Source: a virus
Virus record (IMG/VR): IMGVR_UViG_3300034101_003935
Coordinates: 1 to 38,644 of that record
Strand: one strand, 5' to 3'
DNA: 38,644 bases
Part shown: in pieces, positions 1 through 38,644 of the stretch
How positions within the stretch are numbered: position 1 is the first letter of the stretch
Layout of the letters: every line of letters starts with the position of its first letter
Translations under genes and position numbers: made by a program
Notes under the pieces: generated by a model
Database searches by the model: none
The model's input: only the letters and a program-made list of their open reading frames with translations
Told to the model about the DNA's origin: nothing

Positions 1-982
1 AATACTGCTTCGCTACCTCGTAGTTTTTGAATCTGCTGTACGGAACCTCTCCCGCTTTTAAAGCAATGGTTGGCAATGCTTTACCGATTCTAGCTTCATC
101 AGTAGCATTGCTTGGGAGAGGAGCGACACTTTCATTTGGCGCATCTTTTTTCTGAGTATCTGCGAATGTCGCTGATACTTGATTTAAGGGGCCACCAAGC
201 TCAAGTTTTACATCGCCGAACGGACTTGCGTTTTGAGTTTTTGGCGTTGCGCTCTTTTGAAGCGTTAAGGCTTGATTGCCAACTGTTGCTTTTGATTCTT
301 GAATTGGAGCCTTTATTAAGGCTTGCCGTAGGCTAGGGGGGCCAGCAAGTGCTGGCTTGTCCTTTTCAGGCTCATACTGTGGTTCGCCAACATCCTCCGG
401 CCAACCAAGCTCCACGTCAGCTAGATACGACGGTTCTTGGCTGGCATTTGGTGAAATCGAGCTAATAGGTGCGTTGCTGCTTAAAATCTCAGCATTTGTG
501 CTTTGCTTTTTTTGTTCGGGAGACGCGCTTTCGGCCTTAACTGGAACATCGCCTAACTCGAATGCAGTGTCTCTTAAGCTGAGTGGTGGAAGCTCCTTAT
601 CGACACCCAAAGCCCTCATCGCTTCAGTATCGTTCGCCTCGCCAAACTCCCTGCCCCCGCCAACGTCCTCAATGCCATCGGAAGCGGCCCGAATGCGCTC
701 CATCATGCGGTTGTGGCGTTCCGACTCATCCTGCTTCTTCTCCGCGAGTTTTAGCTGCGCGTCGCGATACTCTTGCTGCTTGCGCTCCTGCTCGTCCTTT
801 TGTTGTTGCCTCAAAGCCTTTGCGAGGTCGCCAAGGTCATTGTCGGGCTGCTTGTTGCTCGACTCGTAAGCCTTGGTCGGCGTGAAAACTAAACTGCTCT
901 GCCCAAAATTGAATTGTGGGCGAGCGGATAGAACTGGAGTTGTGACTATCGCAATTTGAGGAGCAGCAACGCCTTGCAACAT
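1..982 (-). CDS. Internal virion-type coiled-coil protein, partial at left edge
   Basis: The reading frame starts with ATG at 982 and stays open to the window edge, giving about 327 residues with the C-terminus missing. The start is set by a GGAGG about 8 bases upstream and by the TAATATG junction with the previous gene's stop. The N-terminus contains PQFNFGQSS. Residues about 47-95 are Gln/Glu/Lys/Arg-rich and would form a coiled coil. The rest is low in hydrophobics and rich in Pro, Ser, Glu and Lys. It is the last visible member of a run of Ala/Gln-rich proteins after the tail-tube genes, a place where short-tailed phages keep internal or ejection proteins. That role is inferred from position only; I recognise no domain. 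Confidence 0.75.
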   Translation of the reverse strand, partial: MLQGVAAPQIAIVTTPVLSARPQFNFGQSSLVFTPTKAYESSNKQPDNDLGDLAKALRQQQKDEQERKQQEYRDAQLKLAEKKQDESERHNRMMERIRAASDGIEDVGGGREFGEANDTEAMRALGVDKELPPLSLRDTAFELGDVPVKAESASPEQKKQSTNAEILSSNAPISSISPNASQEPSYLADVELGWPEDVGEPQYEPEKDKPALAGPPSLRQALIKAPIQESKATVGNQALTLQKSATPKTQNASPFGDVKLELGGPLNQVSATFADTQKKDAPNESVAPLPSNATDEARIGKALPTIALKAGEVPYSRFKNYEVAKQY

Positions 983-983
983 A

Positions 984-1463
984 TTAAGAGCCTCCGAATT
1001 GTACGTTTTTGGTGGATGGCATTGTGAAGGCGTTCAGAGTCGGCGCGGGCTTCGCCTCTTCTTTTTTTGCCATAATAGCCGGAGCCGATGCCGCGCCAGC
1101 ACCTCCGCCAAGTGCAGCGATTTTTGCCTGTTGCGGGGTTTCAGCGGGCGGAGCAACATTTGGAGTCGGTGTATTAACAGACGCGGCCTCCTCGTTTTCG
1201 CGTTGAATAGCCTGAGCCGGAGATGCAGCCTTTGACATCTCGCTGGCAACTCGCTGCGCTTCTGCATCGGCCTGTGCTTTCTTCTGCTCGCGACGAGCTA
1301 ATGCATCTTTCTGATACGCATAGCTTTGGATTTGGTCGGTCTGCTTCTTCATCGCAGCCGCTTCTTCTGTAAACTTCTTTGTTGCAGCAGCTAATGCAGC
1401 TTTTGCTTTTGCTGCTTGCTTTTTGCCTTTATTTCTTCCAAGTGCGTCACCTACCCAACTCAT
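984..1463 (-). CDS. Small Ala/Lys-rich virion-type protein, paralogue of its upstream neighbour
   Basis: 159 residues. The N-terminal half is Ala/Lys/Gln-rich and predicted helical (a coiled coil around residues 12-95). The C-terminus is Pro/Ala-rich and ends NVQFGGS. The block AKIAALGGGAGAA followed by LNAF...P...N..FGG(S/A) recurs at the end of the neighbouring gene 1465-1914, so the two look like a tandem duplication that has diverged at the N-terminus. The start ATG follows the upstream stop as TAATATG with GGAGGAG in front. The last codons (TTC GGA GGC) also carry the Shine-Dalgarno sequence of the next gene. An internal virion or ejection accessory role is an inference from position. 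Confidence 0.8.
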   Translation of the reverse strand: MSWVGDALGRNKGKKQAAKAKAALAAATKKFTEEAAAMKKQTDQIQSYAYQKDALARREQKKAQADAEAQRVASEMSKAASPAQAIQRENEEAASVNTPTPNVAPPAETPQQAKIAALGGGAGAASAPAIMAKKEEAKPAPTLNAFTMPSTKNVQFGGS

Positions 1464-1464
1464 A

Positions 1465-1914
1465 TTATGCTCCTCCGAATTTTAAATTGTTTACTTCTGG
1501 CGCGTTAAATGAATTCAACTGTGGTGCCATTGCCATTGCTGGCCTTGCAGTGTTGACCGGACTCATGGCCGCTGCTCCCGCCCCAGTGCCGAGCGCAGCC
1601 ATCTTCGCTTGCTGGGCTGAACCGTAAGCTCCTTGAGGCATTGGATTTGCAGCAGACCGAACTTGAGCCGATTGCGATTGAGGTGCTTGCGCTGGCTGCG
1701 TTGGAGCCGGAGGCTGCATTGGCTGCGGTGGTTGAATCATTTGCAGCGGAGCAGTCATTTGCTGTTCTGCTTCCGCCCGTTTATTTTGAGCACGCCTCAA
1801 AGCAGCGTCATACGATGCCTGTTGTTGGCTGGCACGAAAACCTCGTTGCGCTTCTTCCGAAGCAGCTTTTGCAGCAGCTTTTGCCGCAGACATATCTGGT
1901 CTTGAGCCTCCCAT
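1465..1914 (-). CDS. Small Ala/Gln/Pro-rich virion-type protein, paralogue of downstream neighbour
   Basis: 149 residues. It begins MGGS, as does the gene at 2352-3380. An Ala/Arg/Gln-rich helical first half is followed by a Pro/Gln-rich stretch and a C-terminal module (AKMAALGTGAGAA ... LNSFNAPEVNNLKFGGA). That module matches the downstream gene's end in spacing and composition. The start overlaps the previous stop as TAATG; no clear ribosome-binding site is visible, which suggests coupled re-initiation. Function is unrecognised. Its place after the tail-tube genes suggests a virion component. Confidence 0.8.
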   Translation of the reverse strand: MGGSRPDMSAAKAAAKAASEEAQRGFRASQQQASYDAALRRAQNKRAEAEQQMTAPLQMIQPPQPMQPPAPTQPAQAPQSQSAQVRSAANPMPQGAYGSAQQAKMAALGTGAGAAAMSPVNTARPAMAMAPQLNSFNAPEVNNLKFGGA

Positions 1915-2339
1915 TACGCAGTGAGTTGGTTGAGGAGTTTACGTTCTTTTTGAGGCTCGTTTTGCCTCGCAATCAAATCAGCAACCGCTGGAAGAGCAAA
2001 TGGTTGTGCGACCTTTAATGCCTCTTCCATCTTGGCTGGGTCGTAGCCTGAGCCAGCGATTGCAGAACCCATGCCCGCCATGCTTTTGTTCATCGTTTCT
2101 TTCGCAGCAGCGTCTTTTGCCTCCTGCGCTGCCGCTTGACGACCAAGGGCTTGTTGGGCGGCGTAATTTGCTTGCGTTTGAGCCTGTTGAGCAGCGTTAT
2201 CCTGCGCGTCCACCATTGCCTTCTTTTGCGCTGCGTCCGCCTTTGCAGCGGCTTCACGCTGCAACTGCGCCTGTTGCTCGTACATCTTGGTAATCGGCGT
2301 GTAATCCGGTGCTGGCATTTGGAACGATGATGAACCCAT
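1914..2339 (-). CDS. Ala/Gln-rich coiled-coil virion-type protein
   Basis: 141 residues beginning MGSSSFQMPAPDY. Residues about 15-85 are an almost pure Ala/Gln/Lys/Glu helix expected to form a coiled coil. A less repetitive C-terminal part follows (about residues 90-141) that contains a KVAQPFALPAVADLIARQ segment. The start is 13 bases after the stop of the 342-residue gene, the largest gap in this cluster. No catalytic motif is visible. It may be an internal virion or ejection protein or an assembly helper; this is inferred from position and composition alone. Confidence 0.8.
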   Translation of the reverse strand: MGSSSFQMPAPDYTPITKMYEQQAQLQREAAAKADAAQKKAMVDAQDNAAQQAQTQANYAAQQALGRQAAAQEAKDAAAKETMNKSMAGMGSAIAGSGYDPAKMEEALKVAQPFALPAVADLIARQNEPQKERKLLNQLTA

Positions 2340-2351
2340 ATGTTGTTGTTG

Positions 2352-3380
2352 TTAAGATTTTTGGCTCCAAGGAAACCACGGTTTTTCACCGCTGAATTTT
2401 TGTTTTAACGAAGAAAAATCATCCGCGAGTCCACCGTATCTTCCGCCTCCTCCGCCTTCTCCGCCGCCTCCTCCGCGAGTTGCGCCCATCGCATTCATAA
2501 GCTCTGCTCCGCCAGTGCCACTGCCTCCAGCAGCAGCCCCAACAAGCCCTCCGACGACGGAACCAAGCATCGGCATCCCCACCATTGAGCCAAGCGCAGT
2601 CCCGCCGATTTGAGCCACTGTTCCTATCATTTTGCTGCGTGCGGCAGCTTTTTGCTCTGCCGCTTTCGCCATACCTTGCGCGTAGTTGTCCCAGCTTTGC
2701 TTGTAAGAATCTGATGCGCGTGACATTGTGTCTCCCATTTTGTTCAGCCAGTCACTGGTCGCTTGATTGGCCTGTCCGACTCTGCCAAACATTGCATCGC
2801 GAAAGCTATTCCGCTGCGTCATGGCATTTTGCAATGCCGATTGGTTTGCGCTTAAAAGTGACCCTGCGTCGAGACCAACATTTTGAAGGGGATTTGAAGC
2901 GAGAAACTGCGCGGCTTCTGCTTTACGCTCTTTGCGAATACGGTCACCTTCCTCAGTCGCTGCATCGAACAGTGCGCTGCGGGCGACAGTGCTATCTCCC
3001 AGACCTGTTTTAACGCCGAGCGTGATGCCAGCATCTTTCGCCCACGACTGCATTCTCTTTTTCCATGCGTCCTCAGACAAGTCCTCCTCAATCATTTTCG
3101 GAAGCCGCTCCCGAATCGCTGCCGCAGCCGGATTTGCTTCTTGCTCGTTTTTCTTGGATTTAAATGCATTGATTGCAGCAATTTGCGCTGCCTGTGTTTG
3201 CAAGCCATCCGGCCCCCAAACATCCGGTGTAAAATTCTCCAGAGGGGCGTTTGCAGCATACCCAAGCTGCTTCATCTCTTGAGCCAAACGGGAACGACCC
3301 TGCTCTCCTTCAAGCTGAACTTTTAAAGCATCAACTGAGAAATCCGGTTTTGCTGGAATCGTTGCTGGTGAGCCACCCAT
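2352..3380 (-). CDS. Internal virion (ejection-type) protein with glycine-zipper segment
   Basis: 342 residues. The first ~250 residues are polar and mostly helical. Residues about 251-290 form a Gly/Ala/Met hydrophobic stretch with GxxxG spacing (MIGTVAQIGG, GSVVGGLVGAAAGG) of a kind that can insert in membranes. A poly-Gly linker at about 302-317 precedes a basic/aromatic tail ending PWFPWSQKS. Such a hydrophobic glycine-zipper module in a mainly hydrophilic virion protein is typical of podovirus ejection proteins, so I infer a role in genome delivery through the envelope. The start joins the upstream stop as TAATATG. Confidence 0.75.
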   Translation of the reverse strand: MGGSPATIPAKPDFSVDALKVQLEGEQGRSRLAQEMKQLGYAANAPLENFTPDVWGPDGLQTQAAQIAAINAFKSKKNEQEANPAAAAIRERLPKMIEEDLSEDAWKKRMQSWAKDAGITLGVKTGLGDSTVARSALFDAATEEGDRIRKERKAEAAQFLASNPLQNVGLDAGSLLSANQSALQNAMTQRNSFRDAMFGRVGQANQATSDWLNKMGDTMSRASDSYKQSWDNYAQGMAKAAEQKAAARSKMIGTVAQIGGTALGSMVGMPMLGSVVGGLVGAAAGGSGTGGAELMNAMGATRGGGGGEGGGGGRYGGLADDFSSLKQKFSGEKPWFPWSQKS

Positions 3381-3381
3381 A

Positions 3382-3768
3382 TTAAATCGGCAAGTAAAGT
3401 TCTCGTTTTAATCTCTGCAAACCAATTGTTTGCATTACCTCTTCGCTGAAGTTTCCTTTGCCATCATCGTTGTCGAGCGGCACGGCAAGGCATCCCATTT
3501 TGCCAGACAACTCGCAGTGAGCTTTCCAGTGCGCCATCACGTCAATGATGTCTCGCGGCTTCGTAAACTCCGGATGCCAAGCTGGATAGCACGTCGGCAT
3601 GAAGACGTGGTCGCTGTATCCAAACAGTCGCTGCCCGCGATAATGAGCAAACGTCGAGATGTTCGGATGCGGATGTATTTTGTGACCAAAAGACTCCGCA
3701 AATGCTTGCAACTCAGCAAATTGCTGAGTCCCTGCCGGAGTCAAGCGGTATGTGATGTTTTCTCGCAT
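3382..3768 (-). CDS. Conserved-looking phage protein of unknown function
   Basis: 128 residues rich in His, Trp and Tyr (FGHKIHPHPNISTFAHYRGQ, YPAWHPEF, MAHWKAHCE). The central part looks like a compact alpha/beta fold, unlike the low-complexity genes around it. I do not recognise a family. The start ATG overlaps the upstream stop (TAATG). Its position between the nozzle-like gene and the ejection-type genes might mean a virion-associated or chaperone-like role, but the sequence does not show this. Confidence 0.75.
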   Translation of the reverse strand: MRENITYRLTPAGTQQFAELQAFAESFGHKIHPHPNISTFAHYRGQRLFGYSDHVFMPTCYPAWHPEFTKPRDIIDVMAHWKAHCELSGKMGCLAVPLDNDDGKGNFSEEVMQTIGLQRLKRELYLPI

Positions 3769-4010
3769 TAGGAGAAGGTTATAACCACGCCATTTTTGTC
3801 TGTCGATGCAGCTTCGAGTGCAGCATCATTTATTTCTGCGAATCGGTTCTCGGATGTCCCGCAAACAACACAAGGCAAGCATTCTGTGTTGTTTTGATTA
3901 CCAAAAGGAATCGACGAATACAGTTGAATCGAGCCATCGTTTCCAAACGGTGATATAAACAAGTTTGGGTATGACTCGATTTTTTTTGTTGCGTCGTCGA
4001 TTGATGGCAT
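3768..4010 (-). CDS. Small protein after the tail nozzle gene
   Basis: 80 residues, start chosen at ATG 4010 because it forms the recurring TAATATG junction with the stop of the nozzle-like gene (TAA at 4014-4012). A longer in-frame extension would run into that gene's coding sequence. The protein contains a CLPCVVC cluster (three Cys) and a C-terminal GVVITFS. It may be a small virion or head-tail accessory protein; no family is recognised. No Shine-Dalgarno sequence is visible, so coupled translation is likely. Confidence 0.7.
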   Translation of the reverse strand: MPSIDDATKKIESYPNLFISPFGNDGSIQLYSSIPFGNQNNTECLPCVVCGTSENRFAEINDAALEAASTDKNGVVITFS

Positions 4011-4011
4011 A

Positions 4012-6135
4012 TTACGGGCAAGGACGTGAGAGACGTTGTTGTTTCGCGGCAACCGTCGCTTCGCGTATCGCTTTGTCGCTGGCAATCTGGTCTGCATCAG
4101 CTTGCGAAACAATAGAAGTCGCAGAGGCTGTTGCTGTTACAGTTATTTTTGGCCCGCCATTCGGGCAAACATCCGTGTAGGTTCTGGTTTGCGAAGAAAG
4201 CCACTGTCGCGCAATCGGAGCTTGAGTTGCGGTTGGAATGTCGATGAGCGCACTCTGCCCATTCTCGCCGACAACGCAGTACTTGGTTTCAATGATTTTT
4301 GTGCCTCCGACCGAGCGTTCGGCCCACGGGTCTTGGAACATTCGCACACCTTCAACTCCGAGCGCACCACACCATTCAATCAGGTAGGAAAACGCCTTGT
4401 CCACGTTTTGCGTATCCTTTGATTCACAAGAAGTTATGCGTGCGTCGCCTTCGATGTTTCGCGTTATCAATCGACGGCTCTGCGTTTGCAAAAGCCCGAA
4501 GTCTTTGACTTTGGCGTAGTCCGGTGAGTTTTTGTACTCGGCGACATTTGTTGCAGCCAAGATGCGCTGGGTCAGGATTTCGTTGTATGCCCCCTTTGTG
4601 CCTCTGTATGAGATTTTTACGTCAACAGTTCCGGAAATCTGAGAGCAATCTACCTCTCCGTAAACGAGTTGCTTCAAATCCATCCCGTCGCCCATGAGTG
4701 CGGTTTCGACCTGACAGTAAATCCGCTGTTGACGCTCTGCGACTGTTCCGCTTGGCCGAATTTCCAAAAACGTATCGTACCGCTCCGGACGGAAAGCCTC
4801 CCAAACGTGATTGAACGACTGGTCTCCCGTGGGAGCGTAATCGACCGACAGCGCAAACAACTTTGGCTCGTTGCCGATGTAAGCGTTGAGCCACTCAATC
4901 GGACGAATCCCCGTCCAAACGCCAGCCCACGCGGGCGAGCGGCTCTGGTTCCATTCAGACGCTGCCGCGTAGTCCAAAACCATCGTCGCAGAGTTCAGCG
5001 GCTCGGCATAGGGAATCGAGGTTAGCAGGTAGTTTTCAAAGGCAGCGCAACAAATGCCCGACAAGTCTGGAGCCATCAATCGCTTGGCTTTCGCCATTTC
5101 GATGTCTTTGTAAAGTACTTGCGATGAGAGGTATGAAGCGGCAGCAACATCGACAGAAACAAGTCCGCCTTGCGAGAACCACCACATCATTCCGGCTTGA
5201 AATGCAATTGACTTTCCAGCGACGCATCCAATGTTCGGATACAGAGTCGTTTGGAAGTTTGCCGTTTGAGGCCAAAGCGTTCTGTCGAGAATTCCGGATG
5301 CGAGCGAATAGGTCGCTCGGTCGGTGAACACATAGAGTCGAGACTCGGTGTTTTGGCCGATGTAATCAACCATCGCAGTGACCGGACGCGGGACGGAGAA
5401 ATCCCCGCGACCTGTGCCGGACTTGCGCTCCTCCCACGAAAGCGGGTCGCCTAAATCACTCGCTGAAATGATATTCCCGCTTGCAAGCCAGAGGCGACTT
5501 CCCGAATAAGCCATCCAGTACCCAACGGGCATTTTGGTTGCGACGTTGCCTGTTTTATTCGAGCCGTCCCAGTAGCACGGCTGCGAAACGCCATCCTGCA
5601 CAATAACCAGCCGATGCGATGGGGTAACGGTTACGTCCCCGCTCGAAACGATTGCGGATTGCGTCGCGATGACAAAGTTGACTTTTTTTACGTCGGCGTT
5701 GAGCCGAATATTAGTCAACCTGTACTCCGCCCAATCGGCTGGTTGCGTCAAAGGGAATGGCGCGTAGTAAACTATGCCATCAACAGCAAACACAAGATAC
5801 GGTATTTCATACTCTTGTGAAGATTCGCCGCTGGGCGTGAAAATGCTTTGAGGCTTGAAAATCAGTTGCCCTTCAGCCGTTTCAATCGTTGTCGCAGCCT
5901 CGTTCTGCTTGTTCGCAGAAAAAACAATTCCGCCTTGAAAATTCCCTTTGGGCAACGAGAGCTTCATCCGGAATCCATTGCGCGTCTGACCTATGCCACC
6001 ACGAATGGTGCAGTTCTGCGCCCACTTGATTTGGTCTTCCGGTAAGGCCCACGGGTTGCGAACGGAGTTGACTCCATGAATCCAGCCCGCGCTGGCTTTC
6101 TGAACGCGCCCAGAAGTGATTTGCGGACTCTTCAT
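4012..6135 (-). CDS. Tail nozzle-like (beta-propeller) tail tube protein
   Basis: 707 residues. The N-terminus (SGWIHGVNSVRNPWALPEDQ) resembles the opening of phage tail nozzle/'stabilisation' proteins, in which conserved Asn, Pro and Leu precede a beta-propeller. The body contains repeated short beta blades with aromatic motifs (RLWLASGN, RLYVFTDRATYSL, MMWWFSQGGLVSVD, AWAGVWTGIRP). Length and its place directly after the adaptor-like 1713-residue gene match the adaptor-nozzle pair of short-tailed phages, where the nozzle caps the tail tube. The C-terminal ~60 residues are Ala/Gln-rich and helical. The start ATG overlaps the upstream stop (TTTTAATG). The assignment rests on architecture, not on a unique motif. 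Confidence 0.65.
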   Translation of the reverse strand: MKSPQITSGRVQKASAGWIHGVNSVRNPWALPEDQIKWAQNCTIRGGIGQTRNGFRMKLSLPKGNFQGGIVFSANKQNEAATTIETAEGQLIFKPQSIFTPSGESSQEYEIPYLVFAVDGIVYYAPFPLTQPADWAEYRLTNIRLNADVKKVNFVIATQSAIVSSGDVTVTPSHRLVIVQDGVSQPCYWDGSNKTGNVATKMPVGYWMAYSGSRLWLASGNIISASDLGDPLSWEERKSGTGRGDFSVPRPVTAMVDYIGQNTESRLYVFTDRATYSLASGILDRTLWPQTANFQTTLYPNIGCVAGKSIAFQAGMMWWFSQGGLVSVDVAAASYLSSQVLYKDIEMAKAKRLMAPDLSGICCAAFENYLLTSIPYAEPLNSATMVLDYAAASEWNQSRSPAWAGVWTGIRPIEWLNAYIGNEPKLFALSVDYAPTGDQSFNHVWEAFRPERYDTFLEIRPSGTVAERQQRIYCQVETALMGDGMDLKQLVYGEVDCSQISGTVDVKISYRGTKGAYNEILTQRILAATNVAEYKNSPDYAKVKDFGLLQTQSRRLITRNIEGDARITSCESKDTQNVDKAFSYLIEWCGALGVEGVRMFQDPWAERSVGGTKIIETKYCVVGENGQSALIDIPTATQAPIARQWLSSQTRTYTDVCPNGGPKITVTATASATSIVSQADADQIASDKAIREATVAAKQQRLSRPCP

Positions 6136-9100
6136 TAAAACATGACAGGGTCAGTCCCGTCGCCAAACGTAATGTTGTTGATTTGAGGCGTTTGCATCGC
6201 GTGACCGTCGAGGCTTTCGCTTTGCGCTCGAAGATACGTCGTCGCCAACTGCCAGTAGCGTTGCGCTTGGTCGAGAAAGTCCTTATCCTCAAGGTCTACC
6301 GCATGAACAGCGGCAATGACTGCGCGAGCATTTTCGACCGGAATGTAATCAAGCGGAGACTCGAACCTTGGTGCTTTCGGCTGGTAAAGGATTCGCGCCC
6401 AAGCGCACTTTTTGCCAAGCCGGATGCGTCGATACTTCGGGTTGGTTTCGGTCGGATGATATTGACCGATGAGCGTTAGGTCATTCGACCTGCCGAAGTC
6501 TGCCGCGTACAACGAAATGAATCCGGACGTTTTCGGCTTTTCGATGTGCTCGATATTTTTGACAAGAATTGGTTTTTCTTGACTCGAAACAAAAAAGTCA
6601 AGGTCTGGACTTGTTCCTGTTGAAAACCATTTTAAGAACCCGCCAAAATCGGCTCTAGCAGCCGCGCCAACGCCTCCTCCGCCAGAGAACACGATGGTCG
6701 GCTCTTGTACATATCCAGAGCCGGAATTCGTCAACGTCAGTGAAGTCACAGAGCCGTTTAAAAAAGCCACTGCTGTGGCTCCAGACCCAGATTGACCCGA
6801 CGCTGGCGTAATGGTAACCGTCAGCGGGAGCGTGTATCCGGAACCTCCGGAGGTGATGGTAATACCCGTGACTGCACCAGCGTAAACTTCTGCTGTTGCA
6901 GTTGCACCTGTGCCGCTTCCGCCAGCAATTGTTACTATCGGTGGAATTATTCCGCTGTAATTTTGCCCACCATTGGTAATGTCGATTCTGTTTATTGGGC
7001 CGCTCACGGTCGCTGTTGCCGTCGCCCCTGAACCCATTTCGCTGACAATGTTGACTGATGGGTTTGACGTGTAACCTGTACCTCCGTAAATAATTGCAAG
7101 CGAAGATATCGATGAACGCTTCAGTTTAAATTGGTTTTTGCCAGCGCGTGAAAGCCTGTAATTCGATTCTGGGGATGGAGTATATGGAAGCTCATACGTT
7201 GAATCCAGTGGTGTGAGTGCCACTCCGCTTCCATCCGAGAAGAGATAGTCCTCGCACTCAATTAGTTCAGTTGGAGCGATGGAAAAGGTTTCAGCAATAA
7301 CCATTTCCATCACCCCAAGTTGAAAGCCAGTTATTTGAACAGGAGAGCCTTGAGTTGTGTATACATCAACGTCGTTTTCGTTGATTTTGATTTTATAATT
7401 CAGCGTTGGAGAAATGCCCGCCGGAAGTTGTGAGCCGGAGCCAGCCCTAAATTTAACTATCTGGTCTTGAGCGAGATAGTTTATCGATTCTGGAGTCAAT
7501 CTGTTTCCGCCAAAAACAACAGCTTGAGCCGTCCCCTTCACTGCAAAATAAAGCGGGCCGTACCCTAAGTCTTGAGGTCGAATCAACCCGTATGCAAAAT
7601 CCGACGTGATTTGCCAACTGTTGTAAGTGGTTGTATCGCCGGACACTTTTGTAACATTGACAACAAGCGTTCTTGTCCCTCCCGACTCTGTGTAGCTAAC
7701 TACAGAGCCACTCATAAACGTCGTAGACCCAACTGGCTTTCCTACTGAAAGCACAGAAACTCCTTGACCAACTTTAAATTTAATCGGTGAGGTTTGGGCG
7801 TTGAGCAAAAACTGCAAGCTGCTAACCGATGGCGCAACTGAGGAATTTGACGTGTTTACGGTTGTTGGAGGATTGTTTGCGTCTGCAAGTGACGAATAGA
7901 CAGCTATCTTGCTGTCAGAGAGTTTTCTTGTGAAAAATTGAGTTGACGAGTTTATTTGCCCTGCATCCGGCGAAGTGTTTGCGTCAGTTACAAGCGTTTT
8001 TGGGAACGAGTAGTCAGTGTCAAAATACGTTGTCATCCCTTGACGAACCCAAGAAAAGTCTCCTATCCAGTTATTTGTGAATCCAATGCCAAATGTTCTC
8101 GATATGACTACGTTAAATTCGCCTGTTGCAGAAGAAGTTATATTGACATCGCTGAAGTCAATATTTTTTACCGTAAAGGTTCCGCTGGAATCAAATGGGG
8201 TTTCAGCGCGATATGTGACTCCTTGAATGAGTGGACTTGGAAGCGTTCCGGTTGAAGAGAACTGAACGAACATTCCAGTTGATGGACTGACTGCAACGGC
8301 TGGAATGGTAGTGTACCCAGTCCCCTGAGTTATGACATCGACGGCAGTTATTTTCCCAGTCGCAGAATCCACAACTGCGCTTGCGCTAGCCCCGCTTCCG
8401 GTCGTTCCGGCAACAAGCAATGCTGGTGCGTTCGTATAGCCGGAGCCAGCATTTGTTATTTCATATTCTGAAATGAAGTTTGTTGTTATTGAGCATTTTG
8501 CGTAGGCAAACGAGCTTGGGAATATAGTATCGTAAGTTAATGCTGGCGAAGCAGTTAATACAAGCGACGTTATTGGAGCATTCTGAGCGTTAAGTATAAA
8601 AATCTTATTATCGGTCGCGCTTGCATAGTATCCAGTTGAGGCGGAAAATGCAGTTATTCCAGCAGATATTAAAGCGGCCAGCGCGTTTGTTGAGTCGCTT
8701 GCCTTGAAATATAAATTTACATTTCCTAAAAGGTCTGTCGTATTGCCGCTTGCGAGAAGCGATGATATTATTCCAAGCGATATTGTTATTTCAATATTGT
8801 TCCCAGCCGTTGGTGCTGGCGTTATTGTAAAATTCGTTGAAGTGACGGCTGATATAGTTGCATTTGCAGCTATGCCAGTTCCAGAGACACCCATCCCAAC
8901 TTTTAATTTTGAGACGCTAAATCCTTCTGGAGTGGTATTTATACCACTTACGACGCCACCTGCAATGTTGCCTGTAACTTTAATTGAATCAACAGATGGT
9001 GGAGCTTGTATTGTTATTGGCATCTCCGCTACGCACCCAACATTTGCAGCTTTCGGGGCAGTCGCAGTATTGCTGTAAACAACATCAAATGTTTGAATTA

Positions 9101-11276
9101 CTTTTCCAGATACATTGCTTACCGATACACCAGAGTAAGGCCCAAATGATACAGTTTGTGCTGTAAAGCCTGATGTTACAGTGTTGTTGTTTATTGCATT
9201 TACAACCTTCTGGGCCAGCGAGCTAGTTGTTTCAGAGCTTACATAAGAAATCGACGATGCAATTAGCTCTACATTTGCGCTGCTTTCGCGCAAAACAGCC
9301 CTAAAGTTTAAAATGTTCCCGCCAGTAGTTGGCGAGGCAGCAAAGATATATCTTGGGGAAGCTGATTGCTCAATTTCAATTCTTGGTGTGTACCGATAGC
9401 CAGAACCGCCGGACGTTAAGGTGATGGCATTGACAGGTCTGGATTCGAGAACGGTGTTGACTGAGGCTATCGCAGCGGCCCCAGTTCCATAACCATACAG
9501 GTCGATTCGGGTCACAGACTGACCTTGCACAACCGCTCTTGCCCTCGCATGGAATGTGGCATTCCCAATGAATTTAACTGTTGGTAACGATGTCGCTGAG
9601 TATTTCGTTCCCCCATTTGTAACCTTTACAAATCCAACATATTGCAGACCAGTGGCTGGGTCTGTCTTCATTATGGCCTCAGCGGTCGCTTGAGTTCCAG
9701 TAGGGTCGTTTGGCGATTCGATTTGAACGATTGGTGCTCCCGTGTACCCGATACCTCCAATGTCGTCAAACTTCACGGCAGGGACGCTTGTATAACCACC
9801 TCCACCTGAAACAATTGATGCAAATGTCACTGGCCCAGTTGCAACAGCGGTTATCTCTGCGCCTTGCCCAGTCGCTGGATTTATGCTTATGCCGCTGGCG
9901 GATATGTTTGAAACTTTACCCGCGCTGGATTGCGCCGGAATGAGTTTCGCAACGCTATTCTGCCCACTGCCCGTAGTGGTAAATACGATTGGCTTTTCAC
10001 CCGACAAGGAAGCCTCGTAAGATTCATGCAGCGTGACGTTTTTACCGTCAATCCTTCTTGCGTAGTAGTTCTGACCGCTCAATAACGGCTCTGGGAGCGA
10101 GCCTCCAGCAGAGTACGCTTGAACCAAATCGCCAGTCGAAAATGGGGCGTCGAGCGTGAATTCCAGCGTTGTTTCTGGGGCAATCGGATTGCGGACAACG
10201 ATTGTGCTGTTGTTTTTGCTTCCGCTTAACAGTATGCGATTGATGTCGTTAGATGCGTCCGAAGATGTTTTGTAAACAACAATGTTGTAAGCGTCATCGA
10301 GGATTCGCGCAAAGTATACCGTTTCCGTTGCGAGGGGAGCCGGAAGCTCAAGGCTCGATATCTTTTCAAACCGCACTTCCGTGCCTGTTTGGATTTTCGG
10401 AAAGATGCTTCCAAATGCTGTCGCCGCTGGAAGATACAATGCAGTCGAAACCTGCACTGAGCGTGTATTTTCAAAGTCTCCAAGCACGTTCGCGTTGAGG
10501 TTGTTGCGAAGGTCGGTGATTTGAATTCCGTTGATGCCATTCTCGGCATCCAGTTGGGATTGATGCAGTGTTACCGTGCTGGCGGAAGGCGTTCCGATGT
10601 AGTAGTTACCGTTGTTGCTCAACGGCTTTGGCGTAGTCGTTACAAACGTAATTTTTGCGAGTGTACCAGCAACAAAGTTGTGCGAGCCGGACTGTGCTGT
10701 AAACTCGTAAAGCGGCTTTGTCTTTGCCGACCGCAACAGAATGTTGACGCTGTCCGGCTGAATCAGCCCAAGCGGGAAGTCGGATATGGCATGAGCCGTA
10801 ACGTAAAGCCCGTCAACGCCCTCTCCTGCTTCTGTTTGCGTCCTAAGAGCACGATTGTTCCCGTCATATCCGATGACGCGCAGCCGAACCCCGACATCAC
10901 TTTCGTGCTCTGCAATCGCAATGAGTTGCGAAGGCTGGAGGATGTCCATGACAACGGGAACAAACCCACGGTCGTCCCACGCCCACGAAACGGGCGAGTA
11001 CATCCCGCCTTTGTTGATATGGTACTGAAATAACCTGCTGCGAAAGTAAAGCGGCGAGCCGTCAGTGTTTACAGCGAGAGGGACTTCGATTCCACGCGGG
11101 AGCGTGACGCTCATCCCATCCCATCCGGTGCATACGTCCACCTGCGAAATCAGGTGGTGGTAGTGACCGGAATCCATAAGACCCTGAACGGCTTGCGACA
11201 GCTTCCGGTAAATCCGGTTGCTGTCGGTCGTCGCCAGAATCTCAGAAATCTCGTCGTAAATCTCTGAGACAAACAT
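6135..11276 (-). CDS. Giant tail tube/adaptor-like protein with long beta-repeat insertion
   Basis: 1713 residues. The N-terminal ~190 residues (IYDEISEILATTDSNR ...) and the C-terminal ~200 residues (CAWARILYQPKAPRFESPL, then an Ala/Tyr-rich helix RYWQLATTYLRAQ) look like one tail-adaptor or tube protein. Between them lie roughly 1300 residues of beta-rich sequence. These include repeated GG(S/T)GYTxxPxV ... GSGATATAxV units near residues 490, 640, 945 and 1395-1530, and Ig-like or pyocin-like stretches between them. The end, QTPQINNITFGDG, echoes the PxxNNxxFGG ends of the 984-1914 genes. The start is 2 bases from the upstream stop (TAACCATG). The insertion probably projects from the tail as a host-contact or decoration region. 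Family assignment of the two ends is by pattern and needs a profile search. Confidence 0.6.
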   Translation of the reverse strand: MFVSEIYDEISEILATTDSNRIYRKLSQAVQGLMDSGHYHHLISQVDVCTGWDGMSVTLPRGIEVPLAVNTDGSPLYFRSRLFQYHINKGGMYSPVSWAWDDRGFVPVVMDILQPSQLIAIAEHESDVGVRLRVIGYDGNNRALRTQTEAGEGVDGLYVTAHAISDFPLGLIQPDSVNILLRSAKTKPLYEFTAQSGSHNFVAGTLAKITFVTTTPKPLSNNGNYYIGTPSASTVTLHQSQLDAENGINGIQITDLRNNLNANVLGDFENTRSVQVSTALYLPAATAFGSIFPKIQTGTEVRFEKISSLELPAPLATETVYFARILDDAYNIVVYKTSSDASNDINRILLSGSKNNSTIVVRNPIAPETTLEFTLDAPFSTGDLVQAYSAGGSLPEPLLSGQNYYARRIDGKNVTLHESYEASLSGEKPIVFTTTGSGQNSVAKLIPAQSSAGKVSNISASGISINPATGQGAEITAVATGPVTFASIVSGGGGYTSVPAVKFDDIGGIGYTGAPIVQIESPNDPTGTQATAEAIMKTDPATGLQYVGFVKVTNGGTKYSATSLPTVKFIGNATFHARARAVVQGQSVTRIDLYGYGTGAAAIASVNTVLESRPVNAITLTSGGSGYRYTPRIEIEQSASPRYIFAASPTTGGNILNFRAVLRESSANVELIASSISYVSSETTSSLAQKVVNAINNNTVTSGFTAQTVSFGPYSGVSVSNVSGKVIQTFDVVYSNTATAPKAANVGCVAEMPITIQAPPSVDSIKVTGNIAGGVVSGINTTPEGFSVSKLKVGMGVSGTGIAANATISAVTSTNFTITPAPTAGNNIEITISLGIISSLLASGNTTDLLGNVNLYFKASDSTNALAALISAGITAFSASTGYYASATDNKIFILNAQNAPITSLVLTASPALTYDTIFPSSFAYAKCSITTNFISEYEITNAGSGYTNAPALLVAGTTGSGASASAVVDSATGKITAVDVITQGTGYTTIPAVAVSPSTGMFVQFSSTGTLPSPLIQGVTYRAETPFDSSGTFTVKNIDFSDVNITSSATGEFNVVISRTFGIGFTNNWIGDFSWVRQGMTTYFDTDYSFPKTLVTDANTSPDAGQINSSTQFFTRKLSDSKIAVYSSLADANNPPTTVNTSNSSVAPSVSSLQFLLNAQTSPIKFKVGQGVSVLSVGKPVGSTTFMSGSVVSYTESGGTRTLVVNVTKVSGDTTTYNSWQITSDFAYGLIRPQDLGYGPLYFAVKGTAQAVVFGGNRLTPESINYLAQDQIVKFRAGSGSQLPAGISPTLNYKIKINENDVDVYTTQGSPVQITGFQLGVMEMVIAETFSIAPTELIECEDYLFSDGSGVALTPLDSTYELPYTPSPESNYRLSRAGKNQFKLKRSSISSLAIIYGGTGYTSNPSVNIVSEMGSGATATATVSGPINRIDITNGGQNYSGIIPPIVTIAGGSGTGATATAEVYAGAVTGITITSGGSGYTLPLTVTITPASGQSGSGATAVAFLNGSVTSLTLTNSGSGYVQEPTIVFSGGGGVGAAARADFGGFLKWFSTGTSPDLDFFVSSQEKPILVKNIEHIEKPKTSGFISLYAADFGRSNDLTLIGQYHPTETNPKYRRIRLGKKCAWARILYQPKAPRFESPLDYIPVENARAVIAAVHAVDLEDKDFLDQAQRYWQLATTYLRAQSESLDGHAMQTPQINNITFGDGTDPVMF

Positions 11277-11278
11277 GG

Positions 11279-11635
11279 TTACTTGTAGCTGCCTTCTTCA
11301 GCTATGGATGCCAAAAACTCTTCGTCAGCCTTTTTGCGCCCTCCCTTGTCCTCCATTTCCATTTCCTTCTCTCCTCCCTCATCCTCCATCTCCGGAGCGG
11401 CAGCTTGACCTTCGAGCATTGTTGCGAACTCGCTGAGGCCCGAAGAGAGGTTCTTGATAACGTCGTAAATCGCCATGAACATCGCTTTTGGGATTTCGAT
11501 GGTCTCCCCACCTTCCGCGCCCATTCCAGCCCCTTCTGGGGGCATCCCTGCTCCTGCTGGAGGCATTGCTGCGCCCATTCCCGAATCCATCCCTGCTGCC
11601 GGAGCAGCACCCATAGCCATTTCGTTCTGTTTCAT
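11279..11635 (-). CDS. Met/Gly/Pro-rich small virion-type protein
   Basis: 118 residues. Residues 1-45 are Met/Gly/Ala/Pro-rich with MPPAGAGMPPEGAGMG repeats. Residues 46-75 look like an amphipathic helix (PKAMFMAIYDVIKNLSSGL). The C-terminal third is strongly acidic and basic (EMEDEGGEKEMEMEDKGG). It lies between the second fibre gene and the adaptor-like gene. Similar low-complexity small proteins near the tail genes of podoviruses are sometimes minor structural or scaffolding-type proteins; here this is a guess. ATG 11635 is preceded by an A-rich stretch with no obvious Shine-Dalgarno sequence. Confidence 0.7.
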   Translation of the reverse strand: MKQNEMAMGAAPAAGMDSGMGAAMPPAGAGMPPEGAGMGAEGGETIEIPKAMFMAIYDVIKNLSSGLSEFATMLEGQAAAPEMEDEGGEKEMEMEDKGGRKKADEEFLASIAEEGSYK

Positions 11636-11646
11636 ATTTTTTGCTT

Positions 11647-14331
11647 TTAAGATTTCCAGACCCTTACTTTTATCGTTGGTGTAGTTAATGTTACGTTTGA
11701 AGCTGTTGAGTTTCGTATTACAACAATCACAGTGTTTGCGGTGTGAACGTGAGCCGTTATTTGCAAGGCAGTCGCGTCTGTATTCCCAGCCGAAACACTT
11801 AGCGATGCAAGCGCAAAGTCCTGCAATGCGGCATTTGTAACAGTAATCGAGTATGTTTTTTGAGTCCCAGCGTTAATGGTTACAGTCGCTTGAGAGGATG
11901 TCGTTTCGTAATATCCCTTTGATATAACGCCAGCGTTTGCCTGAGATAGTGAAGAAAAATTTATATCTGTTGGGCCTATCGTAATGCCATCAACAATTGC
12001 AAGCTCCAAATTCGACTGAATACCACCATTTGCAAGTACTGAATAGCAAGTTATGTCAGAACCTGCTGTAACAGTAAAATCTCTCTGCGTTGTTGTATTG
12101 TGCTGGTACTTAATTAAATCTCCACTTGCGCCAGCCCCAGACAATATTCTAATTGTTGGAAGCGTAGTTTGCTTTATAGACAAAACAGCCGCTGGATTGT
12201 CCGTTGTTCCAATCGCAACCTCTCCGGCTGCGTGTATTATAAATGGCGTGATATCTCCGGCTACGTCATTTACTATTAATGATTTTCCAGTTCCTTGATT
12301 CGTTATAACAACGCAATCGGATGTTGCAGTCGTTGCGTTGGATACGGTCAGCGACGAGCTAGTCCCGTTCGTTGAAATGGTCAACGCTCCGGACATTGTG
12401 TCCCCAGTTTTTAAAACGGTCGTGCCCCCTTGCGTTATCGTTCCGGCACTCGTCCCAAAATTTGCTGAAATAGTTCCGCTGCCAGTGATTGTGCCTCCAC
12501 TTAATCCCGACCCAGCCGTTATGCTAGTGACCGTGCCCCCACTCGTTGTTGTTGGTGTCCATGCAGTTCCGTTCCATGCCAGAACTTGTCCGGAAGTTGG
12601 CGCAGTTGATGCCACCGACCTGCCCTGAATCCTCACAACGCTTGCTGTAGCGTCGCCAGCGGATGCCGTAACATCGCCAGACAAAGATGTTATACCTGCT
12701 TTTGTTTGAGTGCTTGCATCTTGGTTAAAAAATATACCTTGTGAGCCTACAACTAAAAGTCCACCCGAAATGAATGTTGTGTATGCTTCAATGAGTCCAT
12801 TGTTGAAAATATTCAGTACGGTTGTTCTTGTTCCTGAATTATCAATAGAAAATCTTACAACCCCGTCAGTTGTTTGTCCAGTTCTATTGCAAACATCTAA
12901 AGCAAAAGTGCTTGTCGCAACGCCAATCCCAACGCGACCGGATGCGTCAATCACAAAAGGTGTCGCATCGCCAGATACGTCATTTACTATTAATGACCTG
13001 CCAGTCCCCTGATTGGTTATTACAACGCAATCAGACGTTGCTGTCGCAGCATTGGAAACCGTCAATGAAGTACCTGTTCCCGTTGTTGAAACGGTCAACG
13101 CTCCGGACATTGTGTCCCCAGTTTTTAAAACCGCTGTTCCGGCAGCAAGATAATCAGTTCCGGCGACTGCTGCTGTGAAAGCTCCTGTTCCGTTGCCCTT
13201 TATTATGCCTGTGAGTGTCGTCGCTCCTGTTCCGCCATTGGCAACGGCTACCACGCCAGTTACGTTCGATGCTGTTCCAGTCGTGTTTTGATTCAGAGTG
13301 GGCACATCTCCGGCTTGGATTGCCGAAAGAACTACGTTTGCGCCAGTTCCGCGAAGGTATTGACCCGATGTTACTGCTCCTGCCAATGCGTTAAGCGCAG
13401 CTTGCTGAGTTGTCGCTCCCGTCCCGCCAAGCGCAATGCCCAATGTGCTGAATACTGGCATCGCGCCAATCGCTGCTGGCGTTATCGTTTGATTCGATGC
13501 GGATGTGATTCGGCCTTTTGCGTCAACGCTAAAAGCCGGAACGGAACTGGCTGAACCGTAGCTTGCAGCCACAACGCCAGTGTTTGCAAGCGTTGCTACA
13601 ACTGAACCAGAGCCACTTGCAATGACATCTCCGGTCAGTGCGGTAATGCCTGCGTCAGTGTCGGCGGATGGTGCCCATTGGGTTCCATTGTACTTCAAAA
13701 CCTGTCCATTCACTGGAACGGTCGCGGAAACATTAATTCCACGAATCCTCGCAACCGTTGCAGAGGCAGAGCCGTTTGAAGCTGGAGTTGCTGTAACATC
13801 GCCAGTCAGCGACGTTATTCCGGCAACCGTCTGTATTGTTCCGTTTGCAAATCCAATTCCAAGCGGGCTAACGTAAAGTGTGTTTTCACAAGTTATCGTG
13901 CCGGATACATATAGATTTCCAGATAAACCTACATCGTAGAATTGCGAACTGCCTTGGCTATCGCGACTTACAATAGTATTTGGAGACGCTTCTGATGCAT
14001 ATCCTCTCCATACAAGCGTTTGCGAGCCAGCTTGTTGAGAAACCAAAACCTGACTTGCAGAAGTTGCAGCTGGAACTGCAATAACGCGAGAGTCTTGGAA
14101 CGCTCGCAAAAAGTAACACATCAATCCCTCGCCCGCATTGCGAGGTATTCCAAACACGGTCGCCTGTTGGTTTACATCACACGTTGACCAAACAACACGC
14201 CCATCGACAACGGTTTTTGTGATGGTTCCGTAAAGCGCGGAGGTCAGGTTGCCGAGGATGCTCGCAACACTCTCCTGAGACACAATGGGATATGGAATAT
14301 CCTGTCTGCAAACATCTGATTCACAACTCAT
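11647..14331 (-). CDS. Tail fibre protein with repeated beta modules
   Basis: 894 residues. The unique N-terminus (MSCESDVCRQDIPYPIVSQE ... WSTCDVNQQ) probably anchors the fibre. The rest is made of repeated modules: ITSLTGDVTA...VARIQGRxVxATxPxxGQVLxWNGTxW, VLKTGDTMSGALTVST, ATSDCVVITNQGTGxSLIVND, and FVIDASGRVGIGV. These are trimeric-fibre-type repeats also present in the larger fibre at 15619-19380. The C-terminal ~60 residues (HVHTANTVIVVIRN ...) form a different beta domain, the likely receptor-facing tip. The start overlaps the endolysin stop by 4 bases (ATGA), with CAGGAG upstream as ribosome-binding site. Confidence 0.85.
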   Translation of the reverse strand: MSCESDVCRQDIPYPIVSQESVASILGNLTSALYGTITKTVVDGRVVWSTCDVNQQATVFGIPRNAGEGLMCYFLRAFQDSRVIAVPAATSASQVLVSQQAGSQTLVWRGYASEASPNTIVSRDSQGSSQFYDVGLSGNLYVSGTITCENTLYVSPLGIGFANGTIQTVAGITSLTGDVTATPASNGSASATVARIRGINVSATVPVNGQVLKYNGTQWAPSADTDAGITALTGDVIASGSGSVVATLANTGVVAASYGSASSVPAFSVDAKGRITSASNQTITPAAIGAMPVFSTLGIALGGTGATTQQAALNALAGAVTSGQYLRGTGANVVLSAIQAGDVPTLNQNTTGTASNVTGVVAVANGGTGATTLTGIIKGNGTGAFTAAVAGTDYLAAGTAVLKTGDTMSGALTVSTTGTGTSLTVSNAATATSDCVVITNQGTGRSLIVNDVSGDATPFVIDASGRVGIGVATSTFALDVCNRTGQTTDGVVRFSIDNSGTRTTVLNIFNNGLIEAYTTFISGGLLVVGSQGIFFNQDASTQTKAGITSLSGDVTASAGDATASVVRIQGRSVASTAPTSGQVLAWNGTAWTPTTTSGGTVTSITAGSGLSGGTITGSGTISANFGTSAGTITQGGTTVLKTGDTMSGALTISTNGTSSSLTVSNATTATSDCVVITNQGTGKSLIVNDVAGDITPFIIHAAGEVAIGTTDNPAAVLSIKQTTLPTIRILSGAGASGDLIKYQHNTTTQRDFTVTAGSDITCYSVLANGGIQSNLELAIVDGITIGPTDINFSSLSQANAGVISKGYYETTSSQATVTINAGTQKTYSITVTNAALQDFALASLSVSAGNTDATALQITAHVHTANTVIVVIRNSTASNVTLTTPTIKVRVWKS

Positions 14332-14792
14332 AACAACTCCTGATTTTTGTTGTGACGCTCAAGCAGCGTCGCGATTGGCAATCCTTTTGAAAACTCGAAA
14401 TGCGGGGCATCGTACAGCCCCTTGAAAGTTCCTCCCCACGTCAATCCGTGCTTCTCAGCAATCGCGCCAACTCGACGATGCACGATGTCAGCGGTTTTCG
14501 GTTCAACTCCGTCGAGATACGTTTTCCCGCGAAAAACGCCACAGTCGATGGCAAGCCCGTAATTATGGTAGCTCTGACCCGCCTTGGCGTTGGTGACCCT
14601 CGGAAGGCTTTTGTTGGTGCGTCCTTGGGCGTATAGAGCGTCCTGCTCGGCAAATGTTCGCAAACTGGAAATGGCTCGATACTCGACGCCGAGTTCCGCC
14701 GCAATCGATTGAGCCTCAATCAAAAAGTCGCGAAAGCGTTGTTGCACTTTTGGGTGCAGCTTCGCGAGATTCTTCTCAGAGCGTTCGTCCAT
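14328..14792 (-). CDS. Endolysin, M15-family L-Ala-D-Glu / D,D-peptidase
   Basis: 154 residues, a typical size for phage M15 peptidases. Hallmarks are SLRTFAEQDALYAQGRT (residues 43-59), SYHNYGLAID (74-83) with zinc ligands His76 and Asp83, and WGGTFKGLYDAPHFEF (119-134) with the third ligand His131 and Asp128. In this family the enzyme cuts the peptide stems of peptidoglycan, releasing progeny. It has no signal peptide, so it depends on the neighbouring holin-like gene for access to the wall. The start overlaps the stop of the 67-residue gene (TAATG). The family is very well supported; whether it cuts L-Ala-D-Glu or D-Ala bonds cannot be told. Confidence 0.92.
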   Translation of the reverse strand: MDERSEKNLAKLHPKVQQRFRDFLIEAQSIAAELGVEYRAISSLRTFAEQDALYAQGRTNKSLPRVTNAKAGQSYHNYGLAIDCGVFRGKTYLDGVEPKTADIVHRRVGAIAEKHGLTWGGTFKGLYDAPHFEFSKGLPIATLLERHNKNQELL

Positions 14793-14995
14793 TACCGTTC
14801 AGCGAGTTCCGCAACACGTTGCCAAAGTCTCTCCCTGTCTTTCTCGCAAGCCTCAGCCCTCGCTTCGACAGCGTCAATGCGCTTATCTGCTTTCCCCTCA
14901 GATTCTTTCAGCCGAGCGGCGAGCCACCATATGCCCCCACCAAGAACGGCTGCAATCGGGCCTTGAGCAATCAGACTTTCAAGGATTTTTTCCAT
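14792..14995 (-). CDS. Putative holin or spanin-like membrane protein
   Basis: 67 residues. One hydrophobic segment lies at about residues 11-27 (GPIAAVLGGGIWWLAARL). A charged Glu/Arg/Lys helix follows (residues 30-67) with heptad character. It sits immediately upstream of the M15 endolysin. A single transmembrane helix with a cytoplasmic or periplasmic coiled coil is common among small phage lysis proteins (holin/BhlA-like or i-spanin-like). The start is well set by AAGGAGG four bases upstream of the ATG. It overlaps the preceding 59-residue gene by 17 bases. Lysis context is clear; the exact role is inferred. Confidence 0.75.
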   Translation of the reverse strand: MEKILESLIAQGPIAAVLGGGIWWLAARLKESEGKADKRIDAVEARAEACEKDRERLWQRVAELAER

Positions 14996-15158
14996 TTCCC
15001 TCCTTGCGAAGAATCTGGATGGCTGCGTAAACGCTTGCCCCAGCGGTAACTATGCTTTCGGCAGCCTCCGGCCTTGCTTTCGCAGAAAAAACCGTAATCA
15101 GTGCAACCAGCCCTCTCCATGTCGAAGGCTCTAACAGTCTGTCAATGAGGTATTTCAT
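14979..15158 (-). CDS. Small holin-like membrane protein (59 residues)
   Basis: 59 residues. The ATG follows the stop of the DUF6321-like gene as TAATATG, and the end overlaps the next gene by 17 bases in another frame. The sequence (PSTWRGLVALITVFSA, then IVTAGASVYAAIQIL) has two moderately hydrophobic stretches separated by a short polar turn and a basic tail. This resembles small two-helix phage membrane proteins encoded just before lysozymes. With the following single-helix protein and the M15 peptidase it would form a three-gene lysis cassette. Coding is supported by neat packing at both ends and by composition; the holin role is inferred. Confidence 0.7.
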   Translation of the reverse strand: MKYLIDRLLEPSTWRGLVALITVFSAKARPEAAESIVTAGASVYAAIQILRKEGNGKNP

Positions 15159-15159
15159 A

Positions 15160-15417
15160 TTAGCTACAGTTCCAACGTCTTAAACTTGCTCTTGCCCGCT
15201 CGGCTGGCCCCTTTGAATTACGAACCACACCTTTCATTCTGGCGCAGAACGACTTCTTGCGCCCCTTGTCTGCCTTGGTTTTTGGATTTGGTGCCGGAGC
15301 CTTGAGGTTGCTCCCCGTCGCACGGTTGTAAGCACGACGCCCCTTCTCTGTCAATCCCGCTCCACGCGAGACTGGCAACTTCTCTCCGTCGCCAACAGAA
15401 AGTGAAACCTTACTCAT
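15160..15417 (-). CDS. DUF6321-like phage protein
   Basis: 85 residues, very basic. It has the motifs GAGLTEKGRRAYNRATGSNL (residues 20-39) followed by KSFCARMKGV and a C-terminal RASLRRWNC. This pattern is one I associate with the DUF6321 family, found in many phages, with no known function. The conserved Cys residues (FCARM, WNC) and high Arg/Lys content suggest nucleic-acid or metal binding, which is speculative. The start overlaps the previous stop by 4 bases (ATGA). Confidence 0.8.
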   Translation of the reverse strand: MSKVSLSVGDGEKLPVSRGAGLTEKGRRAYNRATGSNLKAPAPNPKTKADKGRKKSFCARMKGVVRNSKGPAERARASLRRWNCS

Positions 15418-15617
15418 TGCACATTAACGGGTTGCGGAGGCTCAATAAAAGAGCCGTCTTCCTGAAGAATCCATCCCTTGGCAAGTGTTTTTCCTTCAAC
15501 ATTCACGAACTTCATGCCTTCCGGAGCGGGATAAACGCCTTGTCCATTCCATCGAATTATGTTTGCGACGGTGTTGTCAGAAACCCTCACAACTGCCCAT
15601 GAATTGGCTTTTTGCAT
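15414..15617 (-). CDS. Small tail-fibre-associated (chaperone-like) protein
   Basis: 67 residues with start ATG 15617, chosen because it forms the recurrent TAATATG junction with the fibre stop. The sequence (VVRVSDNTVANIIRWNG, then GWILQEDGSFIEPPQP) has the typical shape of small proteins after phage fibre genes: a short beta domain ending in a Gly-Trp...Asp-Gly-x-Phe...Pro-Pro motif. Relatives act as fibre assembly chaperones or bind the fibre tip. That function is inferred from pattern and from its position directly after the 1253-residue fibre. Confidence 0.7.
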   Translation of the reverse strand: MQKANSWAVVRVSDNTVANIIRWNGQGVYPAPEGMKFVNVEGKTLAKGWILQEDGSFIEPPQPVNVQ

Positions 15618-15618
15618 A

Positions 15619-18600
15619 TTAATTGTAACAGATGAATATGATGAAACCTTGCCCGCCATCTCCACCATCTCCACCATAATACGGATTGCTTGTGTCTGGA
15701 GTTGTCCCACCAATCGCCCCTCCGCCTCCGCCTCCGCAGCCAAAATGACCGTCTGCGCCGTTTCCAGCGCGATATCCAGTCATCGGAGAAGGCAGTGGAA
15801 TGTTGAGGCTGATATCGCCCGAAGCTCCACCTGCCCCGCCCAAAAAGTTGAGCGAATTGAAATCCACGTCTCCAAGAGACAGCGTCGGCAATGGAAGTGC
15901 ATCCTGCGCTCCAGAAGTCGCTTTCCCTTGGTATTCAAAAAGCGTGTTCGTGGTATAATCAAGATTTGGGAACTTTATGTTTGTTATTGACCCGCCGTTA
16001 CTTGGCGTTGTCGAGATTCCTGCGCCGGATGAGCCTGAAACGCTTATCGGGCGACCGACATTGTTTTGCCCTGTATAAATGCTTGGACTGCCAACGCCAT
16101 AAGTCCCGTTCCCTCCTTGCGTTAGAGTTGACCTCCAGCTTGCTGGGAATGAAAGATTGCATTGACCTGCACCTCCGCCCCAGTTTCCGCCTTGAGCACC
16201 AGTCGTGTTTAGTGCTGCGGGTTCTGCATATTTACCCAAGTCACTTAAAGTCCTGTTGACACCATACCTGTTCATCTTCAGGTACGTTGGCATACCGTCT
16301 CCTCCGTCCGTTGCAGTTTGTCCTGTGTAGGTCGATTGACCTACGCCGCCAACCCCGCCAGCCCCAATTTCAAACTCAAATGTTGCATTATCGATTGGAA
16401 TTTTTTGCAAGAACTCAGAAAGTCCAGCACCTCCTCCACCTCCGCCATAAGCTGCGCCTCCATTTGACCCGTTCATTGAGTCCATCCCGCCGCCTCCTCC
16501 GCCAGCCCCAGAACAAACGTAAATGTCTGCCCATGCGTACCCTGCGGGCAACGACACTCCGTACTGAATGCCAACCGTCGTGTAAGCAACCATCGCTATC
16601 GCTCCAGCCGCTGCGGAAGAAGGTTGCCATTCTTGGGTTGTTGCATTGTATTGCAAAACCTGACCGTTTATTGGCGTATTCGCAGATAGCAGCGTGCCTC
16701 TAAGTTTTGCAACTGTTGCAGTTACGGAGCCAGTGCCAGACGCTGTTACGTCGCCAGTGAGTGCCGTGATTCCGCTTCCGCCACCAGTGCTCGCAATCGT
16801 AATCGTGCCGTTGCCGTTCGTGATGGTGATGTTCGACCCTGCTGTCAAGGTTGCCTTACTCAATCCACCAGCGGCATTGCCTATCAAAAGTTGTCCGTTT
16901 GAATAGGTCGTTTGACCAGTGCCCCCATTCGCAACAGCAAGCGTTCCTGCCAGCGTCAGCGTGCCGCTTCCAGTTATCGGGCCGCCGCTAAACGTCAAGC
17001 CAGTAGTTCCGCCGCTTGCATCGACCGATGTCACCGTTCCGCTGCCGCCTCCAAGCGTCGTTGGTTGCCACTGCGCGTTGACAGAATTCCATGCGAGCAC
17101 CTGTCCAGAAGTTGGCAAGGTTCCAGCAACCGCTCTGCCCTGTAATCTCACAACAGTCGGGGACGGCAGCGTGCCGGATAGGTCTCCGCCAGCGACAAGC
17201 GTCGTGAGCGTGTTGTTGTCGCTGAATTTAATCCCGCCAGCATCAACAACTAATGCGGCTGATGCATCGGGAGTAACCCCAATCCCAACTCTACCCGAAG
17301 CCGAAATGGCGAATGGTGTCGCATCGGGAGTTGTCGAATCTTCGACAACCAAACAATTGCCTGTCCCTAAGTTTGTTATGCGAACTGCCGCTGCTGTTGA
17401 TGCAGTGTTGTTGAGGTCAACCGTCAGGCCGATTCCAGTCCCAGTTGCATTTTGCGTTGCTGAAATCGCTGCCCCTGAGCCAGTTGTCTGCGTAACTCCA
17501 AGAACTGCTCCTGATGTTGAAGCTGAAATTCCTTGTGCAGCAGAAAACGAATTTATTGCGTTTGTTGCTGCAACAGAACGCGTTGCGGTTGTCCCGCGAT
17601 ACGAAAGAATATCTCCTGCAATATAAATATCCCCTGACGTTGGAGATGTCGGTGCAGTACCCGCGCCAATATTCAATCCGGCATTGCTCGTGGTGGATGC
17701 TGGCGTATTCAACTTACCAGTCATCGTGTCTCCAGCCTTCAAAACCGTGGTGCCTCCCTCTGTTATTTTGCCAGTTGTAGTCCCGAAGTCCGCTGCAACC
17801 GTGCCAGAAGTCGTTATCGTCCCGCCAGTTAACCCTGTCCCTGCCGTGATGCTTGTTACCGTGCCGCTGCCTCCGCCAGTTGCTGCGGTCGTTTGAACCG
17901 TGCCGTCACTGAACTTAATGCCTGTCGCATCGAGCTTTAACCCAACAGTTGCATCTGGGTCTGTCCCTATCCCAACGCGCCCACTTGCCGAAATAACAAA
18001 TGCAGTTGCGTCTGGGTTTGCTTCATCCTCTACCCTAAATGCTTCTCCTGTGCCAGTTTGCGTTATTCTTACTGCCGTGGACGCGCCTTGAGCAGTAAAG
18101 GTTGCAGCTTCACGAGTTCCCGTATTTGAAACTGAGAGTACAGCAGATGCATTTGACGTTGAGCCAATGACTTGCGGCTGGCTGAACGTATTCTGCTGCG
18201 TTAGCCCTGCCGCATTGAATGTGGATGTACCTGCTCTCCAAGACAATCGGCTCTGGTTGGAAATCCAAATGTCGCCGGAGGCAAGCGTTGACGGACTTCC
18301 TCCAGAGAGGGGCGCACCGATGTTGAGCTTGGCCTCAGTGTCGGTCGCAGCGACAGTGAGCTTCCCTGTCATTGTGTCGCCAGCTTTCGCGACTGCGCCC
18401 AATGCAGTCAAAGCTGCCGCTGCGGTCGTTGCGCCAGTGCCCCCATTCGCAACATTCAGCGTCCCCGCAAGCGTTATCGTTCCGCTCGTCGTTACGGTTG
18501 GGTTCGTTACTGTAAACCCCGTTGTTCCAGCGGATAACGTGACGCTTGTCACCGTTCCCCCTCCACCGCTGCTTGCAGTTGGAGCCCATGCTGTCCCATC

Positions 18601-19380
18601 CCACGCGAGAACTTGTCCTAAAGTTGGCGCAGTTGCAGAAACCGCTCTGTTTTGAATGCGAGCTACAGTTGCTGTTGAAGCTCCAACGCCAGAGGTTGTT
18701 ACGTCTCCTGTGAGCGATGTGATTCCTGCTGTTGACTGAACTGAATTGTCTCCAAACGTAAGTGCCCCTTGAGTGAAAATTCCTCCAGTATCGACTCGCA
18801 ACGCATGAGATGAATTTGGCGTTAATCCAATTCCGAGATGTCCATCGTGGGAAATTGAAAGAAGATTAGCACCGACAACAAGTGCGTATCCATTTCCAGA
18901 TTGCGTTATTGACAGCGCAGCTGAATTGATGTTTGTGGCGATTGCCAATGCGCCAGACATCGAGTCTCCGGCCTTGAGCACCGCAGTTCCTCCTTGCGTT
19001 ACTGTCCCATTCGTCGTCCCGAAGTTCACCGCAATCGTCCCAGACGATGTAATCGTGCCGCCCGTAAGGCCCGTGCCAGCAGTGACGCTCGTTACGGTGC
19101 CAGTCCCTGATACAGTCTTTGGCTCCCAAACGCTTGTCGTCGCATTCCACGCAAGCAGTTGATTTGCAGTCGGCGCAGTCGCAGAGATGTTGCGCCCTTG
19201 AAGTTGCGTTGCATTCCCGCTTGCTCCGCCGCCCTGCGCGAGCACGGTCAGCAAATCGACGACGAGCCCACGGTACTCTGCGGTGCCGAGAATGGTTGGG
19301 ATTTGGATTGTCAGACCAGTCGCTTGTTGAAGCAAATCAACAACATACTGCCGAAATTGAGCGGTTGAGTAAATTGGCAT
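15619..19380 (-). CDS. Long tail fibre with module repeats and glycine-rich tip
   Basis: 1253 residues from ATG 19380. An upstream in-frame ATG at 19425 lies inside a terminator hairpin and is rejected. The N-terminus (MPIYSTAQFRQYVVDLLQ ... GLVVDLLTVLAQ) is a short attachment region. Residues about 60-950 repeat SLTGDVTxSGxG...VARxQxRAVxxTxPTxGQVLAWN, VLKAGDTMxGxL and VISASGRVGIG modules, shared with the 894-residue fibre. From about residue 950 the protein is Gly-rich (SGAGGGGGGMDS, EIGAGGVGGVG, GCGGGGGGAIGG) and resembles polyglycine-type adhesin tips of phage fibres, which set host range. It lies directly after the capsid terminator, so it probably needs its own promoter or read-through. 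Confidence 0.85.
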   Translation of the reverse strand: MPIYSTAQFRQYVVDLLQQATGLTIQIPTILGTAEYRGLVVDLLTVLAQGGGASGNATQLQGRNISATAPTANQLLAWNATTSVWEPKTVSGTGTVTSVTAGTGLTGGTITSSGTIAVNFGTTNGTVTQGGTAVLKAGDSMSGALAIATNINSAALSITQSGNGYALVVGANLLSISHDGHLGIGLTPNSSHALRVDTGGIFTQGALTFGDNSVQSTAGITSLTGDVTTSGVGASTATVARIQNRAVSATAPTLGQVLAWDGTAWAPTASSGGGGTVTSVTLSAGTTGFTVTNPTVTTSGTITLAGTLNVANGGTGATTAAAALTALGAVAKAGDTMTGKLTVAATDTEAKLNIGAPLSGGSPSTLASGDIWISNQSRLSWRAGTSTFNAAGLTQQNTFSQPQVIGSTSNASAVLSVSNTGTREAATFTAQGASTAVRITQTGTGEAFRVEDEANPDATAFVISASGRVGIGTDPDATVGLKLDATGIKFSDGTVQTTAATGGGSGTVTSITAGTGLTGGTITTSGTVAADFGTTTGKITEGGTTVLKAGDTMTGKLNTPASTTSNAGLNIGAGTAPTSPTSGDIYIAGDILSYRGTTATRSVAATNAINSFSAAQGISASTSGAVLGVTQTTGSGAAISATQNATGTGIGLTVDLNNTASTAAAVRITNLGTGNCLVVEDSTTPDATPFAISASGRVGIGVTPDASAALVVDAGGIKFSDNNTLTTLVAGGDLSGTLPSPTVVRLQGRAVAGTLPTSGQVLAWNSVNAQWQPTTLGGGSGTVTSVDASGGTTGLTFSGGPITGSGTLTLAGTLAVANGGTGQTTYSNGQLLIGNAAGGLSKATLTAGSNITITNGNGTITIASTGGGSGITALTGDVTASGTGSVTATVAKLRGTLLSANTPINGQVLQYNATTQEWQPSSAAAGAIAMVAYTTVGIQYGVSLPAGYAWADIYVCSGAGGGGGGMDSMNGSNGGAAYGGGGGGAGLSEFLQKIPIDNATFEFEIGAGGVGGVGQSTYTGQTATDGGDGMPTYLKMNRYGVNRTLSDLGKYAEPAALNTTGAQGGNWGGGAGQCNLSFPASWRSTLTQGGNGTYGVGSPSIYTGQNNVGRPISVSGSSGAGISTTPSNGGSITNIKFPNLDYTTNTLFEYQGKATSGAQDALPLPTLSLGDVDFNSLNFLGGAGGASGDISLNIPLPSPMTGYRAGNGADGHFGCGGGGGGAIGGTTPDTSNPYYGGDGGDGGQGFIIFICYN

Positions 19381-19387
19381 GGCAGCG

Positions 19388-19439
19388 AAAAAATGATGTG
19401 ACTTGACGGCTGGCATTTCTGCCAACCGTCCATGTCACA
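19388..19439 (-). terminator. Intrinsic terminator after major capsid gene
   Basis: Read on the minus strand, arms at 19439-19434 (TGTGAC) and 19402-19397 (GTCACA) enclose an inner stem (GACGG/CCGTC plus TGGCA/TGCCA) closed by a GAAA tetraloop. A run of six T lies at 19393-19388. The capsid stop is 6 bases upstream. The hairpin, tetraloop and T run are all directly visible. Confidence 0.85.
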
Positions 19440-19444
19440 CCACT

Positions 19445-20650
19445 TTAGATGGTGCAGGTCGTCACACCGAGGTTTTCGCCACAACGCTTGTAAGCGATTG
19501 CAGCTACGTTCTGCGGGCGAATCGGCTGATACGCACGCTGAATCTGGTAAATATGCTGACCGTAGTCCCCGTACATATTGCAGTCATTGTCGCGAAAGTA
19601 CGTCCACTCCAACTCGCCAGCGAACAACTGAGGTGCCCACTTAAAGGTTCCCTCGCCCGTGTAAGCCTCTGGCGTAAGCCGCTTAAACGAGTCTCCACCA
19701 ATGACCAACGCGATTTCATATGTCGCATTGACCCAATCCGCATTGCGTCTTGTTGCAAACCCGAAGCTGGCATTGGCCTTTGCGATTGGGCTGATGAAGT
19801 TTGGCCTACCGTTAGCGTCTAACGTGTTGAACCGCAAAGGCTGCTGGTCAATCCCGAATGCAAACCCGCGATAGCCTTGGAACTGATACCCCTTGATGGA
19901 CTCTTCCCCCAGCTTGAAGGAACCTGCCGACAGGTAGTTCAGGTCTTCCTTTACGTCCGCGTCGTTACGCAGCTTTTCGATTGCGTCCGCACTGGCGATG
20001 ACCTTGAAGAATTCCCCTTCAGCCGTCGTAAACGGCTCTGCGAGCATTTCTTCGCGGAGGAAGCTGCCGAGACGATAAAGAGTCCGGAAGTTCAAATCTC
20101 CAGTCGGAAGATTGGTTGATGCACCAAACGTCGTGTTGATTTGCTGCATATCCCCAATCACATTTGAGTTGAAAGCCGTAGCAGCCTTCACCACATATTT
20201 GATGCCGCATTGATACTGCAACTGGTAGCGAATGTCTGCGTTGATGATTTGCAGAATCGTCTTCTCCAGAGCGATTTGCGCTTGCAGGTACGCATTTTTA
20301 AATGCAGTGCGAGCGGTTTTAACGCAAACACGCGGCCCACGTCCGCGAAGCGATTGGAGCTTGAACGAATATTCGGTCGAGCCGACATCGTCAGGAGTCG
20401 CTCCGGTTCCGCACATATTGATGTCGTCCGTAAATGCTGGCGCAGCAATGTTTTGTACGGAGTTCGGATACGCGATTTCCTGCACAACGCTGCGAACAGT
20501 GTCGGACACATTCGGGAGCGTCCCGCCTTCAAGCACGTTGATGTACGGACTCTTACGAGCGAGCGTCTTTGCGATTTGACCAACAATGCGGTTGGTGTCT
20601 TTTGCAGCGAAGTTGTTCGCTACTGCGATATCAATACAGTCATTAGGCAT
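19445..20650 (-). CDS. Major capsid protein
   Basis: 401 residues. It is identified by synteny (portal, small protein, scaffold, GT-like gene, then this gene) and by size, and by its being the only gene with its own terminator-bounded transcription unit, as expected for the most abundant virion protein. The sequence is a balanced alpha/beta protein without low complexity. It has a long helix (ARTAFKNAYLQAQIALEKT) and a late segment (YFRDNDCNMYGDYGQHIYQ). An HK97-like fold is likely for a tailed phage but is not provable here. The ATG at 20650 is preceded by an AT-rich stretch (CTTTAAAATCAT) and no Shine-Dalgarno sequence, unlike most neighbours. Confidence 0.8.
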   Translation of the reverse strand: MPNDCIDIAVANNFAAKDTNRIVGQIAKTLARKSPYINVLEGGTLPNVSDTVRSVVQEIAYPNSVQNIAAPAFTDDINMCGTGATPDDVGSTEYSFKLQSLRGRGPRVCVKTARTAFKNAYLQAQIALEKTILQIINADIRYQLQYQCGIKYVVKAATAFNSNVIGDMQQINTTFGASTNLPTGDLNFRTLYRLGSFLREEMLAEPFTTAEGEFFKVIASADAIEKLRNDADVKEDLNYLSAGSFKLGEESIKGYQFQGYRGFAFGIDQQPLRFNTLDANGRPNFISPIAKANASFGFATRRNADWVNATYEIALVIGGDSFKRLTPEAYTGEGTFKWAPQLFAGELEWTYFRDNDCNMYGDYGQHIYQIQRAYQPIRPQNVAAIAYKRCGENLGVTTCTI

Positions 20651-20897
20651 ATGATTTTAAAGAAGTTAGAGAGTTGGAGGTTGTGTGCTCCGCTCGCGGA
20701 TTTTGGCGAGACAAAGCGATGCCACCGATGGTGACAGTTTGGTTCTCGCCCACGGCACGCTTGGGCAGTTATTGCGGCCTGATTGCAGGTTTTGTTGACT
20801 CCTGCTAGTCGCTCCCATTCGGAGGGAGTGCGCCGAGCTATTTCTGGAACTAGCTCAAACCTCGATTGAGGTCAATAGGCTTTTTTGATGAATCGAC
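20651..20897 (-). promoter_or_regulatory. Structured ~250-base leader upstream of capsid gene
   Basis: There is no ORF on either strand here. On the minus strand, after the terminator, several possible hairpins follow one another: CCTC-AATC-GAGG, GAGCTA-10 bases-TAGCTC, CTCCC-7 bases-GGGAG, GCCC-11 bases-GGGC and CCACC...GGTGG-type arms. A TTGACC lies at about 20874-20869 but lacks a good -10 at 16-18 bases. Since an intrinsic terminator sits just upstream, a promoter for the capsid gene must lie in this stretch, probably one of a type I cannot recognise. No match to a known riboswitch or ribozyme was recognised. Confidence 0.55.
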
Positions 20898-20934
20898 AAA
20901 AAAATAACCCCCGCCCCAAAAAGGAGCGGAGGTT
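20898..20934 (-). terminator. Strong intrinsic terminator after GT-like gene
   Basis: On the minus strand the arms at 20934-20923 and 20917-20906 pair over 12 positions (two G-T pairs) with a five-T loop. An A and then seven T at 20904-20898 follow. It begins 16 bases after the stop of the 300-residue gene and insulates the capsid leader from upstream transcription. Confidence 0.9.
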
Positions 20935-20949
20935 GATTTGCTTCTCAGC

Positions 20950-21852
20950 CTAGAACACTGGGATTGCCAAATCGATGTGCGGGATATGCCCACTGGCTTG
21001 TGCCATCCTGCAAAACGCCTCATCTCCAGTGAGTTCTGGTTGAGGCGTGAAGAATTGAAACGGCTTGCTGTCAACCGCTCGCGCAGGGAATGTCTTTATA
21101 ATGTCCTGAAGCGCACTGCGATGGATGAGCATACAGTCGCTGCTAGTCCATTTTACACCTTCAATGCGATTCGGGAGGATGTCTGCCATTTCTGGGTTGA
21201 TGGCTGAATCGGCCTTCAAGAGTCCGTTTCGAGGTGAGCCAACAAGCGCACCCACAACGGTTTTTCCAGCCGCAAACATTCGCTTCAAAACGTGCCGCTC
21301 TAAAATGTCATCAGAGAATGCTTTGGAACGCTCAACAAAAAGCCCGCGCAGCACTCCCGCTCGCCCAACAGCGGGCGTGTATTGCTCGCCGAGCAGGAAG
21401 AGCCACTGGCTTTCAGCTTCCTTGAGGAATCGGTCGCAGATGCTGTTTTTCGCGTCGTGAACAGTGTCCTGCGAGAACTCCCAATCAATCCGCAACCGCT
21501 CTTTTCCGCAATCAACAGCAAGAGCCAGCAATGCGATAAGCGTGCGCTTGCTCGCCTCATGCACCCAAGGAAGGCCCAGTGTGATTTCGCGCCCCTCCCA
21601 GTCCGGCGTGAATCGATTGTTGCCGCGCTCGGTTTTCGACTCGTTCAGCGCGAGTGATTTGCGCTTTCGCTCAACGGGCTGAGGCTCCGGCTCTGACTTC
21701 ACTTCAGGTTCCGGCTCAGGCTCCGGCTGCGCCTCCGCAAGTTGCTCAGGAGCAGATTCCTGCACGTCGTCAAACGAGTCGGTCTCAAACGGGTTGAGGG
21801 ATATCTCTTCGCCTTCCTTTAGGTCTTTTGTTTTCGTTCTGATTATTTTCAT
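20950..21852 (-). CDS. GT-A glycosyltransferase-like protein, probably degenerate
   Basis: 300 residues. The first ~65 residues are acidic and low complexity (PEPEPEPEVKSEPEPQP). Residues about 90-300 follow the order of phage GT-A nucleotide-sugar transferase-like proteins: an ITLGLPWVHE strand, AKNSICDRFLKEA, SQWLFLLGEQYTP where the DxD motif would be, VVGALVGSPRNG, a WTSSDCMLIHRSAL helix, and GDEAFCRMAQASGH followed by HIDLAIPVF. The DxD is replaced by GEQ and the usual C-terminal His is missing, so catalysis is doubtful. Position between scaffold and capsid suggests a virion or assembly role. The next gene is separated by a strong terminator. Family recognition is by pattern only. Confidence 0.5.
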   Translation of the reverse strand: MKIIRTKTKDLKEGEEISLNPFETDSFDDVQESAPEQLAEAQPEPEPEPEVKSEPEPQPVERKRKSLALNESKTERGNNRFTPDWEGREITLGLPWVHEASKRTLIALLALAVDCGKERLRIDWEFSQDTVHDAKNSICDRFLKEAESQWLFLLGEQYTPAVGRAGVLRGLFVERSKAFSDDILERHVLKRMFAAGKTVVGALVGSPRNGLLKADSAINPEMADILPNRIEGVKWTSSDCMLIHRSALQDIIKTFPARAVDSKPFQFFTPQPELTGDEAFCRMAQASGHIPHIDLAIPVF

Positions 21853-21860
21853 GGCTTTAT

Positions 21861-23084
21861 TTATCTTTCAGCTTCACTGAGTCCTGCCTCGATTGCGTCA
21901 AGCGGATTCATGCTAATCCTTGAGGCAGAAGACACTTGCGGTTGAGTAACAACAGTGGATGCGTTTGACTTCGGCATCCGGCCCGCTCCGCTCACGGCTC
22001 CCATCCGCCCACGAAGTTGATTCAACTCGGCGAGCAGCGAAGCCTTTTCCTTCTGCTCGACCTCTAGTTGGTGCGTCAGAATGTGCGAGAGCGTCGCCGC
22101 TGCTGCAACCGTCGCCGCATCCTTCACCGTCTTCGGGTAGAGAGCAGACATATACTTGCCCTCCAAGTCTTTAACGTATTCGTTGTGTGAGTTGATTTTC
22201 GCAAGCTCTTCTTGAGAAGCATTTTGCGGAACTTCTTTGTATCTGAAGGCGGGAATGTCCTTGGTCAGTTCGTCAACGTGCTTCCAAGCCTCTTCGTGGT
22301 TTTTGTTAAAGTTCTGCTGGAACTCCTCCATCTTGTTTTTGTACCACCCGTCCGCATTCTGCTTTGCGTTTTCAATCTCGGACTGCATCTCAGCTTCGAT
22401 GTCGTCGAGTTGCGCCAGTGCGTTTTCGATTTTTCGAGCGTCGAGGTAGGTCTCTTCGGAAGCAGCCAGCTTGTCGATGACGTTGGTTTTCCACCATGAC
22501 AACGGAACCTTGCTCGGCCCGCCCACGTTTTGAATTGCGGTGATGGTCTCATCGCTCGCTTTCCACTTCTTGAGCAACCCGTAAATCCCTTGCGATGCCT
22601 TGTCGATTTGGTCAGAGAACTTCTGGCGGAATGATGGGTCATTCTGAATGTCGAACGTCGCCTTGAACTTTTTGAGTTCCTCATAGTCCTCCGGCGCAGT
22701 CGTTTGCGGTTGCCCCTTTTCAAGCTCCGCGATGCGCTGCCTAAGCTGTTCAGCTTCAGCGGCTTGCTTTTTGTATGTCGCAGCGGTTTCTCGGAGCCTC
22801 TGCCAGTTTGAGCGATTCTTCTCGCTCATACCCTCCGGCTCTGCAATCGCAGAAATGTCGTCGTCAGGCGTTTGCTGTTGTTGTTGCTGCGGCGTTGACT
22901 GCTGAGATTCAGCGAGCTTCTGAGCCTGTTCAGCAAGTCCTCCTTCCGACGTGTTGTCGCCTGACGCGCCAGAATTTGCTGACTCTTCAGCGTCTAACAT
23001 CGAGTCGATGTGCGCCTCTAATTCGCCGATACTTGCTTCGCTGTCGAGATTGTCTCCGCCAAAATCATCTTCGGTTCCGTCCAT
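21861..23084 (-). CDS. Scaffolding-type head assembly protein
   Basis: 407 residues. It has an acidic Ser/Glu/Asp-rich N-terminus (residues 1-45), a Gln-rich stretch (QQSTPQQQQQQTPDDD) and long charged helices (about residues 95-130 and 215-285) with coiled-coil character. A C-terminal helix with basic residues lies about residues 330-370 (HQLEVEQKEKASLLAELNQL). It lies between the portal and capsid genes, the usual place of a scaffold. Scaffolds bind the capsid protein through a C-terminal helix and are lost on maturation; this is inferred here. The start ATG follows the upstream stop as TAATTATG. Confidence 0.75.
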   Translation of the reverse strand: MDGTEDDFGGDNLDSEASIGELEAHIDSMLDAEESANSGASGDNTSEGGLAEQAQKLAESQQSTPQQQQQQTPDDDISAIAEPEGMSEKNRSNWQRLRETAATYKKQAAEAEQLRQRIAELEKGQPQTTAPEDYEELKKFKATFDIQNDPSFRQKFSDQIDKASQGIYGLLKKWKASDETITAIQNVGGPSKVPLSWWKTNVIDKLAASEETYLDARKIENALAQLDDIEAEMQSEIENAKQNADGWYKNKMEEFQQNFNKNHEEAWKHVDELTKDIPAFRYKEVPQNASQEELAKINSHNEYVKDLEGKYMSALYPKTVKDAATVAAAATLSHILTHQLEVEQKEKASLLAELNQLRGRMGAVSGAGRMPKSNASTVVTQPQVSSASRISMNPLDAIEAGLSEAER

Positions 23085-23086
23085 AA

Positions 23087-23320
23087 TTACATCTGCGCGT
23101 GTTTGGTTCCCCCGTCGTTGTCTTCATCCTGCGCTTTAAGCAGCCCCATGATAATATCCACGGCTCGCTCGTAGCCCTGTTTGTACTTTGCCTCCAAGGC
23201 TACCTCTTCAATGTTTGCGCCTAAAACAGGCGGGCACTGCGATTTAAGAAGCTCGATGAGCTTCCCTTTTGCTTTTGCGTTGTAATCGCGCAAAAGTGTT
23301 GTGTCTTCTGGTTTCCACAT
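23087..23320 (-). CDS. Small helical protein between portal and scaffold
   Basis: 77 residues, beginning MWKPEDTTLLRDYNAK. It is predicted all-helical with a LEAKYKQGYERAVDIIMGLL segment (first 18 residues of the motif resemble a helical adaptor) and an acidic Asp/Glu/Asn tail. It sits in the head-assembly cluster. Small genes here can encode head-tail or scaffolding helpers; no family is recognised. The start is 6 bases after the portal stop with no clear Shine-Dalgarno sequence. Confidence 0.7.
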   Translation of the reverse strand: MWKPEDTTLLRDYNAKAKGKLIELLKSQCPPVLGANIEEVALEAKYKQGYERAVDIIMGLLKAQDEDNDGGTKHAQM

Positions 23321-23326
23321 ATGTGT

Positions 23327-25744
23327 TTATACTGCTGATGTTTGCGGTTTTGGCGGATTGGAAATCTCCGAAATGACTTGATTCTGCGATGGGCCGCTTT
23401 GGTTTGTATACGCCTCTCCGGCAACTCCTTGCATTGCTGCGCTTGGGCGACGCGGAGCACCTCCACCTCTTGGAGGAGCGGCTGCTGGCTCGATATCTGG
23501 CGGAGGCGGAACATTTTGCCCGCGCTGAATCTGTTGCGCGGCCAGCTTGTAAAGCTCCTTGAACGGCTCCAACTGCTCGCGAGGTGCTCCTTTGGCTTCG
23601 GCGTTTTGAATGTGCTGCGCGAAATGTCCAAAGGCCGCGACGAGCGGCATGATTCCCTCCGGCGGAAGTCCGTTTGGCGGAATGTTTTGAATCACCGGAG
23701 CGAGCTTCGCTGCCATCGTGTTGAGGTGAACCATGTCATTGTCGCGAGGAGAAATCGGGACTTCCTGACCAGCGATAATCGATTGCAACTCAATGATTTG
23801 CTGGCGAGTCGCTTCGATTGCAATCGCCTCAACAGAGTCTTTCGGAAGGATGACTTCGTTTGCAATCGTCTCGCCCAGCTTGCGCGTCCAATCCAGCTTC
23901 ATCAGCTTGTCTTGGTCGATGTTCGGATTGCCCATGTACTTGGTAATCATCAGGTCGAGAATCTGTAAATCCTGAGCCGTCGTATCTGGGTTCAGTTCAG
24001 CCGCTGGCGAGAATGCCATGAGCAAAATGTCAGACGGAGGCAGGTTGCGCTCCATCATCTGGTAGCAGCAGTTGACCGCATCTTCGTCGAGATGGCGCGG
24101 GACTTCAAACGCCACAAGGAACGGAGGCATCTGCATTGAAGACTGCTCAAACGCATCGACGACTTCGCGTCGTGCCCAAACAGCGTTCGGGTCAACCTGC
24201 CGTGCTAGGTCAACCTTGAGCTTCAGGTCGGCTGCTGCCTTGATATGCTCAGGATGAGCAATCCCGCGCTGCATCCGCTCGACAGCGAGTGAGAACTGCC
24301 GCGAGAAGCGCGTCAGGATGCCCTCGCGAATCTGATTTTCGATGGAGGCGATGCGATTGATTTCCGAAGCCGTCTTTGGGTCGCCTTGATTCATCGCTGA
24401 CGACGGCAAGAACGTGCCAATCTGGATTTCAGCGAGTCTCGACTGGAAGTTGTCGAGCATGATGAAGTCTTGAATGTCGGCAGGAGGCGACTGGGGGATG
24501 ACTTCGTAACCTTCTGAAACGATTGCGATTGGGTTGCTAACCGTGAGAGGAGCAATGTTTGGCTTTGCGAGCGGCCCCTTTTTTAGGAGCAGCAGAGAGC
24601 GCACTAAAGTGTTGTCAACTACAAGGTTGCGCGACTTGTCGATGGCAACGTGCGTGTTGTAAAGGTCGCGACCGACACCGCGAGAAGACATCAAGTTGCC
24701 GTTCCCGATATCAACAGAGAAGAGCGCGAGCGCGTCCGACATCTTTGCGTAGCGGTCAAGCTGAGTGCAAATTTCGTCGCCCGTTTTGTCGTCAACGAGG
24801 TAGCGGGAGACGCGCCCATGCGGCTCACGAACAACGACTTCGCCCAAGTCAACGTACTTTGCGTCCGACTCGTAGGAAGCCCCGTAACTGCCCTCGCGAA
24901 TCCAATCCTCTACCCGCCGAGCGTCGTCGTCGCTATTAAGCGAGCGTCCAGTGGGAGTCGCGCTGTTGATGGCTTTGATGAGGTTTTTGAGGTGCCATCC
25001 CGCCATCACCGAAATGTCCGGAACCTCCAGCACGGGCAACAACTCCGCAATGAGATACCGACGCTTGCGTGCAAAAATCGGCGTCGCATCAGCCACTTGC
25101 GGCTGCTCGACGGAGAAGAAAACGTAGTCTTGCCGGAGGAAGTCGGGCTTCCAGTCGCGTAAATCGTCCCAAATCAACGCACAATAACCAAAGACCGTGT
25201 TTTCATGCACAACCTGCGCCACAAGGTCATCAAAGCCGCGCCAAGACCGAATGCACTTGGTTATCTCTTCGCGGAAGATTTTCGTTTTACGCTCCGAGTC
25301 AACCGACTCAATAGGGTACTTCGCAAACGTCAGGGAAGCAGCCTGTTCCACCGTCGCCTTGAATGGTGCCTGAACGCGGCCAGCCATCGTCGAGAGGAAT
25401 CCGGTCGGGCGATTGCTGCGCCAGTTTTGGCCCATGCTCTCCAGCTTCTTCGGCTCGTATGGAGTTTCGTTGTTTAACTTCTTCTGAATCAACTGGTTCT
25501 TGCGGTTGCGCTCCAAGTTCTGCTGTTTCAGGCGTTTATAAGCCGAATACGCCTGAGCAGCGTCGCGGAACGTGCGTCGAACCTTTAGCGTCTTTGGGTC
25601 AACGGTATCGTTGCTGTCGTTCGTTTTGTCGCTGACATCAAGACGCAGCCCACGCGGCCTATCCCCGACATTTTCAATGCGAGGTGCTTTGTCCGCGAAC
25701 TTGTCCGTTATGCTTGGGTCGAAGGGTTTTGCTACGTCTGCCAT
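23327..25744 (-). CDS. Portal (head-tail connector) protein
   Basis: 805 residues, long for a podovirus portal. It is placed after the packaging and accessory genes and before the scaffold and capsid genes. Portal-like features include the early helical region, FDDLVAQVVHENTVFGYCAL (wing-type strand/helix), the central SRGVGRDLYNTHVAIDKSRN helix, and QIGTFLPSSAMNQGDPKTASEIN. The last is a very typical portal stretch preceding the long crown helix (REGILTRFSRQFSLAVERMQ). The C-terminal ~80 residues are Pro/Gly/Gln-rich (PPPPDIEPAAAPPRGGGAP) and probably disordered. The ring of twelve copies forms the DNA entry vertex bound by the large terminase. Confidence 0.85.
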   Translation of the reverse strand: MADVAKPFDPSITDKFADKAPRIENVGDRPRGLRLDVSDKTNDSNDTVDPKTLKVRRTFRDAAQAYSAYKRLKQQNLERNRKNQLIQKKLNNETPYEPKKLESMGQNWRSNRPTGFLSTMAGRVQAPFKATVEQAASLTFAKYPIESVDSERKTKIFREEITKCIRSWRGFDDLVAQVVHENTVFGYCALIWDDLRDWKPDFLRQDYVFFSVEQPQVADATPIFARKRRYLIAELLPVLEVPDISVMAGWHLKNLIKAINSATPTGRSLNSDDDARRVEDWIREGSYGASYESDAKYVDLGEVVVREPHGRVSRYLVDDKTGDEICTQLDRYAKMSDALALFSVDIGNGNLMSSRGVGRDLYNTHVAIDKSRNLVVDNTLVRSLLLLKKGPLAKPNIAPLTVSNPIAIVSEGYEVIPQSPPADIQDFIMLDNFQSRLAEIQIGTFLPSSAMNQGDPKTASEINRIASIENQIREGILTRFSRQFSLAVERMQRGIAHPEHIKAAADLKLKVDLARQVDPNAVWARREVVDAFEQSSMQMPPFLVAFEVPRHLDEDAVNCCYQMMERNLPPSDILLMAFSPAAELNPDTTAQDLQILDLMITKYMGNPNIDQDKLMKLDWTRKLGETIANEVILPKDSVEAIAIEATRQQIIELQSIIAGQEVPISPRDNDMVHLNTMAAKLAPVIQNIPPNGLPPEGIMPLVAAFGHFAQHIQNAEAKGAPREQLEPFKELYKLAAQQIQRGQNVPPPPDIEPAAAPPRGGGAPRRPSAAMQGVAGEAYTNQSGPSQNQVISEISNPPKPQTSAV

Positions 25745-25748
25745 ATCG

Positions 25749-26333
25749 TTATTGGTTGAGCCAGCACGCTTTAGGAAGCGGACTTGCAGGATTCAGGAAA
25801 GCGGTTTTGTCGAGCCAAACAGCGGTGCGGTTGCAGTGCCGCATGACGTTGCACGCTCCAAGTCTTTTGCTCGTCGTTGTGTCCCTCGCGGAGCGGATTG
25901 CAGCCGTCGTTCGCTCGACCGCATTAATGCAACTTCCGCATCCGCTCTTCCACTTCACGTTGTGGTCGCACCGCTTGCAAATCTCAGCCCGCGCTTCTGC
26001 GACGCCCGCATCAACCCCAAGCGGTTCATTTTGCTGGTTGATTATTGAGGCAGACCATGCTTGCAAATCGTTAAGCAATGCTGGCTCGGCTACTGGCGAA
26101 GTAAGTGGACGCTGTAAATGCTGCTCTGTGTCATAAAAATGACAAAAATAAGGCCAGCGCAAACAGAAGTATTCGTGAATCTCAGGCTCAACGTCTTTGT
26201 ACGGAATGCCATTCTCTGCGCGATACGCCTCAATCACGCTCACAAGATGCTCCACTGAATCTCCGCGCAGAATCACATCCCCTTCTGGGAAGTGAAACCC
26301 GTTTGGTGGAATCATTCCTTGAATCAGCTTCAT
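25749..26333 (-). CDS. Cys-rich phage protein of unknown function
   Basis: 194 residues. The N-terminal part (residues 1-80) begins MKLIQGMIPPNGFHFPEGDV and looks like a small alpha/beta domain. The C-terminal half contains EICKRCDHN, then SGCGSCINA, then CNVMRHC, a CxxC-x7-CxxC arrangement that could hold one zinc ion. The start overlaps the ParB-like gene's stop by 4 bases (ATGA). It lies just before the portal gene, so it may be an adaptor for packaging or a regulator; neither is shown by sequence. Confidence 0.75.
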   Translation of the reverse strand: MKLIQGMIPPNGFHFPEGDVILRGDSVEHLVSVIEAYRAENGIPYKDVEPEIHEYFCLRWPYFCHFYDTEQHLQRPLTSPVAEPALLNDLQAWSASIINQQNEPLGVDAGVAEARAEICKRCDHNVKWKSGCGSCINAVERTTAAIRSARDTTTSKRLGACNVMRHCNRTAVWLDKTAFLNPASPLPKACWLNQ

Positions 26334-26833
26334 AACACAAACTCATGCAAGCACTTCGGGCAAATCGTCGTATCTTTCTTCGGCTTTTCCTCTTTAGGCT
26401 CAGGCACTTCCGCTGGCGAGCCAATCATATCCGCAATCTCCTGCTCTGTGAATCCGACGACCGTCTTGAACGATGGGTCTGCCTCCAGAATCGCATCGAG
26501 TTCCGAGGACAGAACGTCGTCGTCCCACGCCGAAAGCTGGGCGAGTCGGTTGTCTGCGATGGTGTACGCCCGAATCTCGGCCTCAGACAGGCCGGAAAGC
26601 CGGATGCATGGCACCTTTTCAAGGCCCAGTCGGCTCGCTGCGAGAGCGCGACCGTGACCAGCCACAATCCGGTTGTTTTCGTCAACGAGTATTGGCACCG
26701 TCCAGCCGAATCGCTTTATGGACTCCGCAATGAGGTCGATTTGCGAATCGGTGTGTGTGCGCGGGTTGAATGCGTAACGAGTTAACGCAGACAGGTTTGT
26801 TTCTTCGACTTGGTATGGCTTCTTTTTGCTCAT
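26330..26833 (-). CDS. ParB-like N-terminal domain protein
   Basis: 167 residues. A ParB/Srx-like domain spans about residues 8-80: NPRTHTDSQI, then IAESIKRFGWTVPILVDEN, then the nucleotide-binding-type GHGRALAASRLGL (59-71) and VPCIRL. It continues with the LSAWDDDVLSSELDAILE segment seen in phage ParB-like proteins that are fused to a DNA methyltransferase. Here no methyltransferase domain follows. Instead there is an acidic linker and a C-terminal CPKC (158-161) half zinc knuckle. It may bind or nick DNA, or be the specificity part of a lost modification system. The ParB domain call is strong; the role is unknown. Confidence 0.85.
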   Translation of the reverse strand: MSKKKPYQVEETNLSALTRYAFNPRTHTDSQIDLIAESIKRFGWTVPILVDENNRIVAGHGRALAASRLGLEKVPCIRLSGLSEAEIRAYTIADNRLAQLSAWDDDVLSSELDAILEADPSFKTVVGFTEQEIADMIGSPAEVPEPKEEKPKKDTTICPKCLHEFVL

Positions 26834-27381
26834 TCGACAGAGTATTTATGACGCGCCCGCTTCAGTCCGGACGGGAACTTGATTGCTTCGCTCGTAAACG
26901 ACCGCTCACTGAATACCACTCGGTTCGTCGGCTGACTAGTAAATCTCCCATTGTCAAGTGCCGCGAACACGAATTCTTTCGACTGCTCCGGCTCGTCTGA
27001 AAACCCGTCGTTGAATGGGGCAGCGGTGAAGACGTACTCGCCTTGAAACTTTCGGTTGCCGCACTGAGCGACGAGCGGGAGTCCGCAGAGGTAGGTGTAC
27101 GCGATGGTTGAGAACTGCCAGCCGTAGCATCCCCACTCCTGCGATGCGCGTGGCCCCCATCCATCAACGGGACGCTCTCGGCTTGCGAGTGCGTGCAGCG
27201 GAAGCCCCCTGTAAATGGCTCCGCTCTCAAGCATCACCGAGCATCCCCACATCCTTGCTGGCGTGGATGTTATTGCGAACCAAACCGCAGGGATGAATCC
27301 CTGTGGTTTGATGTGCGTGAATCGCGAGTCCACCCAAACGTACTGATGCCGAGGGAGTTCCCCAGCGAACGTGTACATCAT
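26830..27381 (-). CDS. Phage protein of unknown function
   Basis: 183 residues, rich in Trp, Tyr and Phe. It begins MMYTFAGELPRHQYVWVDSR and contains WFAITSTPARMWGCSVM, YRGLPLHALA and WGCYGWQFSTIAYTYL. The pattern looks like a globular beta-rich protein; it feels familiar from phage genomes, but I cannot name the family. It overlaps both neighbours by 4 bases (ATGA), so it is translated as part of the accessory operon with the ParB-like gene. Confidence 0.75.
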   Translation of the reverse strand: MMYTFAGELPRHQYVWVDSRFTHIKPQGFIPAVWFAITSTPARMWGCSVMLESGAIYRGLPLHALASRERPVDGWGPRASQEWGCYGWQFSTIAYTYLCGLPLVAQCGNRKFQGEYVFTAAPFNDGFSDEPEQSKEFVFAALDNGRFTSQPTNRVVFSERSFTSEAIKFPSGLKRARHKYSVE

Positions 27382-27734
27382 TCGCTTTCTTCCTCTTTAT
27401 CAATGATTTGCTGAGTCGCTCTAATCAGTTCGGATGCAATGCATTTCAACAAATCAGCATCGAATGTTTTTTGTCCGATGTTGACAGCGACGCTTGCCTC
27501 TCCATTAGATGCTTTGGCGCAGATAGTTACAACAGCATCCAAGTTTTGGCTATGTAACACAAACTTCGCTGCATCGCGCATGATTTTCTGCGCAGTCTCA
27601 AGCTCATGGGGCTGTTCTTGGCTCTCGCTTGCGGACTCTTTGTGATGGTACGCACCGTTGATACCATCCGGCAGGTGCTGCGTGCCATCAAAGTCGTCGC
27701 AGTCGTCGAACTCGTTGAGTGGTCTGCTTACCAT
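27378..27734 (-). CDS. Small acidic phage protein of unknown function
   Basis: 118 residues. The start is ATG 27734, overlapping the MazG-like stop as TAATG. The AGGAGG Shine-Dalgarno sequence is encoded in that gene's last codons. The N-terminal third is Asp/His-rich (LNEFDDCDDFDGTQHLPDG). The rest is helical with an AVVTICAKASNGEASVAVNI strand pair. The C-terminus is DKEEESE. An in-frame extension upstream is rejected because it would lie inside the MazG-like gene. No family is recognised. Confidence 0.7.
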   Translation of the reverse strand: MVSRPLNEFDDCDDFDGTQHLPDGINGAYHHKESASESQEQPHELETAQKIMRDAAKFVLHSQNLDAVVTICAKASNGEASVAVNIGQKTFDADLLKCIASELIRATQQIIDKEEESE

Positions 27735-28069
27735 TAAGCCTCCTTTTGGAAAACGCCTGATGGCAACATCTTGCCTTTGCGGTTGCGTATCTGCTCCCAT
27801 GCGGCACCAAGGCAAGACTGCAAGCTAAAGCCCTCAAGGTGAGCAACATTGATGAGGCAGACCGTTATGTCTCCAATCGCGTCGGAGATTGCATCACGGT
27901 TGAACGCCGCTGCAACGCCATCGGACTTGCCCGCCCGCATGAGCGCATCGGCAAGCTCGCCGACCTCCGAGACGGCTTTCATAAACTGCGCGAGACTCGT
28001 CGAATGCTCGTAAATGCCGCGCTCCTCAGACCACTGCCGGACGGCAGCTTCAAGGTCATTTAATGTCAT
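27734..28069 (-). CDS. MazG-like nucleotide pyrophosphohydrolase (first copy)
   Basis: 111 residues with start ATG 28069, which overlaps the preceding gene by 14 bases. An upstream extension is low complexity and lies out of frame over the 64-residue gene. The all-alpha MazG core is clear: EVGELADAL with Glu35 and Glu38, and SDAIGDITVCL with Asp63 and Asp67, the two acidic metal-binding stretches of the EExxD-type site. Such enzymes split (d)NTPs or alarmone-like nucleotides to NMP and pyrophosphate. It is a clear paralogue of 34250-34567, with matching WSEERGI/WADARGI and KAVSExGELADAx. A phage copy may adjust the nucleotide pool or blunt a host stress signal; this is inferred. Confidence 0.85.
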   Translation of the reverse strand: MTLNDLEAAVRQWSEERGIYEHSTSLAQFMKAVSEVGELADALMRAGKSDGVAAAFNRDAISDAIGDITVCLINVAHLEGFSLQSCLGAAWEQIRNRKGKMLPSGVFQKEA

Positions 28070-28250
28070 GGCGTCGAATGTCGTATTGGTTTTCCGGCGA
28101 GCAAATCCACGCCCCCTTGCCTCCCGCGTACTCGACAAACTCGGTGACTCCACCTTCGGATTTTGCGACTGCGAGTATAACTTCGACTGCTTTCCTTTTG
28201 CCCCTAAACGCGACTTCGACTTCGCGTCCGTTTCGTTTGACGTAGTACAT
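28056..28250 (-). CDS. Small basic protein of unknown function
   Basis: 64 residues from ATG 28250. It is basic with a beta-like N-terminus (MYYVKRNGREVEVAFRG) and ends YDIRRHDIK. A GGGAGG lies about 22 bases upstream, farther than usual, so the start is uncertain; no nearer alternative start exists in frame. It overlaps the MazG-like start by 14 bases. No family is recognised. Confidence 0.6.
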   Translation of the reverse strand: MYYVKRNGREVEVAFRGKRKAVEVILAVAKSEGGVTEFVEYAGGKGAWICSPENQYDIRRHDIK

Positions 28251-28287
28251 TGTCTTGTAATGGTTTGTACAGGGTAGCCTCCCATAA

Positions 28288-28683
28288 TTAATCCACGATG
28301 TGCCAGTCTTCGGAGAGCATATCCGTCTGTGAGGCAAGCCAACCGCTGAGGACAATCATTCCCGACACAATTTGCAGATGCATCCCCTTGCCGTTCCAGC
28401 CAGCGCGTGCAACGCGCTTGCCAAGCTTCATGGCTTCGATGGCCGCTCCGAACGTAATCCCCTCCACTAGCCGATACGCCCTCTCAAAAACCTCCTTGGG
28501 ACTCCAAGAGATGTAGCCATCGAAGTCGGAGTGGTTTGGCGTTCCGCCATCCGTATATTCGACGAGATAGCCCTCTTTTGCCGAACTCTCGTCTGGTGGC
28601 ATTTTCCAGCCGCGCAGGTCGTTGTACTCGCCAAGCGTCATTGGCTTGGCGTTAATAATTTTGGTGCCGATGTATGTATTCAT
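28288..28683 (-). CDS. DUF2829 (Thoeris anti-defence Tad2-family) protein with extra N-terminal domain
   Basis: 131 residues. Residues 1-72 carry a common phage module (YIGTKIINAKPMTLGEYN ... DFDGYISWSPKEVFERAY). Residues 76-131 match DUF2829, the family of Tad2, a protein that soaks up the cyclic ADP-ribose-type signal of Thoeris defence: FGAAIEAMKLGKRVARAGWN, GKGMHLQIV, WLASQTDMLSEDW. The middle of the usual domain, about 30 residues between the LQIV strand and the WxASQTDM motif, is missing, so signal binding cannot be assumed. The start overlaps a possible 20-residue ORF by 4 bases. Family membership is well supported; anti-defence activity is inferred. Confidence 0.8.
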   Translation of the reverse strand: MNTYIGTKIINAKPMTLGEYNDLRGWKMPPDESSAKEGYLVEYTDGGTPNHSDFDGYISWSPKEVFERAYRLVEGITFGAAIEAMKLGKRVARAGWNGKGMHLQIVSGMIVLSGWLASQTDMLSEDWHIVD

Positions 28684-28742
28684 GTTTTGGTTGGCCGTAC
28701 TCTCCGACCTGTCACACCACTCTTATGCGTCGCCATCGGCAT
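28680..28742 (-). CDS. Possible 20-residue basic peptide upstream of the Tad2-like gene
   Basis: A short frame of 20 residues (beginning MPMATHKSGVTG, ending RPTKT) fills most of the 96-base gap between the HTH gene and the Tad2-like gene. Its TGA overlaps the next ATG (ATGA), the same coupling used across this operon. It is strongly basic. No Shine-Dalgarno sequence is visible and a 20-codon frame can arise by chance, so this is tentative. Confidence 0.25.
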   Translation of the reverse strand: MPMATHKSGVTGRRVRPTKT

Positions 28743-28779
28743 TACCCGTGACCGCGAGCGGCAGGTGTCGCAAGGTTTG

Positions 28780-29124
28780 TTACGCGAGGGCAGGTTCGGG
28801 TTTCGCTGTCGTAACTTCCTCAACGAAAGCGTTTACCTGCGCGACGAGTTGTGTGTCGATGTGCGTTTCGGCGAGCTTCTTAAGCAGCGTAACTGCCTGA
28901 GCGAGACGCGCTTTCGGCCCTTTGCGAACAGCTTTCCGACCTTTCGGCGCGAGCAACTCACAAGCCTTTTCAAAACCGAGCGCGTGCAGTCGCGTCCAGT
29001 TTGAAACAGTCACGCCGGAGATTCCGTACTTTTGTGCAATCTCGGCGATGGTTGCGGTTTTTCTAGCTTCAGCGACGGACTCAACTTTCGCCCACCGCTC
29101 CTGTAGTTTTTCGATTCTGGTCAT
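28780..29124 (-). CDS. HTH DNA-binding protein, likely transcription regulator
   Basis: 114 residues. A helix-turn-helix spans about residues 24-46 (ATIAEIAQKYGISGVTVSNW), with basic flanks (RKGPKARLAQ) and a C-terminal helix. It is the first gene after a sigma70-like promoter containing inverted and direct repeats, so self-regulation is plausible. It may control the accessory and structural genes downstream. A transposase or recombinase fragment is unlikely given the size and the tidy operon context. The HTH is well supported; its target is unknown. Confidence 0.8.
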   Translation of the reverse strand: MTRIEKLQERWAKVESVAEARKTATIAEIAQKYGISGVTVSNWTRLHALGFEKACELLAPKGRKAVRKGPKARLAQAVTLLKKLAETHIDTQLVAQVNAFVEEVTTAKPEPALA

Positions 29125-29153
29125 ATATTTATGTCGTCAGTTGACGAGCACTG

Positions 29154-29182
29154 CTTATGCACTGTTGCGCACCGTGAGTCAA
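29154..29182 (-). promoter_or_regulatory. Sigma70-like promoter before HTH gene
   Basis: On the minus strand, TTGACT at 29182-29177 and CATAAG at 29159-29154 are separated by exactly 17 bases, about 30 bases before the HTH gene's ATG. A 6-base inverted repeat (GTTGAC at 29183-29178, GTCAAC at 29145-29140) brackets it, and CAGTGC occurs twice around the -10. That arrangement could be an operator for the HTH protein. The box match is good but not perfect (the -10 matches 4 of 6). Confidence 0.5.
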
Positions 29183-29186
29183 CACG

Positions 29187-31046
29187 CTAATCGCTGAAGT
29201 CCACGAAGATGTTTGATTCATCGATGACGGAGCGATGCACAAAACGCTCTGTCTGAGGCTTTTCTTTAAGCATTCTCTGCTCGACTCCAAATCGATGCCG
29301 GACGAGATAAACCAACAGAGATAGCGAATCGAGCGCGTCGGGCGATGGTCTGCGTGTTCTTTTGCAGTACTCCTCCTTGCTTTCTACGCGGACAAGCCCA
29401 AGTCCCTTTTGTTTGTATCTGCGTGCAGTTGCCTGACTTACAAGGTCGGCGGAAATGTGACCGTGCCGGATTTTGAGGTACTCGAACTCGACCCAGCGTG
29501 CGACGCCGAAGACAAGCTCCGTGACAACTCCGTTGTAAAGCTCTGATGCCGAGCGACTATCGTCGGCGAAGATTGGTATGTCGGAAGCCGCGCTGCTGAA
29601 GTTCAGGCCCATTGTGTCCTCGCCGAATCGCGAGCAGAGCACGTCGTGGATGCCCGCTCCGTTGCCCGTGCGGTCAACGATGAGGCCGGATGGCGCGATT
29701 TTCATCTCGCGACAAAAGGCCGCGATTGCCTCGGCCTGTTCGAGCGTCGGCTTTTTCGGGAAGGGCATCTGCGCGTCGAGTTGCAGCACGTTGCGCGGCC
29801 CATCCGGAAACTCTTTGAACGTGCCATCCAGCCCCTTCCAGCCGTCCGAAAGCCCGTAACGACCGTGAGAGCACATCACCTTGTCGTTGCCCTCCAGAGC
29901 CAAGTCGAACGCCGCCAACGGGACGACAGGGCCGATGAACCGCACGATGCCCATCGCCTTGTCCATGAGGTTTGGGCCGATGATTGCCATCGCCGCGCCC
30001 TCCTCCGGAAACCAGCCTCGAGCCATCGTCATCGCCTCAGCAGTGTGTCCCCGCTTCATGTACGACATAAAGCCCTCGTAAGTCTGTAGACCGTGGTGGA
30101 TTATGCGCCTCTCGACTACGTTTTCGCAACGTGCGGCGTCGAGGCGCAGGACGTGGAATCCCATGCCGGACTCCCACTCCCAGTCCTCCTCACAATCGAC
30201 GCTCCCCCAGCCCCGCTCCGGCTCGCAGCGTTGGCCGAAGTCGGAGGTTCGGTCTTTGGGATTGCTCGCGGCGAAGATTTTGACGCGGTTTCGGTCGTGC
30301 TTTAAATCGACCGTGGAGAGGATGTTGTTGATGCCCTCCCAGACTCCCGCCGGAATCTCCTCAGCCTCATCGAGGACGACGTGGGTGCGGCTCAAACGCC
30401 CCCAGCGCGGATGCTCCGGCCCAGACCTCGGCGACGGATGGAACCCACGCAGCGTACCGTGCCCGCTCTCGCCCCTTGGGATTGCGACAAGGTGGATGCC
30501 TTGCTTGCTGTCTGCCGTGACCTGCAACGACCCTTGCAGGTCGTCCGCAACCTCGGTCAGCGGGCGCACCAACGCGCTCCGGTGAAAGTTGCGGATGGAC
30601 GCGAATATGTTGCGCTCCGCGTGCTCCCGCGTCAGCGAGACGACCTTGATTGCTGTCCACGCAGGGTCTCGATACCAGTCGAGGTAAAACCATGCTCCGG
30701 CCCCATACGATTTGCCCATCGCTCCCGCCCCCTGAATGAGGAGCTTGTCGTGCTCAAACAGGCAACGCCAAGTCTCGCGAGATGAGAGCGGAGTCCAGTC
30801 GTATGCGCTTGAACCCCAAAGGATTGTGGCAGCAGCCTCAAACTGGTCGTTGTTGAGCAGTGCCATAACGTACTGCCGCACAACGTCTTCGGCTTGTTCA
30901 AGCGTCAGTCTCCTTTGTCCTCGGAGCGTCGAGAAGTTCTGCAGGATGATTCCGGCAGCGTGAAGGATGCCGGACTCCTCATCGGCCTCAGCAGCAGCAC
31001 GGATGCGTTCGGCAGCGGCCAGTGCGCGTTGGACGGGCGTTATCAA
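29187..31046 (-). CDS. Terminase large subunit (packaging ATPase-nuclease)
   Basis: 619 residues. Walker A is GAGAMGKS (residues 106-113). Walker B is VVLDEAEE (223-230) with the catalytic Glu. A sensor-like IFAASNPK follows at about 257-264. The RNase H-like nuclease domain has Asp381 (AAFDLALEG), Asp458 (GLIVDRTGNG) and Asp570/Asp573 (SPDALDSLS). This is the motor that pumps DNA into the head and cuts concatemers; it pairs with the small subunit encoded upstream. The predicted start is TTG 31046, overlapping the previous stop, with no Shine-Dalgarno sequence, so the first residues are uncertain. All key residues are present. Confidence 0.95.
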   Translation of the reverse strand: MITPVQRALAAAERIRAAAEADEESGILHAAGIILQNFSTLRGQRRLTLEQAEDVVRQYVMALLNNDQFEAAATILWGSSAYDWTPLSSRETWRCLFEHDKLLIQGAGAMGKSYGAGAWFYLDWYRDPAWTAIKVVSLTREHAERNIFASIRNFHRSALVRPLTEVADDLQGSLQVTADSKQGIHLVAIPRGESGHGTLRGFHPSPRSGPEHPRWGRLSRTHVVLDEAEEIPAGVWEGINNILSTVDLKHDRNRVKIFAASNPKDRTSDFGQRCEPERGWGSVDCEEDWEWESGMGFHVLRLDAARCENVVERRIIHHGLQTYEGFMSYMKRGHTAEAMTMARGWFPEEGAAMAIIGPNLMDKAMGIVRFIGPVVPLAAFDLALEGNDKVMCSHGRYGLSDGWKGLDGTFKEFPDGPRNVLQLDAQMPFPKKPTLEQAEAIAAFCREMKIAPSGLIVDRTGNGAGIHDVLCSRFGEDTMGLNFSSAASDIPIFADDSRSASELYNGVVTELVFGVARWVEFEYLKIRHGHISADLVSQATARRYKQKGLGLVRVESKEEYCKRTRRPSPDALDSLSLLVYLVRHRFGVEQRMLKEKPQTERFVHRSVIDESNIFVDFSD

Positions 31047-31303
31047 TTGAGGAACAGCGGGGTTTGTGGCCCAACGTAGGCTTGGAACGTGTTGAATTCC
31101 AGATACTCAACGGCTTCGTCCCAGTCCATGCCTCGCTCGACAAGGCACTCGATGCAAAGCAGCTTGCTGTACACTGCGCGAGGGGGCGGGCCGATGATTG
31201 GGTCTCCGTCGAGCCAGCCAACGAATGCCCCGTCGAGTCCGTCCGCGAGCAACAACTCGACTTCCGCGTCTTTGCAAAGCCGTTCAATCTCTTCGCGAGT
31301 CAT
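31043..31303 (-). CDS. Small acidic phage protein next to terminase
   Basis: 86 residues from ATG 31303, which follows the preceding stop as TAAAATG; ATG 31312 just upstream is an alternative. The sequence has MTREEIERLCKDAEVE, then PPRAVYSKLLCIECLVERG, and ends DEAVEYLEFN...AYVGPQTPLFLN. Similar 'EAVEYxEFN...YVGxxTP' endings occur in small proteins of many phages, but I know no function for them. It overlaps the TerL start by 4 bases. Confidence 0.75.
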   Translation of the reverse strand: MTREEIERLCKDAEVELLLADGLDGAFVGWLDGDPIIGPPPRAVYSKLLCIECLVERGMDWDEAVEYLEFNTFQAYVGPQTPLFLN

Positions 31304-31304
31304 T

Positions 31305-31523
31305 TTATGCATATGCAAGAAACTCAAGTCCAGTGCCTTGGATGGATGGCAGCTTGCCGTCCGGCCCGTAGATGCCCGCTCCGGCGGGGATGATTTTGTC
31401 GGGAGGCTGCGCTGAACCCATCGTCCCTGTGGGGCCGGAGCGCGGCAGCGTTTTGGGGGCGAGCACTGCAAGTCCGGCAGGAGCTTGAATACCAGTGTAT
31501 TTTGCTATCAGGTTGATTTCCAT
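31305..31523 (-). CDS. Small Pro/Gly-rich protein starting 5 bases after tRNA
   Basis: 72 residues. Its ATG is 5 bases from the tRNA CCA, so no room exists for a normal ribosome-binding site. The sequence (MEINLIAKYTGIQAPAGLA ... PRSGPTGTMGSAQPPDK ... IYGPDGKLPSIQGTGLEF) is Pro/Gly-rich and may be extended. It is packed between the tRNA and the next gene, whose start it almost touches, which supports coding. Function is unknown. If the tRNA is excised from the transcript, this message begins with a 5-base leader. Confidence 0.6.
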   Translation of the reverse strand: MEINLIAKYTGIQAPAGLAVLAPKTLPRSGPTGTMGSAQPPDKIIPAGAGIYGPDGKLPSIQGTGLEFLAYA

Positions 31524-31528
31524 AAAGT

Positions 31529-31604
31529 TGGTGGGATTGGCGGGAATCGAACCCGCGACCAAGCGATTATGAGTCGCACGCTCTAACCTCTGAGCTACAA
31601 TCCC
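31529..31604 (-). tRNA. tRNA with CAT anticodon, probably tRNA-Ile2 (k2CAU)
   Basis: 76 bases including encoded CCA (31531-31529). The acceptor stem is GGGATTG/CAATCCC (7 perfect pairs) and the D stem GCTC/GAGC. The anticodon loop is CTCATAA with a stem that has one U-U mismatch at its base. The T arm is GCGGG-TTCGATT-CCCGC. The anticodon-arm and variable region (GCGACTCATAATCGCTTGG) match bacterial tRNA-Ile2 as I remember it, rather than elongator or initiator tRNA-Met. In Ile2 the C34 is changed to lysidine by TilS so that the tRNA reads AUA. Its 5' end abuts the TerS stop. Confidence 0.9.
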
Positions 31605-32177
31605 TTAAGTTTTTGGCGTCGCCATCACCTCGGTCAGGCTCGGCGTTCCGGAGCGCGGCTCGACCTTGTACATGGACAAGTCCATCGGTGCCTTTGCGCT
31701 TCCCGAAATGACCTTTGGCTCAACGATTTCCGCTTCGAGCCACTCCTTCGGCGGGCGACTGTTGCGACCGTAGAGTTCAAAGGTGAGGTTGAGTTTCTCG
31801 TTCTCGACTTGGAGCTTCTCCGGCGCGAATTCGCCAGCGAGCTTGGCGTCGGCGAGGAGCGCGGCGAGTCGGTCGAAGGTCGCCTCAACCGTGCCATCGC
31901 CCTTCCGGACGATTTTGGTAGGTACGCTTCCCTCAGCCATTTGCCGGAGCAGGTCACGCTTCTCGTCGATTGCCATGAGCGACCGACAGTTGACCTCCTC
32001 GCGTATTTGCTGAATGCGTTCGCGAATCTCAATTCGCTTTGCAAGTTTGCATCCGTTGACGCGGGCAGTTGTCGCTTTGACGTGAGGCTGCACGCGTAGA
32101 TATGCAGCTTGCTGGTCTAGCCCTTCAGCAATGCCCCAAGCGAATCTTTCGTGGAGTCTGTTAGTCAATCGGCCCAC
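31605..32177 (-). CDS. Terminase small subunit
   Basis: 190 residues. Start GTG 32177 is the first start after an in-frame stop; TTG three codons on is an alternative. The N-terminal ~65 residues form an HTH-type DNA-binding region (RLHERFAWGIAEGLDQQAAY ... CKLAKRIEIRERIQQIREEV) as in phage small terminase subunits, followed by a helical oligomerisation region and a Pro-rich C-terminus. It would recognise the packaging site and start DNA cutting by the large subunit. It is followed with zero gap by a tRNA, and its stop codon is the last base before the tRNA. Assignment is from pattern plus neighbourhood. Confidence 0.8.
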   Translation of the reverse strand: MGRLTNRLHERFAWGIAEGLDQQAAYLRVQPHVKATTARVNGCKLAKRIEIRERIQQIREEVNCRSLMAIDEKRDLLRQMAEGSVPTKIVRKGDGTVEATFDRLAALLADAKLAGEFAPEKLQVENEKLNLTFELYGRNSRPPKEWLEAEIVEPKVISGSAKAPMDLSMYKVEPRSGTPSLTEVMATPKT

Positions 32178-32305
32178 GTTAGTCGGTTGCGATTAGTTTT
32201 GCGAATGTCGTAAGTCACTTGTCTTGTGCAATCTATGTATACTCAGGGGAATGAGCTTGACATTTCAGGCTCATCCCCCCTTGTATAATCCCCCCTGTGG
32301 GTCTT
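32178..32305 (-). promoter_or_regulatory. Intergenic region with large hairpin upstream of TerS
   Basis: A 128-base gap contains an 11-pair hairpin (arms 32246-32256 and 32269-32279, one G-T pair, 12-base loop) and two AGGGGGGAT repeats just upstream of it on the minus strand. No T run follows, so it is a poor intrinsic terminator. A weak promoter (ATGTCA, 16 bases, TATACA) could overlap the hairpin. Because small terminases often bind near their own gene, this is also a candidate packaging site; this is inference only. Confidence 0.35.
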
Positions 32306-32728
32306 TTACTCAGGCTGCGAATCTACATCGCATGAAGCATCAGCAGAGCATGAGGATTGAACATCGCACGATGGCTCGCTCGAATCTGCTGCTTTCTGTT
32401 GCTCCTTAATGATGGCATTCTCAATCGCCATCATTCGCGTCGTGAGGATTGCGCTCAAGAGCGGTGCGTCGTTCTCTGGCTTCTCGTCGATTCGCTCAAC
32501 TGCCTCATCGAACGAGTTTTCCAGACTAATCCATGCGCCGGAGTCGATGTGGACAATGATGGTCTTCTTCTCCTCGGTGAAATCGCCAACGATGAGAAAG
32601 TACCGAATCTTGCGACGAGTGTTCGATGCGAACACTTTATCGAGGATGTCGAGCTTACTTTCGTGGGGCTTACTTGCAAACGCTTCAGGCTGCGATGCTT
32701 CCGTTATTAGTGTATCTTGTTCTTCCAT
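32306..32728 (-). CDS. Phage protein of unknown function with Cys-rich tail
   Basis: 140 residues. The core (residues 20-110) looks globular (LDILDKVFASNTRRKIRYFL, VGDFTEEKKTIIVHIDSGAW, TTRMMAIENAIIKEQQ). The C-terminal tail is Ser/Cys/Asp-rich (SCDVQSSCSADASCDVD) with three Cys in a short repeat. The start overlaps the previous stop (TAATG). No family is recognised; it belongs to the early small-gene run. Confidence 0.7.
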   Translation of the reverse strand: MEEQDTLITEASQPEAFASKPHESKLDILDKVFASNTRRKIRYFLIVGDFTEEKKTIIVHIDSGAWISLENSFDEAVERIDEKPENDAPLLSAILTTRMMAIENAIIKEQQKAADSSEPSCDVQSSCSADASCDVDSQPE

Positions 32729-33012
32729 TATCTTTTGATTTTGAACAGCTTACAAAGCTGCTTTCTGTGTTCTGCTTTGATTCCGAGAGATGTTGGGCGC
32801 GACCCATCCCGTGAGATTGCGAACTCAACAGGCACTTCGTGCTGGTTGAGAAACTCAATTGCCTCATGGTCAGGGTTTTCCACCTTCGTCCCCTCGAAAT
32901 GCATTGTAAGTGTCTTGCCGCGATTGATATATGCGAGCTTGACCCTATCCGCTCTTTTTGCCGTTGATGGGAGGTATCGGACTTCTACCTCGTCAAGGAA
33001 CAATGTGTCCAT
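32728..33012 (-). CDS. Small phage protein of unknown function
   Basis: 94 residues beginning MDTLFLDEVEVRYLPSTAK, a beta-rich N-terminus. A region with EGTKVENPDHEAIEFLNQHE and a basic C-terminus (KAEHRKQLCKLFKIKR) follow. The basic tail could touch nucleic acid. The ATG is about 44 bases after the previous stop, and a weak promoter-like pair of boxes lies in that gap, so it may begin a transcript that includes 32306-32728. Function is unknown. Confidence 0.7.
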   Translation of the reverse strand: MDTLFLDEVEVRYLPSTAKRADRVKLAYINRGKTLTMHFEGTKVENPDHEAIEFLNQHEVPVEFAISRDGSRPTSLGIKAEHRKQLCKLFKIKR

Positions 33013-33018
33013 ATTCGT

Positions 33019-33046
33019 GTTCTATCGTTTGATTTTTTTATGACAA
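33019..33046 (-). promoter_or_regulatory. Weak sigma70-like promoter before 94-residue gene
   Basis: On the minus strand TTGTCA (33046-33041) is followed after 16 bases by TAGAAC (33024-33019), in a very A-rich 44-base gap. The -35 matches 5 of 6 and the -10 4 of 6. This is suggestive only. Confidence 0.3.
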
Positions 33047-33056
33047 GTTTTTTTGT

Positions 33057-33458
33057 TTACAACAGCGGAATCTGGTTCGGGTCAACTGGGGGTGACTTAT
33101 GCAAACTGATTTGCTGCGCTATTTCTTTTTGCAATTTGCTTATTTCTAGCTGCTTATTCTCTATCTCGTCTTCGATTTCTGCCATCGCAATATCAAGCTC
33201 ATTTAACTCCCACTGGAATGCTTTCAGTTCCTTCTTGAGCGATTCAAGTTTCTGCTCCTGAAGCGTAACGCACGCATCTTCAATGCAATGCGCCAGAATC
33301 CTTTCGTCACCAAAGACGTAAACCATTGCGCCAACGGCATCTGCGCGGCACTTGATGTGCGATGACTGCCTTGTCCAGTTGCCATGCTTCTCTCCATGCC
33401 GTTGCCCCCAAACGGGTTCAACGCATAGCACATTCGATTTCAAGTTTGATGATTGCAT
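33057..33458 (-). CDS. Cys/His-containing coiled-coil phage protein
   Basis: 133 residues from ATG 33458; a GTG at 33431 is another possible start. The N-terminal part resembles small phage proteins with CVEPVWGQ, then HIKCRADAVGAMVYVFG, then AHCIEDACVTL, a Cys/His pattern suitable for one metal ion. Residues about 75-120 form a Glu/Lys/Leu coiled coil (LKAFQWELNELDIAMAEIEDE). It overlaps the end of a 57-residue ORF by 41 bases, unusually much for this genome. Function is unknown. Confidence 0.65.
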   Translation of the reverse strand: MQSSNLKSNVLCVEPVWGQRHGEKHGNWTRQSSHIKCRADAVGAMVYVFGDERILAHCIEDACVTLQEQKLESLKKELKAFQWELNELDIAMAEIEDEIENKQLEISKLQKEIAQQISLHKSPPVDPNQIPLL

Positions 33459-33591
33459 ATTCCTCTGCGAATAATGACTTTACATGGTCTATCTCTTCTT
33501 GAGTCATATAAAACTCAATGTTTTCCAGAATCCGGTTGGCTGCTTTCGCAATCTGAACCGTTTTTTTGTTTTGTTTCTTGCTCGTTTTCAT
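33418..33591 (-). CDS. Small Lys/Glu-rich protein overlapping neighbours
   Basis: 57 residues (MKTSKKQNKKTVQIAKAANR ... TQEEIDHVKSLFAEEYAIIK) that look like a genuine helical protein. The frame overlaps the end of the 84-residue gene by 77 bases and the start of the 133-residue gene by 41 bases. No Shine-Dalgarno sequence precedes ATG 33591. A shorter version from the ATG at 33507 would lie after the previous stop and avoid most overlap. Either form is uncertain. Confidence 0.45.
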   Translation of the reverse strand: MKTSKKQNKKTVQIAKAANRILENIEFYMTQEEIDHVKSLFAEEYAIIKLEIECAMR

Positions 33592-33769
33592 TTTGGTAAA
33601 GGTGTGGGGCGCAGTCTCTTGATACGCACTTCCAGTCTCCGCATGGGCCAAACTCGTCGTGGTCAGCTTGCCACTCCATGAGGTCGCCGCACTTCACGCA
33701 CTCCGGCCCATCGGTGTCTTCCGGCACATCTGTGAGCCATCTGTCGAGCCATCGAGGGTCAAAACTCAC
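33515..33769 (-). CDS. Small zinc-finger-like protein, GTG start
   Basis: 84 residues. The start is GTG 33769, set by GGAGG and the 16-base junction repeat that overlaps the previous stop (GTGA). Residues about 22-55 contain CVKCGD, then CGDWKCVSRDC, a zinc-knuckle arrangement with His nearby. The C-terminal 30 residues are polar and low complexity (QNENEQETKQKNG), and the DNA for them is also read by the overlapping ORF. Function is unknown. Confidence 0.65.
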   Translation of the reverse strand: MSFDPRWLDRWLTDVPEDTDGPECVKCGDLMEWQADHDEFGPCGDWKCVSRDCAPHLYQNENEQETKQKNGSDCESSQPDSGKH

Positions 33770-33781
33770 GGCTGCACCTCC
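33766..33781 (-). repeat. Gene-junction repeat J4 (16 bases)
   Basis: Identical to J2 and J3. On the minus strand it combines GGAGGTG, the last codons of the upstream gene and the overlapping stop/start GTGA. Confidence 0.8.
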
Positions 33782-34056
33782 TCCCATTTGCCCAGCGTGT
33801 GGAGAAACGCCTCTGCGCGTTGGCGTGCGGTGGCTTTTGCGCAGGATGGCTGAGTGTCGCCTAGGTGTACGCAATAAATATCCCACTCATCAAAGGTGGT
33901 CAGCACCTTCTCCGCCTCGTGCATCGCGTTGAGGTCGGAGCAGTAGTCTGGCCACTCAGTAACCCAAACACTGCCTTTGCCATTTGTGCGCACAACTGGC
34001 TTGTTGTTCCACCCACACGCTTCGGCAATAGCGCGGTTGATTTGCTCGTCGGTCAC
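33766..34056 (-). CDS. Phage ABA-sandwich domain protein
   Basis: 96 residues, start GTG 34056 with the 16-base junction repeat. The sequence follows the Phage ABA sandwich pattern: INRAIAEACGW near the N-terminus, WPDYCSDLNAMHEAEKVL in the middle, and ATARQRAEAFLHTLGKW near the end. The family is common in phage early regions and has no known biochemical role. The last four residues (EVQP) are encoded by the junction repeat carrying the next gene's ribosome-binding site. Confidence 0.85.
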   Translation of the reverse strand: MTDEQINRAIAEACGWNNKPVVRTNGKGSVWVTEWPDYCSDLNAMHEAEKVLTTFDEWDIYCVHLGDTQPSCAKATARQRAEAFLHTLGKWEEVQP

Positions 34057-34068
34057 GGCTGCACCTCC
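34053..34068 (-). repeat. Gene-junction repeat J3 (16 bases)
   Basis: Identical to J2 and J4: GGAGGTG, CAGCC, then GTGA as joint start and stop. It ends the zinc-ribbon gene with EVQP and starts the ABA-sandwich gene. Confidence 0.8.
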
Positions 34069-34253
34069 TTTCTCTTGGTTGAGTACTCAACAAAGACGTG
34101 CCGAATCCAGATGTAAGCCTTGCCGCAACTGCCGCACTCACTTTCTCCGCATTCGTCATTGTCGCATCCAAGCTCCCATGAATCATAGTCCTCGCGGCCA
34201 CAGTACGGGCACACGGCGTTGTCTGTGTATTTGTGGTCAATCTTCTTACTCAC
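34053..34253 (-). CDS. Zinc-ribbon small protein, GTG start
   Basis: 66 residues from GTG 34253. Residues 15-46 hold two Cys pairs in zinc-ribbon order (CPYCGRED, then CDNDECGESECGSCGKAY) with extra Cys. A beta-like tail (YIWIRHVFVEYST) and the recurrent EVQP ending follow. This type of stand-alone zinc ribbon is widespread in phages and thought to bind nucleic acid or protein; here that is inference. It overlaps both neighbours by 4 bases through the junction repeat. Confidence 0.75.
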   Translation of the reverse strand: MSKKIDHKYTDNAVCPYCGREDYDSWELGCDNDECGESECGSCGKAYIWIRHVFVEYSTKRKEVQP

Positions 34254-34265
34254 GGCTGCACCTCC
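34250..34265 (-). repeat. Gene-junction repeat J2 (16 bases)
   Basis: Identical to J3 and J4. It lies between the MazG-like and zinc-ribbon genes and encodes EVQP at the MazG-like C-terminus. Confidence 0.8.
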
Positions 34266-34567
34266 TCATCTTTCACGAACGCCCCGCTCGCGGACATCTT
34301 GCCTGTTCGGTGTTTGATTGTGTTCCATGCCCTCGCATAGCAGTAATGCAGGTTCCAGCCGTTCATGGCGCACAGGTTTGTGAGACAAACTATCACATCG
34401 CCAATCGCGTCTACAGCATCATCGCAGTCACCCTTGATGATGGCATCGGCCAGCTCGCCCATTTCGCTAACCGCCTTCAATGTCTGCGCTTTGGAGTCGG
34501 AATGCATAAGTATGCCCCGCGCATCAGCCCACGCGACGACCTGTTGCTCGATTTCTTCAATGCTCAT
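34250..34567 (-). CDS. MazG-like nucleotide pyrophosphohydrolase (second copy)
   Basis: 105 residues. The MazG core is EMGELADAI with Glu35 and Glu38, and DAVDAIGDVIVCL with Asp53 and Asp57. The order and spacing match the first copy at 27734-28069 (WADARGI, KAVSExGELADA, GDxxVCLxN, GKMxxSGxF). This copy has a shorter loop between the acidic stretches. Two copies 6 kb apart in one phage suggest different substrates or a recent duplication. Start ATG 34567 is set by a GGAGGTG-type ribosome-binding site and the 16-base junction. Confidence 0.85.
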   Translation of the reverse strand: MSIEEIEQQVVAWADARGILMHSDSKAQTLKAVSEMGELADAIIKGDCDDAVDAIGDVIVCLTNLCAMNGWNLHYCYARAWNTIKHRTGKMSASGAFVKDEEVQP

Positions 34568-34579
34568 GCCTGCACCTCC
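34564..34579 (-). repeat. Gene-junction repeat J1 (16 bases, two changes)
   Basis: It differs from J2-J4 at two positions (GGCATGA instead of GCCGTGA). It lies between the 89-residue gene and the MazG-like gene and uses ATG rather than GTG. Confidence 0.75.
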
Positions 34580-34833
34580 TTCTTAAGCTCGGCAATCAGC
34601 GCGTCGGCGACTTGGAGTGCAATCATTGCAACTATCTCTGGCCCTCCTGTTTGCTTCACCGGAAAATCGTGGACAATCCCCTGCATCGCCGCACGCGCCA
34701 TCGAAATGCGTTCCCTCTTCCAATCAATCGGCAATGTGATAAATCCATGCGCCAGCGGAGGATTGATAGGCGACGACATACAATGCGGCTCATGGAATTG
34801 ACCGCATACCTTGCAAGCAAATCGTCCGCTCAT
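34564..34833 (-). CDS. Small protein of unknown function with Cys/His cluster
   Basis: 89 residues beginning MSGRFACKVCGQFHEPHC (CxxC plus His and Cys, a possible zinc site). A region of GFITLPIDWKRERISMAR and a C-terminal helix IVAMIALQVADALIAELKK follow. It ends EVQA through the junction repeat. The start overlaps the DUF3310 stop by 4 bases with GGAAGGA upstream. No family is recognised. Confidence 0.7.
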   Translation of the reverse strand: MSGRFACKVCGQFHEPHCMSSPINPPLAHGFITLPIDWKRERISMARAAMQGIVHDFPVKQTGGPEIVAMIALQVADALIAELKKEVQA

Positions 34834-35087
34834 TTCGAGTCCTTCCTTTCTCCCTGAACCTTAACCATTTCAAGACGGTCGATTTCGCGTTGCAAATAAC
34901 ACCTCGCTTTGCGTAAGTCGATAACAGTGTCACCTTTAAGACCTGCCCGCCAAACGTATTTAATGACGTTCCCAAGGTTAAAGTTAAACCCCTCAGCCAC
35001 ATCGATACATTCAATTCCACTTGGGTGGAGGTTGTAGTGTTCGGGGTGGTCAACATCCCCGTGGGGTAATTCGTTATGTTTAATCAT
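34830..35087 (-). CDS. DUF3310 protein (SaV-like)
   Basis: 85 residues matching DUF3310: HPEHYNLHPSGIECIDVAE (residues 14-32), GNVIKYVWRAGLKG (39-52), and a Leu/Arg-rich helix (DLRKARCYLQREIDRLE). The family is very common in phages; it is often labelled a nucleotide kinase without good evidence. Its place next to a MazG-like gene suggests a nucleotide-metabolism link, which is inferred. The ATG is 23 bases from the previous stop. Confidence 0.85.
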   Translation of the reverse strand: MIKHNELPHGDVDHPEHYNLHPSGIECIDVAEGFNFNLGNVIKYVWRAGLKGDTVIDLRKARCYLQREIDRLEMVKVQGERKDSK

Positions 35088-35110
35088 TGGTTTTTATTTG
35101 ATTGTTAATG

Positions 35111-35572
35111 TTATACTGCTTTGTCCGAATGCTTTATAAGTTCCGCGATGAATGCCTCACTCGCCTCATCGTCGTCCAGTTGTGATTGGTCGCACTTGAA
35201 CCGCTCTAAGTCGTTGCGGTTAAAGAAAATCTGCACCTCGAAACTGCCCGCTTTTGTTTTCTTGAAGAACATGATTTTCCCCTTTTCGATGATGGTTTCT
35301 TTCGGAACCTTGTAAAAGTCTGAGCCATTGACCTTTACAACGACATTCCGGAACAACGGCAACTTGAGCAGGTTGTAGTTGAACCCATACGAGTTGCTCT
35401 TGTGGTGGAGGTGTCGAAACGAGTCCCGCTCGACGTGAAGCGTTGAGCCAACAATCGTGCCAAGGTTGCGAGCAAAATTCTCGCTTGCTAACCGGAGCTT
35501 CACTTTGCCTTTTTCGACAACAAGTTCGTTGCCCTCGTCGTCCTGTTTTTTATATGTGTCCGCTGTATTCAT
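35111..35572 (-). CDS. Phage protein of unknown function
   Basis: 153 residues with start ATG 35572, which follows the upstream TAG directly (TAGTATG). It has a charged N-terminus, then a beta-rich body (GKVKLRLASENFARNLG, TLHVERDSFRHLHHK, NVVVKVNGSDFYKVP, KIMFFKKTKAGSFEVQIFFN) and a C-terminal acidic helix (DQSQLDDDEASEAFIAEL). No family is recognised. The body could be a beta-sheet nucleic-acid or protein-binding domain. Confidence 0.7.
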   Translation of the reverse strand: MNTADTYKKQDDEGNELVVEKGKVKLRLASENFARNLGTIVGSTLHVERDSFRHLHHKSNSYGFNYNLLKLPLFRNVVVKVNGSDFYKVPKETIIEKGKIMFFKKTKAGSFEVQIFFNRNDLERFKCDQSQLDDDEASEAFIAELIKHSDKAV

Positions 35573-35573
35573 A

Positions 35574-35933
35574 CTACTTTGTTTCTTCGTCGCCGTTTTG
35601 GGGCTGTTCTGTTTGTTTTCGGGCCATATCGTTGAGCAGTGACTCCGCAAGGTCGAGAGCAGCGTCCTGTTGCTCCCTCGTCCCTGCCCCTGCAATGACG
35701 AGGTTGTGGAGTGCGCGGACGGTTGCGATTGCGACCGCTCGCATGGGCTGCTCGCCCTGCCACTCGGAGACTACGCGCCACTCCTCCGGCGAGAGGTAGC
35801 TCCCCCCTCGGATGGTTGCGCTTTTTGCCAGTGCTGCCAACGCTGCACCGCAGCCAGACCCCGCCTTTTGGGCGAGGTCGGACAGCGACGGGTTGTTGGC
35901 CCATATTTTGTTGATGATGGGCGTTTTATCCAT
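35574..35933 (-). CDS. Phage protein of unknown function
   Basis: 119 residues with start ATG 35933, overlapping the previous stop by 8 bases (ATGGATAA). It begins MDKTPIINKIWANNPSLSD. A mainly helical, Ala-rich body (SGCGAALAALAKSATIRGG, PMRAVAIATVRALHNLVIAG) and a polar tail follow. A longer in-frame extension would overlap the upstream gene heavily and is rejected. Function is unknown. Confidence 0.7.
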   Translation of the reverse strand: MDKTPIINKIWANNPSLSDLAQKAGSGCGAALAALAKSATIRGGSYLSPEEWRVVSEWQGEQPMRAVAIATVRALHNLVIAGAGTREQQDAALDLAESLLNDMARKQTEQPQNGDEETK

Positions 35934-36735
35934 TGATGAAGCTAGGGAGCCGCGCATAAAACGCGGCGATGAATGCGTCCTTGGCCTTGCGAGCACGGCC
36001 AATCCCAGCGGCCTTGGCGAGGTCTTTGGCTGCTGCCTCGACAACCCATCCGGCGGGGGCGCACCCGCGCTCGATGGCGTTTGCCAGTTCGGCGCAGCTT
36101 TTAGAGTCACGATGATAGGGGTTTGCGAGCGGATACCAGCGACCATTTTGCTCAACCTGAGTCACCAAAACCCGCACTGAGCGCAACTCAGCGAGCAACT
36201 CAGCGTGCTGCTCGGCGCGTGCAGCGGCCTCAGCAGCGGCCTCAGCGCGAGCCGGAGCGAGGAGGTTTGCGATTGTTTTAGCGGCGATGCCGTTTGCGCT
36301 GCGCTGCCCGCCAAAGTTGGTCTCGAACCAGAGGCAATACCGCTCGTCGGACGCGAGCACGTCTGCGATTTTTTGCCCCGCGTATTTTCCCGAAGTGAAC
36401 ACGCTGCTGTCAGCCTCGGCCTGTTGGCGTGCCCAACGAGCGGCCTCAGCAGCCTCCCTGCGCTCCTCCTTCGCTGCCTCAATCTCAGCGGGCGAGATAC
36501 CAACCTTCTCGGCGCAGGTCTCGCCGATGACCTGCAGCTTTCCGCGAAAATCGCGGATGATGACGTTATGGGCGATGTCCCGCCCGCAGTGAGAGCAGAA
36601 GCCGATGCCTTCGACGCGGGGAGCGTCCGCGAGCGCGGCGTTGTATGCGTCGGGGTTAACTTCCGCGAGGCTCGCGGCGGGCCTTGACCAGAATCCGACT
36701 ACCTGACTGTTGCTGAGTTGTTCGAGTGTGTACAT
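35926..36735 (-). CDS. Zinc-ligand protein with treble-clef-like N-terminus and nuclease-adjacent FGK-type motif
   Basis: 269 residues. Residues 47-74 hold FCSHCGRDI and GETCAEKVG (three Cys), resembling small phage zinc modules in which a fourth ligand is His or Asp. Residues 112-141 (SVFTSGKYAGQKIADVL, then ERYCLWFETNF) match the short 'GKYxGxxixdVl..DxxYxxWf' element found beside nuclease domains. Ala/Glu-rich coiled-coil stretches and a basic C-terminus (AAGIGRARKAKDAFIAAFY) complete it. It has its own structured leader. It shares the zinc module with the gene at 37822-38644, with which it may be paralogous. A DNA or RNA role is plausible but unproven. Confidence 0.65.
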   Translation of the reverse strand: MYTLEQLSNSQVVGFWSRPAASLAEVNPDAYNAALADAPRVEGIGFCSHCGRDIAHNVIIRDFRGKLQVIGETCAEKVGISPAEIEAAKEERREAAEAARWARQQAEADSSVFTSGKYAGQKIADVLASDERYCLWFETNFGGQRSANGIAAKTIANLLAPARAEAAAEAAARAEQHAELLAELRSVRVLVTQVEQNGRWYPLANPYHRDSKSCAELANAIERGCAPAGWVVEAAAKDLAKAAGIGRARKAKDAFIAAFYARLPSFING

Positions 36736-36877
36736 TTTTTTGAGTAGTTGAGTTTCGCGGGCGACCGCGCCCGCTTGATATGAATATCGGCCAAAGTTGG
36801 CCGAAAGAAAAGTATTTTTGTTGGGAAACTTGTGTCATACGGAGCGAGGGGTTGCTATCCCCCTCGCCCTCTGCTGC
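36736..36877 (-). promoter_or_regulatory. Structured leader L1, duplicate of L2, before 36735 gene
   Basis: On the minus strand, in order: hairpin 1 (36871-36842, GC-rich, about 10 pairs); a conserved CGTATGACACAA; hairpin 2 (36803-36788, CGGCCAA/TTGGCCG); a conserved near-palindrome GATATTCATATC (36788-36777); hairpin 3 (36774-36757, 7 pairs, four-base loop); GAAAC; and an A run touching the ATG. No Shine-Dalgarno sequence. The same order recurs in L2 (37682-37821). No clear sigma70 boxes were found, so the promoter, if present, is of another type. Confidence 0.7.
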
Positions 36878-37681
36878 TTATGCCTTTGCGGCTGCGTATG
36901 CTTTTCTCGCTCCCTCGTAAACCTCGGAGAGTTTTTCGAGCCTTTCTGCTCCGGCAATCAACTCGGCATTGCCGCTATTGCGAGCAATTCTCGCGAGCTT
37001 GGCAACGGAGTTCGATGTAAAGTACGGGATGTCAACGATTTCCGACTCTTTCGGCCAAACCGGAAGCCTTCCGTCCAAGTCGTAATTTTTTGCGGCAATC
37101 GCTACGCGCCAAAAGGCTTGTTGTTCATCGTACAAATGCCCATTGATAGTCTTTTCCAAGACCTTCTGGAAATGCTCCCCAAACTTGGATAGGTCGCGTT
37201 TCGCGAGTTTCACTGCCCCAGAGAGAGCACGGATACCAGTGCGGGTTGCCTTAGCCGATGCCTCGACTGCCTCAACCTCCCTAACTGTTTTCTGTGCGCT
37301 GGGTGCCCAGTTTGCAAGCCGAGGCTCCGCCCAAAAAATGTAGTTTTTACGCCCAGCTTGCTGACTCCGAGCCAGTTGCCATGCAGTGATTTTGGGGCAT
37401 TTGTCCCAGCGGTTTTTAGCCGTGCTCTCAGGCCGAGGGGTTTCCACAAACTCGGCAACCTGCTTTTTGCGGAGGGCCAGCACTTCCTCCGCGAAGGCTT
37501 TGCAAACCTCGAAGGGGAGTCTGCTTGAGCCTCTGCAAGTTCCCGCTTGGAAGCCATAGGCCAACGTGTAGCCGTGGTCGGCCAAACGATTCGTTTTTCT
37601 GTTCGCTTTTTGCAACGACCCACAAAGTTGGCAGGTGCCGTAGTGCGTTGCCCGATTATTATTGGTGCTATTGGTGCTCAT
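36878..37681 (-). CDS. Zinc-motif phage protein of unknown function
   Basis: 267 residues. N-terminal Cys/His module: GTCQLCGSLQK (Cys17, Cys20), NRLADHGYTLAYGFQAGTC (His36, Cys49), a recurring phage 'CxxCG ... HGY ... G.C' pattern with no known function. It is followed by a charged helical body with basic stretches (ARSQQAGRKNYIFWAE, ATRTGIRALSGAVKLAKRDL) and a C-terminal helix (AERLEKLSEVYEGARKAYAA). The start ATG follows an A-rich leader with no Shine-Dalgarno sequence. It is preceded by the structured leader L2. It may be an early regulator or nucleic-acid binder. Confidence 0.65.
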   Translation of the reverse strand: MSTNSTNNNRATHYGTCQLCGSLQKANRKTNRLADHGYTLAYGFQAGTCRGSSRLPFEVCKAFAEEVLALRKKQVAEFVETPRPESTAKNRWDKCPKITAWQLARSQQAGRKNYIFWAEPRLANWAPSAQKTVREVEAVEASAKATRTGIRALSGAVKLAKRDLSKFGEHFQKVLEKTINGHLYDEQQAFWRVAIAAKNYDLDGRLPVWPKESEIVDIPYFTSNSVAKLARIARNSGNAELIAGAERLEKLSEVYEGARKAYAAAKA

Positions 37682-37821
37682 TTTTTTAGGTAGGTTTTGG
37701 TTTCGCGGACAACTGCGTCCGCTTGATATGAATATCGGTCAACTCTCCTGAGTTTTAAAGTTTTTTTCTCAGGAAGTTGTGTCATACGGGGCGAGGGAGT
37801 TGTCCCCCGCCCCGCAACACG
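37682..37821 (-). promoter_or_regulatory. Structured leader L2, duplicate of L1, before 37681 gene
   Basis: On the minus strand, in order: hairpin 1 (37814-37787, 12 pairs, CAAC loop); CGTATGACACAA; hairpin 2 (37773-37747, CCTGAG/CTCAGG, AT-rich loop); near-palindrome GATATTCATATC (37736-37725); hairpin 3 (37722-37705); GAAAC; and A7 up to the ATG. Compared with L1, hairpin 3 has an A-T to G-C compensatory change and a G-T to G-C change. Its sequence otherwise agrees closely. No T run follows hairpin 1, so it is not a plain intrinsic terminator. Confidence 0.7.
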
Positions 37822-38644
37822 CTACCCGACAGATACTTCCTGCGCCTCCAATCGACGGGCGACCTCTTCGTCGTGGACTCGATTTGCCTCATCGGCCCAC
37901 TGCCCGACAACCCCCCTGTCCGAGAATTTCGGTTTTGTGACCGCTAAACCGTTGACCTCCAACTTCGCAGCGCGTTTTGCGAATAGGAATGTCGGGTCGT
38001 CCGTGGACGGCTCAAGCGTAGCCGTAAAGCTCACGGGCGCACCGACCAACGAGGGGACGGGCAAGTCGGCAGGGAAAATCCCCTCAGTAACATCAAACGG
38101 GCATCCGAGCGCGACTTTTACATACACTTTGTGGCCGCTTTCCAGAGCGACAACCAGCGCGAGTTTTGCCTCGTCTCCGCCCCCGTAGAACGCCTTAACG
38201 CGGCGGAATTTAGCGGAAGCGACTGTACCCTGAACCGTTGCCTTGCCAGCGGCCAGCGGCGAGGATTTTACGCGCTCCAGAGCGGTGAGCCTCTCTGCGT
38301 GCCAGCGGATGAGGAACGCGACCTGTTTCTCGGAGGGGTTGCCGTACTGAGCGATTTTGCCAGCGATATCTCCCGCGATGCCCGTCGTTTTGCGAGCGGC
38401 AGCGTATGCCTCAGCGAACCCAGCGTTTTGCTGGGCAATCTCAGCGATTTTCCGTTCGCGAGCAGCGTTTTCCCGTTGCCGCTTGCTCCGGCGGACAACT
38501 TCGATGGACGCGGATTCGACTGACTGCGCGTCATAACCGAGCGCGGTAAAACAATCGCGACCCACGCCAAAGAAGCGGTTGTTGGGCGCACCGACGACGC
38601 AAACGTAGGTGACTCGGTGCCCGCAACAGTCGCAATGCGTGCGG
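37822..38644 (-). CDS. Zinc module plus OB-like domain protein, partial at right edge
   Basis: The frame is open to the right edge (about 274 codons seen). Before the GTG at 38565 the frame continues with HCDCCGHRVTYVC ... FGVGRDC, a zinc-binding module like that of the 35926-36735 gene (CSHCG ... GETC). Internal features are a charged helix (RRSKRQRENAARERKIAE), QYGNPSEKQVAFLIRWHAE, and a C-terminal beta-rich part (VQGTVASAKFRRVKAF, VSFTATLEPSTDDPTFLF) of the OB-like type common in phage proteins. The true start lies outside the window or at an upstream codon that cannot be seen. Function is unknown; nucleic-acid binding is possible. Confidence 0.6.
   Translation of the reverse strand, partial: RTHCDCCGHRVTYVCVVGAPNNRFFGVGRDCFTALGYDAQSVESASIEVVRRSKRQRENAARERKIAEIAQQNAGFAEAYAAARKTTGIAGDIAGKIAQYGNPSEKQVAFLIRWHAERLTALERVKSSPLAAGKATVQGTVASAKFRRVKAFYGGGDEAKLALVVALESGHKVYVKVALGCPFDVTEGIFPADLPVPSLVGAPVSFTATLEPSTDDPTFLFAKRAAKLEVNGLAVTKPKFSDRGVVGQWADEANRVHDEEVARRLEAQEVSVG

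Follow-up and report, generated by a model that had tools for sequence, protein, structure and literature searches.

The window, that is, the whole stretch of DNA that was analysed, is the IMG/VR virus record IMGVR_UViG_3300034101_003935 of 38,644 bases, and the leaders described here lie on its minus strand. Two genes of the window are preceded by them: one encodes a protein of 267 amino acid residues (36878..37681, minus strand) that fell into PHROG families of unknown function, and the other a protein of 269 amino acid residues (35926..36735, minus strand) that matched no family and carries a CxxC motif recognized by eye. The gaps before these genes, 37682-37821 (before ATG 37681) and 36736-36877 (before ATG 36735), hold two copies of one unit. 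When the copy at 36736-36877 was used as the query, the sole other match in the window was the second leader (E 1.5e-15, 75% identity), and the two leaders are homologous. Both gaps were found to have the layout given in the preliminary description (hairpins, a near-palindrome, a third hairpin, an A run and the ATG), and neither ATG is preceded by a Shine-Dalgarno sequence.

Near-identical IMG/VR contigs (L003/G001, L011/G002 and L015) extend further upstream than the window, whose contig ends within the repeat region, and five more copies were found upstream in L003/G001 and L011/G002. A pattern scan of the viral contig collection returned the leader pair in L003, L011 and L015. The sequence TATGACACAA was counted exactly seven times in each of G002 and G001 and six times in G003, and every contig carries its copies on a single strand; the window copies account for two. 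The start positions of the copies in G002 are 46821 (c7), 49177 (c1), 50869 (c2), 51624 (c3), 53107 (c4), 54262 (c5, equal to window 37786) and 55209 (c6, equal to window 36839). Over the 9.7-10.6 kb compared, G003 was identical to G002 and G001 differed from it at a single base, and 16 differences were counted between the window and G002 in their 3.6 kb common stretch, with none falling within a unit. Every copy was recovered with an E of 5e-17 or better by a seven-copy profile, which the same copies had built, and a degenerate match at G002 52885 was excluded from the seven-copy counts. At least seven copies of the control sequence are present in the phage, and the seven stand before different early genes.

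The unit begins with T-ATGACACAASTTCCTGAGAAAAAWACTTTTCTT and continues through a variable stretch, GATAnTC and hairpin 3 to an A/C-rich start region whose ATG has no Shine-Dalgarno sequence. The distance from T/TATGACACAA to AGCGG was 63 nt in six copies and 64 nt in c6, which has one extra base, and TATGACACAA was invariant in 7/7 copies when this base was omitted. Identity by offset was 0.95 over the first 15 nt, 78% at 15-33, 43% at 34-48, 65% at 49-61 and 95% at 62-67; in the flanks it fell to 42% (30 nt before the unit) and 33% (30 nt past the ATG). Given this sharp drop at both flanks, the unit spans T-ATGACACAA to the start codon of the gene.

In copy c5 (all features on the minus strand), the conserved block T-ATGACACAACTTCCTGAGAAAAAAACTTTAAAA, a putative promoter or upstream element that includes the invariant TATGACACAA, occupies 37753..37786. 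It is followed by GATATTCATATC with the -10-like hexamer GATATT (37725..37736), by hairpin 3 (GCGGACGCAGTTGTCCGC, 37705..37722), which was subjected to pairing and arm-swap tests, and by an A/C-rich unpaired tail without a Shine-Dalgarno sequence (37682..37704), which ends in an A run before ATG 37681. The corresponding features of copy c6, also on the minus strand, are the conserved block with its extra base (36805..36839), GATATTCATATC (36777..36788), hairpin 3 (GCGGGCGCGGTCGCCCGC, 36757..36774, tested in the same two ways) and the A/C-rich tail before ATG 36735 (36736..36756). The near-palindrome GATATTCATATC, which had been listed as an element of the layout, is confined to the two window copies, but GATAnTC within it is conserved. 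In the -10-like hexamer, A was found at positions 2 and 4 in 7/7 copies and T at positions 3 and 6 in 6/7.

The tail of the unit ends in AAAAAATG. A start with an A run at the ATG was found in nine genes, namely the seven unit genes and those at G002 49659 and 52184, and the latter two have a C-rich hairpin and a similar tail. Many other genes of the phage, with starts chosen heuristically, are also without a Shine-Dalgarno sequence, so the unit is not unusual in lacking one. Copies c1 and c4 start at or inside the end of the upstream open frame; in c7, a second in-frame ATG is present inside the unit at 46845, so the start at 46923 was our choice. In contrast with these A-run starts upstream, a strong Shine-Dalgarno context, GAGGTGCAG, is repeated on the minus strand before small genes at window 34039-34070, 34236-34267 and 34550-34581. 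Before other early genes, start regions made of a C-rich hairpin, then GC-AACC/AACT and an A-run tail, were also observed at L011 ~485-520, 2656-2690, 3988-4020 and 5180-5215; three of the four are without the 63-bp stretch, the third lies inside the c2 leader, and two are terminator-like on the opposite strand.

The stems of hairpin 3 comprise 5-7 pairs and its loops 4-6 by eye, and the loops vary. Pairing was counted on a short alignment, because MAFFT misplaced the 3' arm in the longer ones. Over the seven copies, all countable cells of the six-pair stem were standard pairs (38/38), and when the partner was slid by 1-3 columns, pairing fell to 19-63%. The percentage paired, the number of cells changed on both sides and the covariation score were each reached by 6/500 shuffles; the number of pairs with two-sided change (438/500 shuffles) and that of further pair types (500/500) were not above the shuffles. 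Four copies have G-C at pair 5 and the other three A-U, and four of the six pairs never vary. When the arms were swapped among copies, the true assignment was matched or beaten by 8 of 5,040 assignments, itself and ties included, and these equals are ties, since the 5' arm is identical within three pairs of copies. Between the window copies, an A-T pair is replaced by G-C and a G-T pair by G-C, as had been claimed. That hairpin 3 is backed by compensatory change holds in these alignments, and this points to selection on RNA structure. The hairpin is followed by an A-rich stretch with no T run.

Covarying stems had been proposed in the plural; selection on RNA structure was borne out for hairpin 3 but not for hairpins 1 and 2, which leaves one stem in all. 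The GC hairpin 1 is found past the stop of the 37822 gene (37788..37813, minus strand) and past that of the 36878 gene (36842..36869, minus strand), in both cases outside the unit, upstream of which no homology was detected at the former. It precedes the two window copies, and an unrelated GC hairpin was seen by eye before c3. Its place in a shared layout had to be given up, given that it lies outside the homology region and that the upstream context is varied in c1, c3 and c4.

The second hairpin lies at offsets 7-46 in the copy starting at 37786 (an inverted repeat at 37740..37779, minus strand) and at offsets 35-52 in the copy starting at 36839, where a different hairpin, TCGGCCAACTTTGGCCGA (36787..36804, minus strand), takes its place. 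Different offsets are thus paired, and the two window copies do not share one second hairpin as had been supposed. In one register across the seven copies, no two-sided change was detected; 76.9% of cells were paired versus 77.5% in column shuffles (354/500 as high), and slid registers gave 44-64%. The arms are complementary in c5 and beat shuffled 3' arms in c1, c3, c5 and c6 (p at most 0.012); complementarity was not clear in c2 (p 0.09) and c7 (0.12), and the arms of c4 did not beat shuffled ones (0.83). Wobble pairs outnumbered A-C mismatches by 8 to 3, the true arm assignment ranked 964 of 5,040, and in a bulged register that we chose by eye a C/G swap at offset 10 would be compensated in c2 and c6. 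Folds of the whole unit were below shuffles in 5/7 copies (z -2.0 to -5.1), with -1.4 for c7 and +0.35 for c4. In view of the mixed complementarity, the arm-swap rank and the lack of two-sided change, hairpin 2 was rejected as a conserved RNA stem.

Candidate promoters were scored by a weighted sigma-70 scan, with all positions of the G002 contig as the background. A consensus sigma-70 scan gave 3 sites, one of them inside c6, versus 2.9 expected, and hence no excess. The hexamer at offset 50 reads GATATT in four copies and CATAGT, GAGAGT and GATACC in the others. Together with the best upstream hexamer, it falls in the top 0.1-6.4% of G002 contig positions at the same place in 7/7 copies, and it is not the best-scoring nearby site in 6/7. 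The best nearby scores were 5.9-7.8, versus a median of 5.2 and a 90th percentile of 8.0 for random stretches. ATGACA-17-TACTTT outscored the offset-50 site in c1 and c2, as did a shifted form (spacer 16) in c6, so that two candidate promoters compete within the unit. Over the 150 nt that precede the unit, c7 (6.8) and c6 (5.8) scored above the random median of 5.2 and five of the seven copies below it. No terminator-like site was found in six units on the plus strand of L011:1-8700, and two such sites lie outside the units. Among the phage proteins scanned, the one of 3,700 residues included, no RNA polymerase was recognized, many open frames being without a family; a host polymerase is therefore assumed. 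N4-like hairpin promoters and sigma-54 and sigma-28 motifs, inspected by eye, were rejected because no virion RNA polymerase was recognized among the scanned proteins and required bases are missing. The near-constant length over an interval whose sequence drifts suggests a DNA-protein architecture, and a promoter in the unit is plausible.

The genes of the region lie on one strand. Upstream of the units are genes for Sak4-like, SSB-like, primosomal and DnaC-like loader proteins, and in gene order these come after the gene for a polyvalent protein of 3,700 amino acid residues (L044:122-11224; G002 30122-41224) that carries the ADP-ribosyltransferase domain PF18760 and a GNAT-like stretch; judged from this order, the end of the window contig falls within the gene preceding it. 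Judged by their place, the genes behind the units would be early genes. The nine proteins compared (the seven and the two sharing the tail) showed no paralogy, the best non-self blastp match having an E of 0.021. Seven copies before non-paralogous genes agree well with the earlier suggestion of a portable control element for single early genes. Elsewhere in the window, a tRNA-Met (CAT) gene was noted at 31529-31604.

A search with the terminase of the window yielded 43 loci, three of which are stretches of the same contigs (L118, L119 and L153). By profile search, no copy of the unit was found in the 12 of the other 40 loci that include 6.6-10 kb upstream of the terminase, the mosaic sister L152 included; the preliminary description had looked to related phages for further copies, and none came to light in these loci, but five more were found within the phage itself. 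L152 is 99.8% identical to G002 over 3.5 kb and diverges left of 58,094, where it has no copy, and this breakpoint is not at a copy of the unit. The unit is missing from L151 and L127, where the two window genes have partial homologues (43% over 128 amino acids in the former and 50% over 135 in the latter), so it goes with the early region of the phage, not with the genes; by eye, TTGCCA-17-TTGAAT and TTGCAA-17-TATAAA, respectively, stand in its place. Relatives of the 267-residue protein in the viral contig collection were confined to the same three contigs. Protein searches of a public phage collection gave no match for two proteins, and a DNA search of it gave one weak match, 53 bases of Ruegeria phage RpAliso at an E of 7e-3. 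The one genome match, to a contig of 3,540 bases from a Terriglobia MAG, is too weak to name a host. Neither exact-match pattern scans of viral contigs nor a profile search over 169 loci found the unit outside the phage. The real copies in the exact-match scans were restricted to L003/L011/L015 and the same-contig stretches L083, L112 and L164, and the other matches seem to be due to chance, as is the one match of a scan with the tail pattern. The next profile matches (E 0.007 and weaker) matched the profile in part, and the strongest of them sat at sites that the same patterns had brought up.

A second, unrelated RNA-like motif was observed at L011 ~3790-3866 (G002 ~50759-50835), upstream of copy c2 and outside the window, and at L152 ~3160-3260. 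It consists of a variable stem P1, CATGGTGTGC[A/G]GGGAGANCC[T/C]GCAACG, a hairpin, TGAAACA and P1'. A scan of viral contigs returned at least 120 such stretches, with GAAAC in 108 of the 120 listed; of the 46 distinct P1 arms among those listed, 25 pair over 9-15 nt at the best register, with many sequences, and 17 were folded. The motif occurs in intergenic stretches as well as within open frames (GVQGDPAT). At the Rfam gathering threshold, nothing beyond tRNAs was found in 13 loci, nor in L011 and L152; matches below the threshold were obtained in L011 and L174, the best in L011 being STAXI (E 0.011), which overlaps c2. This motif could be a widespread uncatalogued RNA family.

Taken together, the unit is, on balance, probably a portable cassette of a promoter and a 5' hairpin for single early genes, as judged from sequence comparison. 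The cassette would measure ~100-125 bp, with a promoter inside the conserved 63-bp stretch, and would have been duplicated within the phage. The host RNA polymerase may start within or at the end of that stretch, either from ATGACA-17-WACTTT, with a start at about offset 36, or from TTTTCT-17-GATATT, with a start at the A just before GCGG. The 5' leader would then be short, made up of one hairpin of 5-7 bp and an A/C-rich start region, which would need no Shine-Dalgarno sequence and may itself recruit the ribosome. With the start before GCGG, hairpin 3 would be the first part of the mRNA and could guard it against 5'-end-dependent decay.

A possible but doubtful alternative is that the unit is an intercistronic RNA element in a long early operon with a distant promoter, in which hairpins 2 and 3 would form a processing site (e.g. 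for RNase III) or protect the 5' end after cleavage, and the A/C-rich tail would be the start region. The single strand of the genes, the lack of terminator-like sites on that strand in six units and the sub-median sigma-70-like scores upstream of 5/7 copies all agree with it, and a C-rich hairpin and a similar tail, without the 63-bp stretch, also occur before other genes of the region. The complementary arms of hairpin 2 in several copies and the excess of wobble pairs over A-C mismatches also speak for an operon element, and a pure promoter model does not require the complementarity seen in c1, c3, c5 and c6. However, hairpin 2 shows no covariation, is absent or weak in c4 and has the poor arm-swap rank given above, and a structured RNA need not hold 63 nt while its sequence drifts. 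The invariant 10-mer, the near-constant length and a 5' part that is among the most conserved would suit a DNA site (an operator or a replication or recombination site) or a passive repeat with no leader function; a small protein at window 28780-29124, with weak helix-turn-helix matches below the Pfam cut-offs and the PHROG label 'DNA binding protein', is a candidate regulator. Such a reading is nevertheless unlikely in view of the position directly before an ATG in 7/7 copies and of the selection on hairpin 3.

It is quite unlikely that the seven units constitute one RNA regulon, with a leader of hairpins 2 and 3 and the invariant UAUGACACAA bound by a phage or host protein that would switch the early genes together; no phage-wide post-transcriptional regulon of such a kind was found in the literature searched. 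A short upstream open frame (MTQLPEKKTFLLSGxDRYSF) controlling the gene by translation was also considered, given that homology begins exactly at T-ATG and that the block reads MTQ(L/V) in 7/7 copies and MTQ(L/V)P(E/D)K in five. In this frame, however, pN (0.149) exceeds pS (0.079; 11 codons in six copies, with c6 omitted as frame-shifted), and the differences by codon position were 19/20/28 over 11 codons, with only a small excess at the third, and 73/61/68 when 17 codons were counted. Copy c6 is intact apart from its frameshift and has no stop in the 140 nt read, the peptides of the other six being 17-35 amino acids long, and by eye no Shine-Dalgarno sequence precedes the upstream ATG. With pN above pS, little codon-position bias and the frameshift of c6, a nucleotide-level signal fits better than coding; the block is taken as non-coding, the upstream frame was dropped as the main explanation, and a leader peptide is highly improbable. 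That the leader is a riboswitch, or an RNA switch bound by a protein and peculiar to these genes, is scarcely credible, although it is structured and precedes genes of unknown function: the downstream genes are unrelated, the partial homologues in L151 and L127 are without the leader, the hairpin loops vary, and pattern and profile scans did not find the leader before homologous genes in distant phages. The matches at Rfam gathering level were tRNAs only and no cis-regulatory family reached it (the best weak match, ROSE_3, scored 19.1 bits versus a cut-off of 43), so that riboswitches and ROSE thermometers were set aside.

If the promoter-leader cassette is real, it would be another independent case of one duplicated cassette expressing many single accessory genes, here in an uncultured phage lineage. 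This would suggest that such cassettes arise repeatedly, in T4-type phages, in haloviruses and in the present phage, making new genes expressible at once, and the seven leaders of matched layout would offer a natural series for starts that combine a 5' hairpin and an A/C-rich tail without a Shine-Dalgarno sequence. The promoter early stem-loops (PeSLs), associated with the names Arbiol 2010 and Comeau 2014, reportedly combine strong sigma-70 promoters with a terminator stem-loop, and recombination between copies of such a cassette would shuffle genes. As far as the passages and reference titles in PMC4503421 and PMC3950731 describe them, one of the titles saying promoter-terminator, the PeSLs of T4-type phages resemble the unit as multi-copy intergenic stem-loop cassettes before early accessory genes of a plastic region. 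In contrast, the promoter of the unit is weak or putative and its hairpin has no T run; given this result for the terminator stem-loop, the unit is not filed as a PeSL, although it may work like one without a terminator. PeSL-like motifs are mentioned for the archaeal virus HGTV-1 in a passage of PMC3950731, and the unit, which belongs to a phage, is likened to them by description only. Were transcription to begin at the A before GCGG, hairpin 3 would lie 1-2 nt from the 5' end and so resemble the stabilising 5'-terminal stem-loops of ompA, papA and the T4 gene 32 leader, which are the subject of reference titles in PMC3997798 and passages of PMC8948821. In the archaeal halovirus HF2, according to passages of PMC8707807, seven class I repeats (58 bp) have conserved blocks between variable positions, and nine intergenic repeats were cloned, all with promoter activity; the HF2 repeats are described there as conserved in other members of the genus, whereas the unit was found in one phage in the collections searched. 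The PeSLs, the HGTV-1 motifs and the HF2 repeats are the nearest descriptions found, and the unit looks like a reusable expression cassette of a type known from a small number of other viruses.
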